Source: Balneolaceae bacterium (GTDB lineage: Bacteria > Bacteroidota > Rhodothermia > Balneolales > Balneolaceae). Taken from it: 64,000 bases of DNA. The position numbers and the translations under genes are program-made. This document shows, one piece after another, positions 1 to 64,000 of this stretch. The stretch lies in assembly GCA_009711805.1 (NCBI GenBank), contig VEMX01000052.1, positions 1-64,000 on the forward strand, read 5' to 3'. Each line of letters begins with the position of its first letter. Position 1 is the first letter of the stretch. The notes under the pieces were generated by a model. The model did no database searches. It was not told the DNA's origin and saw nothing but the letters and a program-made list of their open reading frames with translations.

Positions 1-129
1 TTAAAATGATCTACGTGTAATTTTTTTTAATTGAAGCCATCCAACAAAATAAGTACCTCAAAAATTTGATTAATCTTTTGAGTCAATTCTCAGTTCATTC
101 GGCCTGTTAAGTCCGACAGGCTCCTAGGG

Positions 130-372
130 ATGAATGTATTTCGAGATCTCTTTACAAACGTTCGAGATTTAGTTGGTGGTAAAAGTGTATCAACTCAAAA
201 AGTTTTGAAAGATCTAAAAAGACAGGCTTACAAAAAGAAAGCTGATGCTGTAATTGCTGTTGACTTAGACTATAGTGAATTTTCGGGAGCTGGTCGTTCA
301 ATGCTTTTTTTGGTAGCTACTGGCACCGCAGTTAAATTGAAGAAAGAAAACGACCAACAAGAATCGCCGTAA
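130..372 (+). pseudogene. YbjQ/UPF0145-family fragment, 5'-truncated
   Basis: The 80-residue product matches the C-terminal three quarters of YbjQ/UPF0145 proteins from memory: a start resembling the internal NVFRDLFTNVRDLVGGKS stretch, a helix rich in Lys, then ADAVIAVDLDY and a final strand ending in GTAVKL. Full-length members are about 105 residues and begin with roughly 25 more residues. Here the in-frame upstream sequence stops at 79-81 and does not resemble the family. The gene is therefore probably 5'-truncated, although a start at the ATG at 130 cannot be excluded. The family is usually annotated as a putative heavy-metal-binding domain of unknown role. A CCTAAC/GTTATGC block directly follows the stop, as seen after other genes in this strip. 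Confidence 0.6.
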
Positions 373-831
373 CCCTAACCCCCCGTTATGCGCTGGGTTG
401 TTATACAGCCTACATCAGTAAAAAAGATATCACAATGAATCAATGTGTTGCAAAAACAAGAATTACTACGATTAGGATACGACACATTCAACGAATGTTA
501 ACTTAAAGACCCCACCTAGCGTAAGCGTCCGCTTGTGCCACCTCTGCCTGCCACCAACATACCAAATAACATTCGTTAAAATGATCTGTAAGGAATAGCT
601 TGCTCACAGATCTAACTTCTAAAAAGAAACCAATGAGCAGAAAGGTCTGAGATTTCAGATATCATCTTTAGGTTTTTGTTTAGCGGGAAGCCAGAGCTTC
701 TTAACAAGAATAAAACTGTTCAATAAATTTTTATTCAGCCGACCCGCTTTCAGCTAAAATAGCTTTCGGAAGGCAGGTTTATTTGAAGGTGTTTATTGAA
801 CTTTTTTGAGCTAATTAATTGGTTGCTATGT
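373..831. other. Gene-free stretch with nested inverted repeats
   Basis: No convincing coding frame is seen. The stretch holds an attC-like motif just after the YbjQ fragment (374-410), an 11-bp perfect inverted repeat AACGAATGTTA (490-500) / TAACATTCGTT (567-577), and between its arms a decayed copy of a REP-like palindrome (511-546). A further inverted repeat GTTCAATAAA (718-727) / TTTATTGAAC (792-801) lies just beyond the 3' end of the IS30 relic. The 12-mer TTAAAATGATCT occurs at 1-12 and again at 576-587, bracketing the YbjQ fragment. Confidence 0.6.
511..546. repeat. Decayed copy of REP-like palindrome
   Basis: This 36-bp stretch aligns without gaps to the perfect palindrome at 4366-4401, sharing CCCACCT.GCG.AAGCG on the left and CGCTTG.GCCA on the right. 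The two central bases (TC here, GA there) are reverse complements, so this copy lies in the opposite orientation. Several right-arm changes weaken its hairpin. Confidence 0.6.
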
Positions 832-1278
832 TCAAGTCATTAATGCAACAGCGCAGTATTTTAGGGTTTGTTGAATAGGGGAAAGGTACCCAAATTTTCG
901 AATAGGTCTATTATTAAGGTATCGTTCGGCGGTTTTAATGCGTTGCTCAGATACTTCCCGCAGATCCGTACCCTTAGGAAAGAACTGGCGAATCACTCCA
1001 ATTCTGTTTTCCACCGTGCCTTTATCTTGTGAGATATAAGGGTGGGTAAAGTACACATCGGCGTCTAATTTGCCGGTGATCGCCTGGTGGTTGGCAAAGG
1101 CCTTATCATTATCGAGCGTCAGGGTTTTAATAAACGCTTTCGGAATCTTTCCCAGCATCTGCTCAATAGCTGTTTCGGTGTGATCGGCCTGGCGGCTGGT
1201 ACCCTTTTTCAGGCGGGTGTGCACCTTGCACGATCGGTGTGATTGATGGGCCTTGCCTGTCATCAGGTCCCCTTCCAA
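832..1278 (-). pseudogene. IS30-family transposase relic
   Basis: The translation carries the DDE catalytic half of IS30-type transposases: an EGDLMTGKAHQS start, a TLTLDNDKAF strand with the second acidic residue, and YISQDKGTVENRIGVIRQFF with the catalytic Glu. The C-terminus (LNNRPIRKFGYLSPIQ) is also typical. The N-terminal helix-turn-helix region is missing. About 15-20 residues between the first Asp and the KKGTSRQADHTETAIEQML helix also appear to be lost. The reading frame breaks upstream of 1278. No intact terminal repeats were recognised, so this is an inactive relic. It ends next to the tandem repeat at 1381. Confidence 0.8.
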
Positions 1279-1380
1279 GCCTCCAAGGCGTGTGCACTCC
1301 TCGCGATGGCACTGTTGGTTTTTTGTGGGAGCACAGTTACCGGGGCGATTTGCAGACTTTGTTCGAGTCGCTGCTACCTC

Positions 1381-1668
1381 CTCGGTCTGACGGCTCCAAG
1401 CCCGTCTGACCGATGGGTGGATTCGCCCCCCCGTGTTTTAGCCAATCGATCAGACGGAACGTTGCAGGATTTGGGGTAACGAGGTAAGACCAGCCGTCAG
1501 ATCGTGTTCTTGGTTTTTTTGACATCTCGGTTTGACGGCTCCAAGCCCGTCTGACCGATGGGTGAATTCGAACTCCTGTGCCTTATCCATCGATCAGACG
1601 GAACGTTGCAGGATTTGGAGGTACTGGGCAAGTCCAACCGTCAGATCGTGTCCAGGTTTTTTTGATAT
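1381..1668. repeat. Tandem ~145-bp structured repeat, two units
   Basis: Unit 1 runs 1381-1525 and unit 2 runs 1526-1668. Both begin CTCGGT and end in a T-run followed by GA(C/T)AT. Each unit has two nested stems. The outer stem is TCTGACGG 1386-1393 with CCGTCAGA 1494-1501, and TTTGACGG with CCGTCAGA 1638-1645. The inner 15-bp stem is CCGTCTGACCGATGG with CCATCGATCAGACGG (1547-1561 / 1587-1601; 1402-1416 / 1442-1457 with one extra A). Differences between the units keep the pairs as G-U wobbles. Short open frames across this region are not credible genes. Confidence 0.75.
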
Positions 1669-1699
1669 TTCGTTGTGTTGCACTCATTACTTGAATTCC

Positions 1700-2317
1700 T
1701 CTCTGTCACCTCAATTGTACGTTCAGCTTCAGTGTCAAGTACTATTAATAAGCGATATCCTTCAAAGAGCTATCCTTTACTACGTGCAACGAGATCCTTG
1801 TACGCTAAGAAAATTTAAATGGAGAATCGATCAGAAGAATACTTCAAAAACAACTTTCGAACATGCATTTGAGAAGGTTGTGTGCCCCATACTTCAGACC
1901 ATCTCATTCCGCGAGCCCATGATATTTCTTAAAGAAGCGTATGGTAAAAAGCTCAAAAATGGGGTGAATATTGGGAAAATCATACGTGATAACATGTCTT
2001 TCCCTGACTTGAAAAGGGATTTGGCTGTGCAAATCTCTGATTTACTTGCATCTGGTATTAGAAGATGTCTGCGATCTGAATTCGATGACAATAAATTAGC
2101 ATCAAGACTTCTTGGGAGCCCAATGCTCGGCAACATGGAAGGTAAATACCCGATTCAGTATGTCGGCTTTCAAAACTACGAGAGACGGGCTGATACATCT
2201 ATTTCCCGTATTACAGCGACTATGGAGAGGTGCAGCCAAAGGCATGGTCTTACATGCCTAACCAAGCCAAACAGTGCGCTGCGCGCCTCCGCAGGACGAC
2301 CTTTCACTTTATTTTGA
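1700..2317 (+). pseudogene. DUF3800-like protein, C-terminal remnant
   Basis: From about 1748 the frame reads ISDILQRAILYYVQ, then a long helical stretch, and ends with KIIRDNMSFPDLKRDLAVQISDLLASGIRRCL. I recognise this as the C-terminal half of DUF3800 proteins, where a conserved Asp follows a stretch reading 'lQiADllA'. DUF3800 proteins have an RNase H-like fold and are frequent in defence islands. Their N-terminal 'DESG' strand is absent here. The open frame continues upstream only into the 145-bp repeat, which appears to have replaced the 5' half. The natural 3' end is unclear because the frame runs up to the RES gene start. Assignment to DUF3800 is from pattern memory only. Confidence 0.5.
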
Positions 2318-2319
2318 CT

Positions 2320-3018
2320 ATGAATAAAATACATTCTTATTCTGAAAATTTGAAAGAATTGATTCAAAAATTTGAAAACACTTCGGTTGATTTAGGAACT
2401 GATGTCCTAAAAGAAAATCTGAGAAAGCTATTAAAGGGATACGCTTGCCTTACACGTAAAATGGAGAGTAGCTATGCGTTCAGGGCAAGAATAAATAGTG
2501 GAAATAAATTGTTCAAAGAAGTAAAAGATCTTTGGTATCCACCCAAAGAGCTAATCAGAAAACCTGGAAGATTGAATAGAGAAGGTCAACCTATATTTTA
2601 TGTATCTGCGTTTCATGATATCGCGACCTTAGAAGTTCAGCCGAAAATTGGAGATTGTGTAACTATTTTGAGACTTAAGCTCAAAGATGCGAAAAGGCTT
2701 CCGCATGTTATGGAGCTAGGGGTGGCTGAAACTCAATCTCAGTACAATTTAAGTAGAAGTTTTCAGATTCTTGAAAACACCACTATGAGAAACATATTCA
2801 ATGACGAAAGTGAAATTAGAAATAACTCGTTGATTAGAAGTTTTATTGCGAAATTGCTCATGCAGATCGTGAAAAAAGGAAATAAGGCACATTATCGAAA
2901 AACGGTAGCACTTTCAGAAATACTTATGTGCTCATCAGAAATTGATGGTGTTTTGTATCCTAGTATTGCAGGAGATGGGTCTAGAAAAGGTGGAGGTATG
3001 AATGGCTTTAAAACCTGA
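2320..3018 (+). CDS. RES-domain protein
   Basis: The 232-residue product contains the RES-domain pattern: an early FRARIN with the Arg, WYPP and GRLNREGQPIFYVSAFHDIATLEV with the Glu, and a late DGVLYPSIAGDG with the Ser. RES toxins characterised in RES-Xre systems degrade NAD+. No Xre/ParS-type antitoxin gene is visible on either side. Other RES proteins stand alone or sit in defence islands with longer N-terminal regions, as this one does (about 50 helical residues before the domain). I chose the ATG at 2320 because the upstream in-frame extension overlaps the DUF3800 remnant and looks non-coding. The codons are A/T-rich compared with the housekeeping genes of the window, consistent with transfer. 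Confidence 0.75.
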   Translation: MNKIHSYSENLKELIQKFENTSVDLGTDVLKENLRKLLKGYACLTRKMESSYAFRARINSGNKLFKEVKDLWYPPKELIRKPGRLNREGQPIFYVSAFHDIATLEVQPKIGDCVTILRLKLKDAKRLPHVMELGVAETQSQYNLSRSFQILENTTMRNIFNDESEIRNNSLIRSFIAKLLMQIVKKGNKAHYRKTVALSEILMCSSEIDGVLYPSIAGDGSRKGGGMNGFKT

Positions 3019-3285
3019 TAGCGCAGACAATTTGTTTGTGGCAGATCATGTATGGGTATCGGTTGTAGAAGATACATATGATACGCACGGATATATTATG
3101 CGGTGTATAAAAAATGCATCGGGTATTACAAGAGGCAGCATACTCTGGGGATAGTCCGGCAGGCCTAACCAGGGGCTGCAGCGGACAGTCTACAATATGC
3201 ACCTTTTCTTTCTACGAGATATTTAATACAATAATTTGTTCTGTATTTAGTACATTAAACAGAGCAATAATTAAAGGTTTTACCC

Positions 3286-3567
3286 ATGTCTCACATTCAA
3301 CTTGACCAAGATATTCGGTCACTCTCCGATTTTCGAGCTAATGCTGCATCTTATATTGAGCGTGTCAAATCAAAACACCGACCGCTTATTCTTACTCAGC
3401 ATGGCAAAAGTTCTGCCGTATTAATTGATGTAGAAGATTATCAAAAAATGTTGGATAAGATTGAGTTATTGGAAGAATTATCTGCTGCCCGAAATGAACT
3501 AGATAATGGAGAGGGTATAAGCCATGATGAATTCATAAGCGAACTGAGATCACAATATTCATCATGA
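3286..3567 (+). CDS. Phd/YefM-type antitoxin
   Basis: The 93-residue product has the Phd/YefM fold signature: an N-terminal DNA-binding part (IRSLSDFRANAASYIERVKSK), then RPLILTQHGKSSAVLIDVEDYQKM, and a C-terminal helical tail (LLEELSAARNELDNGE) that would wrap the toxin. It should neutralise the toxin encoded immediately downstream and autorepress the pair. The stop overlaps the toxin start in an ATGA junction, which implies translational coupling. The upstream AT-rich stretch around 3225-3280 is the probable promoter/operator region. Confidence 0.9.
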   Translation: MSHIQLDQDIRSLSDFRANAASYIERVKSKHRPLILTQHGKSSAVLIDVEDYQKMLDKIELLEELSAARNELDNGEGISHDEFISELRSQYSS

Positions 3568-3857
3568 AAATTATTTGGTCGCCAACGGCGAGAAACAAAA
3601 CCAAAGAAATTCTCGAGTACATTTCTGAAGATAATCCAGATGCTGCTTTAGCTCTTATTGATTTGATCGAAGAGAAAGTTGAAAATTTAAGTCAAAATCC
3701 AGCGTCAGGAAAAGTGTTTCCGCCAACAAATAATGACAAAATTCGAGAAATAGTTGTCCATGAGAATTATGGGGTAATTTATGAGGTTAATCCCGACATA
3801 ATCGAAGTTTTAACAGTTCGTCATTTCCGGCAAGATTTTTCTAATTATAAAATGTAA
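3564..3857 (+). CDS. ParE/RelE-superfamily toxin
   Basis: The 97-residue product fits the ParE/RelE family. It starts MKIIWSPTARNKTKEILEYI, has a helical hairpin (NPDAALALIDLIEEKVENLSQNP), then G..FP, IREIVVHENYGVIYEV, and ends in VLTVRHFRQDF. The PxSG/IRE/YxVIYEV pattern is closer to ParE (gyrase poison) than to ribosome-dependent RelE, but the target cannot be decided from sequence. It is coupled to the antitoxin by a 4-base overlap. The stop is followed within about 10 bases by GCCTAACAATGCGTTC, which resembles the left end of an integron attC site. TA pairs are common integron cassettes. Confidence 0.88.
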   Translation: MKIIWSPTARNKTKEILEYISEDNPDAALALIDLIEEKVENLSQNPASGKVFPPTNNDKIREIVVHENYGVIYEVNPDIIEVLTVRHFRQDFSNYKM

Positions 3858-3867
3858 TTCCTTCGGT

Positions 3868-3883
3868 GCCTAACAATGCGTTC
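3868..3883 (+). other. attC-like half-site after the TA pair
   Basis: GCCTAACAATGCGTTC starts 10 bases after the toxin stop. It matches the R''/L'' end of classical integron attC sites (consensus RYYYAAC followed by AA.GCGTTC). I do not see a complete right half (L'-GTTRRRY) at a fixed distance, so this is a motif match and not a proven recombination site. Confidence 0.35.
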
Positions 3884-4080
3884 CCCTTAGCAAAGAGTCA
3901 AGAAATACTGAAAAATAAGAGCCCTCAGCCATACCTTTCCCATTAATGGAATGATTCCATTTTAACCCCTTGAGTAATGGGGTGGTTTTAAGGCCATGTT
4001 ATCTTCTCTGGATGCTGACCCCGAGTGAAGCCGGAGCCGCACGTTCATACAATATCGACCTGTTAACCTAACAACCGGCA

Positions 4081-4302
4081 GTGACGGTGATTCAAGTAGC
4101 GATCATCCCCCGCGCTTTAGCGGAGGTGAGTTTTGACGGAGTTGTACGCAATCCTGATACTCTCCAAGAGGTACAAATTGATTTACCCCAAATGCAAGAT
4201 CGCAGGCAGGGATTTATTCGAAGCATCGTGAGTGCAATGCGCCAAGTCTCTGAATTAGGGCTTGGTCTTGCTATCGAGCATGATGAGAAGCGAGATAAAT
4301 AA
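4081..4302 (+). CDS. Small hypothetical protein (uncertain)
   Basis: A GTG start opens a 73-residue frame with plausible amino-acid composition (VIQVAIIPRALAEVSFDGVV..., ending IEHDEKRDK). I do not recognise a family. It directly follows CCTAACAACCGGCA at 4067 and its TAA is followed by GCAGCTAACAAACGGTT, so it sits between two attC-like motifs, as a cassette gene would. It could also be the 3' end of a larger truncated gene, since it begins abruptly and has no clear ribosome-binding site. Confidence 0.35.
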   Translation: MTVIQVAIIPRALAEVSFDGVVRNPDTLQEVQIDLPQMQDRRQGFIRSIVSAMRQVSELGLGLAIEHDEKRDK

Positions 4303-4303
4303 T

Positions 4304-4336
4304 GCAGCTAACAAACGGTTTCAACGCGTTTATGCA
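4304..4336 (+). other. attC-like half-site
   Basis: GCAGCTAACAAACGGTT begins next to the stop of the small ORF and is followed by TCAACGCGTTTATGC. This resembles an attC left end (CTAACAA) plus internal ACGCGTT. There is no demonstrable full-length palindromic attC in the next 100 bases, where the REP-like hairpin lies instead. Confidence 0.35.
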
Positions 4337-4365
4337 TTAGAAAGTCAACTTATTTTGTACTACTC

Positions 4366-4401
4366 CCCACCTGGCGCAAGCGGACGCTTGCGCCAGGTGG
4401 G
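4366..4401. repeat. Perfect REP-like palindrome
   Basis: A 17-bp arm CCCACCTGGCGCAAGCG (4366-4382), a two-base loop GA, and the perfect complement CGCTTGCGCCAGGTGGG (4385-4401). It is GC-rich in an AT-rich intergenic region. A decayed second copy lies at 511-546, so this is a repeat family and not just a terminator. No T-run follows on either strand. Confidence 0.85.
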
Positions 4402-4517
4402 CATATAGTTGATTAGTCAGCTTCGAAACCCTGGAAGTCAAGCGTGGCCCACTGCTATTCACATGCTGGTCTATCATCATTCAGTAATCGTCGAACGACT
4501 ATTTCAAAAAAGCTTCA

Positions 4518-5363
4518 TTACCGAACGTTCTTGTTAACCATCAATTCTGAGGGAAGGGAGGTTTGGTTTACACCAATTCCAAATAAAGCATAATCATATT
4601 TTACCGGGTCCCGGGGATCCAGTAATTTCATTTTCTCGGTAAGTTCCAGAACCGTCTTCCAGTCGTTTTGCCTGCGGGATAGTAACCCGAGTTTCCGGGC
4701 CTGGCGGGCCACATGCACATCCAGGGGGATTTTCAGTTCTGAGGCATCCATAAAATTCATGATCCCTGCATCCACGGGACTGCCTTTTCGGATGCACCAT
4801 CGCAGGTACATATATAACCGTTTGGCGGCACTTCCTTTTTCCGGGTTCGAGACATGCTTGCGAACCCGGCGTGGCATCTCCGGATAAAAACTAAAGAACT
4901 CCTCATGAAATACCGCCACAAGTTCTCTGTCTGCTTTATCCGCCTTTTGATAGCAAAATGCCCAGAAATCTTCAAAGCTCTGGTATTGTTTAAGAATAGA
5001 TTGAAGGCTTTTGGTGATCCAATACATATCTACCGGTTTAAAGGTGCGGTGTTTGAACCCTTCATATTTTTCCGCATCTGATTCCGAGAAATTTAAAATG
5101 AAATCGTACGGCCGGTTATTCATTCGACGGAAGAAATCTTCTGTTTTGGCTATGACGATATCCCGGCGCCCCCATCCCATCGTTGCAGCTATAAATCCGG
5201 CCAGTTCCTGGTCTCTTTTATCCTGAAAGGCATGCATGAACTGGACGGGGTCATTATCGATATAGGAAGGGATTTCAATTTTCCCAACCTGCTTATCCAT
5301 AAAGGGTTTTAGTTCGAGTATTGCTGTATCGGAAAGCGTTTTTAGTTTTTTGAGTCGGGGCAA
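4518..5363 (-). CDS. TIGR02757/DUF2400 family protein
   Basis: The 281-residue product matches the TIGR02757 (DUF2400) family common in Bacteroidota: an N-terminal half with DPVQFMHAFQDKRDQELAGFIAATMGWGRRD, a central region with MYWITKSLQSIL, and a C-terminal half with RRCxRKGSPVDAGIM-like residues and LKIPLDVHVARQARKLGL. The PLDVHVARxARKLGL segment resembles the helix-hairpin-helix region of DNA glycosylase-like proteins, but the function is unknown. Length and start (MPRLKK) are normal for the family. It is transcribed alone on the minus strand and marks the return from accessory to core sequence. Confidence 0.85.
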   Translation of the reverse strand: MPRLKKLKTLSDTAILELKPFMDKQVGKIEIPSYIDNDPVQFMHAFQDKRDQELAGFIAATMGWGRRDIVIAKTEDFFRRMNNRPYDFILNFSESDAEKYEGFKHRTFKPVDMYWITKSLQSILKQYQSFEDFWAFCYQKADKADRELVAVFHEEFFSFYPEMPRRVRKHVSNPEKGSAAKRLYMYLRWCIRKGSPVDAGIMNFMDASELKIPLDVHVARQARKLGLLSRRQNDWKTVLELTEKMKLLDPRDPVKYDYALFGIGVNQTSLPSELMVNKNVR

Positions 5364-5575
5364 TGTGTTGTCTTCAATGAATAATTATTGGAGAAAAGAT
5401 AAGAAAACACAGGTTGTTTTGTGAAGGTTTAGTCATTAGTTGAGCTTTAAAGTATCATTATAGTTTCTATTTTTTGATTTTCTATAAAAAATAAGTAACT
5501 ATTAACAAATAATTTTATCAATTGTTTATCTGTCTGATGCTAATTTTTATGATGTAAAATGTAAGAAATTTTGCT

Positions 5576-5770
5576 ATGAAAAATGAATTTGAGAGACTCC
5601 AAAAAACTAAATATCTACCAAGAAAAAATATTACTACCTATGTAGAAGGAGGTTATTGTTGTCAGGGCTCTGGAATATGTATAATTGGGAGTACACAAAT
5701 ATCCAATGCTTATTCTGCCACTGCTGAACAGGGTTGTGGGAAAGATAGAACTCTTCTATGTGTGGAGTAA
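5576..5770 (+). CDS. Small cysteine-rich peptide with a Gly-Gly leader-like motif
   Basis: The 64-residue product has a charged N-terminal half (MKNEFERLQKTKYLPRKN...) ending in YVEGG. A 38-residue C-terminal part follows with five Cys (two adjacent after the GG, then three more) and many Gly/Ser. This is the shape of a leader-plus-core exported peptide or RiPP precursor. It also resembles the small secreted peptides of Bacteroidota that are encoded next to TolB-like propellers, although the NVEALA motif itself is absent. Its TAA overlaps the ATG of the propeller gene by one base, so the two are translationally coupled. A DsbA-like thiol oxidoreductase follows, which would fit disulfide formation. 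The function is unknown, and no peptide transporter or modifying enzyme lies nearby. Confidence 0.6.
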   Translation: MKNEFERLQKTKYLPRKNITTYVEGGYCCQGSGICIIGSTQISNAYSATAEQGCGKDRTLLCVE

Positions 5771-6867
5771 TGAAAAAGCATAGCAATAGCATTTTTTTGT
5801 TAACATTATGTTTAATCGTAATCCAATATCAGGGTGTTTTTGGTCAAACTGTTCCTGAATATAGAATAAAGGCATCACAGATATTGAACGGAAATGATGA
5901 AGCTATCGGTTTCTATAATCCTTCAAGGATTGTCGCGATAGGAGAATACCTGATCATCATTGATGACGCTAATGATGATCAGGTGTTAGTTTTTGATATT
6001 AAGAGTCACAAATTCATAAATGCCATAGGAAAAATTGGGAGAGGGCCTGGTGAATTTTTAGATCCATGGAATATTTTTATTTCAAAGACAGAGTCACAAG
6101 AAAAGTTTTGTATTTATGGCTTGCGGCTACGTAAAATTTCATGTTTTGATTTAGAAAATGTAGTAAAAAAATCAAGTCATTTGCCTCTGTATTCTGTAAT
6201 GTTGGGGAAGGAAATTGGGATGCCATTACGAATTAATGGGATGCCTACAGCCAAAGAATTTATAATTACGGGTATTTTTCCTGAATCTTATAGGTTTCTT
6301 TTAGCAGATAGCAGTGGGAATGTTACAAGAAGATCTGATAAGGTTGATCATCAAAAAGAAAAAGAACCTTTGAATGTTTTTCAACATGCATATACAGTTG
6401 TACCTGTAAGCAATTTGGAGGGAACTAAAATTGCTTTAGGTTATTTTTATTCAAACTTAATAGAGATCTATTCTTCTGGTGATGGTACAATGTTGACTAG
6501 TATTCGGGGAATAGGTGATCATGATTTTTATAAACCTTTATTTTCAACTCGAAAAACACCATATGGTCTTACTATGGCTCAGGGAGGAGATACCCGCTTG
6601 GCTTATATTGATATTAATGCAGGGGAAAATTATATATATGCCTTGTATTCTGGGCGAAGGAGAAAAGATAAGGGGTCAGGGCAAAGTAATATTGTTCATG
6701 TAGTAAGTTGGGATGGAGAATTGAAATCTGTTCTTCATTTAGATACAGATGTCAGAGATTGTGATGTGAGTTCATTAAACGGGAGAAAGAAACTTTTCTG
6801 TATAAATAACTCAAGAGTTAACCCTTCTATTTTAACGTATGAAATTGCTGATCTAAAAGATAATTAG
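5770..6867 (+). CDS. Exported TolB-like six-bladed beta-propeller (BF3164-like)
   Basis: The ATG at 5770 gives a 365-residue product with a clear signal peptide (MKKHSNSIFLLTLCLIVIQYQGVFG, cleavage near GQ). It then shows repeated propeller strands: PSRIVAIGEYLIIIDDANDDQVLVFDI, FINAIGKIGRGPGEF, and later blades with VSNLEGTKIAL. The 'IGkiGrGPGEF' motif is characteristic of the BF3164-like/TolB_like lipoprotein group. No lipobox is visible, so it is probably periplasmic or secreted. It lies between the cysteine-rich peptide (one-base overlap) and the DsbA-like gene 19 bases downstream. The three genes form one likely operon. An in-frame GTG/ATG 12 bases upstream is less likely because the later ATG begins the signal peptide. 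Confidence 0.75.
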   Translation: MKKHSNSIFLLTLCLIVIQYQGVFGQTVPEYRIKASQILNGNDEAIGFYNPSRIVAIGEYLIIIDDANDDQVLVFDIKSHKFINAIGKIGRGPGEFLDPWNIFISKTESQEKFCIYGLRLRKISCFDLENVVKKSSHLPLYSVMLGKEIGMPLRINGMPTAKEFIITGIFPESYRFLLADSSGNVTRRSDKVDHQKEKEPLNVFQHAYTVVPVSNLEGTKIALGYFYSNLIEIYSSGDGTMLTSIRGIGDHDFYKPLFSTRKTPYGLTMAQGGDTRLAYIDINAGENYIYALYSGRRRKDKGSGQSNIVHVVSWDGELKSVLHLDTDVRDCDVSSLNGRKKLFCINNSRVNPSILTYEIADLKDN

Positions 6868-6886
6868 GTAGAGGAGACTTAGAGAA

Positions 6887-7521
6887 ATGCTATCTAAGGT
6901 GGATTGGGTTACAACAACACTACTTATATCAGCGCTTGTTGTGATAGTTTTTGTATCAAAAGATTTTTCTAAGAAGAGAATAGTGCTGCCATCTCATGAT
7001 AATATTGAGAATTGGGAGAGTCTTATATCAGCTTCTTTTCTTTCAGAAGGAAGGGAAGAAGCAACAGTGAAAATTATTGAGTTTTATAGTTATGGCTGTG
7101 GTTATTGCAATGTCTTAGACAGTTCTTTAACAAAACTTCAAAATGAGTTCCCTTTGGAAGTTATTACTTATTACAAACCTATTCATATGGGGGATATGGA
7201 TTTAATTATTTTACTTCATTAATGGCGCATTGCGCTAACCAACAGAATTCTTTTTCTATTGCTCATCAAGTTTTGTTTAAAAGTGAAGAAAGTCTACCCT
7301 CGAGAGAAAGTTTTGTATACGAAGCAAATATACCTAATGCGGATGAATTTGAAAGTTGTATGGAGAATCGATCTACAAACTATTTAGTAGAAAGGGATGA
7401 AATTATTGCTGATAGCTTACACATTCGCGGGGTACCGTACCTTATAATAAATGGGAAGGGTTTTTTAGGTTCAATGAGTTATGCTCAGCTTGAAACCATA
7501 ATTCGGGGAGAACTTAAATAA
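6887..7521 (+). pseudogene. DsbA-like thioredoxin-fold protein, frameshifted
   Basis: The first frame (6887-7222) encodes an N-terminal membrane anchor (TTLLISALVVIVFVS), then IIEFYSYGCGYCNVLD with the CxxC active site, and stops at a false TAA. The second frame continues in register with the family (YFTSLMAHCANQQNSFSIAHQVLF..., then the cis-Pro loop IRGVPYLIINGKGFLG). The join is in a run of five G at 7189-7193. Six G would restore one continuous reading frame of about 211 residues with GGYGFNYF across the junction. Each half alone would be inactive. The gene is the third of the peptide-propeller unit and would plausibly form disulfides in the peptide. The shift may be a real mutation, phase variation or a sequencing error. 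Confidence 0.75.
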
Positions 7522-7604
7522 GTATTTTAAACCTCATTATGTAGCAAGTGAAACGCAGCTAATTTTAATCAGTGTCATCAGTGGATGCTACAATTCCAGT
7601 TCTT

Positions 7605-8675
7605 TTACCTTTTCTTTTTCAATTTCTGTGTCAATGTTTTATTTGCTTTAGGAAATGGGTATTGCTCCAGCTCTGACTTCTCCACCCACCGTATTTCCTG
7701 GCTGGCATTGGCAGATGGGGTGCCCGATATCAGCTTACACAACCAGGCATGCATAGTAATGGAAAAGTGAGAGTACACATGTTTAAAACTCATGAACTCC
7801 CGGTAGGCTTTTACCTCTATACCCAATTCTTCTTTTAGCTCCCGTTCTACAGTTTGTTGTATTTCTTCCCCCTCCTTTTGTTTACCTCCGGGGAATTCCC
7901 ATAAGCCCCCAAGCATTACATCTTCAGGACGCAAGGCAATGAGCACTTTTCCGTCTTCATCTTCAATAATACCAACGCCGATATGTTTATGAGGCTTTTT
8001 CTTGGTTGGTGATTTATAGGGAATAACTTCAGTTTTGGCCGTGCCGGCAGCAATACAAGATGCCTGAACCGGGCATTGGGTACATTTTGGAGAGGTGGGG
8101 CTACAAACAACAGACCCCAGCTCCATCAAAGCCTGATTGAAGTCTCCGGGGCGTTCTTCATCAATGAGCCGGTTGGCAAATTCCTGAATCTTATTCCTGG
8201 TTTTGGTGCTGCGGACATCATCTTCAATTCCATAATACCGACTCAAAACACGTATCACATTTCCGTCTACTACGGCATTGGGTTTGTTGAATGCTATACT
8301 GGTAACGGCGGCGGCGGTGTAAGGGCCAATACCTTTAAGTTTGATGATCTCATCATATGTTTCGGGAAGCCGCCCGCCATACTCTTTCACTACGGTTTTT
8401 GCTGCATAGTGTAAGTTGCGAGCCCGGCTGTAATAGCCCAGTCCTTCCCAGGCCTTTAATACCTCTTGTTGGCTGGCTTTTGCCAAATCATATACGGAAG
8501 GGAAGAGCGAAATAAAATGATTAAAGTAGGGCGTAGCCTGGTCTACACGGGTTTGTTGAAGCATGATTTCGGAAACCCATATTTTGTAAGGCTCCAACTC
8601 ATCCCGCCAGGGCATAGCTCTTTTATGATCTTTGTACCAGCTGAGTAAATCGTTAGAAAAATGTGTGTGTTGCAA
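7605..8675 (-). CDS. mutY: A/G-specific adenine DNA glycosylase MutY
   Basis: The 356-residue product removes adenine mispaired with 8-oxoguanine. Catalytic Glu36 is in WVSEIMLQQTR. The helix-hairpin-helix is LKGIGPYTAAA near 113-123, with catalytic Asp137 in VVDGNVIRVLSR. The [4Fe-4S] ligands are Cys191, Cys198, Cys201 and Cys207 in C-x6-C-x2-C-x5-C spacing. The C-terminal MutT-like domain (about 230-350) contains a full-length Nudix consensus G-x5-E-x7-REL-KEELGI at 264-286, which is often degenerate in MutY. The start lies 2 bases from the stop of the upstream secreted-protein gene on the same strand, so the two are co-transcribed. Confidence 0.95.
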   Translation of the reverse strand: MQHTHFSNDLLSWYKDHKRAMPWRDELEPYKIWVSEIMLQQTRVDQATPYFNHFISLFPSVYDLAKASQQEVLKAWEGLGYYSRARNLHYAAKTVVKEYGGRLPETYDEIIKLKGIGPYTAAAVTSIAFNKPNAVVDGNVIRVLSRYYGIEDDVRSTKTRNKIQEFANRLIDEERPGDFNQALMELGSVVCSPTSPKCTQCPVQASCIAAGTAKTEVIPYKSPTKKKPHKHIGVGIIEDEDGKVLIALRPEDVMLGGLWEFPGGKQKEGEEIQQTVERELKEELGIEVKAYREFMSFKHVYSHFSITMHAWLCKLISGTPSANASQEIRWVEKSELEQYPFPKANKTLTQKLKKKR

Positions 8676-8677
8676 AC

Positions 8678-10213
8678 CTATTGGCTTTGTCCTCTGGAAA
8701 TGTCGAGAACTTTAAGAGTGATATCAATAGAAGAAGCCGCTCCATGCCGATCGGTTGCAATAACCTTGAAGGTGGTTTCTCCTACCTGTCGTTGTGATGG
8801 CGTCCATTTAAATTCCCCGGTCTTTTCATTGATGGAGGCACCTTCTGGCATGTCAACACCTATATATCGAATGAGCTGCCCGGATGGATTTTCCGGATCT
8901 ATGGCTTTAAACTGCAGGGTGTACAGTTCATTGGTTGCAATGGCAGTTCCGCGAACGGGAGCAAAACGAGGCGGCGTATTAAAAGAACGCACATCAACCA
9001 TAAAGCGGGTGCTGTCAGAGTTTCCGCTGGCATTAGTAGCAACAATGTTAAACCAGTGCATTCCTATTTGACTCGAGGTTGGCTGCCAATAGAAACCTTG
9101 TTGGCGGATTTCAGCATTTTTAATACCGGAGCGGTAAGAAAAAGTGACATCCCCCGGGGGGTAATTATTTTCTAACTCCAAAGCCATAACCAAGGGCTGA
9201 GGAAAAGCTATGACCTGGTTTTTGATATCCTTAATACGGAAAGGGCCTGTAACAGAGGCGTTATTGGCCGAAACTGTAGCACGTTTAATATTGGCTACTT
9301 TATTGTTCTCGGCCAGCCATGCCTGGCCATTGGCAGTAGTTATATAATTTCCGGATTGTTGATCTGATTTCCAGGGTGTTAATACATCACTCTCAAATGT
9401 AGTCCATACTTTGCCAGAATTAGTTCTCACAAAAATGATGTCTTGCCATTCCATCACCTTTGTTACTTCTTCTTCCACAGATCCCATGGATTGATTAAGG
9501 CCATTTTCACCTACTTCAAATATTTCGCCTGTGGCTGTACTTCCCAAAATGCGCTCATTTACGATAAAAATGTGTTGGAAAGGCTGGCTCAGGGAAACAG
9601 TTTGTGGGGTTTCCAGGGTTCCATTTTCACTTTCATACACCAACAGGGAAGAATTATCGAGCAGTACGAACAACTGGTTGCTTATCTTCGAGGATGCTAC
9701 ATCCAGTACCCGGTTATTCTGAAGGGCGGGATGGCTGGCATATTGGATTTCAGAATCTACGCTTTCGGGCGACTCCAGGGAAAGGTATCCGAGCCCCTTG
9801 TCTCCAAGAGCTATATATAGTTGGGTGTTAATGCGTGCTACTGAAGCTGGTGGTGCCGGAAGAATAGCAGAAGAATAAACTCCCAGGGCCGACGTAGGCT
9901 CCAGCACCGTAAGCCTGCGGGATTTACCAAAGAGATAGGCAAAGCGAGTGTCAGCAATCATCCTGTTTCCTCTTCGCTGCATCCCTGACGATGTATAGAG
10001 CCAATCCAATGAATCGGGGTATACTCTGAATACGGCCATACCGTCGGTTTGGGAAAGAATATAAAGGTGGGATGTTGAAGCTTGCATAGCAACCACATCA
10101 GGAATCTCCATCAAATGATTGTAATCCAGAACAAGCTTATCCTGAGCTTGTAGCTTTCCAATAAAAAGAAAAGCGAATACGAGGGTAACAAGTATTTTAT
10201 GTGCTGAACTCAT
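8678..10213 (-). CDS. Secreted propeller protein with C-terminal cadherin/Ig-like domains
   Basis: The 511-residue product starts with a signal peptide (KILVTLVFAFLFIGKLQAQ). An approximately 300-residue repetitive beta region follows, typical of a propeller (VVAMQASTSHLYILSQTDGMAVF, RFAYLFGKSRRLTVLEP, QLYIALGDKGLGYLSLE). Two Ig-like domains then have 'PPRFAPV...G...YTLQFKAIDPENP' and 'GEFKWTPSQRQVGETTFKVIATDRHG', matching putative Ig/cadherin-like (He_PIG) repeats. No enzymatic motif is seen. It is probably a surface or periplasmic structural or adhesive protein. It precedes mutY by 2 bases in the same transcript, and the SDR gene lies 14 bases upstream of it. Confidence 0.7.
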   Translation of the reverse strand: MSSAHKILVTLVFAFLFIGKLQAQDKLVLDYNHLMEIPDVVAMQASTSHLYILSQTDGMAVFRVYPDSLDWLYTSSGMQRRGNRMIADTRFAYLFGKSRRLTVLEPTSALGVYSSAILPAPPASVARINTQLYIALGDKGLGYLSLESPESVDSEIQYASHPALQNNRVLDVASSKISNQLFVLLDNSSLLVYESENGTLETPQTVSLSQPFQHIFIVNERILGSTATGEIFEVGENGLNQSMGSVEEEVTKVMEWQDIIFVRTNSGKVWTTFESDVLTPWKSDQQSGNYITTANGQAWLAENNKVANIKRATVSANNASVTGPFRIKDIKNQVIAFPQPLVMALELENNYPPGDVTFSYRSGIKNAEIRQQGFYWQPTSSQIGMHWFNIVATNASGNSDSTRFMVDVRSFNTPPRFAPVRGTAIATNELYTLQFKAIDPENPSGQLIRYIGVDMPEGASINEKTGEFKWTPSQRQVGETTFKVIATDRHGAASSIDITLKVLDISRGQSQ

Positions 10214-10227
10214 GAACTACCAATAAT

Positions 10228-11202
10228 CTATAACCAGTTATATTTTTTATACCAGTGAATGGTCCTTGAAATGCCCTCAGCCAGCGAAACCTTAGCGCTA
10301 TAACCCAGCTCCTTGTTCGCCTTTTGGCTTGTGCAAGTCCACTCCAGGATCATTTCATTAGCTTTTTCCTTGTTGACAACGGGATACTTCCCAAATAATG
10401 ATGCAAGTCCTTCTATCAGGGAAGCTGCTTTTTTTAAAAGCTTAGGATTTATCTTCACCGGAAGGGCCTTTTTTCCCATTACTTTTTGGGTGATATGCCT
10501 GATTTGGTTCCAGCTGTGCACTTCTTCATCCGAAATAAAATAAGTGTAAATACCCGAATCTTCCTTTTGGGCTGCTTTCATAATACCATCAACTAAATCA
10601 GATACATACACCATGGAAAGCTTGGGATTGTTCCCATCTCCCACAATAGGACAGATTCCCCGGGAAAATGCCTTGAAAAAAGAGTAGATCTGATCTTCGC
10701 GCGGGCCATATACGGCGGGCGGGCGTATAATTTTGATGCTGTCATCTTCTTTGGCTGTTTTGTGAACCCGCTGTTCCATTTCCATTTTAGACTCCCCATA
10801 CATGCTTACGGGTTTAAAACCCTGGTTTTCTGTAACCGGCACTCCTTTGCTTGGCCCGGCTGCGGCAAGAGACGATAGCAGAACTATATTTTTTACTCCT
10901 TTCTTCTGGGCAATGCGCACGATATTTTCAGTAGCGTCTACATTTGCATGGGTGAATTCCTTTTTGGTTGGGGCTTTCACAATGGCGGCTATGTGGAAAA
11001 GAACATCAACGCCGTCCAACCCCTGTGCCAGTGCATGCAGGTTGTGGAGGTCTCCAGATATTTTTTTAAATGATTTGCCGGTTAGCCATTTTTCATTATT
11101 TCTTACCAGGCAGCGTATTTCATCATAGGTTTCAGATGCAATAAGTTGATCAACAAGGTGGCTTCCAATAAAACCTGTACCGCCAGTTACAAAGGCTTTC
11201 AT
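10228..11202 (-). CDS. NAD(P)-dependent epimerase/dehydratase-type SDR, possible ceramide-pathway reductase
   Basis: The 324-residue extended SDR has the dinucleotide motif TGGTGFIGSHL at residues 7-17, the catalytic YGESK (Tyr-x3-Lys), LLSSLAAAGPS with the Ser, and the substrate-side IIRPPAVYGPRED. It is divergent from the two GT4 genes and two genes away from serine palmitoyltransferase. Bacterial ceramide synthesis uses an epimerase/dehydratase-type reductase (CerR in Caulobacter) for the 3-keto intermediate. From location and fold, this gene is a candidate for that step. It could equally act on a nucleotide sugar or a sterol-like substrate. A TATATTTG element at 11211-11218 lies in the divergent promoter region. 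Confidence 0.7.
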   Translation of the reverse strand: MKAFVTGGTGFIGSHLVDQLIASETYDEIRCLVRNNEKWLTGKSFKKISGDLHNLHALAQGLDGVDVLFHIAAIVKAPTKKEFTHANVDATENIVRIAQKKGVKNIVLLSSLAAAGPSKGVPVTENQGFKPVSMYGESKMEMEQRVHKTAKEDDSIKIIRPPAVYGPREDQIYSFFKAFSRGICPIVGDGNNPKLSMVYVSDLVDGIMKAAQKEDSGIYTYFISDEEVHSWNQIRHITQKVMGKKALPVKINPKLLKKAASLIEGLASLFGKYPVVNKEKANEMILEWTCTSQKANKELGYSAKVSLAEGISRTIHWYKKYNWL

Positions 11203-11300
11203 TTAATGTGTATATTTGGAAATTATTTTTTGTGAGTGAACTAATTAATCAGTTGCAACACAGGAGAAGATACAAATCTGCCATCTCCTTTTAAATATTT

Positions 11301-12470
11301 ATGAAAGAAATCAGAGTCGCTTTATTTACCGGAAATTATAATCACATCAAGGACGGGGTTTCTCTTACATTAAACCGCCTGGTCGCATATTTAGAAAAAC
11401 AGGGGATACCGGTACTTATCTTTGGGCCTACTATTGATGAACCGGAAGTAGAGCATAAGGGGAGATTGGTAGAAATACCCTCGGTTCGCATGCCGGTATC
11501 GTCCAGGGGAGAATACAGGTTTACCACCGGATGGAATCAACAGGTGATCGAGGAGTTGAACGAATTTGATCCTACACTTATCCATATAGCCACTCCCGAC
11601 CGCGGTGGTTATAAAGCATTACAATGGGCACTCAGCAACAGGGTGCAGGTGGTAGGATCATACCACACTCATTTCACCAGTTATTTTAAATACTATGGAG
11701 GTGTTTTTAGCGAGGCACTTGAATTTTTAGCCTGGCAATATTTAAGCTGGTTTTATAACAACTGTACCCATGTGTATGTGCCTTCTCCTTCTATGATAGA
11801 GGAATTAAAAAGGCATGGTTTTAATGATCACGCCCATATTTGGGCCCGCGGGGTAGAGACCGACCACTTTTCCCCGGCCAAAAGAGATGAGGGGTGGCGC
11901 AGGTCGGTGGGTTTCGAGGAAGATGATATTGTAGTCACTTTTGTATCGCGGTTGGTGTGGGAGAAAGAGCTGGATACGTATATGCAGAGCGTTCAGCGGG
12001 TAGCAGCAAAAAACCCAAAGGTTAAACCGCTGGTGGTAGGAAGTGGGCCTGCTAAAGAAGAACTACAAAAACTGATGCCGGAAGCCGTATATACCGGCTT
12101 TCTTGGGGGCGAAGATCTTGCCAGAGCTTATGCCAGCAGTGATATTTTTCTATTTCCCTCGCATACCGAGACGTTTGGAAATGTGACCCTTGAAGCTATG
12201 AGTTGTGGTTTGCCCTGCCTGGTGGCCGATGCCGTAGGAAGTAAATCCTTGGTTGAGCATGGAGTAAATGGTTTGCTGGGGGAGGCAGAGAATAAAGCAG
12301 ATTTCACAAAAAAACTGGGAGTTATTGTTTCGGATGCCGAATTAAGAAAACAGATGGGAGCCGCATCCCGACAAAAGGCACTCCAATATGAATGGAATGA
12401 AATTAACGGAGCACTGGTAGAAAACTATCGACAAGCTCTTAAGCTCCCAGTGCCAAAACCAAATTATTGA
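11301..12470 (+). CDS. GT4-family glycosyltransferase
   Basis: The 389-residue GT-B enzyme has an N-terminal acceptor domain starting VALFTGNYNHIKDGVSLTLNRLV, a GSYHTHFTSYFKYY segment, and a donor domain with VSRLVWEKELDTY and PSHTETFGNVTLEAMSCGLP carrying the E-x7-E motif. The closest look is the SQD2/MgtA/PimB-like lipid-glycosylating branch of GT4. The next GT4 gene begins 4 bases after its stop, so both are in one transcript. Proximity to serine palmitoyltransferase suggests a glycolipid acceptor, possibly ceramide, but this is inference. Confidence 0.85.
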   Translation: MKEIRVALFTGNYNHIKDGVSLTLNRLVAYLEKQGIPVLIFGPTIDEPEVEHKGRLVEIPSVRMPVSSRGEYRFTTGWNQQVIEELNEFDPTLIHIATPDRGGYKALQWALSNRVQVVGSYHTHFTSYFKYYGGVFSEALEFLAWQYLSWFYNNCTHVYVPSPSMIEELKRHGFNDHAHIWARGVETDHFSPAKRDEGWRRSVGFEEDDIVVTFVSRLVWEKELDTYMQSVQRVAAKNPKVKPLVVGSGPAKEELQKLMPEAVYTGFLGGEDLARAYASSDIFLFPSHTETFGNVTLEAMSCGLPCLVADAVGSKSLVEHGVNGLLGEAENKADFTKKLGVIVSDAELRKQMGAASRQKALQYEWNEINGALVENYRQALKLPVPKPNY

Positions 12471-12474
12471 TCAA

Positions 12475-13605
12475 TTGAAGATACTATACATTTCACATTT
12501 GCACCCTCCCGAAGATGCCTTGCTTGAAAATATGGGAGGTATGCAGCGGGTAAGCATGCAGCTGGTGCATGAGCTGGAAGCACGCGAAGACGTCGACATA
12601 GAAACAGTTATACTGCACGCACCCTGGAAAGGGATTGAGGTTAAAACAGCTTTTTTCCTGGCGAAATTGAGTTTCACTTTGCCCTTTTTGGTGAAAAAGC
12701 ATAAACCGAATGTGATTTTATTTTCGTCTATGGTTACTGCCAGCCTGGCCAAAATTACCCGTTCCCGCATTGATGTACCTATGGTTACCATCAATCACGG
12801 GCAGGATGTAAAAATGCCGGTTAAAGTATACCAACGTTTTGTGCCCAAGGTTTTTGAGGCATTGGATGGGGTAATTTCAGTTTCAGCGGCGACCCGGGAA
12901 GAATGCATTAAAAGAGGGATGGATCCTGAAAAGGGAGTGGCTCTGCCAAATGGATTTGATATGTCCGACTTTAAGGAAGTACCCGATAGGAAACGGGCTG
13001 CTCAGCATATATCCGAAACATTTGGGGTAGATCTTGAAAAAAATCATTTACTGCTTACCGTAGGGCGGCAGGTAAAACGAAAGGGGCATGCCTGGTTTAT
13101 AGATAAGGTGATGCCGCTTATTAAATCGGATGTTGTGTATCTGGCTATTGGTGATGGACCCGAACATGAAGCACTGAAACGAATGGTAAGGCAAAGCTCA
13201 CAAAAGGATGACATTATCTTAGCCGGCCGCCAGCCCGACGATCTTCTAAAACAAGCTTATGCAGCAGCCGATCTTTTTATTATGCCCAACATTCCCGTGG
13301 AAGGAGATATGGAGGGTTTCGGTATTGTACTGCTGGAAGCTAATTTGGCAGGCACCCCAGCCGTAGCGGCAGACTTGGAAGGGATCAAAGATGTAATTCA
13401 AAATGGGGCTAACGGGTTTAAAGTACCGGTATATGAAGCCGAAACATTTGCAAGCACAATAGATGAAGTGCTAAAAGACAATCTCGGTGAATTTGGAAAT
13501 AAAGCCAGAAATTATGTCCGTGAAAACTTTAGTTGGCATTCAGTAGCTGACCGATATATTTCTTATCTTAGACAAGTTATCCAAAAAAATCACAGCAGAC
13601 TGTAA
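12475..13605 (+). CDS. GT4-family glycosyltransferase (TTG start)
   Basis: The 376-residue GT-B protein begins at TTG 12475, four bases after the previous stop. No ATG fits the conserved N-terminus MKILYISHLHPPEDALLENMGGMQRVS. The C-terminal donor domain shows LLTVGRQVKRKGHAWFID and IPVEGDMEGFGIVLLEANLAGTP with E-x7-E, then AADLEGIKDVI. It is a standard retaining GT4 of unknown acceptor. It forms an operon with the upstream GT4 and probably adds a second sugar to the same molecule. Serine palmitoyltransferase starts 88 bases downstream on the same strand. Confidence 0.85.
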   Translation: MKILYISHLHPPEDALLENMGGMQRVSMQLVHELEAREDVDIETVILHAPWKGIEVKTAFFLAKLSFTLPFLVKKHKPNVILFSSMVTASLAKITRSRIDVPMVTINHGQDVKMPVKVYQRFVPKVFEALDGVISVSAATREECIKRGMDPEKGVALPNGFDMSDFKEVPDRKRAAQHISETFGVDLEKNHLLLTVGRQVKRKGHAWFIDKVMPLIKSDVVYLAIGDGPEHEALKRMVRQSSQKDDIILAGRQPDDLLKQAYAAADLFIMPNIPVEGDMEGFGIVLLEANLAGTPAVAADLEGIKDVIQNGANGFKVPVYEAETFASTIDEVLKDNLGEFGNKARNYVRENFSWHSVADRYISYLRQVIQKNHSRL

Positions 13606-13693
13606 TCTCAGTAGGACTATCCACGGTTTGATAGAAATTTTATACTGGCTATATTACGCTGTTTAAATCGAATCTTCGCTAAGGACTGATCGA

Positions 13694-14938
13694 ATGGCTG
13701 ATACTAAAACCAGCGCCGCAAAAAACGATATTTTTTCCAAAGCTTTTGATTTTACAAAAGCAGACGAGGTTAAAGAGTTAGGACTTTACCCTTATTTTAA
13801 ACCCCTTGAAGCAACAGATGGTACCATTGTCGAAATTGAAGGCCATGAAGTTATTATGGCCGGTTCAAACAATTATCTGGGTTTAACAAACGACCAGCGT
13901 ACCATAACAGCTGCTCAGGAAGCCTTAACAAAGTATGGTACAGGTTGCACGGGTTCCCGTTATTTAAATGGGACTCTTGACAGCCACCTCGAATTAGAGG
14001 AAAAGCTTGCAAATTTCATGGGCAAAGACCGATGTGTCCTCTTCAGTACCGGCTACCAGACCAATGAAGGAGCCATTCAAACTATAGCAGGACGTAAAGA
14101 CATTATTTTTTCTGATAAAGATAATCATGCCTGTATAGTTATGGGTACACTTGTATCGAATGCAAAAACGGTACGATACCAGCACAACGATATTGACCAG
14201 CTTGGGAAATTGTTGGAGAGGGAAGATCCCGATGCCGGCAAAATTATTGTAAGTGATGGTGTTTTCTCTATGTCAGGGACACTGGCTAAAATTCCCGAAC
14301 TGGTAAAACTGGCTAAAGAACATAACGCCCGTCTCTATATTGATGATGCACATGCCATCGGTGTAATTGGAGATGGTGGGCGAGGATCTGCTTCAGTATA
14401 TGGATTAACAGATGAAGTAGACCTCATTAGTGGTACATTTTCAAAGTCATTTGCTTCGCTGGGAGGTTTCCTGGTGGGCGATGAAGCCGTAATCGAATAT
14501 ATACGGCATAATTCTCCTGCTCATATCTTTAGTGCATCTATGCCGCCGGCCAATGTGGCTACCGTATTGAAGGCACTCGAAATTCTACAGGAAGAAACGT
14601 GGCGACTCGACCGTTTGGAAGAAATTGCAAACTATATGCGAAAAGAACTTCGGGGATTAGGGTTTAATGTATGGTCCAGCCAAAGTCCTATTATACCGGT
14701 AGTAATTGGTGAGATGATGGACTGCTTCAAATTCTGGAAAGATTTATTTGAAGAAGGCGTGTACGCAAATGCTGTTGTACCTCCTGCTGTGCCTCGGGGA
14801 CAATCTCTGTTACGCACAAGTTATATGGCCAGTCATACAGACGAGCACCTCGACCGTATACTTGATGCCTTCCGTAAAGTGGGTATAAAACACGGTATTA
14901 TTGATCGTAACGGCCATTCTGCAATAGAAGAAAGCTAA
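13694..14938 (+). CDS. spt: Serine palmitoyltransferase (alpha-oxoamine synthase)
   Basis: The 414-residue PLP enzyme belongs to the alpha-oxoamine synthase family (SPT, KBL, BioF, HemA). Visible features are GSNNYLGLTNDQRT at 58-71, the TGSRYLNGT loop, IDDAHAIGVIG with the PLP-contacting Asp218 and His220, and the Schiff-base Lys251 in GTFSKSFASLGG. The N-terminal extension, YFKPLEATDGTIVEI and the PRGQSLLRTSYMASHT end are more like SPT of sphingolipid-making Bacteroidota than BioF, and no biotin genes are nearby. It would condense serine with a long acyl-CoA or acyl-ACP to 3-ketosphinganine. The GNAT-like gene lies 25 bases downstream. Confidence 0.85.
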   Translation: MADTKTSAAKNDIFSKAFDFTKADEVKELGLYPYFKPLEATDGTIVEIEGHEVIMAGSNNYLGLTNDQRTITAAQEALTKYGTGCTGSRYLNGTLDSHLELEEKLANFMGKDRCVLFSTGYQTNEGAIQTIAGRKDIIFSDKDNHACIVMGTLVSNAKTVRYQHNDIDQLGKLLEREDPDAGKIIVSDGVFSMSGTLAKIPELVKLAKEHNARLYIDDAHAIGVIGDGGRGSASVYGLTDEVDLISGTFSKSFASLGGFLVGDEAVIEYIRHNSPAHIFSASMPPANVATVLKALEILQEETWRLDRLEEIANYMRKELRGLGFNVWSSQSPIIPVVIGEMMDCFKFWKDLFEEGVYANAVVPPAVPRGQSLLRTSYMASHTDEHLDRILDAFRKVGIKHGIIDRNGHSAIEES

Positions 14939-14963
14939 TCATACTTAATCTTACAAAGCCTTG

Positions 14964-16088
14964 ATGAATAGTTCTGGTATTACCTTCGTTTCTACCAAAA
15001 AGGAAAAGAAACGTTTTTTAGAGTTCGTGTATACACTGAATGAAGGAGAAAATCATTTTATCCCTCCACTCAGAATGGACCAAAAGAAGCTGATAGACCA
15101 GGATAAAAACCCTTTTTTTAAGAATGCCGAAATAGCACTCTTTTTAGCTGAAAAAGACGGTAAGGATGTAGGGCGTATTGCTGCTATCATCGATCACCGC
15201 TATAACGATTACCACGGTACCAAAACCGGGCATTTCGGTTTTTTTGATTGTATTCACGATCAGCACACAGCAAACCTACTGTTCAGGGTTGCATCCGACT
15301 GGTTGAAAGAAAGAGGAATGGAAGATATGCTGGGTCCCTCAAACCCAAGTATGATGGACGAACTGGGAGTATTGGTAGACGGTTTTGACAAAGATCCCTA
15401 TGTGATGATGCCATGGAATAAATTCTACTATGATGCTCTTATCAAAAATGCAGGCTTGGAAAAAGCACAGGATTTACTGGCCTACCTGATTAGTACAGAA
15501 ACAGCGGATATAGAACGCATGCAGCGCGCCGCAGATATTGTGCTGAAAAGAAACCCCGGGTTGCGGCTTCGTAATGTAAACCTGAAAAAAATCGACAAGG
15601 AAATAAAGATTATCAGGAATATATTTAATGAAGCCTGGAAAAATAATTGGGGATTTATTCCACTTAGTGAGGCTGAATTCCAAGCCGCTGCCGATGATTT
15701 AAAGATGATCGTAAACCCAGATTTCGCCTACATCGTTGAGGATGAAGGGGAAGCCGTTGCTTTCTCAATCGGGATACCCGATATCAATAAGGTTTTGAAA
15801 ACAATGAATGGGAATCTCTTTCCGTTCGGCATTTTTAAGCTCCTGTGGAAAAAAGGGAAATTATCTTCTCTGCGTACCGCATTGATGGGGGTACTCCCCA
15901 AATATCAGGGCAAGGGTGTAGATGCACTCATGAATAATGAATCAGTGCAAACCGGCCTTAGGTATAATGATGTAATCACATCCGAAATGAGCTGGGTACT
16001 TGAAAGCAATAAAGATATGATTCGCGTGGCCGAACGGCTTGGTGGTACGTTGGACAAAACCTACCGGATGTATTCCAAAAAGTTATAA
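14964..16088 (+). CDS. GNAT-type acyltransferase, candidate bacterial ceramide synthase
   Basis: The ATG at 14964 (three bases after an in-frame TTG) gives 374 residues. An N-terminal part reads FLEFVYTLNEGENHFIPPLRMDQKKL, followed by a GNAT-like core (AEKDGKDVGRIAAIIDHRYNDYH, GFFDCIHDQHTANLLF). A second GNAT-like half has FAYIVEDEGEAVAFSIGIPDINKVL and GVLPKYQGKGVDALM. Proteins of this type commonly sit next to serine palmitoyltransferase. The bacterial ceramide synthase of Caulobacter is a GNAT-fold N-acyltransferase, so N-acylation of sphinganine is the best hypothesis. It is co-transcribed with spt. It could be a different N-acyltransferase, because the acceptor cannot be read from sequence. 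Confidence 0.65.
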   Translation: MNSSGITFVSTKKEKKRFLEFVYTLNEGENHFIPPLRMDQKKLIDQDKNPFFKNAEIALFLAEKDGKDVGRIAAIIDHRYNDYHGTKTGHFGFFDCIHDQHTANLLFRVASDWLKERGMEDMLGPSNPSMMDELGVLVDGFDKDPYVMMPWNKFYYDALIKNAGLEKAQDLLAYLISTETADIERMQRAADIVLKRNPGLRLRNVNLKKIDKEIKIIRNIFNEAWKNNWGFIPLSEAEFQAAADDLKMIVNPDFAYIVEDEGEAVAFSIGIPDINKVLKTMNGNLFPFGIFKLLWKKGKLSSLRTALMGVLPKYQGKGVDALMNNESVQTGLRYNDVITSEMSWVLESNKDMIRVAERLGGTLDKTYRMYSKKL

Positions 16089-16216
16089 AAAGTGCCATTG
16101 CACGCCCATTAGCTTTCTGGGGGCTGATCATAATTTTTTATACCTGCTAATCCATATTGCCCCTTAATTTTCCTTATCTTGCGGGGCAATTATTAATCCA
16201 AATATCATTTAAGGCA

Positions 16217-17608
16217 ATGAGTGACGTTCGCATCGAAAAAGATTCAATGGGTGAAGTTGAAGTCCCAAAAAATGCACTATACGGTGCACAAACCCAAAGG
16301 GCATATGATAATTTCCCGGTGAGTGGAATCAAATTTAGCAGAGAGTTTATTGAAGCCTTGGGATTTGTGAAAAAATCGGCTGCTGCAGTAAATGCAAAGC
16401 TGGGCTTAATCGATGAAAAAGCAGCCCGTGCTATTGAAGCCGCTGCCCAGGAAGTGATTGAAGGCATTCATGACAAGGAATTTGTAATTGATATTTTTCA
16501 GACGGGCTCAGGTACGTCTACCAACATGAATGCTAATGAAGTACTGGCCCGCCGGGCAAATCAGCTTAAAGAAAACCTGGATGTTAATATTCATCCCAAC
16601 GACCATATTAACTTTGGACAGAGCTCCAATGACGTGATTCCTACCACTATTCGTGTAGCGGCCGTCCGTTCTGTTACTCAACATTTGATACCGGCGCTTA
16701 AGCATTTACAGCAAACATTCCTTGAGAAAGGAAACGAGTTTGCCGATGTGGTGAAAACAGGGCGCACACATTTGATGGATGCCATGCCAGTGACGATAGA
16801 ACAAGAATTCGGCGGCTATGCCCGCCAGGTTGAACTGGGTATTCAGAGGGTTGAATCTGCACTGGAGAGGGTGCGTGAACTTCCACAAGGGGGTACAGCT
16901 GTTGGTACAGGTTTGAATACACATCCTGAATTTGGAGAAAAATTTGCAGCTAAAATATCTGAACTCACAGGAGAGGACTTCCGGGAGGCTGAGAATCATT
17001 TTGAAGCACAGGCCACGGTAGACGCCCCTGTGGAACTAAGCGGACAGCTAAAAACAATTGCTGTTAGTTTAATGAAAATAGGAAATGACCTGCGATGGAT
17101 GAATTCAGGTCCCAATAGTGGTATTGGCGAAGTTCAGCTCGAAGCTTTACAACCAGGTTCTTCCATTATGCCGGGTAAAATAAATCCGGTGATTGAAGAA
17201 TCACTTACCATGGTGTGTGCACAGGTAATAGGTAACGATGCAGCTGTCACCATTGGAGGACAGGCAGGGAACTTTGAACTGAACGTGATGCTTCCGGTAG
17301 TAGCACACAATGTGCTTCAGTCGATTGATATTTTGGCTAACTCTGCTCGCAACCTGGCAGATCGTTCCGTTGCCAGACTTAGTGTTCGAAAAGATAATAT
17401 AGCGGATATGGTAGGAAGGAATCCTATTCTTGTGACGGCTTTAAACCCCATAATCGGATATGATAAGGCAGCTAAAATTGCTAAGAAATCATATACAGAA
17501 GGCCGACCGCTCAAGGAAGTAGCAAAAGAGATGACAGATTTATCTGATGAGGAACTGGAGAAGGCTCTGGACCCTATAAAAATGACGAAAGGAGGATTCA
17601 CCGAATAA
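16217..17608 (+). CDS. fumC: Fumarate hydratase class II
   Basis: The ATG at 16217 follows AAGG and starts the conserved MSDVRIEKDSMGEVEVPKNALYGAQTQRA. The 463-residue product has the superfamily signature SSIMPGKINPV, the FQTGSGTSTNMNANEV and FGQSSNDVIPT active-site segments, and TGRTHLMDAMPVT. Length is standard for class II fumarases. It interconverts fumarate and malate in the TCA cycle. It stands alone. A GTGTTAA/TTAACAC hairpin at about 17628-17651 and a CGCCCC/GGGGCG hairpin near 17719-17735 lie between it and the E1 gene. Confidence 0.95.
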   Translation: MSDVRIEKDSMGEVEVPKNALYGAQTQRAYDNFPVSGIKFSREFIEALGFVKKSAAAVNAKLGLIDEKAARAIEAAAQEVIEGIHDKEFVIDIFQTGSGTSTNMNANEVLARRANQLKENLDVNIHPNDHINFGQSSNDVIPTTIRVAAVRSVTQHLIPALKHLQQTFLEKGNEFADVVKTGRTHLMDAMPVTIEQEFGGYARQVELGIQRVESALERVRELPQGGTAVGTGLNTHPEFGEKFAAKISELTGEDFREAENHFEAQATVDAPVELSGQLKTIAVSLMKIGNDLRWMNSGPNSGIGEVQLEALQPGSSIMPGKINPVIEESLTMVCAQVIGNDAAVTIGGQAGNFELNVMLPVVAHNVLQSIDILANSARNLADRSVARLSVRKDNIADMVGRNPILVTALNPIIGYDKAAKIAKKSYTEGRPLKEVAKEMTDLSDEELEKALDPIKMTKGGFTE

Positions 17609-17756
17609 AAATGTTCAGGCATAAAGTGTTAATCGCATGAGGTTAACACTCTCTTATTGATTTAGTGACAGATTGAGACTTTTTTAAAAAAGCGCTTTTC
17701 CGTATACTATCGCCCCCTTTGGGGCGCTCACCAACTAATTTTCAAGAAAAAAAATA

Positions 17757-20180
17757 ATGGCTCAAGTAAAAGAAAAGGAGAAAAGAAGTAAGTTTACTGC
17801 TGCTCAAAAGAAGGAAATTCTTGCGGATTTCAAATTGGGTTGGGTCAGTCGGCAAATATCGTTGGTGGGCCGAAAAGAAGTACTTTCCGGAAAAGCAAAA
17901 TTTGGGATTTTTGGTGACGGTAAAGAGCTGCCGCAGATAGCGTTAGCCAAACACTTTAAAGACGGAGATTTCCGTTCCGGTTATTATCGTGACCAAACAT
18001 TTATGCTGGCGATTGGGGAAGTTACCCCTCAACAGTTCTTTGCGCAGCTGTATGCTCATGCAGATGTAAAAGCCGATCCAAATTCGGCGGGAAGACAAAT
18101 GAATTCCCATTTCGCTACTCGTTTGTTAGATAATGAAGGGAATTGGAAGCCCCAAACCAATTCAAAGAATACTTCTGCAGATATCTCACCTACAGCCGGC
18201 CAGATGGCGCGCTTACTGGGATTAGCCCAGGCCTCTAAAGTGTACAGAAACAGTGATTCTTTGGAAGGAAAGGAGTGGTCCAAATTTTCCAAAAACGGAA
18301 ATGAAGTAGCTTTCGGTACTATTGGCGATGCCAGTACTTCGGAAGGGGTGTTTTGGGAAACCATTAATGCCGGTGGGGTCTTACAGGTGCCGATGGTATT
18401 ATCCGTTTGGGATGACGGTTTTGGGATTTCAGTTTCTAAAAAATATCAAACGACCAAAGAAAACATTTCAACCTTATTGCAGGGCTTTCAGAGGACCAAA
18501 GATGAAGCTGGCTACGAGATTCTTACAGTAAATGCCTGGGATTATACAGCCCTCCAAAAGACTTACAAAGAAGCCGTATCTGTAGCCCGCGAAGAACACG
18601 TTCCGGTACTGGTTCATGTTCAGGAAGTAACACAGCCGCAAGGGCATTCTACTTCCGGCTCGCACGAGCGCTACAAAAGTGAAGAAAGGCTCAAGTGGGA
18701 AGAAGAATATTGCTGCCTTGAACGGTTCCGCCAGTGGATCATCAAGAATAAGATTGCAAAAGCCGAAGATCTGGACGCCCTGGTAGAAGAAGCTCAGAAT
18801 GAAGTAAACGAAGCAAAGACGGCAGCCTGGAAAGCGTTTATGGGCCCTATTAAGGAAGAACGAAGCCATGTGCTGGACATCATCAACCGCATTAAAGAAG
18901 AAACCGGCAACAAAAAGCTGGGTAATATTACAAGGAAGCTAAAGATGTTTCCCAACACCCTTCGCAAAGATATTTTTTCCGCCGCCCGAAGAACACTGGC
19001 AGTAACTGTAGGGAAGAATTCTTCGGCTCGGGATGAATTAGTGCAATGGTTGAAAACAGAAAAGGAAGTAAATGAAGAGCGTTACAACACTCATCTGTAT
19101 AGCCAGACTCCAAAGTCTCCTTTACATGTCGGGGAAATAAAACCGGAATACCCGAATGACCCTAAACGAGTAGACGGCCGGATTGTGCTCCGCGATAATT
19201 TTGACAAGATTTTTGAGAAATATCCTAACACCTTGGTTTTTGGTGAAGACACCGGTAAGCTGGGTGATGTTAATAAAGGCCTGGAAGGAATGCAGGATAA
19301 GTATGGCGAAGTACGCGTAAGCGATACCGGTATCCGCGAAGCAACTATCCTTGGCCAGGGAATAGGGATGGCCATTCGAGGGTTAAGGCCTATAGCCGAA
19401 ATTCAATACCTGGATTACTTGCTGTACTGTTTCCAGGGTATTAGTGATGACCTGGCTACACTGCGTTACCGAACCAAGGGCGGTCAGGCTGCCCCCCTTA
19501 TTGTTCGTACCCGCGGGCACCGGCTGGAAGGTATATGGCATTCCGGATCTCCGATGGGGATGATTATAAATGGGACCCGTGGAGTACACCTCTGTGTTCC
19601 GCGAAACCTGACCCAGGCCGCAGGATTTTATAACACTCTGTTACAAGGGGATGATCCGGCGATCATTATTGAACCTTTAAATGGATACCGCCTGAAGGAA
19701 GAAATGCCCTCCAACCTTGGAGAGTTTACCACTCCGTTGGGTAAGCCTGAAATCGTAAATGAAGGTACCGATATTACCGTGGTCTCTTACGGTTCTACCT
19801 TTAATATTATTGAAGGTCTTATACCTCAATTTGAGGAGGCTGGTATTTCGATTGAACTTATTGATGTGCGTACACTCCTTCCGTTTGATACGGATCATAT
19901 GATCGGCAAGTCTATTGCGAAGACCAACCGGCTTATAATAATTGATGAAGATGTGCCCGGCGGGGGCTCTGCATACATACTGAGTAAAATACTACAGGAA
20001 CAGGAGGCCTACTTTAAACTGGATTCCGAACCTAAATGTCTGACAGCCAAAGAGCATCGGCCTGCTTATGCTTCAGACGGCGATTACTTTTCTAAACCCA
20101 ATGCCGAGGATATTTATGAAGCTATTTACGGTATGATGCGAGAAGTAAAACCTGACCAATACCCTGCCATTTATTCGTAG
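17757..20180 (+). CDS. Fused alpha/beta E1 component of an alpha-ketoacid dehydrogenase
   Basis: The 807-residue protein joins an E1-alpha-like half (about 1-430) to an E1-beta-like half (about 470-800). The thiamine diphosphate motif is in the first half: GDASTSEGVFWETINAGG followed by WDDGFGIS. The second half has LVFGEDTGKLGDV, GIREATILGQGIGMA, IAEIQYLDYLLY and the DVRTLLPFD-x-SIAKTNRLIIIDED end typical of transketolase C-terminal domains. This fused arrangement is common in Bacteroidota and is annotated as a branched-chain or 2-oxoisovalerate/pyruvate dehydrogenase E1. The exact substrate is undecided. E2 and E3 genes are not adjacent. AAGCTGT/ACAGCTT followed by a T-rich stretch at 20267-20294 may terminate it. 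Confidence 0.88.
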   Translation: MAQVKEKEKRSKFTAAQKKEILADFKLGWVSRQISLVGRKEVLSGKAKFGIFGDGKELPQIALAKHFKDGDFRSGYYRDQTFMLAIGEVTPQQFFAQLYAHADVKADPNSAGRQMNSHFATRLLDNEGNWKPQTNSKNTSADISPTAGQMARLLGLAQASKVYRNSDSLEGKEWSKFSKNGNEVAFGTIGDASTSEGVFWETINAGGVLQVPMVLSVWDDGFGISVSKKYQTTKENISTLLQGFQRTKDEAGYEILTVNAWDYTALQKTYKEAVSVAREEHVPVLVHVQEVTQPQGHSTSGSHERYKSEERLKWEEEYCCLERFRQWIIKNKIAKAEDLDALVEEAQNEVNEAKTAAWKAFMGPIKEERSHVLDIINRIKEETGNKKLGNITRKLKMFPNTLRKDIFSAARRTLAVTVGKNSSARDELVQWLKTEKEVNEERYNTHLYSQTPKSPLHVGEIKPEYPNDPKRVDGRIVLRDNFDKIFEKYPNTLVFGEDTGKLGDVNKGLEGMQDKYGEVRVSDTGIREATILGQGIGMAIRGLRPIAEIQYLDYLLYCFQGISDDLATLRYRTKGGQAAPLIVRTRGHRLEGIWHSGSPMGMIINGTRGVHLCVPRNLTQAAGFYNTLLQGDDPAIIIEPLNGYRLKEEMPSNLGEFTTPLGKPEIVNEGTDITVVSYGSTFNIIEGLIPQFEEAGISIELIDVRTLLPFDTDHMIGKSIAKTNRLIIIDEDVPGGGSAYILSKILQEQEAYFKLDSEPKCLTAKEHRPAYASDGDYFSKPNAEDIYEAIYGMMREVKPDQYPAIYS

Positions 20181-20266
20181 TTTAGCTTTTTCTTAAAATT
20201 TTTGGTTGATGGGTGATCAGGGATTGAGTATTGAAGGCAGAAGCCGGGGTTGAAACCGTGTGTTTC

Positions 20267-20294
20267 AAGCTGTAATAGAATAACAGCTTTTATC
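20267..20294 (+). terminator. Possible terminator downstream of the E1 fusion
   Basis: AAGCTGT (20267-20273) pairs with ACAGCTT (20283-20289), followed by TTATCTTT. The stem is only 7 bp, so the call is weak. Together with the dispersed repeat at 20298-20355 it accounts for most of the 300-base gap; the rest shows no structure except AGAAGCAGA/TCTGCTTCT near 20431-20462. Confidence 0.4.
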
Positions 20295-20297
20295 TTT

Positions 20298-20355
20298 CAC
20301 CTCACCTTGCCAGGCACCCCTTATGGGGAAATCCTCTCCTGGAGGAGGGGACTTG
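20298..20355. repeat. Dispersed multi-hairpin intergenic repeat, copy 1
   Basis: About 58 bp from CACCTCACC to GGACTTG. It contains three small palindromic blocks in order: a TGCC..GGCA block (here slightly decayed, TTGCCAGGCA), CCCCTTATGGGG, and CCTCTCCTGGAGGAGGGG. The reverse complement of 56140-56199 matches it nearly base for base, so the two copies lie in opposite orientation 36 kb apart. Its core resembles the inserts in the tRNA remnants at 31501-32495. Confidence 0.85.
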
Positions 20356-20482
20356 ATGGCTCATCTATAGATTGTTTACTTACTGTTGAGGTTTGGGATT
20401 GTTTTGAGGATGGAGTTCGACAAACAGCATAGAAGCAGATCATAAGAAGATTCTCTGCTTCTGCTCTGAAAAAACGGTGTTC

Positions 20483-21817
20483 CTAAATCAATCCCCGCGC
20501 TTTCAGTTCCAGGTACTTATTGATGGCATTCACCGATAAATCCTTGGGCGGGGTTAGGATGGTTTGGATGCCCTGCTGGTTTAAGGCCTTAACAATTTGT
20601 TTCTTCTCAAAACTAAATTTCTCAGCAATGGTTTTGGTATAGATCTGCTGAATGTTAGATGGGTTTTCGTTTATAAGCTTGGTAAGCTCGGTATTCTCGA
20701 AAAAGATAGTTACCAATAGGTGATCCCGGGCAATACGTTTCAGGTAGGGCAGCTGCCGTTCCATTGCCGATATATTTTCGAAATTGGTATACAGCAGAAC
20801 CAGGCTTCTTTGTTTTATCTGTTTTCGGAGTGCAATTAACAGCCGCTCATAATCGGATTCAAGAAAATTGGTTTCCAGTTTATATAAAGCTTCCTGGATA
20901 CGCTGAATGTGGGTTCGTTTTTTGGCAGGCTTTACAACTGTTGACTCATCATTAGAAAAAGTAAGGAGTCCTGCTTTGTCTTCTTTAATGAGGGTGATAT
21001 TGGAAATCACCAAACTGGTATTGATCGCATAATCCAACAAATGAAGTCCGTTAAAAGGCATCTTCATTACCCGTCCCAAGTCAATAGCATTAATAACTTG
21101 TTGCGAGCGCTCGTCTTGGTACTGGTTCACCATCAGTTCGTTTGTACGGGCCGTGGCCTTCCAGTTGATGGATCGTACATCATCACCCCGCACATATTCC
21201 TTAATCTGGTCAAATTCCATGGTATGTCCTACCCGGCGTATTCGTTTCACACCAATATCGGAGAGGCGGTTTGAAATGGCGTACATCTCAAATTTACGCA
21301 TCTGGATGAAGGATGGATATACGGGAACTTTGCATCCGGCTTGTATGCTGTATTTCCTGAGCACAAAGCCAATAGGGGAGGTCGCGAAAAGATGAATATT
21401 CCCAAAGTCATACTCCCCTCGCTGGGTAGGCCGGATGGAATAAGTAAAAACGCGGTGTTGCCTACTATCTAAATGTTCATGCAGTTTAAAATCCCTCATT
21501 TGGAACTGGTAGGGAATCTCATCAATAATTTCGACATCTACCCCGAACTGGTAGCGGCTGGATACCTTGAGTTGAATGGGGTTTTCATCTCCATTGGAAA
21601 GTCGTCTGGGAACTTTTCGGACGGCAGTGAAGGGGGTTTTTATACGGAACAGAAGGGCATAATCGACTACGGCTAAGATGACAAAAACCATAAACAGGAT
21701 CTCTGCCAAACCTCCCAGGGCAGGGTAGAAGTAACCTAGCAAGAAGGTGAAAGCGATGCCGGCCAGTACCTGGAAGAACCGCTTACTCAGATATAATTGT
21801 TGAATGAACCGCAGCAT
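20483..21817 (-). CDS. DUF58 domain protein
   Basis: The 444-residue protein has two N-terminal membrane segments (about 15-55), a periplasmic-type beta region, and the DUF58 signature YVRGDDVRSINWKATARTNELMVNQY around 210-235. A von Willebrand-like fold then begins NAIDLGRVMKMPFNG with a partially kept metal site. DUF58 proteins act with MoxR ATPases in envelope-associated assembly or stress functions. The gene is last in a six-gene minus-strand unit and follows moxR by 37 bases. Substrate unknown. Confidence 0.88.
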   Translation of the reverse strand: MLRFIQQLYLSKRFFQVLAGIAFTFLLGYFYPALGGLAEILFMVFVILAVVDYALLFRIKTPFTAVRKVPRRLSNGDENPIQLKVSSRYQFGVDVEIIDEIPYQFQMRDFKLHEHLDSRQHRVFTYSIRPTQRGEYDFGNIHLFATSPIGFVLRKYSIQAGCKVPVYPSFIQMRKFEMYAISNRLSDIGVKRIRRVGHTMEFDQIKEYVRGDDVRSINWKATARTNELMVNQYQDERSQQVINAIDLGRVMKMPFNGLHLLDYAINTSLVISNITLIKEDKAGLLTFSNDESTVVKPAKKRTHIQRIQEALYKLETNFLESDYERLLIALRKQIKQRSLVLLYTNFENISAMERQLPYLKRIARDHLLVTIFFENTELTKLINENPSNIQQIYTKTIAEKFSFEKKQIVKALNQQGIQTILTPPKDLSVNAINKYLELKARGLI

Positions 21818-21854
21818 ATATAGGGGGCCTGATGTTTCTTGAAATTATGCCGGA

Positions 21855-22916
21855 TTATTCAGCATTAGATCGTGGAACTTCTACTTTTTCGAGAATCATT
21901 TGAATGACCTGATCGGCTTTAATTCCTTCCATCTCTTTTTCGGGAGTTAAGGTGATTCTGTGTCGCAGAACGGGGTTAATAATTGTTTTCACATCCTCAG
22001 GAGTTATAAAATCACGCCCGTTCATTGCAGCCCAGGCCTGAGCCGCCCGCATCACAAAAACCGAAGCCCTGGGAGAGGCTCCAATAGAAACAGAACTGCT
22101 GTTTCGGGTATGTTGGATAATCCGGGCTATATAATGCATCAGTTCATGCTCAACATGGACAGAAGAAGTAACTTCGCGTTGTTTAGCGAGCTCATCAGCA
22201 GAAACTACTTTTTTGAGTGTACTGATATCTAACTGGTTTTTTCGGGAATGGCTGCCTGCTATAATTTTGACTTCTTCCTCCAGTGTCGGATAGGGAACAT
22301 CAATCCGGAAGAGAAACCGATCGAGCTGGGCTTCGGGAAGGCGATAGGTGCCTTCATGTTCAATAGGGTTTTGGGTGGCTACGACCATGAAGGGAGGCTC
22401 CATCGTATAGGTAGTGCCATCTACAGTTACCTGCCGTTCTTCCATCACTTCGAATAAGGCAGCTTGTGTTTTAGCCGGCGAACGGTTGATCTCATCAATT
22501 AAAACAAGATTGGAAAAAACAGGACCTGCTTTAAACTCAAAATCCCGTTCCTTGGGATTAAATATAGAAGTCCCAATTACATCAGCCGGCATTAAGTCAG
22601 GGGTAAACTGGATGCGGGAAAAATCAGAATCTATAGATTGGGCCAGTAACTTGGTGGTCAGGGTTTTAGCTACACCGGGTACCCCTTCAATTAGTACATG
22701 TCCATCGGCCAGGAGAGCTGCTATCAGTAAATCCACCAGGTTTTTTTGCCCAATAATGATTTTACCAATCTCCTCACGGATATTATTAACCAGTCGTTCA
22801 ATACCTGAAAGATCTATTCTGCTTTCGAAAGGAGTATTTTCTGATCCTGTGTTTGAGGAAGATGGAGGTGCTTCGGTTTGTTCTTTCTTTCTGGGATCTG
22901 TTTCTTCGTTTGTCAT
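21855..22916 (-). CDS. MoxR-family AAA+ ATPase
   Basis: The 353-residue product has an N-terminal disordered Ser/Glu/Thr-rich segment (1-35). The AAA_3 core follows: Walker A GVPGVAKT, Walker B LVLIDEINRSPAKTQAALFEVMEE, sensor 1 VVATQNP, and the RLPEAQLDRFLFRI motif. The lid domain has SPRASVFVMRAAQAWA. MoxR proteins act as chaperone-like ATPases on vWA/DUF58 partners, here encoded immediately downstream. The start overlaps the stop of the DUF4350 gene by 4 bases (ATGA), so the genes are coupled. Confidence 0.93.
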   Translation of the reverse strand: MTNEETDPRKKEQTEAPPSSSNTGSENTPFESRIDLSGIERLVNNIREEIGKIIIGQKNLVDLLIAALLADGHVLIEGVPGVAKTLTTKLLAQSIDSDFSRIQFTPDLMPADVIGTSIFNPKERDFEFKAGPVFSNLVLIDEINRSPAKTQAALFEVMEERQVTVDGTTYTMEPPFMVVATQNPIEHEGTYRLPEAQLDRFLFRIDVPYPTLEEEVKIIAGSHSRKNQLDISTLKKVVSADELAKQREVTSSVHVEHELMHYIARIIQHTRNSSSVSIGASPRASVFVMRAAQAWAAMNGRDFITPEDVKTIINPVLRHRITLTPEKEMEGIKADQVIQMILEKVEVPRSNAE

Positions 22917-24109
22917 CGTTGGCTCTTGTTATAGAATGCGTCGATTCTTTCGGTTAATACGGTTAGTTCTTTTTTGCTGATGGTGTCCTGATTGGGGATC
23001 ATCTCAATTAGATCAAAAAGGGAAAGTACATCTCCCCGGGGAATAGCCGAACGCTGGGCCAGTCTTTCTTTAAACTGCTGATCTTGCTGATGGGTTTCCA
23101 GGCCAATGTGGCTGCGAATATAATCAAGAAAGTATTGAATCTTTTTTTCAGCAATGAGCTTATGATTTCCCTTTTCCAGGTACAGGCTGCCAATGGTTTG
23201 AGCAAACTCAATACTGGAATTTTGAGGAGGATCGGCCGCAGGGATGATACGTTGTTTGCGTCTTCCTTTAAAAACCAGGAATAAAACTACCCCGATAAGG
23301 GATAAAAACCAGGCCCACCGCAAGTGTTTTTTGGAAACCAAATAACGGACGGCACTGCCACCGGCAAGCCGACCCGGTTTATAATATTCATCCCAAATAG
23401 TTGGTTGTACGGGCAGGTAAGAGAGGGCGGTGAAGGCATAATCAGCTCCGGTTTTCTCTTTTACTACATAATTACTGAAGAGGGTTGGGTTGGAGTGCAG
23501 GTAAATATTCCCTTTTCCCCAATTCGTGCGAATATAATTAGGGCGTTCCTGGGCGTCTGTACCCAGGATTGTGGTGCGGGATGAGTCTACACTGGTGAAA
23601 AAAGCTTCTGTAGTAGTTTGTAAATAAGGCCACCCTTCTTCTCTGCTAAGGGAGGGATTGCTAAAGTTGACCCGGCTGGTATCATCATCCAGCAGAGCAT
23701 TACCCCGAATTACAGGGTTCCCAAACTTGGTTTTAAGGTTTAGGGTATCCGCAAATTGTTGAGTGAAATTACGTGCTGCAATAAAAACACTGCTCCCTTC
23801 TTCGGCTTCTTTGAGCAAGATCTCAGTTTCCCATGGATCTAATCCAAAGGTGTTGTGTATGAAAATCCAGTTCTGAGAATGTGAAGCAGTGGTGTCAAAG
23901 TTAAATACTGGAGAAGTGTTAACGGTGACTTCTTGTCCCGGGAAGGCAGTACCCAGCAGGTGTTGGGTGATGTACGATCCGTATGGAATTTTATCGGTAG
24001 CCGAAAAACTGTCGGACCAGTCTATAGGTTCGGGCTGAAGGATCTGTACCAGCACAAAAAGGAATACCATTACAGAAAGAATACCTATATACAGACGTTC
24101 TTTATTCAT
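22913..24109 (-). CDS. DUF4350 domain membrane protein
   Basis: The 398-residue protein has an N-terminal transmembrane segment (LYIGILSVMVFLFVLVQIL), a soluble DUF4350/GATase-like region (SSVFIAARNFTQQFADTL, RTNWGKGNIYLHSNPTLFSNYV), a second membrane helix near 268-285 (WFLSLIGVVLFLVFKG) and a cytosolic tail with LERLA-type helices. DUF4350 proteins are regular members of MoxR-DUF58-DUF4129 clusters. It overlaps both neighbours: one base with the DUF4129 stop and four bases with moxR. Molecular role is unknown. Confidence 0.8.
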   Translation of the reverse strand: MNKERLYIGILSVMVFLFVLVQILQPEPIDWSDSFSATDKIPYGSYITQHLLGTAFPGQEVTVNTSPVFNFDTTASHSQNWIFIHNTFGLDPWETEILLKEAEEGSSVFIAARNFTQQFADTLNLKTKFGNPVIRGNALLDDDTSRVNFSNPSLSREEGWPYLQTTTEAFFTSVDSSRTTILGTDAQERPNYIRTNWGKGNIYLHSNPTLFSNYVVKEKTGADYAFTALSYLPVQPTIWDEYYKPGRLAGGSAVRYLVSKKHLRWAWFLSLIGVVLFLVFKGRRKQRIIPAADPPQNSSIEFAQTIGSLYLEKGNHKLIAEKKIQYFLDYIRSHIGLETHQQDQQFKERLAQRSAIPRGDVLSLFDLIEMIPNQDTISKKELTVLTERIDAFYNKSQR

Positions 24110-24852
24110 CAGACATGTCCTGTTTTATGCCGGAATTCTTCATAGATCTTCCGGATGCTGTCATAGTTTTTCCTTTCCACGTTAAAATCTCCATATTCTA
24201 CATATTCATAGATATTGGTTAGGCGGGAAAACAAAGGGCATGCAGGGTGTGATCTCAACTCTTGTATATAGTCATGGTTGGTTTTGTCGGCTTTCCAGTT
24301 AATGAGCTCGTGTGCGTTTAGTTCTTCCAGCGCTTTAAGATACAGTAAGCGGACGGCATCGGAATAGCTGTTACGGCTGAGGGCTTCCTCCAGAAGCTTA
24401 TCCAGGTTAAGCTTTTCAATGCTTTGTGAATTATTTCCAAGGTTGACTGCTTGAGAAGCACGGGTGTTTGAAAAAGCATTTTTGATGTTTCCCCCAAGCA
24501 ATTGATTGATGAGCGCCAACAAGACTAATCCAAAAATAAGAAAGAAGGTGATCTTAAAGAACAAGCGGAGCCAGTCGTTTTCGAAAGCATTAAAAAGGAA
24601 ACTGAACAGCCAGCGCTTAATGCGAGACCAAAGTGTTTCAGGATCTTTAGCTTCGGTATAGCTGAAGGCATCATCGCTGGCAATGGAGTGGTGGGCGACG
24701 TCATCAATGGTACGGACGTACACCTTACTGCTATCTGCAGGCAGTACAGAGATAGAATCAGCATGCTGAGCATAGACCTGGAGAGGCAGCAAGCTAAATA
24801 GGAAGGCTCCTGCACAAACTAAGATCAGATATGTAGAGACCAATTGCTTCAA
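24109..24852 (-). CDS. DUF4129 domain protein
   Basis: The 247-residue product has a signal-like N-terminus (LILVCAGAFLFSLLPLQVYAQ), a periplasmic linker, one transmembrane helix around 95-115 (LFFKITFFLIFGLVLLALINQLL), and a C-terminal cytosolic helical DUF4129 domain ('SYSDAVRLLYLKALEELNAHELINW...YIQEL', then FSRLTNIYEYVEYGDF). The domain is usually found C-terminal to transglutaminase-like domains or alone in MoxR clusters, as here. It lies 7 bases after the upstream membrane-protein gene. Confidence 0.8.
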   Translation of the reverse strand: MKQLVSTYLILVCAGAFLFSLLPLQVYAQHADSISVLPADSSKVYVRTIDDVAHHSIASDDAFSYTEAKDPETLWSRIKRWLFSFLFNAFENDWLRLFFKITFFLIFGLVLLALINQLLGGNIKNAFSNTRASQAVNLGNNSQSIEKLNLDKLLEEALSRNSYSDAVRLLYLKALEELNAHELINWKADKTNHDYIQELRSHPACPLFSRLTNIYEYVEYGDFNVERKNYDSIRKIYEEFRHKTGHV

Positions 24853-24859
24853 TCTGTTG

Positions 24860-25684
24860 TTATCCCAATTCTTCTATTTGAGCTCTTAATCCGGACCCTT
24901 CTTTTCGTTCCACAAGATTAAAGTAATGAAGGGCCATCCCAATGATCATTATGACCGAAAATAAAGAAGAGATAACAATCATCAGACCATAAAATATACC
25001 GATGGTAGAACTAAGACCTGCACTGGATTCAGCTCCTGTGGCAGCAAAAAGACCTATTATAATGGAAAAAGGAATAACCAATACATACGACATCATAGTG
25101 GTAATAATATAGAGGACGATATAGGTGCCAAAAGATATCCACCAGTTGTCCTGAGTAAGATTCCAGGAGCGGGATAAACCATCAATGGGATTCTTGTCCT
25201 CTATGATAGCCGCCGCAGGTCCCAGGAAGAATTTAACACCAATATAAATTCCCGGAATGATAAAAAAGAACATAGAAACAAAGACAGAAACAAGAACCAC
25301 AATATACATCAGGAATAGGTTGATAAAGTTTCGGCCAAAGTCTTCTGTCAGATCCATGGCTTCAATTTCAGTGTTGTACTGGCTCAGTTCAATATGTTTT
25401 AGAGTAATGGTGAATATAGTTACAGTTGCAAACAAGGTGAGCAACAACCCTCCCCAGAAATCAGCACCGAGTATGTTGTTTGGGATATCATTGGGATTAT
25501 TGATCGTGAAGTCGAAGAGGTCTGAATAGGCATTACCTACCAACAGGGAAGAGACCAGGAAAAGAGGCAGCACAAAATAAATGAGTCCCTTACCCAGGCT
25601 TTTATAATGCAGCCGTATATATGCAAAAGTATCGGTGATGATATCACCGAGGTCTCGGGGGTTCTTATGGGTGAATTCTTTCAT
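24860..25684 (-). CDS. Multi-pass membrane protein of the MoxR/SpoIIM cluster
   Basis: The 274-residue product has about six hydrophobic segments (LIYFVLPLFLVSSLLVG, GGLLLTLFATVTIFTIT, FLMYIVVLVSVFVSMFFF and others), after a short N-terminal stretch MKEFTHKNPRDLGDIITDTFAYIR. It resembles the 'glycerophosphoryl diester phosphodiesterase membrane domain'-like proteins often found in these clusters, but I see no catalytic motif. The start overlaps the SpoIIM stop by 4 bases. Function unknown. Confidence 0.7.
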   Translation of the reverse strand: MKEFTHKNPRDLGDIITDTFAYIRLHYKSLGKGLIYFVLPLFLVSSLLVGNAYSDLFDFTINNPNDIPNNILGADFWGGLLLTLFATVTIFTITLKHIELSQYNTEIEAMDLTEDFGRNFINLFLMYIVVLVSVFVSMFFFIIPGIYIGVKFFLGPAAAIIEDKNPIDGLSRSWNLTQDNWWISFGTYIVLYIITTMMSYVLVIPFSIIIGLFAATGAESSAGLSSTIGIFYGLMIVISSLFSVIMIIGMALHYFNLVERKEGSGLRAQIEELG

Positions 25685-26634
25685 GAGATGGATTTAATTT
25701 TCCGTGGTAGCAGTATGAAATAATAGACAACAAAGACCAGTGAACACAGGATAATAAAAAGGCTCAGCCACAGGGGCATGGTAGTATACCGGGTAACAAA
25801 TGACTCGAGCAGGCCCGCAACTATAAAAACAGGGACAAGCCCGATAATCATTTTCAGCCCATCTTTGGTGGCTTTGATGAAAGACTCTTTACGGGAATAA
25901 GTGCCCGGAAATAAATAGCCGTTACCTATCACAAAGCCCGCAGCACCGGCAATAGCAATGGCTGATAGTTCAAGTGTTCCGTGAATGAAGATAACAAGCA
26001 TAGCCTCCTTAAGCAGGGAGTATTTGAAAAAGAAATGGAGGAATGTGCCCACCATAATTCCATTTTGCATGAGGATTACACCTACACCAATTGGCGTCAG
26101 AAGTCCCATCACAAAAGCATAAAAGGACACCCGGATGTTATTGACGGTAATACCAAAAAACATATCCAGTTCTTTAGCCTTGGAATACACTGCAAGGGGA
26201 TCACCCTCTTGTATGTTTGTAATAGTCATATTCACATAGGTGTCTCCCATAATAAATCGCACAAAAGAAGGGTCATTTACAGATGAAAGGATGCCAATGC
26301 CTATAGCCAGCCCGAATACAATGAAGCTGTAGATTAGTTCCTTTTGCTTGTCAGCGAAAACCCTGGGCACTTCTTCGGTCCAGAACGTAATAATTCGGCT
26401 GGTTTCTTCTTTACGGCTGCGGTAGATAGTATCATGAACCTGCAGGGAAAGACGATTGAGGTACTCCTCTGTTTTACTCCCGGGATAATTAGCCTGGGCG
26501 TAGGCGAGATCACTGTTCAGCTCGGTATAAAGTTCAGCAAGCTTATCAGGGTCATCCTGGGAAGAGTCGCCAAGCAGAGTTTCAAACTCTTTCCACTTGT
26601 CAGCATTTTTACGCAAAAAAGCGACTTCTCTCAT
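25681..26634 (-). CDS. Stage II sporulation protein M-like (SpoIIM/DUF95) membrane protein
   Basis: The 317-residue protein begins with a helical cytosolic region (REVAFLRKNADKWKEFETLL...YLNRLSLQVHDTIYR). About five or six membrane helices follow, with the SpoIIM-type 'NNIRVSFYAFVMGLLTPIGVG' and 'HGTLELSAIAIAGAAGFVIG' motifs. In non-sporulating bacteria this family is a standard partner of RDD-family and MoxR-cluster proteins. It is the first gene of the minus-strand unit, and the RDD gene starts divergently 112 bases away, so both probably share a promoter region. Confidence 0.88.
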   Translation of the reverse strand: MREVAFLRKNADKWKEFETLLGDSSQDDPDKLAELYTELNSDLAYAQANYPGSKTEEYLNRLSLQVHDTIYRSRKEETSRIITFWTEEVPRVFADKQKELIYSFIVFGLAIGIGILSSVNDPSFVRFIMGDTYVNMTITNIQEGDPLAVYSKAKELDMFFGITVNNIRVSFYAFVMGLLTPIGVGVILMQNGIMVGTFLHFFFKYSLLKEAMLVIFIHGTLELSAIAIAGAAGFVIGNGYLFPGTYSRKESFIKATKDGLKMIIGLVPVFIVAGLLESFVTRYTTMPLWLSLFIILCSLVFVVYYFILLPRKIKSIS

Positions 26635-26746
26635 ATAGTCAAATGACTTTCGTTTTAATATTTACAGACATACATTCATATTCATTTAGAAACAAAAGAT
26701 AGTAAAATGAAGTCAATCCAAATAATTCGATCAACAGGGAATTTGA

Positions 26747-27487
26747 ATGGTAGGAATTGAGACCTCGCAACACGTAAAATTAAGTTATGAACCGGCGGGT
26801 ATAGGCGAGAGAGTACTGGCATATTTGCTGGATGTGTTCTTTTTGGGCGTATACTATTTCGTGGTTTTATGGATTATGGGCATTGTGATGGAATCGGCAG
26901 GCCTGGGCGCCATAGCGAGACTTCCCAACTGGGCTCCCATTGTATTCATTGTTTTGCCGGTGATGTTATACCATCTGATATGTGAGGTGGTATGGAAAGG
27001 ATACTCGATCGGTAAAAAGATTATGGGAATCCGGGTAGTTAAAGTTGACGGTACCCGGGCAGATTTGAGCGGCTACCTGGTTCGGTGGCTGTTTCGGTTG
27101 TTAGAAATAACAATGACGAGTGGAGTGGTGGCTTTTATAACTGTTTTACTGAACGGAAAGGGCCAGCGGCTCGGAGATATTGTAGGAAAAACCTGCGTCA
27201 TTAAAGAACGGAAAAGTGTAAAGCTGGATAACACCCTTTTTGCAGAAATTGAAGAAGAGTATGAGCCGGTGTTTACCCAGGTAGCAGAGTTAAGCGATAA
27301 AGATGTACGTATAATCCGGGAAGTGCTGGATTCCCGTAGTACATATGACAGGAATACCTGGTTCGTGATGCTTCAGCGAAGCCGGAAGCTGGTAGAAGAA
27401 AAGCTGGGTATAAATCGGGCAGATATGCAAGCCGATGAATTTTTACGAACTATAATTCGGGATTATAATGCTATTCACGGTCGCTGA
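26747..27487 (+). CDS. RDD-family membrane protein
   Basis: The 246-residue product has the RDD domain at 10-150: AGIGERVLAYLLDVFFLGVYYFV with the Arg and Asp, GYSIGKKIMGIRVVKVDGTRADLSGYLVRWLFRLLE, and GQRLGDIVGKTCVIKE. A soluble helical tail of about 90 residues follows (LSDKDVRIIREVLDSRS...KLVEEKLGI). RDD proteins are small transporters or channel-like proteins, with some reported as Na+/H+ antiporters. This gene is divergent from spoIIM and belongs functionally to the MoxR cluster by synteny. Confidence 0.88.
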   Translation: MVGIETSQHVKLSYEPAGIGERVLAYLLDVFFLGVYYFVVLWIMGIVMESAGLGAIARLPNWAPIVFIVLPVMLYHLICEVVWKGYSIGKKIMGIRVVKVDGTRADLSGYLVRWLFRLLEITMTSGVVAFITVLLNGKGQRLGDIVGKTCVIKERKSVKLDNTLFAEIEEEYEPVFTQVAELSDKDVRIIREVLDSRSTYDRNTWFVMLQRSRKLVEEKLGINRADMQADEFLRTIIRDYNAIHGR

Positions 27488-27557
27488 GAGTTGATTTGGC
27501 ACAAAATAATTTAGGATCAGCTTGTTTATACCCGCTTACCAGAAAAGGGGTAATAGC

Positions 27558-27676
27558 TATCTTTAACGCGTTTACCGGTTGGAGATTAGCTTAAAACAGT
27601 ATTGAAAGGGAGTAACCTCGCAGCGTCCGTAGGTTCTCTAAATGGTACTTCTAACCGGTAAACGGGTTATCTTTAA
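27558..27676. mobile_element. MITE-like element with 9-bp target duplication
   Basis: The 9-mer TATCTTTAA occurs at 27558-27566 and 27668-27676 as a direct repeat. Between them is a 101-bp segment with terminal inverted repeats: left CGCGTTTACCGGTTGGAG, right (reverse complement) CCCGTTTACCGGTTAGAAG. These include 11 perfect bases, GTTTACCGGTT at 27570-27580 and AACCGGTAAAC at 27653-27663. An internal hairpin AACCT/AGGTT lies at 27614-27635. There is no coding capacity. This is the layout of a non-autonomous miniature inverted-repeat transposable element. Confidence 0.75.
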
Positions 27677-27689
27677 TTAACCGGGATAT

Positions 27690-28592
27690 TTAAAAAAAAC
27701 GGTCAATAAACACGGCTACCCAAACCAGCGGGAGGTAGGCAATAGAGGCAAACATCAGCTTTTTTGCATTTATCTTGGTGCGCTCTATCCAAAATTTGAT
27801 ACCATAAAACAAAAAGATGGCGGCGAACAGCAGAGCTAATACCAGAAATACCAAGCCAGAAATGCCGAGTCCATAAAGAGCATATGTAACCGGGAAAAGA
27901 ATAAGCAAACACAGTAAAGAATAAATAGCAGTTTTTTTACCCTCCGTGTCATTCTTGGGAAGCATATGGAAGCCAGCACTGGTATAATCATCTTTACACA
28001 TCCAGGCTATAGAGAGTACATGGGGCACTTGCCATAAAAACACGATGCCGAACAGCAGCCACATTCCGGGATCACCTACAGTACCGGTTGCAGCAGCCCA
28101 GCCGCCTACAGGCGGTAATGCCCCGGGTACAGCGCCTATCACAATATTGATTGCGGAGACTCTCTTCATGGGAGTATAGGCTGCAAGATAAATGAGGGTG
28201 GTCATCAGTGATACAAATCCTGCCACAGGATTAACCATGAGAAGCAGGTACATAAGTCCCAAAAAGATGAGGGTTAGAGAAAAAACCATCCCATTTTTGG
28301 AATCCATACGTTTATCGGGCAAAGGTCTTTTGGCGGTACGTTTCATTAAGCCATCCAGCTTTCGCTCCATAAACTGGTTATGGGCAGCCGTTCCGGAAGC
28401 AATCAGGTACGTACCGATGATTGCATGGAACATCAGGATAAAATTAATATCTGTTCCGCTTCCTAAGATAAACCCCACCAGCATACTTGCCAGCACGGCC
28501 ATGGTTATGCCAGGCTTGGTAAGTTGGTAGTAATCGGAGAGGACAGAAGAAACTGATCTTTTAATAATGGTGTTTTCTTCGACTGAATTCAT
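27690..28592 (-). CDS. ctaB: Protoheme IX farnesyltransferase (heme O synthase)
   Basis: The 300-residue UbiA-family prenyltransferase has about nine membrane helices. The first Asp-containing motif is HNQFMERKLDGLMKRTAKRPLP. A second polar loop has WMCKDDYTSAGFHMLP, and PGALPPVGGWAAATG is also conserved. It adds a farnesyl group to heme B to make heme O. It is divergent from ctaA, the next enzyme of the heme A pathway, with 78 bases between starts. The pair implies that the organism makes an aa3- or ba3-type oxidase. Confidence 0.94.
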   Translation of the reverse strand: MNSVEENTIIKRSVSSVLSDYYQLTKPGITMAVLASMLVGFILGSGTDINFILMFHAIIGTYLIASGTAAHNQFMERKLDGLMKRTAKRPLPDKRMDSKNGMVFSLTLIFLGLMYLLLMVNPVAGFVSLMTTLIYLAAYTPMKRVSAINIVIGAVPGALPPVGGWAAATGTVGDPGMWLLFGIVFLWQVPHVLSIAWMCKDDYTSAGFHMLPKNDTEGKKTAIYSLLCLLILFPVTYALYGLGISGLVFLVLALLFAAIFLFYGIKFWIERTKINAKKLMFASIAYLPLVWVAVFIDRFF

Positions 28593-28670
28593 GTATTTTT
28601 ACGCGCTCATAGCTTGCATAATAACGCCTGAAGTTACTAACTCTTACCCAGTTTTGACAGTCTTTTAACA

Positions 28671-29618
28671 ATGAATTTAAACACATTCCAGAAAACAGCA
28701 ATTGCCACCGTTATTGCAACCTTATTTTTAATTTTTGTGGGTGGTTTGGTACGCGCCGCGGGTGCCGGATTAGGCTGTCCCGACTGGCCTACCTGCTTTG
28801 GCCTTTGGATTCCGCCAACCAGTGTGGCCGACTTACCAGCTGGTTTTGATGCCAGCCAGTTTAATGTGTATAAAACCTGGATCGAGTATCTCAATCGCCT
28901 GGTAGGAGTAGTTATTGGGCTTTTGATCATTGCTACATTTGCTTTTTCTTTCCGGTATCGCAGCGATAAACCCTCGGTGTTCTATAGTTCGGGAGCCGCT
29001 CTGGTGTTGGTATTAATTCAGGGATGGCTGGGTGGACAGGTGGTAAAGTCTGGTTTGAATGAATGGATGATTACTATTCATATGATATTGGCTCTTATTA
29101 TTGTAAACACCTTGTTGTATGCCTCTTTTAAAGCCACCACTGGTATGATTTCAATCAAAGTAGGAGAGAAACTGAGAAAACAACTGCTTTGGGTTACAGG
29201 GATTGTGCTGGCGCTTACCCTTGTACAGCTTGTATTGGGTACGCAGGTACGGGAAGCAGTAGATGTCATTAAAAATGGGGCTTATGTTCCCCCCAGAAGT
29301 AGCTGGGTAGAGATGTTAATGGACGGTATTTTCCCAGTTCACCGAAGTTTCTCATGGGCATTATTACTGGCAGCAGGATGGATGTATTACATTCTCAGAA
29401 AAGAATATGCCGGAGGCTGGGTACTTTGGTTGGGACAGGCTGTTATTGCACTTGTTCTTGTTCAGCTGGGTACAGGCATTGGGCTTGCCTATCTGGATAT
29501 GCCAAGGGTACTGCAGGTGTTGCACCTATTGGGAGTTGCCTTAATGGTGTGCGGCCAGTTTTTGTTGATACTGGTGCTCACAATCACAGCAATCTCAGGA
29601 AAAACAAAAAGAGCTTAA
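28671..29618 (+). CDS. ctaA: Heme A synthase
   Basis: The 315-residue CtaA/COX15 protein has about eight membrane helices, a first loop LVRAAGAGLGCPDWPTCFGLW, VYKTWIEYLNRLVGVVIGLL with the conserved Glu and Arg, the helix-3 IHMILALIIVNTLLY His, FPVHRSFSW and a last VLQVLHLLGVALMV His. It converts heme O to heme A. It is divergent from ctaB and overlaps the convergent MerR gene by 4 bases at its 3' end. Confidence 0.94.
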   Translation: MNLNTFQKTAIATVIATLFLIFVGGLVRAAGAGLGCPDWPTCFGLWIPPTSVADLPAGFDASQFNVYKTWIEYLNRLVGVVIGLLIIATFAFSFRYRSDKPSVFYSSGAALVLVLIQGWLGGQVVKSGLNEWMITIHMILALIIVNTLLYASFKATTGMISIKVGEKLRKQLLWVTGIVLALTLVQLVLGTQVREAVDVIKNGAYVPPRSSWVEMLMDGIFPVHRSFSWALLLAAGWMYYILRKEYAGGWVLWLGQAVIALVLVQLGTGIGLAYLDMPRVLQVLHLLGVALMVCGQFLLILVLTITAISGKTKRA

Positions 29619-29935
29619 AGTTTTTCCATTAAATCAGTTAGAAAAACCCGGATCTCCCGAAGGTCCTTTTTTACAGCTGCATTTACCGGTTTTTCGGTAG
29701 GTTCTTGTTCTCCGTTTAGCACCTTTTTAACACCTTCGGGGCTATACTTCTTTTCCATAAGCAATTCTTTGATTTCAAAAATAAGCTCAACTTCATGCTC
29801 CTTATAAGCTCTGTTGCCCGCACTGTTTTTTTTAGGGCTTAGTTTTGGATATGTTTTTTCCCAGTTCCGGAGAATATGAGGTTTAAGGCCGGTAAGTTTA
29901 CTGACTTCACCCATGGAGTAATACAATTTTTTCAT
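29615..29935 (-). CDS. MerR-family transcriptional regulator
   Basis: The 106-residue protein has a MerR winged helix-turn-helix at 1-75 (YSMGEVSKLTGLKPHILRNWEKTYPKLSPKKNSAGNRAYKEHEVELI), then a short helical tail. The Leu-Lys-Pro-His-Ile-Leu-Arg-Asn-Trp-Glu pattern is the Bacteroidota subgroup commonly encoded near housekeeping genes. There is no metal-binding or drug-binding domain, so the inducer is unknown. It is convergent with ctaA (4-base overlap) and divergent from the GT2 gene. Confidence 0.9.
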   Translation of the reverse strand: MKKLYYSMGEVSKLTGLKPHILRNWEKTYPKLSPKKNSAGNRAYKEHEVELIFEIKELLMEKKYSPEGVKKVLNGEQEPTEKPVNAAVKKDLREIRVFLTDLMEKL

Positions 29936-30000
29936 AGCGAGCAGAAAGTGTATTTTAGAATGTTTTTAACAAAGTAGAAGTAAATCATTTCTAAGATATT

Positions 30001-30966
30001 TTGAAAGAAGCCATTTTGGAAGATACAGATTCACAGTATAGTGTTGAAGTAAGTGTGGTAGCTCCGGTGTATAACGAAGAGGAGTCGCTGCCGGAATTAG
30101 AGCGTGCGATTGCAGAAGCTCTTGAGAAAGAACTGACCTACGAGATCATTTTTGTAGATGATGGTTCTTCTGATGGTTCCTGGGCCCAGATAACATCACT
30201 GACTGAAAAGAAAAGTAACATACATGGAATTTCTTTCAGCAATAACTATGGAAAGAGTGTAGCCCTGCAAGCAGGCTTTGAAGAAGCAGGAGGAGAGTTT
30301 ATAATTACCATGGATTCGGACCTTCAGGACGACCCCAATGAAATACCCGGAATGATCCAGATGTTGAAAGACGGGTATGACTTGGTGAGCGGTTGGAAGA
30401 AAGAGCGTCACGATCCCATCTCTAAAACAATCCCTTCCAAGTTTTTTAATTTTGTGACCCGAAAAGTTGCAGGTATAGAGCTCCATGACTTTAACTGCGG
30501 ATTAAAAGCATACCGGTCAGAAGTAGTCAAGAACATCTACTTATATGGGGAGTTACACCGTTATATTCCTATGCTTGCCAAGCGGGAAGGGTTTGGCCGT
30601 ATTACTGAAAAAGAGGTAAAACATCATCCACGCAAATATGGGAAAACGAAATTCGGTTTATCTCGTTTTATGAATGGGTTTCTGGATTTGGTGACCATCA
30701 CTTTTGTGCAGAGATACCTGCAAAAGCCGCTACACTTTTTTGGCACTATAGGAGTGCTCTTATTACTGGCAGGAGGACTCATAAATATGTATATGGTATA
30801 TGTAAAGTTGATAGTTGGAGAAGGTATTGGAAACCGACCCTTGTTATTCCTGGGTATTTTGCTGATGGTAGTAGGAGTGCAGTTTTTCTCTACCGGCTTA
30901 TTGGGTGAGCTTATCAATAAAAATCATGTAGAAAAACAAAAGCCCAGAATAAGAGACCGGGCATAA
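30001..30966 (+). CDS. GT2 glycosyltransferase with two C-terminal membrane helices (GtrB/DPM1-like)
   Basis: The 321-residue product starts at TTG 30001. The GT-A domain has VSVVAPVYNEEESLPELE, FVDDGSSDGSW, FSNNYGKSVALQAGFEEAGG and the metal-binding MDSDLQDDP, followed by LVSGWKKERHDP. Two membrane helices follow (FGTIGVLLLLAGGLINMYMV, LLFLGILLMVVGVQFFSTGLL). Such enzymes transfer a sugar from a nucleotide donor to a polyprenyl phosphate. No acceptor-side partner is adjacent. A lipoprotein gene lies 45 bases downstream. Confidence 0.88.
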   Translation: MKEAILEDTDSQYSVEVSVVAPVYNEEESLPELERAIAEALEKELTYEIIFVDDGSSDGSWAQITSLTEKKSNIHGISFSNNYGKSVALQAGFEEAGGEFIITMDSDLQDDPNEIPGMIQMLKDGYDLVSGWKKERHDPISKTIPSKFFNFVTRKVAGIELHDFNCGLKAYRSEVVKNIYLYGELHRYIPMLAKREGFGRITEKEVKHHPRKYGKTKFGLSRFMNGFLDLVTITFVQRYLQKPLHFFGTIGVLLLLAGGLINMYMVYVKLIVGEGIGNRPLLFLGILLMVVGVQFFSTGLLGELINKNHVEKQKPRIRDRA

Positions 30967-31011
30967 CGGTTATAAGGATTGAAATAGTAAACCTAATAAG
31001 GAGAGGATGAG

Positions 31012-31428
31012 ATGAAAAAAAGATCTATGATCTTACTGTTGTTAATCACATTTTCTTTTGGGATGACAAGTTGTAATGGCTTGTTCGATTTTGGGGAAGA
31101 TAGTCTGATTATTCGCCTGCAAAATGACACAGAGTATAGTATCGAAGATGTGATTGTCCTATTCCCGGATGAACAGGAAGTAGAGTATGGAGATTTAGCC
31201 CCGGCCGATACCAGTGAATACAAGATTGTTTCTAAAGCTTACCGTTATGCTTATGTAGAAGGGAAAATAGGCGGTGCATCGGCAGTTGTACAACCCATTG
31301 ATTATGTAGGTGAAAGCTTGTTGGAACCTGGCTCCTACACCTACCAGTTATATGTTGCCGGTGCAGATACTTCTGCCCGGGGAGATACCACGCACTACTA
31401 TATGGATATTAATCTACAGGAAGACTGA
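31012..31428 (+). CDS. Small putative lipoprotein
   Basis: The 138-residue product has a lipoprotein signal (MKKRSMILLLLITFSFGMTSC, lipobox-like MTSC). The mature part is a beta-rich domain (SLIIRLQNDTEYSIEDVIVLFPDEQEVEYGDLAPADTSEY..., SYTYQLYV). I do not recognise the family. GAGGA occurs just upstream of the ATG. It is downstream of the GT2 gene and is followed by the minus-strand tRNA terminator region. Confidence 0.75.
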   Translation: MKKRSMILLLLITFSFGMTSCNGLFDFGEDSLIIRLQNDTEYSIEDVIVLFPDEQEVEYGDLAPADTSEYKIVSKAYRYAYVEGKIGGASAVVQPIDYVGESLLEPGSYTYQLYVAGADTSARGDTTHYYMDINLQED

Positions 31429-31454
31429 TCAACGATCTCTGAGAAAAACAGGGA

Positions 31455-31490
31455 TATAAAAAAGCCTTTCCGCTTATCGCAGAAAGGCTT
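31455..31490 (-). terminator. Rho-independent terminator of the tRNA array
   Basis: On the minus strand AAGCCTTTC (31490-31482) pairs with GAAAGGCTT (31470-31462), and a run of six T follows (31461-31456 read on minus). It ends the tRNA transcript and, because the stem is symmetrical, may also help end the lipoprotein transcript. Confidence 0.85.
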
Positions 31491-31500
31491 GGTAAGAATG

Positions 31501-31560
31501 TACCGCGTACGGGATTTCACCATAGGTATGCCTTCGGCAGAACCCGTGTTACCTGCTGTG
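31501..31560 (-). pseudogene. tRNA-Glu 3'-end remnant with T-loop insert
   Basis: The stretch TACCGCGTACGGGATTT is identical to the 3' end of the tRNA-Glu gene at 31600. The next bases should be GAACCCGTG, but 21 extra bases (ending GGTATGCCTTCGGCA) come first, after which GAACCCGTGTTACC resumes. The D arm and anticodon arm are missing. The insert is the short palindrome also seen at 31838-31859 and 32459-32480, with the left arm here changed to CCATAGG. Confidence 0.8.
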
Positions 31561-31599
31561 TTGTACTTATAAATTACATACAATAGATATGCGAAATAG

Positions 31600-31672
31600 T
31601 ACCGCGTACGGGATTTGAACCCGTGCTACCGCCGTGAAAGGGCGGCGTCCTGGACCCCTAGACGAACGCGGC
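31600..31672 (-). tRNA. tRNA-Glu(TTC)
   Basis: A 73-nt cloverleaf on the minus strand. The acceptor GCCGCGT pairs with ACGCGGT, the anticodon arm CCGCC-CTTTCAC-GGCGG has TTC, and the T arm is ACGGG-TTCAAAT-CCCGT. No CCA is encoded. An identical copy lies at 31919-31991. Confidence 0.95.
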
Positions 31673-31702
31673 ATTTCAGTAAAAAATGGAACTCAATAAA
31701 AA

Positions 31703-31723
31703 GAGACATCGCGAAGATGTCTC
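31703..31723 (-). terminator. Terminator-like hairpin between tRNA-His and tRNA-Glu
   Basis: GAGACATC (31703-31710) pairs with GATGTCTC (31716-31723) around GCGAA. On the minus strand it is followed by TTTTTATT. It could separate or process the His and Glu parts of the array. Confidence 0.6.
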
Positions 31724-31735
31724 AAAAAAAAGAAG

Positions 31736-31810
31736 GGAGCCCGATGGGAATTGAACCCACGGCCTCCAGGGCCACAACCTGGCGCTCTAACCGACTGAGC
31801 TACGAGCTCC
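31736..31810 (-). tRNA. tRNA-His(GTG)
   Basis: A cloverleaf on the minus strand. An extra 5' G pairs with C73 (the tRNA-His hallmark), and the acceptor is GAGCTCG/CGGGCTC. The anticodon arm CCAGG-TTGTGGC-CCTGG has GTG, and the T arm is CGTGGGTTCAATTCCCAT(C). Confidence 0.95.
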
Positions 31811-31819
31811 ATCTTTAAA

Positions 31820-31880
31820 GTACCGCGAACAGGATTTCACCGAAGGTATGCCTTCGGCAGAACCCGTGTTACCTGTTGTA
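31820..31880 (-). pseudogene. tRNA-Glu 3'-end remnant with T-loop insert, second copy
   Basis: TACCGCGAACAGGATTT is followed by an inserted CCGAAGG-TATG-CCTTCGG hairpin (31840-31857). GAACCCGTGTTACC then resumes the T arm. Only the 3' acceptor and T arm of tRNA-Glu remain. The flank (ACCTGTTGTAG... to the next tRNA-Glu) is homologous to that of 31501-31600, so remnant plus tRNA-Glu was duplicated as one unit. Confidence 0.8.
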
Positions 31881-31918
31881 GTTGTGATATACTATACAAC
31901 AGATATTACGGAATTTAG

Positions 31919-31991
31919 TACCGCGTACGGGATTTGAACCCGTGCTACCGCCGTGAAAGGGCGGCGTCCTGGACCCCTAGACGAACGCGGC
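31919..31991 (-). tRNA. tRNA-Glu(TTC), second copy
   Basis: Identical over 73 nt to the copy at 31600-31672, with anticodon TTC. It is followed downstream on the minus strand by its own broken 3'-end copy at 31820-31880. Confidence 0.95.
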
Positions 31992-32032
31992 AAAATATCA
32001 TTCAGTATGTCAAAAACAAGGTACCTAAATGG

Positions 32033-32103
32033 AGGCGACAGGCGGATTCGAACCGCCGTACGAGGTTTTGCAGACCTCTGCCTAGCCACTCGGCCATGTC
32101 GCC
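32033..32103 (-). tRNA. tRNA-Cys(GCA)
   Basis: A 71-nt cloverleaf on the minus strand. The acceptor is GGCGACA/TGTCGCC, the anticodon arm GAGGT-CTGCAAA-ACCTC has GCA, and the T arm is GGCGG-TTCGAAT-CCGCC. Confidence 0.95.
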
Positions 32104-32120
32104 TTAAAAGCATTAAGTTG

Positions 32121-32194
32121 TACGCCCGACAGGACTCGAACCTGTAACCTATTGCTTAGAAGGCAATTGCTCTATCCAGTTGAGCTACGGGCGC
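32121..32194 (-). tRNA. tRNA-Arg(TCT)
   Basis: A 74-nt cloverleaf on the minus strand. The acceptor is GCGCCCG/CGGGCGT, the D arm is GCTC-AACTGGATA-GAGC, the anticodon arm ATTGC-CTTCTAA-GCAAT has TCT, and the T arm is ACAGG-TTCGAGT-CCTGT. Confidence 0.95.
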
Positions 32195-32219
32195 ATGCTA
32201 AAAAGCAGCACTTTTTTTT

Positions 32220-32330
32220 ACGCCCGTCTACAATGCTTAACCGAAAATGGATCTCTTATACCGGAGAACCTGTAACTATGTACTTAGAAAGCAGTTGCTT
32301 CCCGAGTATTCGGGATTGAGCTACGGGCGC
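32220..32330 (-). pseudogene. Broken tRNA-Arg copy with D-loop and T-loop inserts
   Basis: It keeps both acceptor ends (GCGCCCG at 32330, CGGGCGT near 32220) and a TTTCTAA anticodon loop, but the anticodon stem no longer pairs. The D loop has gained the small hairpin CCCGA-GTAT-TCGGG (32301-32314). The T loop has gained about 35 bases between ACAGG-TT and the acceptor. It lies 5' of the intact tRNA-Arg. It could not fold as a normal tRNA. Confidence 0.8.
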
Positions 32331-32346
32331 TCAACTAACAATATAT

Positions 32347-32383
32347 CAAAAAATCGGGCTCCTGATATGCAGGAACCCCGGGT
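32347..32383 (-). terminator. Terminator-like hairpin downstream of the tRNA-Pro segment
   Basis: On the minus strand CGGGGTTCCTG pairs with CAGGAGCCCG around CATAT (one small internal loop), followed by ATTTTTTGAT. Confidence 0.6.
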
Positions 32384-32440
32384 AATTTTATACTGCCGAG
32401 GTTAATTACAGTTCACTGCAAATAACCTTTCGACCTTTTG

Positions 32441-32495
32441 TCGGGGAGACAAGATTTTCCCGAAGGGGATGCCTTCGGCAGAACTTGCGTTCTTT
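32441..32495 (-). pseudogene. tRNA-Pro 3'-end remnant with T-loop insert
   Basis: TCGGGGAGACAAGATTT copies the 3' end of tRNA-Pro (one change). An inserted CCGAAGG-GGATG-CCTTCGG hairpin (32460-32478) follows, then GAACTTGCG resumes the T arm before the sequence decays into a T-run. The insertion site (between GATTT and GAAC) is the same T-loop position as in the two tRNA-Glu remnants. Confidence 0.8.
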
Positions 32496-32521
32496 TTTTT
32501 AGAATCTAATCTTCCCATCAT

Positions 32522-32596
32522 GTCGGGGAGACAGGATTTGAACCTGCGACCCTTCGCTCCCAAAGCGAATGCGCTACCGGACTGCGCCACTCCCCG
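32522..32596 (-). tRNA. tRNA-Pro(TGG)
   Basis: A 75-nt cloverleaf on the minus strand. The acceptor is CGGGGAG/CTCCCCG, the D arm is GCGC-AGTCCGGTA-GCGC, the anticodon arm TTCGC-TTTGGGA-GCGAA has TGG, and the T arm is GCAGG-TTCAAAT-CCTGT. It is the first tRNA of the array in transcription order. Confidence 0.95.
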
Positions 32597-32681
32597 TTCT
32601 TTTCTTTGAAAGACTCCAAATATAGGACTTATTTTAGACCGTTGCCAAACTTAGATGAGTATTTTTTTAAGTTTTTCGCAT

Positions 32682-33959
32682 TTATTTGTTAAGATCATTC
32701 AATAGGGCTGATACATAGTTATCCCAGCTCATATTCTCCGCAGATTTCCTGACATTTTCTTTTGGAATGGGGTTTTCTATAAAACGGATCATTTGCTCGG
32801 CCATAGAATCAATATCACGGTCCTGAGCCAGATATCCGTTAAATCCATCTTTTATGGTTTCCGGGAAATGCCCCACATTAGTTGCAAGTATAGGCAGCTC
32901 AAAATTATAGGTGAGCGATTCAACGCCGGAGGGGGTAGCAGTGAGGTAATAAAGTACGCTGCAGTCGCTAAGCTGAAAATACTTATGAACGTCTTCATTG
33001 GGGATGAATTCGTTTATTACAACGGTATCTTCTTCAAGTCCCAGTTCTTCGATAAGTTGAAGCGGGCGGTAGTCTTGTTCACTTTCTTTATTTTTGAGCA
33101 GTAGTTTTTGTGCTACTGCAAACAGCGCACGTTTTATTTTGGTGGTGATTTTAGATGTGTCTAGTGTAGCCCAGAACTCTTCTCCACAAATCAGCAAAGA
33201 TACATCATCCCGTTGTTGGCTAACTTTTTTAAAAGCCCGGATGGTATTGTGAAGTCCTTTGTATTTGCGAATAAAGCCAAAGAACAGGAATACATGTTTC
33301 TTGAGTCCAAGTTTCTTTTTAAATGCTTCGGCGTCAAAGTCGGGATCCGGTTCATATAAATCATATACCGGATGAAAGAGCTTGATAACCGTAGTAGCCT
33401 TGTTTTCTGATCGCTTGCCACTTTCGTTTACATTAAAAGCACGATTTGGGTAGAGATCTTTCAGCTCATCTACTGTCTTGTAGGCATGGGCTATATAGGT
33501 ATTGGCATGCCTGATCCCCATTTTGGTGAGGCGTTCATCAATGGTGCTGCCCTCTTTCTGAACTACAAAATGAAGATCAAAAATGATTTCAGCCGAGGCA
33601 TGTTTTTTTAACCATTTTGCCATAGAGCCCATCGGTAACCCCTGTATGGCAATGGCCCACTGAAAGATAACCTTATCCGGATTCAGGGACTTGATATACC
33701 GGGCGGTCTGTTTCCAGCTGAAGGGGTTGTTGTAGTTGGTGATATACTTCACCTTAATACGGGTTCCTTCCATAAAGCCAGACCGGCTGGATTTGTCTAC
33801 AAACTCCCGGGGGATGATAGAGGGGTACTGATTAGTCCACGATACAATATGAACTTCATTCTCAGGATCTTTATCCAGAGTTTTTGCCAGCGATGTATTG
33901 TAATTAGAGATGCCGCCTTTAAATTTAGGTCCCGGGCCGAAGCATACGATGGTTGGCAT
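32682..33959 (-). CDS. GT4-like glycosyltransferase
   Basis: The 425-residue GT-B protein has an N-terminal domain starting IVCFGPGPKFKGGISNYNTSLAKTL (glycine-rich loop). The donor domain has LFFGFIRKYKGLHNTIRAFK, SLLICGEEFW, and the DCSVLYYLTATPSGVESLTYNFELPILATNVGHFPETI segment that replaces the usual E-x7-E with SGVESLTYNFELP (E-x6-E). It ends in NPIPKENVRKSAENMSWDNYV. The SDR gene lies 6 bases upstream on the same strand, so both form an operon for surface-polysaccharide or O-antigen assembly. Confidence 0.85.
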   Translation of the reverse strand: MPTIVCFGPGPKFKGGISNYNTSLAKTLDKDPENEVHIVSWTNQYPSIIPREFVDKSSRSGFMEGTRIKVKYITNYNNPFSWKQTARYIKSLNPDKVIFQWAIAIQGLPMGSMAKWLKKHASAEIIFDLHFVVQKEGSTIDERLTKMGIRHANTYIAHAYKTVDELKDLYPNRAFNVNESGKRSENKATTVIKLFHPVYDLYEPDPDFDAEAFKKKLGLKKHVFLFFGFIRKYKGLHNTIRAFKKVSQQRDDVSLLICGEEFWATLDTSKITTKIKRALFAVAQKLLLKNKESEQDYRPLQLIEELGLEEDTVVINEFIPNEDVHKYFQLSDCSVLYYLTATPSGVESLTYNFELPILATNVGHFPETIKDGFNGYLAQDRDIDSMAEQMIRFIENPIPKENVRKSAENMSWDNYVSALLNDLNK

Positions 33960-33965
33960 AAGATC

Positions 33966-35009
33966 TTAAGTATATTTTTGTACAGCTATATCATATACCC
34001 GGCGCATTCCTTCTTCAAGAGAAATGTTGGGTTTCCAGTCTAATTCGTCATTCACGTAATCCATATTGGCATAGCGGGCATGTACCCCTACCGGTTTATC
34101 CAACAGCTGTTTGATGTCGGGATCATATCCCGCAAAAGAAGTAAATACATCTATAATTTGCAGGAAATTGGTGAGTTTGCCACTCCCAATATTGATGGCC
34201 CTTCCATCTGTAATTTTATCCATGGCCAGTAAAGTGCAATCCATCACATCATCAATATGAACAAAATCGCGGCCTTGTTTGCCGGTTCCCCACACCTCAA
34301 AAGGATTTTCTTTAAGCGCTGCACGGCGGGCTATAGCAGGAATGGGGTACGACAAGTCCTGGTCTTCGCCATAGCCTGAGAATGGCCGGATGCAGGTTAC
34401 AGATACATCATAGTATTTGGCTGCAATATATGCGAGGTATTCGCCGGTAAGTTTCGACCACCCATAGGTCATATCGGGTTGGCCCATGTTCTTGAAATCA
34501 ATATCACTTTCACTCAGGGCAATGGCATCCGACTCAGTTTGCAGATCTACCGGGTAGGCAGCGCTTGAACTTGGGTAGAGCGTGCGATTGGGTTTATGGC
34601 GGCATACCCACAGAAAAAACTCGGCATCTATGGATAAATCCAGGGCTACCAGCATAGGGTCGCCGTCAATTTTAGCCCGTCCGCCAACAATAGCCGCAAA
34701 ATGAAATACATCGGTAAAATGAGTGATGTTGAGGCCGTAGTTGTCTTTGATGTGGTTGTCATTATCGAGCATGGCGCGGATAAAATACCGGGCATCCTGC
34801 TTCAGGAACACCATGCGCTCATCATCACCAAAAAACTCAAGACCATTTTCTTTGCGGTTTGGGATATTTTCCGGAAGCCAGGTAGATGGATGGGTACCTA
34901 CAGACAGGTCATCAATAAAAAATATAGTATCGTCTGTAGTGTTATAAATTCGTTTCACAAAGTTACGACCAACAAACCCGCAGCCGCCAGTAATAAGATG
35001 ATAGTTCAT
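33966..35009 (-). CDS. NAD-dependent nucleotide-sugar epimerase/dehydratase (SDR)
   Basis: The 347-residue extended SDR has the cofactor motif TGGCGFVGRNFVKR at 8-21, FHFAAIVGGRAKIDGDP, the catalytic YGWSKLTGEYLAY (Tyr-x3-Lys), IRPFSGYGEDQDLSYPIPAI and GTGKQGRDFVHIDDVMDCTLLAM. It resembles UDP-glucose 4-epimerase or GDP-mannose-derived sugar enzymes. The substrate is not decidable from sequence. It is the first gene of a two-gene minus-strand operon with the GT4. Confidence 0.85.
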   Translation of the reverse strand: MNYHLITGGCGFVGRNFVKRIYNTTDDTIFFIDDLSVGTHPSTWLPENIPNRKENGLEFFGDDERMVFLKQDARYFIRAMLDNDNHIKDNYGLNITHFTDVFHFAAIVGGRAKIDGDPMLVALDLSIDAEFFLWVCRHKPNRTLYPSSSAAYPVDLQTESDAIALSESDIDFKNMGQPDMTYGWSKLTGEYLAYIAAKYYDVSVTCIRPFSGYGEDQDLSYPIPAIARRAALKENPFEVWGTGKQGRDFVHIDDVMDCTLLAMDKITDGRAINIGSGKLTNFLQIIDVFTSFAGYDPDIKQLLDKPVGVHARYANMDYVNDELDWKPNISLEEGMRRVYDIAVQKYT

Positions 35010-35129
35010 AATGAAGTTTATTTTTGTTATTGAGCTAAGATAGGGATTTTCAGAAAAGGCTTGAAAAAAGAAGAAAGTTAATTCAAAAATCCCGTTCTTT
35101 GCAGTGCCCTAAAAAAAGAAATCTATTAT

Positions 35130-36215
35130 ATGAAGTTATCTTCACTATTCATCTTGTTTTCTGTTTTAACCTTAACAACCAATGCACAGTCTCTTAAAGT
35201 AAGTGCTACAGCTTCAACTTCTGGTAATGCAACCAGTGAGTTTACCGTTGGTGGTGAAAATGTGAGAGTCAACAACTCTGGTTTGATATTTGGAAATCGG
35301 CAGGTGCTTGCCGCTTCTGCTGCTTTATCGGCTAACGGATTGGCAGTTACTGTGAGTTCGGGTGTTAATATATATGATGGGGGAGAAAAGATTTCGGGTG
35401 TGGGATACGAACAAAAGGGAGACGATTCTTCATTAAAGATATATGCTGCAGGCGACGGCACGTATATCATTCGGGAGAATATTGCCAATTTTTTGATTTT
35501 TGATACTTTTGGGAAGATTAAACGATCCGTTTCCAACAGTTCTCAAAGTGAAGAAGGAGAATCCGTTTCCGGCCTGGCTGCAGATCCCCGGTTTAAGACA
35601 GTAGTTTTGTATAACCCCAAGATTATAAGAAATGGTGTCGCCGGTTCCCGCATGAAGCTTGTAGAAGATAATGGTGGGGCATCTGACTTTTATACAAGCA
35701 GTAACCGGGTAATACGGACAGTGAAGATCTCTGAAAATGGGCAATTTGTAGCGGCAGTTACCTATCGTGATGGGACTGATGATTCAGTGATTATATTTGA
35801 TCGTTTTGGAAATCGGTTGAATAAGGTAAGCTTTGATCGCGAAATTAAAGGAATACAGCTTTCAGATGACGGGCGGTATCTTACATTGTATTCGGATGGG
35901 AGAGCAGCCGCTTATTCTGTTATGAATGGTGAACGTCTCGGAAGTACCAGTGTGCGGGGTTCCTTAATATGGTTTGCGGAGTATATTTCCCGGGATGAGA
36001 CTATAGTACTCCTGGCCGGTGATATGAAAAATAATGTTCTTACGAATGTAGAATTCAAAGCTGTAAATCTGGATGCCAGGAAAATTGCCAGTGCAGATTA
36101 CAGCCGGTCCCTGGGTATTACTGATATGATTCCATTGAGCCTGGACAGGAAGGGAAAGTTCAATTACACACTGAGTGGTTTAAGCCAGTCGCTGGATATC
36201 AGAGCTTCTTTTTGA
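35130..36215 (+). CDS. Secreted beta-propeller-like protein
   Basis: The 361-residue product has a signal peptide (MKLSSLFILFSVLTLTTNAQS). About 340 residues of repeated beta-strand units follow, with Gly/Asp turns (TVKISENGQFVAAVTYRDGTDDSVIIFDRFGNRLNKV, GIQLSDDGRYLTLYSDGRAAAYSV), typical of a WD40/YVTN-like propeller. No enzyme motif or lipid anchor is seen. It is divergent from the sugar operon. Family not recognised. Confidence 0.65.
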   Translation: MKLSSLFILFSVLTLTTNAQSLKVSATASTSGNATSEFTVGGENVRVNNSGLIFGNRQVLAASAALSANGLAVTVSSGVNIYDGGEKISGVGYEQKGDDSSLKIYAAGDGTYIIRENIANFLIFDTFGKIKRSVSNSSQSEEGESVSGLAADPRFKTVVLYNPKIIRNGVAGSRMKLVEDNGGASDFYTSSNRVIRTVKISENGQFVAAVTYRDGTDDSVIIFDRFGNRLNKVSFDREIKGIQLSDDGRYLTLYSDGRAAAYSVMNGERLGSTSVRGSLIWFAEYISRDETIVLLAGDMKNNVLTNVEFKAVNLDARKIASADYSRSLGITDMIPLSLDRKGKFNYTLSGLSQSLDIRASF

Positions 36216-36281
36216 TTGATGCTTGCTTATGGAGCGATGAAGAGAGTTGCTTTCTGGGCTTTGATGGTGATCTATAAATGC

Positions 36282-36698
36282 CTAATGATGGCTTTCGTTT
36301 TCTTCAATTTGAACAGAATCTGACTGGCTTATATTTATATTCTCTGTTTCTAAACATCGAAATAAGGTTGCAAAAAATACAAACAGTCCCAGGATTTCAA
36401 TGGTAAAGGAGGTCTCAATATAATAAAGCCAAATAGTACCGGCCGCCGATATAACTATTGCTGTTAACCCCAACCAGGAATGAGAAGTATTATTCATCAT
36501 TCCTTTGATTAATTCGACCATAGTTTTTCGAGGAGGATGGTTAACAATACTAAAAATTGATGCAACTATAAATGCGATTCCTAAGACTGCCAAGGGTGAG
36601 TTTTTACTTATTCCTTCGCTAAAGCCCCACGAGAGGATAAGCAAAGTTATAATAAGAAAGGTAAAGCTTGCTATTAATTTTGCAGGAATTTTTTTCAT
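36282..36698 (-). CDS. Small membrane protein, unknown
   Basis: From the ATG at 36698 the product has 138 residues with four hydrophobic segments (LIASFTFLIITLLILSWGF, PLAVLGIAFIVASIFSIV, WLGLTAIVISAAGTIWLYYI, TIEILGLFVFFATLF) and a short acidic tail. A longer frame starting at 36806 adds 36 residues that are not hydrophobic and look non-coding. No family recognised. Confidence 0.55.
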   Translation of the reverse strand: MKKIPAKLIASFTFLIITLLILSWGFSEGISKNSPLAVLGIAFIVASIFSIVNHPPRKTMVELIKGMMNNTSHSWLGLTAIVISAAGTIWLYYIETSFTIEILGLFVFFATLFRCLETENINISQSDSVQIEENESHH

Positions 36699-36976
36699 AA
36701 TTTTTGTTTTATTAAGCTTGTTTACAAAGTATTTGATTTTGTGAAACTCTAATTTATCATATGCTGGGTTTACATATATGTACTTTTGGTTGATGACTTT
36801 GCCCACTGGAGAGTGTTCAATAGGTGACTTAGGTTAGTATTATTTAAAAAACTCATCACGTTTCTATATAGAAATTTGATTAGGATGTGTTGCGAAGTGG
36901 TGTAGCTTAGAAGGTCTTTAAAGCCCTCTAGAGCCAAAAATATTCTTCATATTTGTTTCACTGGATTAATACCAAT

Positions 36977-37870
36977 CTAATCAGGTGTTTCTTCACAACC
37001 AATTCCAAGATCCTCATCAATAGCACAAATTATGGAAAATTCAGCAGCAGGTACACCAATTAAAGCAGCACATGTACCACAAGAAGGTGCATTGCCTCCT
37101 CTTGACCACATACACGCACCACAAGCTGATTCAGCCGCGAATTCATATAGCCACCCCATGTCTTCAACAAATTCTGATAGTGTACTAGAAAGACAGTCAT
37201 AAAAGTTTTCGCAGGCTGCTTTTTTAGCTGTGTTAGATACAGCTGTTAATTTTTCTACATTACCATCTGAATACTTCCGCAAATGAATGAGTGTTTTTTC
37301 ATCCTTCATTCTTTTGATCAATCCTTCTCTATAATTTATTCTGTTATTCTTCTCAAAAGACTTAGTCTGTTGAAAAATCATAGGCAAAAACACAACTCCT
37401 GAAGAGTTATTCTTGAGCGAAGGTTCATTCACCTCGTAAAAAAGTGAATTCTTTTGTTTTAAAGTTCCGTTTGAATTTAATTGTAAACCTTCTTTAATAA
37501 TGACAAAAATATAAGAGAGAGATTGTTCTTCAGTTGGTTCTATAGGAATCATTAGAAATTTGTGTTTTGGTTTTTCTTTAGGACTTAATAAAAGACTGTT
37601 CTCCCATATAATATTTAAACTTTTACCTGAAGTAGTAGTTTTCTCTAAATAAGATTTTAGTTCTGACGACTCCTTAAAACTCTTAACATATTTGTGATTT
37701 ATTCCTATGAAGGAAGCTGTAATTTTATTAAAGAACTTGCCCGAGATTATATGTTCAGTCTCATTATTATCAATATTTGATTCAACTGTGTTATTATGGT
37801 CACAGTTTTGAATAACAAAGACTGCAGATATGCAACAGATAATAACTAATATTTTTCTATAAGTTTCCAT
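36977..37870 (-). CDS. Lipoprotein with a cysteine-rich, halocin-C8-like C-terminus
   Basis: From the ATG at 37870 (a GTG 9 bases upstream is possible) the product has 297 residues. It begins with a signal ending in a lipobox-like VIQNC. A middle region of about 170 residues has no recognised domain. The last 80 residues are dense in Cys: ACENFYDCLS, then ACGACMW, SCGTCAALIGVPAAEF, IICAIDEDLGIGC. The C-x2-C pairs with a hydrophobic Ala/Gly/Ile-rich segment resemble the halocin C8-like domain, a peptide released from a larger precursor. This is a visual resemblance only. The gene is AT-rich and lies beside the rhs island. Confidence 0.5.
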   Translation of the reverse strand: METYRKILVIICCISAVFVIQNCDHNNTVESNIDNNETEHIISGKFFNKITASFIGINHKYVKSFKESSELKSYLEKTTTSGKSLNIIWENSLLLSPKEKPKHKFLMIPIEPTEEQSLSYIFVIIKEGLQLNSNGTLKQKNSLFYEVNEPSLKNNSSGVVFLPMIFQQTKSFEKNNRINYREGLIKRMKDEKTLIHLRKYSDGNVEKLTAVSNTAKKAACENFYDCLSSTLSEFVEDMGWLYEFAAESACGACMWSRGGNAPSCGTCAALIGVPAAEFSIICAIDEDLGIGCEETPD

Positions 37871-38062
37871 ATTTTGCACTTATTATTTATGTTGTTAACA
37901 TGTTAAAAATTTATTTTAAATTGTATGTAAATAAAAATATATAATCAAGTAAGGCAGTAAATATTTTATCTTTTAGGTATTTTTAATGTATTAGTAAAAT
38001 ATTAGAGGGGTTGGAGAGTGTAGTTCTACTTAATCCAAAGTACTATGTAGAAATGAGATTGT

Positions 38063-40807
38063 GTGTTGTTCGTTTATGTAAGAGTATCGATGGGTACTCT
38101 GGGCTTCATTGATCTTATTACCAACTATAGGTATGCACATCAGGAATATTCGCATATGATCTCGGCAGGAGGCGAAACCGCGCAGGGGGCGGTAACTACC
38201 AGCTATGAGGTGCGTGCGTGGACACATAATAGCACCACCAATAATTACATAGTAACAACGATTGAGGATGAAGCAGGCCACGAGGTTGAAACATGGACGG
38301 ATGGCTGGGGGCGGAAAGTGCGTACGGTAAGCGACCCGAATGGGAAAGCTGCCGAAACGATCTTTGAATACGATGAGCTGGGGAATCTGACAAAAGTGAT
38401 TTCCCCCAATAACTCGGTGACTACCTACGCTTATACCAAAAAAGGAGAATTAACCAGCACGACAAGCCCCGATGCCGGGACCGTGAACTACAAGTATGAT
38501 AGGGCTGGTAACCTGCGATTCAGTCAGGACGCAAAGCAGGCGGGTAATAGCGAAGTCACCTTTTACACCTATGATGAGCTGGGACGGGTATTGAAGCAAG
38601 GGGTAGCCACTGCAACCTTTTCCAATTTAGATGGTAATAGCAGCTATAGTTTTGAAACCAACAGCAGCAACTGGAAAGGGGTGTATGCCTATGATGTGAA
38701 ACCCTCGACCAGCCAAGCCCCCTGGAACCAGTTTTCTTCATTTATCAGCGGAACAAGTGTAACCCATACCACCGGGAGCCTTGTGGCCCGTGCCTGGCGG
38801 GTTGTTGACGGAGTAAGCTCCGAGATTGGAAGCAATCCCTGGCAGGTAGAGATCTACAGCTACAACAGTGAGGGGCAGCTTGAAGATAAGTGGATCCGAA
38901 CCGGCAACAAGTCGGGGTGGGACACCGACCTCAGCTACAGTTATAACAGGCAGGGCGAGATTATTACCCGCGGGGTTACGGTGGGCAGCCAATCTCTATA
39001 CCAGTTTTATGAGTATAACCAACGGGGACTGCTAAGTGCGGTCTATGCCCATACCACCAACAGCAAACCCTTGGCGGCGGAGGTAAGCTACAGCTATACC
39101 GCAACCGGGGCTATTGACCAGATCGATTATAAAGGCAGTAAAGACGTTGACTACGCCTATACCATCCGCGACTGGGTTGAAGAGATTAATTCCATCGGAA
39201 GTCCGAACGGTAATTTTGCAGCTTATTATGATTATACCGATAATGGCAATGTGAGCAAAGCCCAGTTCCATAACCCCCAAAACCAGATCACTGGCCACGA
39301 CCACTACCACCAGTCGTTCACCTACGATGGGCTGAACCGGCTCACCAGCGCCGACTACGGCACCGGATCATCCGGCAGTTCCCCCTACTTTGACCTGACC
39401 GGGCTTACCTACGATGACGCCGGAAACCTAACAGGACTTAAACGCGATGATGACACGGGCAGCCTAATCGATAACCTAAGCTATTCCTATGGTAGCAACT
39501 CCAACCGCCTGCAAAGCATATCCGACGGGGTAAGCGCCACCAGTGAAAGCTGGGATGCCGAAGACGCCAGTTTTGGCTACGATGCCAATGGCAACCTGAC
39601 CTCCCAGAGCGGGAAGATCAGTAATATATCCTATGATTTTCGCAACCTTCCGGTGGAGTTTAGCATGAGCGGAGGAGCGGACGTAGTGGCCAACTACAAT
39701 GCCGATGGCCAGCGGATACTCAAGGAGCTGCAAGGCGGGGGCTGGCAATTTTATGTGATGGACGGCCAGCAGACCCTTGCCGTTATAGACAACAATGGAT
39801 TCAGTCATTTTAACCTGGTGGGCAACGGCACCTTTGGCCGGTGGGAATCCGGTGGAGACCGCCGCTATTATATTACCGATCACCTGGGGTCGACACGGGC
39901 CGTGGTCGATGACGCAGGTACTGTTCTTGAAACATTTGACTACTACCCCTTCGGGCTGCTGATGCCGGGGCGAACCTCAACGAGCGGGAATACGATGGAG
40001 AAGTTTACCGGGCATGAGTTGGATGAGGAGGTGGGACTAAACCTGTTTTATGCGGGAGCAAGGTATTTGGACCCGGCACTTGGCAGGTGGCATAGCGTGG
40101 ATCCGCTTGCAGCCAAATACCCAGGATGGAGTCCGTACAATTACGTATTGAATAACCCGGTGAATGCTTTTGACCCGGATGGGCGGGATGTGTGGTTTGT
40201 ACATGGTACTTTTTCTTCTCCTCGAACCTGGACAAGAGATGGAATAAATTATGATGTTCGATGGGCTTCTGCTTTAAATGACAATAATTATCACCGGTTC
40301 GATTGGCGATGGAACAGTAAGCTTAATACGATCCCATCAAGAAACCGGGCAGCAAAACGTTTGGCCGATGATATCGAAATTGCCTACATGTCTAATCCTG
40401 ATATGTTGGTACAGCTGGTAGCCCATTCCCACGGCGGCAATGTGGCTATTGAAGCCGCTAATATTCTGCGAAAAAGAGGTATTAGCGTAGACCGGTTGGT
40501 GTTGCTTGGAACACCTTCCAGAGACCGATATAGGTTAGAGGAAGGAGCAGTTAAAGAAGGAGGGCTGTATAATTTTTCCGATGACAATGACGCAATACAA
40601 AAACTTGGAGGTACTGACTTTTTGTTGGGGCTGTTTGGCGAAAAAGATACCGGGCTGGCTGGACGTAGCCGGTCTGAAGAAGAGGGAGCCATTGAAATTA
40701 GGGCAATCAGTAATAGAGGAGGGAAAGAAAGCCATACGTTGATCCATACAACCCAGGAGTTGATAGACTGGATAGATGAACAGTTAAATGAAGAAGGGAA
40801 ACAATAA
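38063..40807 (+). CDS. Rhs tip protein with a C-terminal alpha/beta-hydrolase toxin domain (5'-truncated)
   Basis: The frame opens mid-Rhs at GTG 38063 with no signal peptide. About 650 residues of YD-type repeats follow (FEYDELGNLTKVISPNNSVTTYAY, YKYDRAGNL, FYTYDELGRVLKQG). The Rhs-associated core then has YYITDHLGSTRAVVDDAG, FDYYPFGLLMPGR, FTGHELDEE, YAGARYLDPALGRWHSVDPLA and NPVNAFDPDGRD (Asp704), the usual auto-cleavage border. The remaining 205 residues form an alpha/beta hydrolase: WFVHGTFSSP (oxyanion), VAHSHGGNVAIEAA with nucleophile Ser789, a late Asp-rich loop and SHTLIH with the His. It is a candidate lipase-type effector. The immunity candidate starts 2 bases after the stop. Confidence 0.85.
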   Translation: MLFVYVRVSMGTLGFIDLITNYRYAHQEYSHMISAGGETAQGAVTTSYEVRAWTHNSTTNNYIVTTIEDEAGHEVETWTDGWGRKVRTVSDPNGKAAETIFEYDELGNLTKVISPNNSVTTYAYTKKGELTSTTSPDAGTVNYKYDRAGNLRFSQDAKQAGNSEVTFYTYDELGRVLKQGVATATFSNLDGNSSYSFETNSSNWKGVYAYDVKPSTSQAPWNQFSSFISGTSVTHTTGSLVARAWRVVDGVSSEIGSNPWQVEIYSYNSEGQLEDKWIRTGNKSGWDTDLSYSYNRQGEIITRGVTVGSQSLYQFYEYNQRGLLSAVYAHTTNSKPLAAEVSYSYTATGAIDQIDYKGSKDVDYAYTIRDWVEEINSIGSPNGNFAAYYDYTDNGNVSKAQFHNPQNQITGHDHYHQSFTYDGLNRLTSADYGTGSSGSSPYFDLTGLTYDDAGNLTGLKRDDDTGSLIDNLSYSYGSNSNRLQSISDGVSATSESWDAEDASFGYDANGNLTSQSGKISNISYDFRNLPVEFSMSGGADVVANYNADGQRILKELQGGGWQFYVMDGQQTLAVIDNNGFSHFNLVGNGTFGRWESGGDRRYYITDHLGSTRAVVDDAGTVLETFDYYPFGLLMPGRTSTSGNTMEKFTGHELDEEVGLNLFYAGARYLDPALGRWHSVDPLAAKYPGWSPYNYVLNNPVNAFDPDGRDVWFVHGTFSSPRTWTRDGINYDVRWASALNDNNYHRFDWRWNSKLNTIPSRNRAAKRLADDIEIAYMSNPDMLVQLVAHSHGGNVAIEAANILRKRGISVDRLVLLGTPSRDRYRLEEGAVKEGGLYNFSDDNDAIQKLGGTDFLLGLFGEKDTGLAGRSRSEEEGAIEIRAISNRGGKESHTLIHTTQELIDWIDEQLNEEGKQ

Positions 40808-40809
40808 CT

Positions 40810-41280
40810 ATGGAAAAGTTGAAACTGGTCGCATTAGTCGTTGTAGGTTTAGTTGTAGTCTATTTTTTGGCAAGAACTATTATTGAACCCTCTTTTGAAA
40901 AATTGGACAGGAATGCCGTCGATATCCCAGATTATGTTTATTCTGATCCATCTCAGAAGGGCATATCTGAGGCGTACCAAAACAGTGGTATTGATTTTAG
41001 GGAGATATATCCAACCGATAATCGCTTTCTACTTTATTATTATGATGACAATTATTGGATATTTTGGACTGGGGTTGTTGATTTGGATGATGGCTTAAAG
41101 TTTATATATACACCCAAGTACTCAAGGTTGATTGTGACAGACCGAAATACAAACGAAATTATTTCGAGTAAGCTCTTCCTGCGAGATGTGACTAATGCCA
41201 AGATCATTGATGGTTATGTCTATTTTGTGTATGCAAGCTTTGCCAATTACAAACTTGGTAGGTATAAGCTAAACGAATAA
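40810..41280 (+). CDS. Candidate immunity protein for the Rhs-hydrolase (membrane-anchored)
   Basis: The 156-residue product has one N-terminal membrane helix (LVALVVVGLVVVYFLARTII). An acidic, aromatic-rich beta domain follows (YYYDDNYWIFWTGVVDLDDGLKF, SRLIVTDRNTNEIIS, GYVYFVYASFANYKLGRYKL). No family is recognised. It starts 2 bases after the Rhs toxin stop. A membrane-tethered extracytoplasmic domain fits protection against a phospholipase-type toxin acting at the membrane. The role is inferred from position. Confidence 0.6.
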   Translation: MEKLKLVALVVVGLVVVYFLARTIIEPSFEKLDRNAVDIPDYVYSDPSQKGISEAYQNSGIDFREIYPTDNRFLLYYYDDNYWIFWTGVVDLDDGLKFIYTPKYSRLIVTDRNTNEIISSKLFLRDVTNAKIIDGYVYFVYASFANYKLGRYKLNE

Positions 41281-41321
41281 ACAGAAAACCAAACCTACTT
41301 TCTTGCAGTGTTTGTCTTGGT

Positions 41322-41531
41322 TTATCGAATGGTCTTAAACTTAGCGGCTCTAATGAGGTTGTCGAGGGTGCAGAAAATATGCTCTCTGTCGGGTTCAGGG
41401 AGTTTTTGCAAGTCAAGAATGCGTTTGGCGGTGGAGGGTTCCAACGGCTCATCGTGAAGCCCGGCCAGCCAGTCCAGGGAAACCCCACCTAGCAGCAAGC
41501 ATGTAATTAAAAACTGGTTCAAGTGTCTCAC
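41322..41531 (-). pseudogene. XRE-type regulator C-terminal relic
   Basis: The minus-strand frame reads GVSLDWLAGLHDEPLE, then TAKRILDLQKLPEPDREHIFCTLDNLIRAAKFKTI. This is the end of the helix-turn-helix plus the C-terminal helix of Bacteroidota XRE regulators ('GVSLDyLvG...RiqeieeLp..dk..if.liD.lIr..K'). The helix-turn-helix itself is lost. It is antisense to, and wedged between, the two rhs modules. The rest of the 366-base gap (41281-41646) shows no other gene. Confidence 0.6.
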
Positions 41532-41646
41532 TTGGACCTTTTTGTTTAGGAGGAAGAAAGCTGCTTCTGTACGCTCGCTTTAAAGACAAAAGCCTGCAGG
41601 AAATCTTTTACTGTGGCCTGCTGGCTGGGGCAACACCATTGCCACA

Positions 41647-43998
41647 GTGACGGAGATGAACAGCGGGGGCGATCTGATCACCAAGTTTGAATACGACGAG
41701 CTGGGACAGCTCACCAAAACAACCGACCCGAAGGGACTGCAAACCACCTATACCTACGACAAGCGGGGACAACTCACCCAGAAAAACCTGCCCGACCAGG
41801 ACTATCCTAACAAGTACCGGTATAGCAAAGATGGGCTGCTGCGGTTCCACCGTACCCCCAACCAGGATGCCTCTGGTGATCCATACAACTACATTACCTA
41901 TGACGAGCTGGGCCGCCCGACCGAGGAAGGCTCCTATAATAGTTCGTCCTATTTTGATAACAGCGCCAAGATCAATGACCTGGACTGGCCCACCAGCGGG
42001 AATACCGCCAAGGTGAAATACACCTATGATAATGCCACCTACAGCGGAAGCATCAGTTTTAGCGTGGATAATGCGGAAGGCAAGGTAGCCCGGCGGCGCT
42101 CGCGGATACCCGGCACCAGCAACTGGAATACCACCTGGTACTCTTATAACAACCAGGGACTGGTATCGGCGATGGTGCAGGACCTGCACGGGCTGGGCGA
42201 GAAACTCATTGAATACACTTACGACCGGGTCGGAAGAGTTACACAAATTGATTATCAAAACAGGAGCGGAGTTTCTGATACGTTTTTCCAGAAATACTCC
42301 TATGATGAGCTGGGCCGACTGGCAAAAGTAGAAAGCAGTACCGACAACTCAGACTGGATCACTGATGCCCAATACACCTACACAGCCGACGGACAGCAGG
42401 ATGTATATACCCTGAGCGAAGCCGGAAAGTCGATGGACTATAGCTATGGCTCGCAAGGCTGGCTAAAGACCATCAATACCCCGGGTAGTCTTGGAAGTGA
42501 TGAATTTGCCTTAGAGCTGGGGTATAATCATGACGGGAATATCTCTTCCTCATCCTGGAACCAATCGATCAATTCGGGGTTAATAACCTTTGATTATACC
42601 TATGATAACGCCAAACGTTTGACTCAGGCCGATAATACCGCAAGTAACAACTACTGGACCAGTAATTACCAGTATGATAAAAACGGGAATATCAGTTACC
42701 TTGGCAGAGAAGATGACAGTGGTAATGAAAACCCTGATGATTATTTAACCATTGATCTTGAAACTACCACCAACCGGATCGAGGATATAGGCATCAACTT
42801 CCAAACCTACTATATGGATTACGACGCCAGCGGCAATATGACCCGCAATGATGTAAATGGACTGAGTGCAGCCAGCTACGACTGGCGCAACCTCCCGGAA
42901 AGCCTTAGCGCAAACGGGAGCACGGTCACCTACGCCTACGACGGCGACGGCCAGCGAGTGAGCAAGACCGTAGGAGGTACCACCACCTACTACGTACGTG
43001 GAGCCGGCGGAGAGACGATAGCGGTATACACCGGCACCTCCCACACCTTCACCAACATCTTAGCCGGTGGGGAGATTATCGGAAACTATGATGGAAGTAC
43101 CCGTCGCTACTATCTGAAGGATCATTTAGGTTCTGTACGCACCACAATTGATGATAATGGCTATGTAGATGGGTATGATGATTACTATCCGTTTGGGAAG
43201 GTCATGCCGGGACGTTCGACTAACTCAGCCAATCCGAATGATAATTATAAGTTTACCGGGCATGAGTTAGATACCGAAGCAGGAGTTACCCTTAGCTATG
43301 CCGGTGCCCGTTACCTGGATTCTGAAATTGGAAGGTGGTTATCAGTAGATCCCCTGGCAGAAAATTTTCCGGGATGGAGCCCCTATAATTATGGGATGAA
43401 TAATCCGGTTAATATGTGGGATCCGGATGGGAAGGCTGCTACTAATTGTTGTCTGTTTGCTCCAATGGGCTTAGGACTGACAAGTACAACAGCTAAAGCA
43501 ATGGGAGGAGATAAAGATGCACAAGCATCATTAACGGCTGTTCATAAAGCAAATGCAGCTGTTGGGTTGGCTGTAGTTCCAGGGCCAGAAGATGTAGCTC
43601 TCGGGGCATTAATGGTTTCAAAAGCAGGACAAGCTCTGGCTAGAATTGGAGCAAGAGCTACTGGACTTATAAAAGGGTTGTTTAAAGGTGGAGATGAGGC
43701 CATAAATGTTGCCGATGATGCAGTAAAAGCAGTAAACAATCCTTACCTGAAGAAGTCAGCTTCTGAGCTTAGTAAATCAAGAAGCTCTTTTGAGAAACTA
43801 ATTAAAGAACACACCCAAAAATTAGCTGATTTTAAAGAAAATCCTGATAAATTTGATAATAGAGGTATATTAAAGAATGCTTCTCATGGAAATAGAAAGA
43901 AAATTATCGAAGGGAGGATAAAAGCTTTACAGAAGCAGATTCAAAAGCAAAAAAATGAATTGGATAAGGTGAATGATGCTATTAATAATCAAAACTGA
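41647..43998 (+). CDS. Rhs tip protein with an uncharacterised C-terminal toxin candidate (5'-truncated)
   Basis: The frame opens at GTG 41647. In-frame sequence just upstream (NTIATVTEMNSGG) is already Rhs-like, so the 5' part is missing. YD repeats (FEYDELGQLTKTTDPKGLQTTYTYDKRG) run to about residue 500. The core then has YYLKDHLGSVRTTIDDNG, YYPFGKVMPGR, FTGHELDTEAG, YAGARYLDSEIGRWLSVDPLA and NPVNMWDPDGK (Asp592). The C-terminal 190 residues have a hydrophobic pretoxin-like stretch (ALGALMVSKAGQALARIG). A charged helical domain follows (SFEKLIKEHTQKLADFKENPDKFDNRGILKNASHGNRKKIIEGRIKALQKQIQKQ). I do not know its activity. The immunity candidate starts 5 bases downstream. Confidence 0.85.
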   Translation: MTEMNSGGDLITKFEYDELGQLTKTTDPKGLQTTYTYDKRGQLTQKNLPDQDYPNKYRYSKDGLLRFHRTPNQDASGDPYNYITYDELGRPTEEGSYNSSSYFDNSAKINDLDWPTSGNTAKVKYTYDNATYSGSISFSVDNAEGKVARRRSRIPGTSNWNTTWYSYNNQGLVSAMVQDLHGLGEKLIEYTYDRVGRVTQIDYQNRSGVSDTFFQKYSYDELGRLAKVESSTDNSDWITDAQYTYTADGQQDVYTLSEAGKSMDYSYGSQGWLKTINTPGSLGSDEFALELGYNHDGNISSSSWNQSINSGLITFDYTYDNAKRLTQADNTASNNYWTSNYQYDKNGNISYLGREDDSGNENPDDYLTIDLETTTNRIEDIGINFQTYYMDYDASGNMTRNDVNGLSAASYDWRNLPESLSANGSTVTYAYDGDGQRVSKTVGGTTTYYVRGAGGETIAVYTGTSHTFTNILAGGEIIGNYDGSTRRYYLKDHLGSVRTTIDDNGYVDGYDDYYPFGKVMPGRSTNSANPNDNYKFTGHELDTEAGVTLSYAGARYLDSEIGRWLSVDPLAENFPGWSPYNYGMNNPVNMWDPDGKAATNCCLFAPMGLGLTSTTAKAMGGDKDAQASLTAVHKANAAVGLAVVPGPEDVALGALMVSKAGQALARIGARATGLIKGLFKGGDEAINVADDAVKAVNNPYLKKSASELSKSRSSFEKLIKEHTQKLADFKENPDKFDNRGILKNASHGNRKKIIEGRIKALQKQIQKQKNELDKVNDAINNQN

Positions 43999-44003
43999 AA
44001 ACA

Positions 44004-44306
44004 ATGGATCAAGGAAAGATAAGTCTTAGTGAGATAGAAGAGATATTTAAACAATTAATTGAGAAACTTATGTCCGAAGAGTTTGAGGAAACTTCTATTG
44101 ATATAGATAACTATTGGATAATTACTGCCGATGAATGGTCAAACTTTGAAAATGATATCAATCCATCGGTTGGTTCTTTGATAGATGATGTAGAAGCATT
44201 AAAACTTCTTATCGAAGATAGTGATCGCCCCTGTTCATTTGTTGATTTTGATAGATTTGCTTCAGTTCTAAGGTATATTAGTGAGAAAATGAACCCACCT
44301 TCATGA
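44004..44306 (+). CDS. Candidate immunity protein (small, acidic)
   Basis: The 100-residue, strongly acidic, helical product (MDQGKISLSEIEEIFKQLIEKLMSEEFEET..., SLIDDVEALKLLIEDSDRP) starts 5 bases after the second Rhs gene. It has no signal peptide or membrane helix, so it would act in the cytoplasm. That predicts a cytoplasmic target for the basic toxin domain upstream. No family recognised. The role is inferred from position and opposite charge. Confidence 0.6.
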   Translation: MDQGKISLSEIEEIFKQLIEKLMSEEFEETSIDIDNYWIITADEWSNFENDINPSVGSLIDDVEALKLLIEDSDRPCSFVDFDRFASVLRYISEKMNPPS

Positions 44307-44440
44307 CCATTAAGAACATCCTAAGTAATTAGGGGCTCTTTTGTTTTCCTAATTGCATAGCCTTACTGCGCAATACCTCAGAGGAAGCTCCGGCTTCCAG
44401 TACTCAGTGTTGAGATGAATAGGATCAAACATCCACCCCC

Positions 44441-44626
44441 AACTCCGGCAGTACCGACCATTACACCCTGGCCTATGAAAGTGGAACAAACCGGGTAGAT
44501 TATGTATCCTTTGGGGGTACCCGGCAATGTGGATGGATATGCCCACAGCATAAGGCCTATACCAATGAACCATCTCCCACAACCATCGACCTTAGAAAAG
44601 AATGCGTGAAGAAGCTGAGGCAGTGA
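44441..44626 (+). pseudogene. Third rhs fragment
   Basis: The plus frame reads NSGSTDHYTLAYESGTNRVDYVSFGGT, which is Rhs-repeat-like ('L.Y..GtNRl..v'), and continues to a TGA at 44624-44626. It has no start and no core motif. It is the end of a third, decayed rhs tip downstream of the second toxin/immunity pair. Apart from this, the 44307-44877 gap contains only the clpC terminator. Confidence 0.6.
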
Positions 44627-44823
44627 AGCGTACAGCCATAAACCACACCGCTGAGGTGTTATGAAGCCAGCTTGAAACGGGAAGGAGCATAGCAGAGCTC
44701 CTGCTGTTGTTATCCGTTGATGGCATTTGAAGATGTTTCGGATTTCTTTTTGACCCAATCCTTAATTCCTTGCAGTCAGCAGCCAATAATCAACAATTCC
44801 CCCACACCCTTATTCAAAAAAGA

Positions 44824-44849
44824 AAAAGCTCTGCACATGCAGAGCTTTT
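44824..44849 (-). terminator. Terminator of clpC
   Basis: Perfect 11-bp stem AAAAGCTCTGC (44824-44834) / GCAGAGCTTTT (44839-44849) with loop ACAT. On the minus strand it ends in TTTTTCTTTTTT, 28 bases after the clpC stop. The A/T tails make it functional on both strands. Confidence 0.85.
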
Positions 44850-44877
44850 AAATGAATTCTATTATTTCGAAGAGATA

Positions 44878-47454
44878 TTATTCAGCTTCTTGAGATGCGT
44901 CTTCCTTTTCTTCTGAGCTGGCCGTTGATTCAGGAGATTTCTCCTTGGTTTTGGTTTCTGCCCAATCAAAGGCTAATCCGTCTCTGGACTTATTCATCTT
45001 GATCTTGATAACAGTGCCTTCTTTATGCTCATTCTCAAGCAGCTCTTCGGCTAACGGATCTTCGATGTATTTCTGGATCGCGCGTTTCAATGGGCGTGCT
45101 CCATATTTTTGATCGAAACCCTTCTCAGCAATAAACTCTTTAGCGGCTTTAGTTACTTCAATCTCATACCCGAGATCAGTAATGCGTTTAAAGAGATCCT
45201 CATTCAGCAGATCAATAATCTGGAAGATGTCTTCTTGTTCAAGAGGCTTAAAGGTGATGACATCATCAATACGATTTAGGAATTCAGGATTGAACACCTT
45301 TTTGAGGGCATCCTGAATGGTTGTTTTCATCTTGGCATAGTCGAATGTGGAATCGTCTGTACCAAAACCAATACCTTTGCCAAGGTTGCGGATATCACGT
45401 GCTCCAATATTGGAAGTCATGATAATTATTGTATTCCTGAAATCAATACGGCGCCCCAGGCTGTCCGTCAAGATACCATCGTCCAGTACCTGTAACAGAA
45501 TGTTGAATACATCCGGATGTGCTTTTTCAATCTCATCCAGCAATACCACACTATAGGGTTTGCGACGAACTTTTTCGGTCAATATTCCGCCTTCTTCATA
45601 TCCTACATAACCGGGAGGCGCACCCACCAGTCGGGATACGGAAAACTTCTCCATATACTCACTCATGTCAATGCGGATGAGGGCATCTTCTTTATCGAAC
45701 AGGTATTTTGCAAGGACTTTAGCCATCTCGGTTTTACCAACCCCGGTGGGGCCGAGGAAGATAAATGAACCGATAGGTCGTGAAGGATCTTTAAGGCCTG
45801 CACGTGTACGTTGTATAGCTTTTGTTAATTTTACTATGGCTTCTTCCTGGCCAATCACCTGGCTGCCAAGCTGTTCCTTCATCTGGAGGAGCTTTTGGCC
45901 TTCTTTTTGGGTGATTTTGTTAACAGGAACCCCACTCATCATGGCAATTACAGAGGCTACGTCCTCATCATGTACATCATAGACGATACTTTCAGATTCT
46001 TTTTCCCATTCAAGCTGGGCATTTTCAAGATCTTCAATCAGGCGTTTTTCTTTGTCTCTAAGGCGGGCAGCTTCTTCAAAACGCTGCTTCTTCACCATGG
46101 TATTCTTTTCTTCACTGGTAGATTCAATCTGCTCTTCCAGGTCAATTATATTCTGTGGAACAGTAATATTCGATAAATGAACCCGGGCTCCAGCTTCATC
46201 CAAAGCATCAATTGCTTTATCCGGGAGGAAGTGATCCGTAACATAACGGTCGGTAAGTTTAACACAGGAGTCAATCGCCTCGTCGGTATACCGGACGCTG
46301 TGATGCTCTTCATACTTAGGTTTAATTTGGTTCAGAATTTCCATGGTTTCTTCCGGTGTGGTGGGATCAACCATGATTTTCTGGAAACGTCGTTCAAGCG
46401 CTCCGTCTTTTTCGATAAACTGGCGGTATTCGTTAAGGGTAGTTGCACCAATAGCTTGTACATCACCTCGTGCGAGGGCAGGCTTCAGCATGTTAGATGC
46501 ATCCAGTGACCCACTGGCTCCGCCAGCACCTACAATGGTATGCAGTTCATCAATGAAAAGAATTACATCCTCGGTTTTTTCGAGCTCCGTCATCACGGCT
46601 TTCATGCGCTCTTCAAATTGCCCGCGGTATTTGGTGCCGGCTACCAGTGCTGCAAGATCAAGAGCAATCACTCTTTTGTCGTACAATACCCTGGACACTT
46701 TTTTCTCCACAATCCTGGAGGCGAGGCCTTCAGCAATAGCTGTTTTACCTACCCCGGGTTCACCGATAAGAACCGGGTTGTTTTTCTTTCTGCGGCTAAG
46801 CACTTGCGCTACCCGCTCAATTTCTTTTTCCCGACCAATGATGGGATCGAGCTTACCCTCTTCGGCCATTTGAGTTAAATCGCGGCCAAAGTTATCGAGT
46901 ACTGGTGTTTTTGATTTTTCCATTTTCTTTTCCCTCGAGCTTCCGGATCCGGTAGATCCTTTCGACGAAGAAGCACTCGCCGACACAGAGGATGCATCTG
47001 CATGTTCTTCACGAGATTTTCCGGAAATGATTAGATCCAGTTCTTCCCTTACGGCATCGTAAGAAATACTGAATTGTTGTAATATTTGTGCGGCTATATT
47101 TTCATCATCCCTCAATAAGGAGAGCAATAAGTGTTCTGTTCCAATGGTATCACTTTTATACAACTTAGCTTCCAGGTAGGTGATGCGTAATACTTTTTCA
47201 GCTTGTTTGGTAAGTGGGATGTTGCCAACCTGTACAGACCCGCCTGTGCCTCGTACAGTATCTTCAATTGTTTTTTTGAGTTTAAAGAGGTCGCAGTCCA
47301 GGTTTTTGAGAATGCGAACGGCAACACCGTCTCCCAGACGAACGATACCTAATATTAAATGCTCAGTGCCAATATAGTCGTGACCAAGTCGCAGAGCTTC
47401 TTCCCTGCTAAACTGGATAACATCACGAACTTTACTTGAAAAATTTCCCTCCAT
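44878..47454 (-). CDS. clpC: ATP-dependent Clp protease ATP-binding subunit ClpC
   Basis: The 858-residue class I Clp ATPase has two N-terminal Clp_N repeats (2-75 and 80-145: [27 protein letters not shown] and [11 protein letters not shown]), then a Ser-rich linker. AAA-1 carries Walker [14 protein letters not shown] and Walker [20 protein letters not shown]-type middle segment has [18 protein letters not shown], and AAA-2 has [15 protein letters not shown] and [16 protein letters not shown]. The C-terminal D2-small domain ends [23 protein letters not shown]. The VGF/ClpP-loop region is present. A disordered acidic tail ends the protein. It unfolds substrates for ClpP, which is not encoded here. 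It is monocistronic. Confidence 0.96.
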
Positions 47455-47590
47455 CTGATGAGTCCTTTTTGCTAAAATGAAATTTCTTAATTCTCACAGA
47501 AAAAAACGTACCTGTCGATACTTTAGTTCATTATATCTGAAGGTAGTAGAGGACTGTACTAAATGCAAAAAAATGACGCTTAGAATATTA

Positions 47591-49111
47591 TTAAAATAAT
47601 GGGGTGCCCGTCATTTCTGTTGGTTGTGTTATTTCTGCCATTTTAAGCAGAGTGGGAGCTACATCGGCAAGGATGCCTTCATGCATGGTAACTTCTTCGG
47701 GAAGGTTAACAATAATGGCAGGGACAGGTGCCGTAGTATGTGCGGTATGGGGGCTGCCGTCTTCCTTAATCATACAGTCAGCATTGCCGTGATCCGCTAT
47801 TATGAGTGATCGGTATCCATATTCTTGTGCTTGTTCAATCACTTTTTTCAATTGAGTGTCGATGGTTTCTACGGCTTGTACAGCTGCGTCCATATCACCG
47901 GTATGGCCAACCATGTCTGGGTTGGCAAAGTTGAGGACAATGAGTTTGTAATTACTTGAAGCCATTTTCTGGCAAAGTGTGGCCGTCACTTCTGCGGCAC
48001 TCATCTCCGGTTTTAGATCGTAGGTAGCAACCTTAGGGCTTGGAATTACAATTCGTTCTTCTCCTTTATTGGGCGTCTCAACTCCACCATTAAAGAAGTA
48101 GGTGACATGAGGATATTTTTCGGTCTCAGCAATTCTGAGTTGTTTATATCCTTTTTTGCTGATCCATTCGCCCAGGGTATTGCTAAGTGTTTGGGGGGGA
48201 TAGGCTACATGGGCAAAACCGAAGGTTTCGTCGTAGGAGGTGAAGGTGGTGTAATGCAGGTCGAGGTCTACAGTGTCAAACTCACTAAAATCCTCTTCAT
48301 TTAAGGCCCGGGATATTTGCCGGGCTCGGTCGCCCCGGATATTATAAAATATTATCGTATCCCCCTTTTCTATGCGTGATTCCGGTGTGTTATCCAGTAA
48401 TATTGGTTTGATGAATTCATCAGTCACCTTATGCTCATATGAGTTTCGGAAACCTTCTTCAGCGGAATTAAACACCTTGCCTTTGCCATGCACCAATAAG
48501 TCGTATGCGGATTGGATGCGATCCCAGCGATTGTCCCGGTCCATGGCATAATAGCGGCCTACTACAGAAGCTAATGTGCCTGCCCCTATCTTCCGGGCCT
48601 GTTTCTCAAATTCCCGTGCATAGTCGATTCCGCCGGTAGGGGAGGTGTCTCGTCCATCAGTGAAGGCATGTACATATACATGATCAATGTGATGCCGTTT
48701 GCAAAGGCTGAGGAGGGCAAAAAGATGTTCGTTATGGCTATGTACTCCTCCATCAGAGAACAAACCCATAATGTGGATCTTATTTTTGGGCTTGGCTTTT
48801 TCTACAGCCCGAAGCAATACTTCATTCTCATAGAAAGAATGATCGCGAATTGCTTTGTTAATACGGGAAAGTTCCTGCCATACAATGCGTCCGGCCCCAA
48901 TATTGAGGTGTCCAACTTCGGAGTTTCCAAACTGTCCTTCGGGGAGGCCTACGTTTTGGCCGCTTGCCGAAAGTTTGGTGTTGGGACAGGCTTGGAACAG
49001 AGAATCAATGAAAGGCGTATGTGCCTTCTCTATAGCGCTGACGGAGGGGTTAACAGCCAACCCGAAGCCATCTAAAATTACAAGTAGTGCTTTAGGCACG
49101 GGGTCAGCCAT
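47591..49111 (-). CDS. gpmI: 2,3-bisphosphoglycerate-independent phosphoglycerate mutase
   Basis: The 506-residue alkaline-phosphatase-fold enzyme interconverts 3- and 2-phosphoglycerate in glycolysis. Metal-binding Asp14 is in VILDGFG, and the phosphoserine nucleophile Ser64 is in GQFGNSEVGHLNIGAGR. HSHNEHLFALL, HAFTDGRDTSPTGG, GRYYAMDRDNRWDR, FANPDMVGHTGDMDAAV and IADHGNAD are all conserved. Length is typical. It is downstream of rpsT on the same strand, 12 bases apart, so the two are probably co-transcribed. Confidence 0.96.
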   Translation of the reverse strand: MADPVPKALLVILDGFGLAVNPSVSAIEKAHTPFIDSLFQACPNTKLSASGQNVGLPEGQFGNSEVGHLNIGAGRIVWQELSRINKAIRDHSFYENEVLLRAVEKAKPKNKIHIMGLFSDGGVHSHNEHLFALLSLCKRHHIDHVYVHAFTDGRDTSPTGGIDYAREFEKQARKIGAGTLASVVGRYYAMDRDNRWDRIQSAYDLLVHGKGKVFNSAEEGFRNSYEHKVTDEFIKPILLDNTPESRIEKGDTIIFYNIRGDRARQISRALNEEDFSEFDTVDLDLHYTTFTSYDETFGFAHVAYPPQTLSNTLGEWISKKGYKQLRIAETEKYPHVTYFFNGGVETPNKGEERIVIPSPKVATYDLKPEMSAAEVTATLCQKMASSNYKLIVLNFANPDMVGHTGDMDAAVQAVETIDTQLKKVIEQAQEYGYRSLIIADHGNADCMIKEDGSPHTAHTTAPVPAIIVNLPEEVTMHEGILADVAPTLLKMAEITQPTEMTGTPLF

Positions 49112-49123
49112 TATCTAAAAAAA

Positions 49124-49375
49124 CTATAGGTTGTTAACGTACTTAGTAAGCTGAGCTTTTTTTCGAGCACCATTGTTAGGGTGAATGATACCTTTATTGC
49201 TCATTCTGTCAATGTATGAAACAGCATTTTTGAGCGCTTCTTCTGCTTTCTCTTTATCTGTTTCAGAAGTAACCGCTTTAATCAGCGTTCTCATTTTAGA
49301 ACGTTGAGTTCGGTTTTGTTCTCTTCTTTTTTCTGCCTGCCGAACTCTTTTAATGGCTTGTTTAGTTAATGGCAT
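49124..49375 (-). CDS. rpsT: 30S ribosomal protein S20
   Basis: The 83-residue basic helical protein starts MPLTKQAIKRVRQAEKRREQNRTQRSKMRTLIKAV and ends RMSNKGIIHPNNGARKKAQLTKYV, matching bS20 throughout. It binds 16S rRNA in the small subunit. It is divergent from cmk and followed 12 bases later by gpmI. Confidence 0.96.
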   Translation of the reverse strand: MPLTKQAIKRVRQAEKRREQNRTQRSKMRTLIKAVTSETDKEKAEEALKNAVSYIDRMSNKGIIHPNNGARKKAQLTKYVNNL

Positions 49376-49505
49376 TGGTTTGCAATACTTTAATGTTCAG
49401 TTTATCTCGATTTTTTACCGAGATTCCAAAATTAAGACTTATGAAAACATTAAACAAGAAATGATTGAATTATTACCCAGATAAACTTAATTTAGCTGAT
49501 CTGTT

Positions 49506-50159
49506 ATGATAGTGGTAATTGATGGACCCGCAGGATCGGGCAAAAGTTCAACAGCGAGGGCCGTAGCCGGCAAACTTCAAATTCAATTCTTGGATTCTGG
49601 AGCGTTATATCGTGTTGCTACCCTGGTGTACCTGGACACAGAAAAAGATTACCACGCGTTCTTTGAGAAATTTAATAAGAGCAAGATATCATTTCATTTT
49701 AAAAATGAAAGATTTCATGTTTACCTGAACGACGAAGATGTAACTGACGCTATTCGTGAAATGGAAGTGTCGGAACATGTAAGTGAAGTAGCCTCGAATC
49801 CCAAAATTCGGCGCGAAGTAAATGATCTTATGCGGGAAGTTGTTAAACATGACATATATATAGCAGATGGCCGTGATTTGGGAACAGCCGTTTTCCCCGA
49901 TGCCGAATTAAAATTCTTTATGAATGCAGATTTGGATACTCGCGCCCAAAGGCGCTACAGGGAGCTAAAGCAAGAGGGGCAGGATGTTTCTTTAGAAGAG
50001 ATTAAAGAGAATTTAGCCCAAAGAGATGAAATGGATTCAAACAGAGCAGCCGATCCGTTGAAAAAGGCGGAGGATGCCATTGAGATTGATACTTCTGCAT
50101 GTTCTTTCGAGGAGCAGGTATCAATTATTTGCGAAAAAATTTCTAAGCGTATCAATTAA
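49506..50159 (+). CDS. cmk: Cytidylate kinase
   Basis: The 217-residue NMP kinase has a P-loop GPAGSGKSSTARAVA at 7-21, FLDSGALYRVATL, the CMP-binding region YIADGRDLGTAVFPDAELKFFMNAD, and RAQRRYRELKQEG in the lid. It phosphorylates CMP and dCMP. rpsA follows 75 bases downstream on the same strand, the classic cmk-rpsA arrangement. Confidence 0.96.
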   Translation: MIVVIDGPAGSGKSSTARAVAGKLQIQFLDSGALYRVATLVYLDTEKDYHAFFEKFNKSKISFHFKNERFHVYLNDEDVTDAIREMEVSEHVSEVASNPKIRREVNDLMREVVKHDIYIADGRDLGTAVFPDAELKFFMNADLDTRAQRRYRELKQEGQDVSLEEIKENLAQRDEMDSNRAADPLKKAEDAIEIDTSACSFEEQVSIICEKISKRIN

Positions 50160-50234
50160 CAGATAAACTTAACATTAACCTTATCCCACAGTTGAAAGTC
50201 AATTGTGAGGTAAACCATTTAACCTAACTTTATA

Positions 50235-52289
50235 ATGACAGAAGAAGCAAAAAATCAACAAACTGAAGAATTGGAAGAGACCGCTGTAGAGGAATCTGCA
50301 GAAGTTTCAGAAAATGAGACAGAAGAACTGGCTGAAAACACTGAAGAAGCTTCCGCCGAAGCCGAAGAAGGCACAGAAGAAACTCAGGAGAAAACAGCAG
50401 AGGAAGAAGCTGAAGAAGAGAGAGAAGAAATCTTTACCCATGTATTTTCCGGTGATGTTGAAGGAGATGTATATACATACGATGATCTGCAAAGTCCTTC
50501 AGATGAATACACCGAAGATGAGTACAATGAGATGGTGGGTATGTATGAAAATACCCTCAACGAGATTGAAGAAAAAGAAATTGTTAAAGGCCGTGTAGCC
50601 TCAGTTGACGACAAATATGTAGTTGTTGACATCGGATTTAAGTCTGAAGGTATTATACCGGTAAACGAATTCTCGTCTGAAGCGCTTGAAGAAATGGCGC
50701 CCGGAGATGAAATTGAAGTATTCCTGGATCGCGTAGAAGATAAAGACGGTCAGTTGATTCTGTCTCGCCGCAAAGCAGATATATTGCAGGCGTGGGAGAC
50801 TATTGAAGGAAGCCATGATGATGGTGATATTATCGAAGGGTACATCAAACGCCGCATTAAAGGTGGTATGGTTGTTGATATCCTCGGAATTGACGCCTTC
50901 CTGCCTGGTTCGCAAATTGATGTGCGCCCCGTTCGCGACTTCGATGCCTATGTAGGAAAAACCATGGAGTTCCAGGTTGTGAAATTAAACATGGCCGCCG
51001 AAAACGTTGTTGTTTCTCACCGTGCGCTTATCGAGTCTGATCTTGAAGAGCAGCGTCAGGAAATTCTTGAAACAATCGAAGCTGGCCAGGTTCTTGAAGG
51101 TGCAGTTAAAAATATTACCGACTTCGGTGTATTTATCGATCTTGGTGGTGTTGACGGACTGCTTCACATTACTGACCTGTCTTGGGGACGTGTGGACGAT
51201 CCAAACGAAATTGTACAGCTCGACCAGCGTATGAACGTTGCTGTTATCGACTTTGATGAGAAGAGCAAGCGAGTATCTCTGGGTCTGAAGCAACTTCAGC
51301 CTCACCCATGGGAAGGGATCAACGAGAAGTATCCTGAAGGTAATAAAGTACAGGGTCGCGTTGTTTCTATTGCTGACTACGGTGCATTTATTGAACTTGA
51401 GAAAGGCGTTGAAGGCCTGATTCACATCTCTGAGATGTCATGGACACAACACATTAAACATCCATCTCAATTAGTTGAGAAAAATGATGTGGTAGAATGT
51501 ATAGTGCTCAACATCAACGAAGAAGAGAAGAAAATTTCTCTGGGTGTTAAGCAGCTTGAGGAAGATCCATGGGCAGATATCCTGGATCGATTCCCGGTGG
51601 GCTCTAAGCACAAAGGAGAAGTTAGAAATCTCACCAACTTTGGTGTATTTGTCGAACTCGAGCCTGGTATTGATGGCTTGATTCACGTTTCTGACCTCAG
51701 CTGGACTGAAAAAGTAGATCACCCGAATGAAGTGGTTGATAAGGATCAGGAAATCGAAGTTGTGATCCTGGGTGTCGATTTTGACAACCGACGTATCACA
51801 CTTGGCCACAAACAGGTTGAAGAAAATCCCTGGAAGAAATATGCTAAAGAGTATGCACCAGGTAACAAGGTTGAAGGCGAAGTTGTAAAAGTGACCGATA
51901 AAGGTGCTTTTGTGAAGCTTTCTCTGGGTGCCGAGGCATTCCTAAGCTACGGTAAATCGACTGAAGCTGAATACAGCGAAGGAGATAAGGTAGAAGATGC
52001 TTTTGTGCTGAACTTTGATGAAGGAAGTAAAAACATTGAACTCAGTCAGCTCGATTCTGACAAGACCAAAGCTAAAAAAGCTAAAGAGAAAGTTAAGAAA
52101 GCTGATCTTGAGACTGGAGCTCCTACTTTAGGAGAAATGTCGGGTCTTGCCGCTCTTAAACAAGACATGGAAAAGAAAGAGCAGGAAGCCGCACAAGCTA
52201 AAGCAGAAGCTGCCAAGGCTGAAAAAGCTTCCAAAGAAAAAGCTGAAACTGAAGAAAAAGAAGAAGAAACTTCTGACGAAGAAGAATAA
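50235..52289 (+). CDS. rpsA: 30S ribosomal protein S1 with acidic extension
   Basis: The 684-residue protein has a Glu-rich disordered N-terminus (about 1-95). Six S1/OB repeats follow: GRVASVDDKYVVVDIGFKSEG, GYIKRRIKGGMVVDILGIDAFLPGSQ, GAVKNITDFGVFIDLGGVDGLLH, GRVVSIADYGAFIELEKGVEGLIH, GEVRNLTNFGVFVELEPGIDGLIH and GEVVKVTDKGAFVKLSLGAEAFLS. It ends with a Lys/Glu/Ala-rich low-complexity tail. Length exceeds the E. coli protein (557) because of the two tails, a feature usual in Bacteroidota. It binds mRNA for initiation, which fits the scarcity of strong Shine-Dalgarno sites here. A terminator follows at 52323. Confidence 0.96.
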   Translation: MTEEAKNQQTEELEETAVEESAEVSENETEELAENTEEASAEAEEGTEETQEKTAEEEAEEEREEIFTHVFSGDVEGDVYTYDDLQSPSDEYTEDEYNEMVGMYENTLNEIEEKEIVKGRVASVDDKYVVVDIGFKSEGIIPVNEFSSEALEEMAPGDEIEVFLDRVEDKDGQLILSRRKADILQAWETIEGSHDDGDIIEGYIKRRIKGGMVVDILGIDAFLPGSQIDVRPVRDFDAYVGKTMEFQVVKLNMAAENVVVSHRALIESDLEEQRQEILETIEAGQVLEGAVKNITDFGVFIDLGGVDGLLHITDLSWGRVDDPNEIVQLDQRMNVAVIDFDEKSKRVSLGLKQLQPHPWEGINEKYPEGNKVQGRVVSIADYGAFIELEKGVEGLIHISEMSWTQHIKHPSQLVEKNDVVECIVLNINEEEKKISLGVKQLEEDPWADILDRFPVGSKHKGEVRNLTNFGVFVELEPGIDGLIHVSDLSWTEKVDHPNEVVDKDQEIEVVILGVDFDNRRITLGHKQVEENPWKKYAKEYAPGNKVEGEVVKVTDKGAFVKLSLGAEAFLSYGKSTEAEYSEGDKVEDAFVLNFDEGSKNIELSQLDSDKTKAKKAKEKVKKADLETGAPTLGEMSGLAALKQDMEKKEQEAAQAKAEAAKAEKASKEKAETEEKEEETSDEEE

Positions 52290-52322
52290 ATTAAACTTCT
52301 TTTAGCTTAAAGCTATTACTTG

Positions 52323-52356
52323 AGCCCCGTTCATTAAGTTGAGCGGGGCTTTTTTT
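52323..52356 (+). terminator. Terminator of rpsA
   Basis: AGCCCCG (52323-52329) pairs with CGGGGCT (52344-52350), followed by a run of seven T. It lies 34 bases after the rpsA stop. Confidence 0.9.
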
Positions 52357-52574
52357 ATGGATTTTCGTGAATTGCTGAAGCTCATATTCTTACCCTAAAG
52401 CCATAGGTATTTTTGAGAGATACTGTATAGTGTGAGCTGAGCCTTGATAAGATTCATTTCCCGTCCGGAGCCCCGGCTTAGCTGTTTTTTACACCCACAG
52501 GCTATTGTGAGTAGCATTTGAGCAATTGAAATAAGTGATTATAGTAATCTTGCTTCACAACAACAGGACTGTTT

Positions 52575-52793
52575 ATGATCAGATTCGAAGTTACCGGAAC
52601 CACACCACTGCTTATGAAGAAACATAGTTTTAGTGCTCCCCTCAATAAACTTGCTCATCATTTTCACGAAATATGGTACTTCAATCATGAAGGTGAACAG
52701 GCACATCTGGTAAGGGTTTTTGAGTTATACCCAAAGAATTTGGCGGGATCTGTTGTATTGAGCATTATGTCATACTTCTTGAAAAAGGAGTAA
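52575..52793 (+). CDS. Small hypothetical protein (uncertain)
   Basis: A 72-residue frame from ATG 52575 (MIRFEVTGTTPLLMKKHSFSAPLNKLAHHFHEIWYFNHEG...) with plausible composition and several His/aromatic residues. No family recognised and no strong ribosome-binding site. It lies alone in a 722-base gap between the rpsA and moxR terminators. The flanking 52357-52574 shows nothing else. Confidence 0.35.
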   Translation: MIRFEVTGTTPLLMKKHSFSAPLNKLAHHFHEIWYFNHEGEQAHLVRVFELYPKNLAGSVVLSIMSYFLKKE

Positions 52794-52948
52794 AAGAGCA
52801 TACTCAAATAATTGTTTAGCAGTATTTATTTGGGACAGACAAGGTTTTTTAAAAAAGAAACCGGTTAGCTTTGCATCATAATACTGCCAAATAGAAGGCT
52901 GGGTAATTGTACAAACAAAACGGGTTTACTGTGACACTGTAGAAAAAA

Positions 52949-52975
52949 AATAGCCAGGCATTAAACCTGGCTATT
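52949..52975 (-). terminator. Terminator of the lone moxR gene
   Basis: AATAGCCAGG (52949-52958) pairs with CCTGGCTATT (52966-52975). On the minus strand it is followed by a run of T (complement of 52942-52950), 37 bases after the moxR stop. Confidence 0.88.
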
Positions 52976-53011
52976 CATTCTAACATAAATCATTTAAACG
53001 GCTAAACTCTC

Positions 53012-54013
53012 TTAGGGCACCTGCACATTGCTGAGTACTTTAGTTACAATATCTTCAGGGGTTATATCTTCAGCTTCGGCCTCAAAGGTGGGAATAATTC
53101 GGTGGCGAAGTACATCCATGGCAATGGTTCGAACATCTTCAGGAGTTACATATGCCCGGTGCTCCATAAACGCCTGGGCCCGCGCCGCCAGGTTCAGGTT
53201 GATGGTAGCCCGTGGAGAAGCTCCAAAACTGATGAGGTCGTCCAAATCATTGAGTCCGTAATTTTTAGGTTTCCGGGTGGCAAAAACCAAATCTACAATG
53301 TACTTCTCAACTTTTTCATCCATGTAAATTTCGTTGATGACTTTACGGGCTTCAAGTACTTTTGCCGGTTTCACAACAGTTTGCAGTTCTTTTTTAGGTC
53401 CGGTTTTAGCCATCCTTCTCATAATTTCCAGCTCTTCGCTTTCGCTAGGATAATCAATCTTCAGCTTCAGCATAAAGCGATCTACCTGGGCTTCGGGAAG
53501 AGGGTAAGTGCCTTCCTGTTCAACCGGATTTTGAGTGGCTAACACCAGGAATGGCTCGTCCAGGGTAAAAGTATTTTCGCCAATGGTGACTTGTTTTTCC
53601 TGCATGGCCTCCAGTAATGCAGATTGGACTTTAGCCGGGGAGCGGTTAATCTCATCCGCTAAAATAATATTGGCAAAAATTGGTCCCTTCTTAACCAGGA
53701 ACTCCGCTTCTTTTTGGTTGTAAATGAGCGTACCAATCAAATCGGCAGGCAGCAAGTCAGGGGTAAACTGGATTCGCTGGAACTCAGTATCCAAGACGGT
53801 AGCCAATGATGAAACCGTTAATGTTTTGGCTAGGCCGGGAACACCTTCAAGTAATACATGCCCGTTAGTAAGCAATCCTACCAAAAGCCGGTCAATCATA
53901 TAGCGCTGTCCAATGATAACCTTATCCAATTCCCTGCGGATGTCTTCGATAAAAGCACTGTGGTGTTCAATTTTTTCCGTCAATGCTTCCATGTTTACTT
54001 CGTATTCGCTCAT
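53012..54013 (-). CDS. MoxR-family AAA+ ATPase (second, stand-alone)
   Basis: The 333-residue protein has the AAA_3 core: Walker A GVPGLAKTLTVSSLA, Walker B IILADEINRSPAKVQSALLEAMQE, VLATQNPVEQEGTYPLPEAQVDRFMLKL, and the lid SFGASPRATINLNLAARAQAFME. This is the MoxR/BatC-associated type that usually precedes DUF58 and BatA/BatB vWA genes. Here it is followed directly by a terminator and no partner gene is adjacent, so its partners must be elsewhere. It is divergent from uppP. Confidence 0.92.
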   Translation of the reverse strand: MSEYEVNMEALTEKIEHHSAFIEDIRRELDKVIIGQRYMIDRLLVGLLTNGHVLLEGVPGLAKTLTVSSLATVLDTEFQRIQFTPDLLPADLIGTLIYNQKEAEFLVKKGPIFANIILADEINRSPAKVQSALLEAMQEKQVTIGENTFTLDEPFLVLATQNPVEQEGTYPLPEAQVDRFMLKLKIDYPSESEELEIMRRMAKTGPKKELQTVVKPAKVLEARKVINEIYMDEKVEKYIVDLVFATRKPKNYGLNDLDDLISFGASPRATINLNLAARAQAFMEHRAYVTPEDVRTIAMDVLRHRIIPTFEAEAEDITPEDIVTKVLSNVQVP

Positions 54014-54088
54014 TTTCTGAAATTCGTTTTTAGTATTTGCTGATGATATGATTAATTTCTCGCCTTCAAAAAGTTAATAATATAACAA

Positions 54089-54895
54089 ATGGATCTTTTA
54101 CAATCTTTTTTATTAGGACTCATCCAGGGACTTACCGAGTTTTTACCTATTTCAAGTTCGGGGCATTTAGCGCTGACTAAGTTTTTTCTGGGGGGAGATC
54201 TCGAAGCAGGCATTACCTTTGAAGTGGTGGTTCATTTCGGAACGCTGTGCAGCATCCTTATCTATTACCGGGAACTCATCGGTAATCTGTTAAAATCCGG
54301 AATAGGTTTTCTTGGATCCCCAAAACAAAAAAAATCAGATCCTGATGTGAAGATGCTGGGGTTTATTTTGGTGAGTATGATCCCGGCCATGGCTGTCGGT
54401 TTTACCCTTGAGAGTTATATCGAAGAAGTGTTTTCTAACCAGGTAACCGTTTCTTCTATGTTATTGGTAACCGGCTGCATCCTTTTTGGGACCAAATTTA
54501 TATCCGACAATGTAAAGCTGGTTAACCTGCCCCGGAGCTTTGTGATTGGCCTGGCCCAGGCCTTTGCTATACTGCCGGGCATCAGTCGCTCGGGATCTAC
54601 CATTTCGATGGCTCTTTTCCTGGGAGTGCGAAGGGATGAAGCCGCTAATTTTTCGTTTCTGATGGTTATTCCGGTGATTGCCGGCGCCATGCTCCTGAAA
54701 GTAAAAGAGATGATAGAAGTGGGGGTAAGCGATGCCCAGATGCTGAGCTTAATTGTAGGCTTTTTTACAGCATTTATATCCGGTTATTTCGCTCTCAAGT
54801 ACCTGATCCTGATCCTTCGCCGCAAAGGCTTTCATTTCTTCGCCTACTACTGCTGGCTGGTTGGAGCCGCCGGACTCGCCTATTTCCTCATCTAA
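54089..54895 (+). CDS. uppP: Undecaprenyl-diphosphatase
   Basis: The 268-residue BacA/UppP family protein has about eight membrane helices. The conserved GLIQGLTEFLPISSSGHLAL motif carries the Glu and Ser residues, and the second motif is LPGISRSGSTISMALFLGVRRDEAANFSFLMVIPVI. It dephosphorylates undecaprenyl pyrophosphate for recycling in peptidoglycan and polysaccharide synthesis, and confers bacitracin tolerance. It is monocistronic and followed by a low-complexity A-rich repeat. Confidence 0.95.
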   Translation: MDLLQSFLLGLIQGLTEFLPISSSGHLALTKFFLGGDLEAGITFEVVVHFGTLCSILIYYRELIGNLLKSGIGFLGSPKQKKSDPDVKMLGFILVSMIPAMAVGFTLESYIEEVFSNQVTVSSMLLVTGCILFGTKFISDNVKLVNLPRSFVIGLAQAFAILPGISRSGSTISMALFLGVRRDEAANFSFLMVIPVIAGAMLLKVKEMIEVGVSDAQMLSLIVGFFTAFISGYFALKYLILILRRKGFHFFAYYCWLVGAAGLAYFLI

Positions 54896-54896
54896 C

Positions 54897-54978
54897 CAAA
54901 AAACTAAAAACTCAAAACTCAAAACTGATAACTCAAAACTAACCACTCAAAACTCAAAACTAAAAACTAAAAAACCAA
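54897..54978. repeat. A-rich heptad microsatellite-like repeat
   Basis: The stretch after the uppP stop is built of imperfect 7-base units AAAACTC/AAAACTA (variants AACCACTC, GATAACTC). About eleven units lie in 82 bases. It is strand-asymmetric (A and C only, almost no G). No coding role is seen. Confidence 0.8.
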
Positions 54979-55076
54979 AATTCCCATCTCAAATCCTTGA
55001 AGCCGGAACGAAATATAGCTACCTTTCGCCGCTCAAGTTGTGCCTTTAACCGGGTGCTCACAAATAACCATTATTT

Positions 55077-55595
55077 ATGACTGTTTACATATTCATCGTA
55101 CTTGCCGTACTGGCTATTGCTTCCGCACTTGCAATGGTGATCAATAAAAATGTGGTCAACAGTGCACTGTTTCTGGTTCTGAACATGGTTTCATTGGCGG
55201 GGATATATCTTTTGCTGAATGCTCAGTTCCTGGCCATAATCCAGATTCTGGTATACGCCGGGGCTATCATGGTCTTGTTTCTCTTTGTAATCATGTTATT
55301 GAATGTGGAGCAGGAAGAGAAGCTGTTCGACAAATTCAGAGTTAAATATTTTCTGGCGTTTTTGCTCGGTGTTGCGGTAACCGGGCAGATTTTTTACAGC
55401 CTTGCAGGTGTTACCGATATGCTTCCGGAAATTTCGGATAAAATGGCTGCAGTTGGTACAGTAGAGGCTGTGGGGGATGTTCTATTTACTACCTACCTCT
55501 TGCCCTTCGAATTAACAGCTATTCTGCTTACTGCCGCGGTGGTAGGAGCGCTTATGATAGCTCAGCACAAAATTAAAAGAACAGAAGAGATATAA
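55077..55595 (+). CDS. nuoJ: NADH-quinone oxidoreductase subunit J
   Basis: The 172-residue product has five membrane helices and the NuoJ pattern: [52 protein letters not shown], then a variable loop and the last helix [16 protein letters not shown]. It is an antiporter-like membrane-arm subunit of complex I. nuoK starts 2 bases downstream. No nuoI lies upstream and no nuoL follows. Confidence 0.93.
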
Positions 55596-55597
55596 TT

Positions 55598-55900
55598 ATG
55601 TTAGAGATTGATTGGTTTCTGGCCGTTAGTGCTGTAATGTTTACCATCGGTATTATTGGGGTGTTGATACGCCGTAATGCCATTGTGATTTTTATGTGTG
55701 TGGAATTGATGCTGAATGCCGTCAACCTGTCGCTGGTATCATTTGCAAGCTATCATGGCAATATAGATGGACAGATATTGGTATTCTTCGCTCTTGCGGT
55801 AGCCGCAGCGGAGGCCGTTGTAGGGCTTGCTATTATCATTGCCATCTATCGCAATAATCTGTCGGTGGATGTGAGCAAGATCAACTTGCTGCGCTGGTAG
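55598..55900 (+). CDS. nuoK: NADH-quinone oxidoreductase subunit K
   Basis: The 100-residue protein has three membrane helices with the NuoK signature: [30 protein letters not shown] (helix-2 Glu), then [27 protein letters not shown] with the second conserved Glu. It is coupled to nuoJ (2-base gap) and followed by a terminator, so the unit contains only J and K. Confidence 0.95.
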
Positions 55901-55925
55901 AAAAATATTTTAAACGAATGTTACA

Positions 55926-55958
55926 AAGCCCTGCGGATACTGATTCGGAGGGCTTTTT
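55926..55958 (+). terminator. Terminator of nuoJK
   Basis: AAGCCCT (55926-55932) pairs with AGGGCTT (55949-55955), and the T-run continues to 55958. It lies 26 bases after the nuoK stop. Confidence 0.85.
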
Positions 55959-56306
55959 TGTTGATGAACCGAATAGCGATCTTCCAACTTCCTAATGACG
56001 CACCGCGTGCACCCGATGAGGGTTCATTGATAGCATTAGCTGCCATGAACACCGAGACGACCACGGTCTGAGCATCCCAGTTCCCTCCAATGGGTCCCAA
56101 AATCTCAAAAGTAAGTAAACGATCTATTGGTTAGTCAGGCAAGTCCTCTCCTCCAGGAGAGGATTTCCCCATAAGGGGTGCCTTCGGCAAGGTGAGGTGA
56201 AAGTTCACAACCTATTGGTGCTTCTAACCCATTTTTACCCATAAGGGATGCCCACGGCAAAAGACTCATCAAGGTATTTTGAGTGGTTCTTTAATGCAGA
56301 TCCGGG
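55959..56306. other. Gene-free stretch with dispersed repeats
   Basis: No credible gene. It contains the full inverted copy of the dispersed repeat (56140-56199) and a partial related block with ACCCATAAGGGATGCCCACGG at 56236-56256. The remainder is unstructured to the eye. Confidence 0.6.
56140..56199. repeat. Dispersed multi-hairpin intergenic repeat, copy 2
   Basis: A 60-bp stretch with CCTCTCCTCCAGGAGAGG, CCCCATAAGGGG and TGCCTTCGGCA in order, ending GGTGAGGTG. Each block is a small palindrome. It is the reverse complement of 20298-20355 with very few changes. The TGCCTTCGGCA block is shared with the inserts in the tRNA remnants. Confidence 0.88.
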
Positions 56307-56876
56307 TTATCCCCAAACCCTGAGCAGTAGAAAAACGAGCACACCGGTTACGGATACATAAAGCCACACAGGAAAAGTCCAGCGGGAGATTTTGCGGTGG
56401 GTTTTAAATTTTCCGGAAAGAGAGTAGTAAAAACTGGAAAGGATGAGCGGAACCAGGAATACACTTAGAATGATATGACTGATCAGAATAAAGAAATAAA
56501 AATACCGAATAGCACCTTCTCCCATAAACTTGGTGTCGCCCACAAAATGATGGTATGTAACATAGCTGACTAAGAACAAAGAAGAGGTTACAAAGGCAGT
56601 CAGCATATATTGCATATGTTTTTGAAAGTTTTTTCGTTTAATCTCCCGAAAACCCAACAACAGAAAAATTACACTTAATGAATTAAGTGTGGCATTTACG
56701 ACAGAAAGATGTTTAACCCAGTCCGGGGCACTCTCTGCGCTTCCTTTAAAATAGATAACCCAAAAAAGAAAACCGGCTGCAGCCAGGCTCAGGCCTAATA
56801 TAATAGCAATGGCCTTTTTAGTGCTAATCTGTTCTAAGATGCGGGATGATTCAGGAAGGGTAAACTCTTTAGACAT
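56307..56876 (-). CDS. DUF420 membrane protein (oxidase assembly-related)
   Basis: From the ATG at 56876 the product has 189 residues and about five membrane helices. Conserved DUF420 features include VVNATLNSLSVIFLLLGFREIKRKNFQKHMQYML, SYVTYHHFVGD with His residues, and ISHIILSVFLVPLILSSFYYSL. Members of this family (CtaM-like) take part in cytochrome oxidase assembly. A longer frame starting at 56930 adds 18 poorly conserved residues. It is divergent from the alternative complex III operon, which suits that role. Confidence 0.85.
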   Translation of the reverse strand: MSKEFTLPESSRILEQISTKKAIAIILGLSLAAAGFLFWVIYFKGSAESAPDWVKHLSVVNATLNSLSVIFLLLGFREIKRKNFQKHMQYMLTAFVTSSLFLVSYVTYHHFVGDTKFMGEGAIRYFYFFILISHIILSVFLVPLILSSFYYSLSGKFKTHRKISRWTFPVWLYVSVTGVLVFLLLRVWG

Positions 56877-57065
56877 AATGTAAGATAGATTTTGGTTGCT
56901 GTACAAAGTTAAAGGATCCGTTACTGCCAAGCTAAAATTTCAATTCTATTTTTTGAGGCATTTTAGTGAAATGTACTTTATCTTTGTGCTCAAATTAATT
57001 TCATTTTGAGTGGAGTCACAAATCGTCTATTTAGAACACGTTTAAATAAGTGACTATTCGTCCTT

Positions 57066-57101
57066 TTTGTTCAAATTAGTAAGAAAAAATTGATAGATTT
57101 G
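57066..57101 (+). promoter_or_regulatory. Possible Bacteroidota-type promoter of the act operon
   Basis: TAGATTTG at 57094-57101 fits the -7 consensus TAnnTTTG. A TTTG at 57066-57069 could be the -33 box, although the 24-base spacing is a little long. The actA ATG lies 61 bases downstream. Confidence 0.35.
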
Positions 57102-57161
57102 CGCGGCTTCAAAATGGGAGCATATTTGCTCGATACGTAAACAAAAAAATCAGCAATCTTT

Positions 57162-57806
57162 ATGGCGCAGATTTTCCCAAAGTGGACAAATCAGGTACCT
57201 CGCAAAATACTAATTGGATTAATCGTTCTACTGAACGCTGTTGTATTTAGTATTTGGTACTTTTTCTCACCTGAATACACCGATGTCGGATACGCTCCGG
57301 AACAACCCGTACCTTATAGTCACAAACTTCACGTAGATAAACTGGGGTTGGATTGTCAATATTGTCATACCCAGGTTTTTGAGTCGAAGCAGGCAAATGT
57401 ACCTGCCACTCAAACATGTATGAATTGTCATACCTACGTTAAAACGGAAAGCGAAAAGCTGGCTAAAGTCAGGGAGAGTTGGGAGACAGGTGAAGCCATT
57501 GAATGGATTCGCGTGCACAACCTGGCCGATTATGCATATTTCGACCACTCGGCACACGTAACTGTAGGTGTGGGATGTGAGAGCTGTCACGGAAGAGTTG
57601 ATAAGATGGACGTTGTTTACCAGGCTGAACCTCTGAGTATGGGATGGTGCCTTGATTGCCATCGTGAGCCTGAAAAATATATCCGTCCTGTAGAAGAAGT
57701 AACTACAATGGGGTATAGTGTTGAAAATCAGTTAGAGCTTGGCAGGTCGCTGGTTAATAAGAATAACATCCATCCACCAACCTATTGTCAGGGCTGCCAT
57801 TATTAA
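57162..57806 (+). CDS. actA: Alternative complex III subunit ActA, pentaheme cytochrome c
   Basis: The 214-residue protein has one N-terminal membrane anchor (ILIGLIVLLNAVVFSIWYFF, 16-35) and five CxxCH heme sites at Cys65, Cys86, Cys139, Cys163 and Cys209. The YSHKLHVDKLGLDCQYCHT start and GWCLDCHREPEKYI are typical of ActA. It passes electrons from the quinol site of alternative complex III to the soluble acceptor. Its stop overlaps the actB ATG by one base. Confidence 0.93.
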   Translation: MAQIFPKWTNQVPRKILIGLIVLLNAVVFSIWYFFSPEYTDVGYAPEQPVPYSHKLHVDKLGLDCQYCHTQVFESKQANVPATQTCMNCHTYVKTESEKLAKVRESWETGEAIEWIRVHNLADYAYFDHSAHVTVGVGCESCHGRVDKMDVVYQAEPLSMGWCLDCHREPEKYIRPVEEVTTMGYSVENQLELGRSLVNKNNIHPPTYCQGCHY

Positions 57807-60800
57807 TGAAGGATCTTGAATCTACCAAACAACCGATGAGCGAAGTTAAAGAAACTACTTACTGGAAAAGCTTAAATGAATTGGCTCAGAATCAGGAATA
57901 TAAAGAATTCACTGAGCGTGAATTTCCTGAGAATGCAACCGAGTTAACAGATGGTGTTTCCCGGCGCGGTTTTTTACGCGTTATGGGTGCTTCTATTGCC
58001 CTTGCCGGTTTTGCGGCTTGTCGCCGGCCAGTTCAAAAAATACTCCCCTATTCTAAACAACCTGAGAATGTTGTTCAGGGAGTACCCTTATATTATGCAA
58101 CGTCTATGCCCTTTCAGGGGAATTTAATAGGTCTGGTTGCAGAGAATCACGAGGGGCGTCCTACCAAATTAGAAGGGAATGAAAAGCACCCTGCCAGTCA
58201 GGGCAACAGCAGCATCTTTAACCAGGCTGCTGTTCTTGCTTTGTATGATCCCGATCGCTCACACTCTCCTTTATATAATGGGGAGAAAGCAACATTGGAA
58301 GATTTTACCGCTTTTGCTAAATCACATTTCGGGAATACCAATCAAAATGTGGTTTTTATTAGCGAGGCCAATTCTTCGCCTACTTATAATACGTTGAAAG
58401 AGCAGGCACTGGCTAAGTTCCCGAATGCACAATGGGTTACCTATGAGCCTTTTGGAGAAGAAAATGTACTTGAAGGGAATCGTATTGCTTTAGGGCAGCG
58501 CCTGAGAAGTTACTACAACTTTTTGAATGCCGATGTCATCGTTTCTTTGAATGATGATGTATTAAGTGCTACCCATCCCAACCATATTGAGTACTCCAAA
58601 CAAATTACATCGGGAAGGAAAGTAACCAGCCCTGATGATGAGATGAATCGCATTTATGTTGTGGAAGACTCTTTCTCAGCTACCGGTTCATATGCTGATC
58701 ACCGCCTGAAAGTGAAAGCAAGCGAAATTGAAGCCTTTACATATGCACTGGCATCGGCGCTTTCCGATCGGGTAAATGGCCTGGGGGCCTTTAGTGGGCA
58801 CAGTAATCAGTTTTCTGATCATAAGTGGGTTACCGTTCTTGCAGACGAATTAGCTGCCAATGCCGGGCGTAGTGCTTTTTCTGTTGGAAGTGAGCATAGC
58901 GCTCAAACACATGCAGCAGTAGCGGCTATTAACCTGGCTCTTGGTAATGTGGGTAATACTGTTTCTTATTTGGAGGTTCCACATGTAGATGAACAGAACA
59001 ATAGTGAAGCTTTTGCAGAAGCTGTTTCAGCTATGCAAAGCGGCTCAGTAGACACCGTAGTGTTGGTAGGAGCCAACCCGGTTTACAACGCTCCTGCAGA
59101 TCTTGAATTTGAGAAAGCCCTGGCTAAGGTAGGTACAGTAGTAAGTCTTTCGGATTATGTAGACGAGACTTCTGCGAAAGCAAGCTGGCATGTAAATCGT
59201 GCACATTTCCTCGAAGCTTGGGGTGATGGTCACTCGTGCGGTGGGGTGCGATCGGTAATTCAGCCGCAGATACAACCTTTGCATAATGGTATTAGCGAAA
59301 TAGAATTTTTAAACCGGATTGTGAACGGAAGTACCGAAACAGGGTATGAGCTTGTTCAGGATACATTCGCTAATTATTTCACCTCAGGTTTTGAAGCAAG
59401 ATGGAATACATTACTTCATGATGGTTTGGACCCTGACACTTCATTTGATGCTGCATCCGTAAGCTTGAGTGGAGGATTTGCTTCCACCATGCGTTCGGCA
59501 ACAGCTAATGTAAGTCCTGTGTCTGGTATAGAAGTAGTAGTGCGCCCGGATGCCACTTTGTATGACGGTCGCTTTGCTAACTTGGGATGGCTGCAGGAAT
59601 TGCCTGATCCAATGACAAAAATCACTTGGGATAATGTGGCATTGATGAGCCCGGCAACAGCAGAAGAGCTTGGTGTTGAAAATGAAGATGTGGTAAGTGT
59701 CACTGTTAATGGAACTTCAATTGATATTGCAGCCTGGATTCAGCCTGGCCATGTGGATAATAGTGTTACATTAACGGCTGGTTATGGACGTGAAGGTATT
59801 GGGCGTGTGGCTACTTCATATATCGATTATACCGCCGGTGGAGTTGATACATATCCATTGAGAAGTACGTCCAATATGTTGTACGCATCTGCTCAGGTAT
59901 CTGCTACTGGCAATACGTATGAAATTGCTTGTGTTCAGGATCATCACAGTCTTGAAGGGCGTGATATGTACCGCCAGGCAACCCTGGAGGAATACAAAGA
60001 CAACCCTGACTTTGCTTCCTACAAAGAGGTACACGGTTATGAAGTGCCCGGTCTGGAAGCAGCCGAACATAATGGGGAAGACGAACCTATTTCACTCTTT
60101 AACGAGCAAGCATATCCGGATCATGAACCACAGTGGGGGATGGCCATTGACCTGAACTCCTGTTTTGGATGCGGAACCTGTATTATTGCCTGTCAGTCAG
60201 AGAATAACATCCCTGTCATCGGTAAGAAAGAAGTGAAGGTGGGGCGTGAGATGCACTGGATTCGCAATGACCGCTATTATGTAGGCGAAGATGCGGAATC
60301 TCCGCAGGCTGTTCATCAGCCAGTACCTTGTATGCATTGCGAGCTGGCTCCCTGCGAACAGGTTTGCCCGGTTGCAGCTACCACACACAGCGAAGATGGC
60401 ATGAACCAGATGACCTACAACCGTTGTATAGGTACCCGCTATTGCGCCAATAACTGCCCGTACAAAGTGCGTCGATTCAACTTCTTTAACTACACTAAAG
60501 AATATTTAACAACGGGCGATGATCCGGATATCATCCAGATGGCAATGAATCCCGATGTAACTGTCCGTTTCCGTGGTGTGATGGAGAAATGCACCTATTG
60601 TGCTCAGCGTGTGAACCGGGCCAAGATAGATGCCAAAAAAGAAACAGGCTCAGCTAAACCGGCCGACGGTGCCGTTAAAACAGCATGCCAGCAGGCTTGT
60701 CCAGCAGACGCCATCTACTTTGGTGACTTGACGGATGACAACAGCCAGGTTGCACAGATGAAACGCAACAAACGTAATTATCAAATGCTTGAAGAGCTTA

Positions 60801-60862
60801 ATACCAGGGCTCGTACCTCTTATATGGCAAAACTGAGAAACCCAAACCCGGCTTTAGCCTAA
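57806..60862 (+). CDS. actB: Alternative complex III subunit ActB (iron-sulfur, molybdopterin-like fold)
   Basis: The ATG at 57806 overlaps the actA TAA. The 1018-residue product carries a Tat-type motif SRRGFLRVMGAS (Arg53-Arg54) ending at a lipobox-like GFAAC (Cys72). A long molybdopterin-oxidoreductase-like domain without catalytic cofactor residues follows. The C-terminal domain has four cysteine clusters: CFGCGTCIIAC, CMHCELAPCEQVCP, CIGTRYCANNCP and CTYCAQ...CQQACP. This is the combined B1/B2 form found in Bacteroidota. It relays electrons inside the complex. Confidence 0.94.
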   Translation: MKDLESTKQPMSEVKETTYWKSLNELAQNQEYKEFTEREFPENATELTDGVSRRGFLRVMGASIALAGFAACRRPVQKILPYSKQPENVVQGVPLYYATSMPFQGNLIGLVAENHEGRPTKLEGNEKHPASQGNSSIFNQAAVLALYDPDRSHSPLYNGEKATLEDFTAFAKSHFGNTNQNVVFISEANSSPTYNTLKEQALAKFPNAQWVTYEPFGEENVLEGNRIALGQRLRSYYNFLNADVIVSLNDDVLSATHPNHIEYSKQITSGRKVTSPDDEMNRIYVVEDSFSATGSYADHRLKVKASEIEAFTYALASALSDRVNGLGAFSGHSNQFSDHKWVTVLADELAANAGRSAFSVGSEHSAQTHAAVAAINLALGNVGNTVSYLEVPHVDEQNNSEAFAEAVSAMQSGSVDTVVLVGANPVYNAPADLEFEKALAKVGTVVSLSDYVDETSAKASWHVNRAHFLEAWGDGHSCGGVRSVIQPQIQPLHNGISEIEFLNRIVNGSTETGYELVQDTFANYFTSGFEARWNTLLHDGLDPDTSFDAASVSLSGGFASTMRSATANVSPVSGIEVVVRPDATLYDGRFANLGWLQELPDPMTKITWDNVALMSPATAEELGVENEDVVSVTVNGTSIDIAAWIQPGHVDNSVTLTAGYGREGIGRVATSYIDYTAGGVDTYPLRSTSNMLYASAQVSATGNTYEIACVQDHHSLEGRDMYRQATLEEYKDNPDFASYKEVHGYEVPGLEAAEHNGEDEPISLFNEQAYPDHEPQWGMAIDLNSCFGCGTCIIACQSENNIPVIGKKEVKVGREMHWIRNDRYYVGEDAESPQAVHQPVPCMHCELAPCEQVCPVAATTHSEDGMNQMTYNRCIGTRYCANNCPYKVRRFNFFNYTKEYLTTGDDPDIIQMAMNPDVTVRFRGVMEKCTYCAQRVNRAKIDAKKETGSAKPADGAVKTACQQACPADAIYFGDLTDDNSQVAQMKRNKRNYQMLEELNTRARTSYMAKLRNPNPALA

Positions 60863-60888
60863 GAAATTAATCAGGAATACAATCCAAG

Positions 60889-62316
60889 ATGAGTAAATAC
60901 GAATACGTAAAGGAACCTGCTCTTGTAAAAGGCGATCACGACTTTTCGAGTCTTACAAGGCTGGTTACAGACATAAACTTACGACCTACTCCCAAAGCGT
61001 GGTATGTAGCAATGATAGGAGCCAATACGCTTCTGTTTGTTATGATTGCTGCTATAGGTTATCTGATTTGGGAAGGAACGGGTATTTGGGGATTAACAAA
61101 CCCTGTAGGCTGGGGATGGGCTATTATTAACTTTGTATGGTGGGTTGGTATTGGCCACGCCGGAACCCTGATTTCAGCTATTTTATTCCTGTTCCGGCAA
61201 GACTGGCGTACTGCCATTAACCGTTTTGCCGAGGCCATGACCATTTTTGCCGTAATGTGTGCCGGTGTATTCCCAGCTATTCACGTTGGGCGTATCTGGG
61301 TGATCTACTGGGTATTTCCTATTCCCAACCAAATGCAGATGTGGCCGAACTTCAACAGTCCGCTGTTATGGGATGTGTTTGCGGTAAGTACCTATTTCAC
61401 CGTCTCGCTGTTATTCTGGTATGTAGGTCTTGTGCCCGACCTTGCTACTATTCGTGACCGGGCAACCAGCAAAATTCGCAAGATTTGTTATGGGATTTTC
61501 TCTCTCGGATGGACGGGAAGTAACCGCCACTGGTGGAATTACGAGAAAGCATATATGATACTTGCCGGTTTGGCAACACCATTGGTGCTTTCGGTACACA
61601 CTATTGTATCATTTGACTTTGCCGTTTCCATGATCCCGGGATGGCACACCACTATTTTCCCTCCCTATTTTGTTGCCGGTGCCATTTTCTCAGGTTTTGC
61701 CATGGTGCTTACGCTCATGCTTGTAGCCCGGAAAATTTACGGCATGAAAGATATTATGACCAACGACCATATGGAGAAGATGAATATCATTATCCTGGTA
61801 ACCGGTTCTATGGTAGGTTTTGCCTACATGATGGAGTTTTTTATTGCCTGGTACAGCGGTGTTGAATATGAAAAAGCCATTTTTATGCTGAGAGCAACCG
61901 GGCCTTATGCATGGGCATACTGGACAATGATGACCTGTAACGTGCTTTCGCCTCAGTTCTTCTGGTTCAAGAAATTACGACGAAGTGTTGGTTTTACGTT
62001 CTTTATTTCGATAGTCGTAAACATTGGTATGTGGTTCGAGCGATTTGTGATTACCGTTACTTCGCTCGCCAACGATTATTTACCCTCCAGTTGGGATTAT
62101 TATTCCCCAACCATTTGGGATGTGCTTACTTATGTAGGAACCTTTGGGTTATTTTTCACCATGTTCCTGTTGTTCCTCCGCTTCCTGCCGATGGTTGCTC
62201 TGGCCGAAATTAAAGCTGTGACACCACAAGCAGATCCACATAATTATGATGAGGAAACCAAAGAATTCATTCCACCAAAAGTAGAAGTACCTGAACCTCA
62301 AGCTCAGAAGGTTTAA
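60889..62316 (+). CDS. actC: Alternative complex III subunit ActC (NrfD/PsrC-like)
   Basis: The 475-residue membrane protein has about ten helices and NrfD-family motifs: [36 protein letters not shown], then [19 protein letters not shown]-like residues, [37 protein letters not shown] and [20 protein letters not shown]. It forms the quinol-binding integral subunit. It lies 26 bases after actB and 4 bases before actD. Confidence 0.94.
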
Positions 62317-62320
62317 GATT

Positions 62321-62866
62321 ATGAGTGCAAACAACGAACAAACGTTATATGGCATCCTTGCTGAATACAGAAATCCGAAAGAATTGATTGATGTAGCCAG
62401 GGAAGTTTCAAAGACAGGATATCAGAAGTGGGATACCTTTAGTCCTTACCCCATACATGGGATGGATAAGGCCATGAAACTAAAAAAATCAAAACTTGGC
62501 TGGATTGTATTTGCCCACGGAATGGTTGGTTTTTTAGGAGCTGTAACCATGATGTATTTTATGGCTGTGGCAGATTATCCCACCAATATAAGTGGTAAGC
62601 CTTTTCTGAATGGTCCGGCGTGGGTACCTATTACATTTGAGCTTACGGTACTTTTGTCTTCATTTGGAGCAGTTTTTGGAATGTTTTTCTTAAACGGACT
62701 TCCAAAACTACACAATCCTCTTTTTAACGCACCCCGTTTTAAAAAAGCTACCGATGATGGCTTTTTTGTATGCATTGAAGCAGGCGATTCTTTATTCGAT
62801 AAAGAAAAAGTAAAAAAGCTTTTGGAAGAAGCCGGAGCTACCCATATAGAGGAGGTGTATGAATAA
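62321..62866 (+). CDS. actD: Alternative complex III subunit ActD (DUF3341)
   Basis: The 181-residue DUF3341 protein has YGILAEYRNPKELIDVAREVSKTGYQKWDTFSPYPIHGMDKAM, two membrane helices (GWIVFAHGMVGFLGAVTMMYFM, TVLLSSFGAVFGMFFLNGLP), and a C-terminal domain ending DDGFFVCIEAGDSLFDKEKVKKLLEEAGATHIEEVYE. It overlaps actE by 8 bases. Confidence 0.93.
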   Translation: MSANNEQTLYGILAEYRNPKELIDVAREVSKTGYQKWDTFSPYPIHGMDKAMKLKKSKLGWIVFAHGMVGFLGAVTMMYFMAVADYPTNISGKPFLNGPAWVPITFELTVLLSSFGAVFGMFFLNGLPKLHNPLFNAPRFKKATDDGFFVCIEAGDSLFDKEKVKKLLEEAGATHIEEVYE

Positions 62867-63911
62867 GGAGAACCATCAACTATCTTTTTCAGATAAACTG
62901 AATAGCATTACGATGAAAGGATTTTTCAAAATTGCAGGTATTCTTGCCCTGGGTTATACACTTACGGCCTGCCAGGGACAGCTTTCCGAAAAGCCCCCTG
63001 TACACCCCGTATTGAATATGGATCAGCAGCCCCGAAAAGAAGCACAGGAAGAGAATAATTTCTTTGCAGACGGACGTTCCATGCGCCAACCGGTGGAAGG
63101 TACCGTAGCCCGGGGATTTAATACTACTTCAGACCTCGAATATTATAAAGGGGAAACCCCCGAAGGCGAGTGGATTGAAGAGATGCCTGTTGAGATGACA
63201 CGTTCATTCCTGTACCGGGGTAAAAAACAGTACGAAGTGTTCTGTTCGGTTTGTCATGGTAAAACCGGTGCAGGCGATGGCATTGTAATAACGGGAAATT
63301 ACGGATTAGTACCGGCTCCTGCCTATCACGACATAAGATTAAAAAATGCTCCTGACGGACTGCTCTACAGTGCTATAGCAAATGGTGTGCGAACGATGCC
63401 ATCCTATGCTACCCAAATTAAGGTAAAAGACCGCTGGGCTATCGTAGCCTATATTCGGGCGTTGCAGGAAAGCCAGAGCATTACAGAAGATGAGTTGGAG
63501 CAATATGATGTGGATATTGCAGCCCTCAATGAAGAATATGCACAAGAACAAGCTCTGCAGGATTCACTGGAAGCTGCCAAAGAACCTGAAGAGGCTCCTG
63601 AAGCTACGATTGCCCTTGGTAAGCAAGTATCAGCCGGGAATGGTTGTGTTGCCTGCCATAGTAGTGACGGATCTCCTGGTATAGGCCCATCATGGGGTGG
63701 GGTATTGGGAAGTACGGCTGAGGTTGTAACTCAGGATGGCGAAACGATTACGATCACCAAGGATGAAGATTACATCAGGGAATCCATCGTTTCCCCTAAC
63801 GCTAAGAAAGACGTGGAATACGAAAATAGTGTTATGGCTCCTTTCAGTCATTTGCCCGAACATGAAATTGAATCCCTCGTTCTATACATAAAATCACTGA
63901 GCGATAACTAA
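62859..63911 (+). CDS. actE: Alternative complex III subunit ActE-like cytochrome c, diheme
   Basis: A strong GAGGAGG just before the ATG at 62859 supports this start. A lipoprotein signal begins at an internal ATG (62913, MKGFFKIAGILALGYTLTAC), so that start is possible too. The first cytochrome c domain has CSVCH at 129-133 with Met180 in TMPSYATQ. A linker rich in Glu/Ala (210-250) follows, then a second domain with CVACH at 263-267 and VMAPFSHLP near the end. The usual ActE is a single-heme protein. The extra C-terminal cytochrome domain resembles those fused to oxidase subunit II. Confidence 0.88.
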   Translation: MNKENHQLSFSDKLNSITMKGFFKIAGILALGYTLTACQGQLSEKPPVHPVLNMDQQPRKEAQEENNFFADGRSMRQPVEGTVARGFNTTSDLEYYKGETPEGEWIEEMPVEMTRSFLYRGKKQYEVFCSVCHGKTGAGDGIVITGNYGLVPAPAYHDIRLKNAPDGLLYSAIANGVRTMPSYATQIKVKDRWAIVAYIRALQESQSITEDELEQYDVDIAALNEEYAQEQALQDSLEAAKEPEEAPEATIALGKQVSAGNGCVACHSSDGSPGIGPSWGGVLGSTAEVVTQDGETITITKDEDYIRESIVSPNAKKDVEYENSVMAPFSHLPEHEIESLVLYIKSLSDN

Positions 63912-63936
63912 GACATTTGCTTAATTCAGACATACA

Positions 63937-64000
63937 ATGAGTCATAAGCCAACAATAACAGATTCTTTACAATTTCCAGCGGACAGCAAAGTTCCACGGG
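63937..64000 (+). CDS. actF: Alternative complex III subunit ActF, 5' end only
   Basis: The ATG at 63937 opens MSHKPTITDSLQFPADSKVPR and runs off the window end. Position, 25 bases after actE, and the short start are as expected for actF, the second quinone-binding subunit. The identity rests mainly on gene order. Confidence 0.55.
   Translation, partial: MSHKPTITDSLQFPADSKVPR

What the first reader, a model, noticed from the sequence alone, without database searches (positions are those of the whole stretch)
31501..32495. Three broken tRNA copies carry the same palindromic insert at the same T-loop position
Two tRNA-Glu remnants and one tRNA-Pro remnant keep only the 3' acceptor and T arm. 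Each is split at the same site, between GATTT and GAAC on the plus strand, by about 22 bases forming CCGAAGG-(4-5 nt)-CCTTCGG. Each of these three lies just downstream (in transcription order) of the intact gene of the same type. A tRNA-Arg copy has other hairpin inserts in the D and T loops. This looks like a palindromic element that targets, or travels with, tRNA 3' ends. It resembles Rickettsia palindromic elements or tiny tRNA-integrating elements whose attachment core is the T arm. I know of no description in this lineage.
Basis: partly seen in the sequence, partly recalled or inferred. Interest (0 to 1): 0.78.

Follow-up and report, generated by a model that had tools for sequence, protein, structure and literature searches.

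The report
Scars of tiny tRNA-homing nuclease elements
The three broken tRNA ends look like gene-less leftovers of a widespread, apparently undescribed family of about 300-base mobile elements that insert beside tRNA genes, carry only an ~80-residue GIY-YIG nuclease gene, and leave a tRNA fragment capped by small hairpins.

Summary
Covariation supports the two mini-hairpins (85/91 and 82/91 free positions paired; shuffles 31 and 40), not the 7-bp palindrome. The same capped tRNA tails, singly or in regular tandem arrays, occur across Bacteroidota and related phyla. In the same genome and many others a small UPF0213/SLX1-like GIY-YIG nuclease gene lies between intact tRNA and capped tail. Of 50 loci chosen only by that nuclease, 40 have a same-strand tRNA within 250 bp and none an opposite-strand one. 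Nuclease lineages cluster by tRNA isotype (15 label changes; shuffles 32). Empty sites in seven congeners show a precise 300-bp insertion with an 18-bp duplication running from T-loop position 57 to the tRNA 3' end. The published motif of the phage GIY-YIG enzyme SegB, GTTCSAWTY, is the one these caps interrupt. Best reading: tRNA-homing GIY-YIG elements, with ORF-less derivatives in the window. Cleavage and mobility are not shown, and the role of the hairpins (immunity or mobilisation site) is inferred.

The parts
31599..31672 (-). intact tRNA-Glu(TTC), parent of the first tail
   Evidence: ARAGORN, Rfam
31518..31598 (-). first ORF-less unit behind tRNA-Glu; cap (double mini-hairpin) at 31518-31539
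   Evidence: sequence; BLAST copy of the second unit, 81% identity
31500..31517 (-). duplicated tRNA-Glu 3' part (position 57 to end)
   Evidence: sequence; breakpoint analysis
31918..31991 (-). intact tRNA-Glu(TTC), parent of the second tail
31838..31917 (-). second ORF-less unit; cap at 31838-31859; upstream hairpin CTGTTGTA...TACAACAG
   Evidence: empty site in relative G007
31820..31837 (-). duplicated tRNA-Glu 3' part of the second unit
32522..32596 (-). intact tRNA-Pro(TGG)
32458..32521 (-). third ORF-less unit behind tRNA-Pro; cap at 32458-32480
32441..32457 (-). duplicated tRNA-Pro 3' part
32120..32194 (-). intact tRNA-Arg(TCT)
32220..32330 (-). tRNA-Arg copy upstream of the intact gene, D-loop hairpin 32300-32315 and degenerate T-loop insert: probable relic of the 5'-type element
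   Evidence: compare 5'-type units in L302 and L326

Best explanation
The remnants are non-autonomous (ORF-less) members of a family of very small mobile elements that home to tRNA genes. Proposed mechanism: the nuclease breaks a tRNA gene at the centre of the T-loop palindrome (GTTC|GAATC). Repair puts the element directly downstream and duplicates the tRNA 3' part (position 57 to the end, sometimes with the terminator), so the tRNA stays intact and the element is followed by a 3' tail. The cap interrupts the T-loop motif in that tail, so that the site re-created next to the native flank is no longer a target (immunity); it may also be a branched DNA end on which an SLX1-like nuclease acts. 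Repeated insertion or unequal crossing-over gives tandem arrays; loss of the ORF gives short units such as those in the window. SHOWN: element anatomy, hairpin covariation, tRNA adjacency, clustering by isotype, and precise insertion with an 18-bp duplication at one ORF-bearing site. INFERRED: cleavage, mobility, role of the cap, and that the window units descend from ORF-bearing ones.
For: GIY-YIG ORF between tRNA and capped tail at two other tRNA genes of the same genome (Asn, G000:C21; Ser, G000:C40) and in many other genomes. PF01541 E 4e-13 to 6e-18, catalytic Tyr, Tyr, Arg, Glu invariant. Reverse test with the nuclease profile alone: 40 of 50 loci have a same-strand tRNA within 250 bp, 0 an opposite-strand one; 34 of 37 tails found there carry a T-loop hairpin of at least 4 bp. 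Nuclease tree clusters by tRNA isotype, 15 changes versus 31.9 shuffled, 0/200. Empty site in seven congeners, 300-bp insertion with 18-bp duplication in G027. The SegB motif RAWTSGAAC (PMC13096335) is the T-loop sequence that the cap splits.
Against: No activity or mobility was measured. The window has no GIY-YIG ORF, so its membership rests on shared cap, site and tail. 78 of the nuclease residues carry no recognisable DNA-binding extension, which homing endonucleases normally have. Caps also occur outside tRNA, where no nuclease was generally seen. An immunity role does not by itself require a covarying double hairpin. The downstream-type loci (9 of 50) need a second arrangement. The SegB motif has S at position 57, while the Glu genes here have A.
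Confidence: 0.68

Rival explanations
1. The cap is not an immunity mark but the active cis site: a self-folding branched DNA (T-stem plus two mini-hairpins, a three-way junction) that the SLX1-like nuclease nicks to mobilise or expand the unit. The rest of the model is unchanged.
For: Structure is kept while sequence changes (L290, L294, L309, L311). Best solved relatives after UPF0213 are SLX1 structure-specific endonucleases. Loops are purine-N-A type. Caps are also inserted away from tRNA.
Against: DNA folding favours the long hairpin for some tails when their loops happen to be complementary. Some tails have a single hairpin or hairpins elsewhere.
Confidence: 0.35
2. Integration by a tyrosine recombinase acting in trans, with the tRNA 3' part as attachment core; the GIY-YIG gene is a cassette passenger.
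For: A core from the T loop to the tRNA 3' end, and a restored tRNA, are typical of such elements (own knowledge).
Against: The recurring gene is the GIY-YIG gene, and its lineages follow the tRNA isotype. No integrase was seen within the fetched flanks by eye, but no systematic integrase search was made. The duplication sometimes extends into the terminator.
Confidence: 0.1
3. RNA-level role: tail and nuclease form a toxin-antitoxin-like or processing pair, the tail RNA being a tRNA decoy that binds or titrates the nuclease.
For: Tails keep the tRNA acceptor 3' strand and a T-arm-like fold; the ORF is on the tRNA strand in all 50 sampled loci with a nearby tRNA.
Against: Terminators often lie between tRNA and tail. 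Purine-N-A triloops are a DNA-type stable loop. GIY-YIG enzymes are known DNA nucleases. ORF-less arrays are common.
Confidence: 0.12
4. Neutral decay: tRNA tails duplicated by slippage or unequal crossing-over, as in E. coli rtT repeats, with palindromes made by template switching.
For: Inverted copies of the T arm precede some tails (e.g. AACCAGC-GGCTGGTT); array units are clearly tandem duplicates.
Against: The same 22-bp consensus recurs across phyla; the copy starts exactly at position 57 in 19 of 37 tails found through the nuclease alone; a nuclease gene is present and follows the isotype.
Confidence: 0.08

Closest known systems
Phage T4/T6 SegB, free-standing GIY-YIG homing endonuclease (PMC13096335; PMC2988022)
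   Same: GIY-YIG enzyme, encoded among tRNA genes, cuts within tRNA genes, prefers RAWTSGAAC (reverse complement GTTCSAWTY, the T loop), promotes tandem amplification of its locus.
   Different: Phage gene in tRNA clusters, with no isotype preference reported; the authors describe no hairpin-capped partial tRNA copies. Here: chromosomal, 80-95 aa catalytic domain only, isotype-clustered, ~300-bp element with capped tail. No PHROG match.
UPF0213 (YhbQ-like) and SLX1 GIY-YIG nucleases (PDB 1zg2, 1ywl, 4xlg)
   Same: Minimal stand-alone GIY-YIG domain, best profile matches in the PDB.
   Different: Described as host repair or structure-specific nucleases; the superfamily survey PMC1564403 reports no tRNA-linked mobile units.
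E. coli rtT repeats behind tyrT (own knowledge)
   Same: Tandem repeats behind a tRNA gene, each with a copy of the tRNA 3' end.
   Different: No T-loop hairpin cap and no nuclease gene known there; one locus in one lineage.
Double-hairpin elements of organelle DNA (PMC4618339, PMC5910586 and others)
   Same: Small mobile-looking units of two tandem hairpins.
   Different: Organellar; not tied to tRNA T loops or to a GIY-YIG unit. Titles and abstracts only were seen.
Rickettsia palindromic elements (own knowledge)
   Same: Palindromic inserts in pre-existing genes.
   Different: Longer, mostly within protein genes; no nuclease or tRNA tail known.

Membership tests
GIY-YIG nuclease superfamily | PF01541 domain with catalytic Tyr, Tyr, Arg, Glu | tested here: met
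   for the nuclease of ORF-bearing units; the window units have none
Free-standing homing element | nuclease gene inserted at a defined site that is empty in relatives | tested here: met
   one site, seven empty congeners, 300-bp insertion
Free-standing homing element | enzyme cleaves the empty allele and is spread by recombination | not testable with these tools
   needs biochemistry
SegB-type tRNA-associated homing endonuclease | gene located next to tRNA genes | tested here: met
   40 of 50 within 250 bp on the same strand, 0 opposite
SegB-type tRNA-associated homing endonuclease | sequence membership in phage SegB families | tested here: not met
   no PHROG match for two representatives; no close IMG/VR relative of one query
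REP elements mobilised by Y1/RAYT transposase | Y1_Tnp present where the repeat is | tested here: not met
   cap-rich G007 and G114, G091, G006 have no PF01797 match
Tyrosine-recombinase tRNA integrative element | integrase gene in the element | tested here: inconclusive
   300-bp elements encode only the GIY-YIG ORF; trans-acting integrases were not searched
Known RNA family | Rfam match to the tails | tested here: not met
   only intact tRNAs (and one capped full-length tRNA copy, L068) match
Rickettsia palindromic element | RPE consensus, in-frame insertion in protein genes | not tested
   no RPE sequence was compared

The most novel reading that the evidence does not exclude
These are among the smallest autonomous mobile DNA elements known (about 282 bp plus an 18-bp duplication): one ~80-aa structure-specific GIY-YIG nuclease and a self-folding DNA junction at the element end suffice to spread between tRNA genes of one isotype, keeping the tRNA intact, across several bacterial phyla.
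Probability: 0.35. Interest if true: 0.95.

Novelty: new variant of a known kind. Interest (0 to 1): 0.82.

Why it matters
If right, many small orphan GIY-YIG genes of Bacteroidota are not DNA-repair genes but selfish tRNA-homing elements, and hairpin-bearing tRNA fragments are their scars. It would extend SegB-like tRNA-gene targeting from phages to chromosomes, offer a very small model of mobility by a single-domain nuclease, and explain regular repeat arrays behind tRNA genes. It can be tested directly with one small enzyme and short DNA substrates.

Tried and rejected
(1) The 7-bp palindrome as the conserved structure: rejected by covariation. (2) Y1/RAYT transposase as driver: absent from cap-rich genomes. 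(3) A known RNA family: none. (4) Integron-like cassettes in the Marinoscillum array (L051): spacers are duplicated DNA without a consistent gene. (5) A trailer RNA read only with the tRNA: terminators often intervene. (6) Complementarity between the two hairpin loops: not above shuffles. (7) Inverted repeats flanking caps outside tRNA: weak excess, 5.8 versus 5.4 pairs of 12, undecided. (10) Early idea that loop and stem hairpins arise only by template switching: kept as a rival.

Full report
WHAT IS IN THE WINDOW. The three remnants are real. On the minus strand each reads GTTC-[insert]-AAAT(C)...tRNA 3' end and follows the intact tRNA of the same type (Glu, Glu, Pro). The inserts are TGCCGAAGGCA+TACCTATGGTG, TGCCGAAGGCA+TACCTTCGGTG and TGCCGAAGGCA+TCCCCTTCGGGA: two mini-hairpins in tandem. 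The insertion point is between tRNA positions 56 and 57, the centre of the TTC|GAA palindrome of the T loop. For the second Glu unit, relative G007 shows the empty site: there tRNA-Glu is followed after a few bases by tRNA-His.

THE CAP IS A CONSERVED STRUCTURE. A search that left loops and second stem positions free found capped T loops in the same genome behind tRNA-Pro(GGG) (five tandem units of about 110 bp), tRNA-Ser(GCT) and tRNA-Asn, and in 10 of 92 genomes of the family. A scan of one genome per species for 84,980 species gave 95 stretches, mostly Ignavibacteria, Melioribacteraceae, Cytophagales, Bacteroidales, Balneolaceae, Calditrichota, LCP-89 and Neomarinimicrobiota; a few scattered others are probably chance. 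Among 91 distinct 22-nt inserts the free stem positions pair in 85 (hairpin A; shuffled 31) and 82 (hairpin B; shuffled 40), with G-C, C-G and T-A types. The pairs of the long palindrome are not supported (2-21: 14 of 91). Related sequences make shuffles too easy to beat, but three or four pair types at one position in many genomera are hard to get otherwise. Loops are purine-N-A in hairpin A (63 of 78) and TNY in hairpin B (59 of 78), so each DNA strand carries one purine-N-A triloop, a kind known to be very stable in DNA (stability from own knowledge). The consensus TNCCRNAGGNATNCCTNYGGNA is palindromic as a whole.

THE CAP IS AN INSERTION. In a repeat family of one Balneola genus more than 100 copies in five genomes run uninterrupted across the junction, while two copies in G027 are split there by a 22-bp cap without target duplication. 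The exact consensus occurs in 21 of 89 family genomes and 48 of 392 phylum genomes; the reversed control pattern hit two genomes once each.

ARRAYS. One genome held as a single 3.86-Mb contig (G368) has 11 units of about 112 bp behind tRNA-Thr, 9-10 of 92 bp behind tRNA-Cys and 6 of 113 bp behind tRNA-Glu. Units often contain a terminator.

THE MISSING GENE. Between tRNA and capped tail at tRNA-Asn of the window's own genome (G000:C21), and at tRNA-Ser in G007 and G027, lies an ORF of 80-100 codons. It is a GIY-YIG nuclease (PF01541) with invariant catalytic residues, closest by profile to UPF0213 and then SLX1. Many other capped-tail loci held such an ORF. The reverse test used only the nuclease profile: 261 of 392 phylum genomes have matches, often several in tandem 306-416 bp apart. 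Of 50 fetched loci (30 best, 20 lower-ranked picked from the list without looking at their surroundings), 31 have a same-strand tRNA within 250 bp upstream, 9 within 250 bp downstream, none on the opposite strand. Most of the other ten are array members, contig ends, or have a tail without a tRNA. About 45 tRNA genes in 4 Mb would give well under one such case by chance (my estimate). Tails in these loci: 34 of 37 carry a hairpin of at least 4 bp at the T loop, 36 of 37 lack an intact GTTCSAWTY, and the copy starts exactly at position 57 in 19. The motif count is inflated by genes with A at position 57.

SITE SPECIFICITY. In a tree of 80 nuclease domains the labels Ser, Met, Asn, Pro, Cys, Glu and Ala cluster: 15 changes against 31.9 in shuffles, 0 of 200. 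The alignment is short and many forks are open; near-copies inflate clustering, but the Asn, Cys and Met groups span several genomes. I relabelled two rows of L130 from Gln to Glu, because the copies there are tRNA-Glu.

INSERTION OF A FULL ELEMENT. Seven congeners have tRNA-Ser(TGA) followed directly by the flank. G027 has 300 bp more: the ATG of the nuclease immediately after the tRNA, the ORF, GGGGTTC, the cap, then a second GAATCCCTCACTCTCCGC and the same flank. So the insert is 282 bp plus an 18-bp duplication from position 57 to the tRNA end. In G007 the duplication also takes in the terminator. Over 101 tails in 74 loci (many chosen by the cap, so partly built in) 80 copies start at position 57, and most end at or within a few bases of the tRNA end.

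TWO ORIENTATIONS. In about a fifth of the loci the tRNA lies downstream of the nuclease. Two that I read show the order 5' tRNA copy - nuclease - intact tRNA, with hairpins in the anticodon loop (L302, double hairpin) or the D loop (L326). The window's tRNA-Arg copy, upstream of intact tRNA-Arg with a D-loop hairpin, looks like a relic of this type.

LINK TO KNOWN BIOLOGY. SegB of T-even phages is a GIY-YIG homing endonuclease encoded among tRNA genes. It cuts within tRNA genes and prefers, without strictly needing, RAWTSGAAC, which is GTTCSAWTY on the tRNA strand (PMC13096335). That is the motif which the caps split. This makes an immunity role natural: the duplicated tail next to the native flank would otherwise be a fresh target. 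It does not explain why the interrupting DNA should be a covarying double hairpin; the kinship to SLX1 suggests that the hairpins may be a structural substrate. I cannot decide between these and give both.

WHAT IS NOT SHOWN. No activity, no mobility, no transcription. The window itself has no GIY-YIG ORF. Caps outside tRNA are not explained. The literature search covered open papers only, so absence there is weak evidence of novelty.

Noticed in passing
G114:C165:53611 and 83654 (L045, L046): A second copy of the tRNA-Asn tail unit with its terminator lies 30 kb away without a tRNA, starting inside the acceptor end; it may mark an island end or a secondary insertion.
   Followed up: no
L051 1107-4400 (Marinoscillum furvescens): Seven or more capped tails behind a tRNA-Leu-like gene that ARAGORN did not call; all later spacers carry a second double hairpin (GTTCGCAGAACTCCTGCGGA) that the first spacer lacks.
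   Followed up: partly
L058, L063 (Ignavibacteriales): Caps at the tip of GTAGGGGCGTTC...GAACGCCCCTAC palindromes with no tRNA nearby, a REP-like setting.
   Followed up: no
L282 905-1130 (G063): A different, diverged GIY-YIG gene near a member of the Balneola repeat family; whether REP-like repeats of Bacteroidota go with such genes was not tested.
   Followed up: no
L037, L290, L292, L061: The nuclease reading frame begins at or within a few bases of the tRNA 3' end, leaving no room for an ordinary ribosome-binding site.
   Followed up: no
window 38063-43998: Two long RHS/YD-repeat-like ORFs (914 and 783 aa) in tandem with different C-terminal ends; judged by eye only.
   Followed up: no
L173, L185 (IMG/VR contigs): Viral-collection contigs with capped tRNA-like sequences; whether these are phage or host DNA was not checked.
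   Followed up: no
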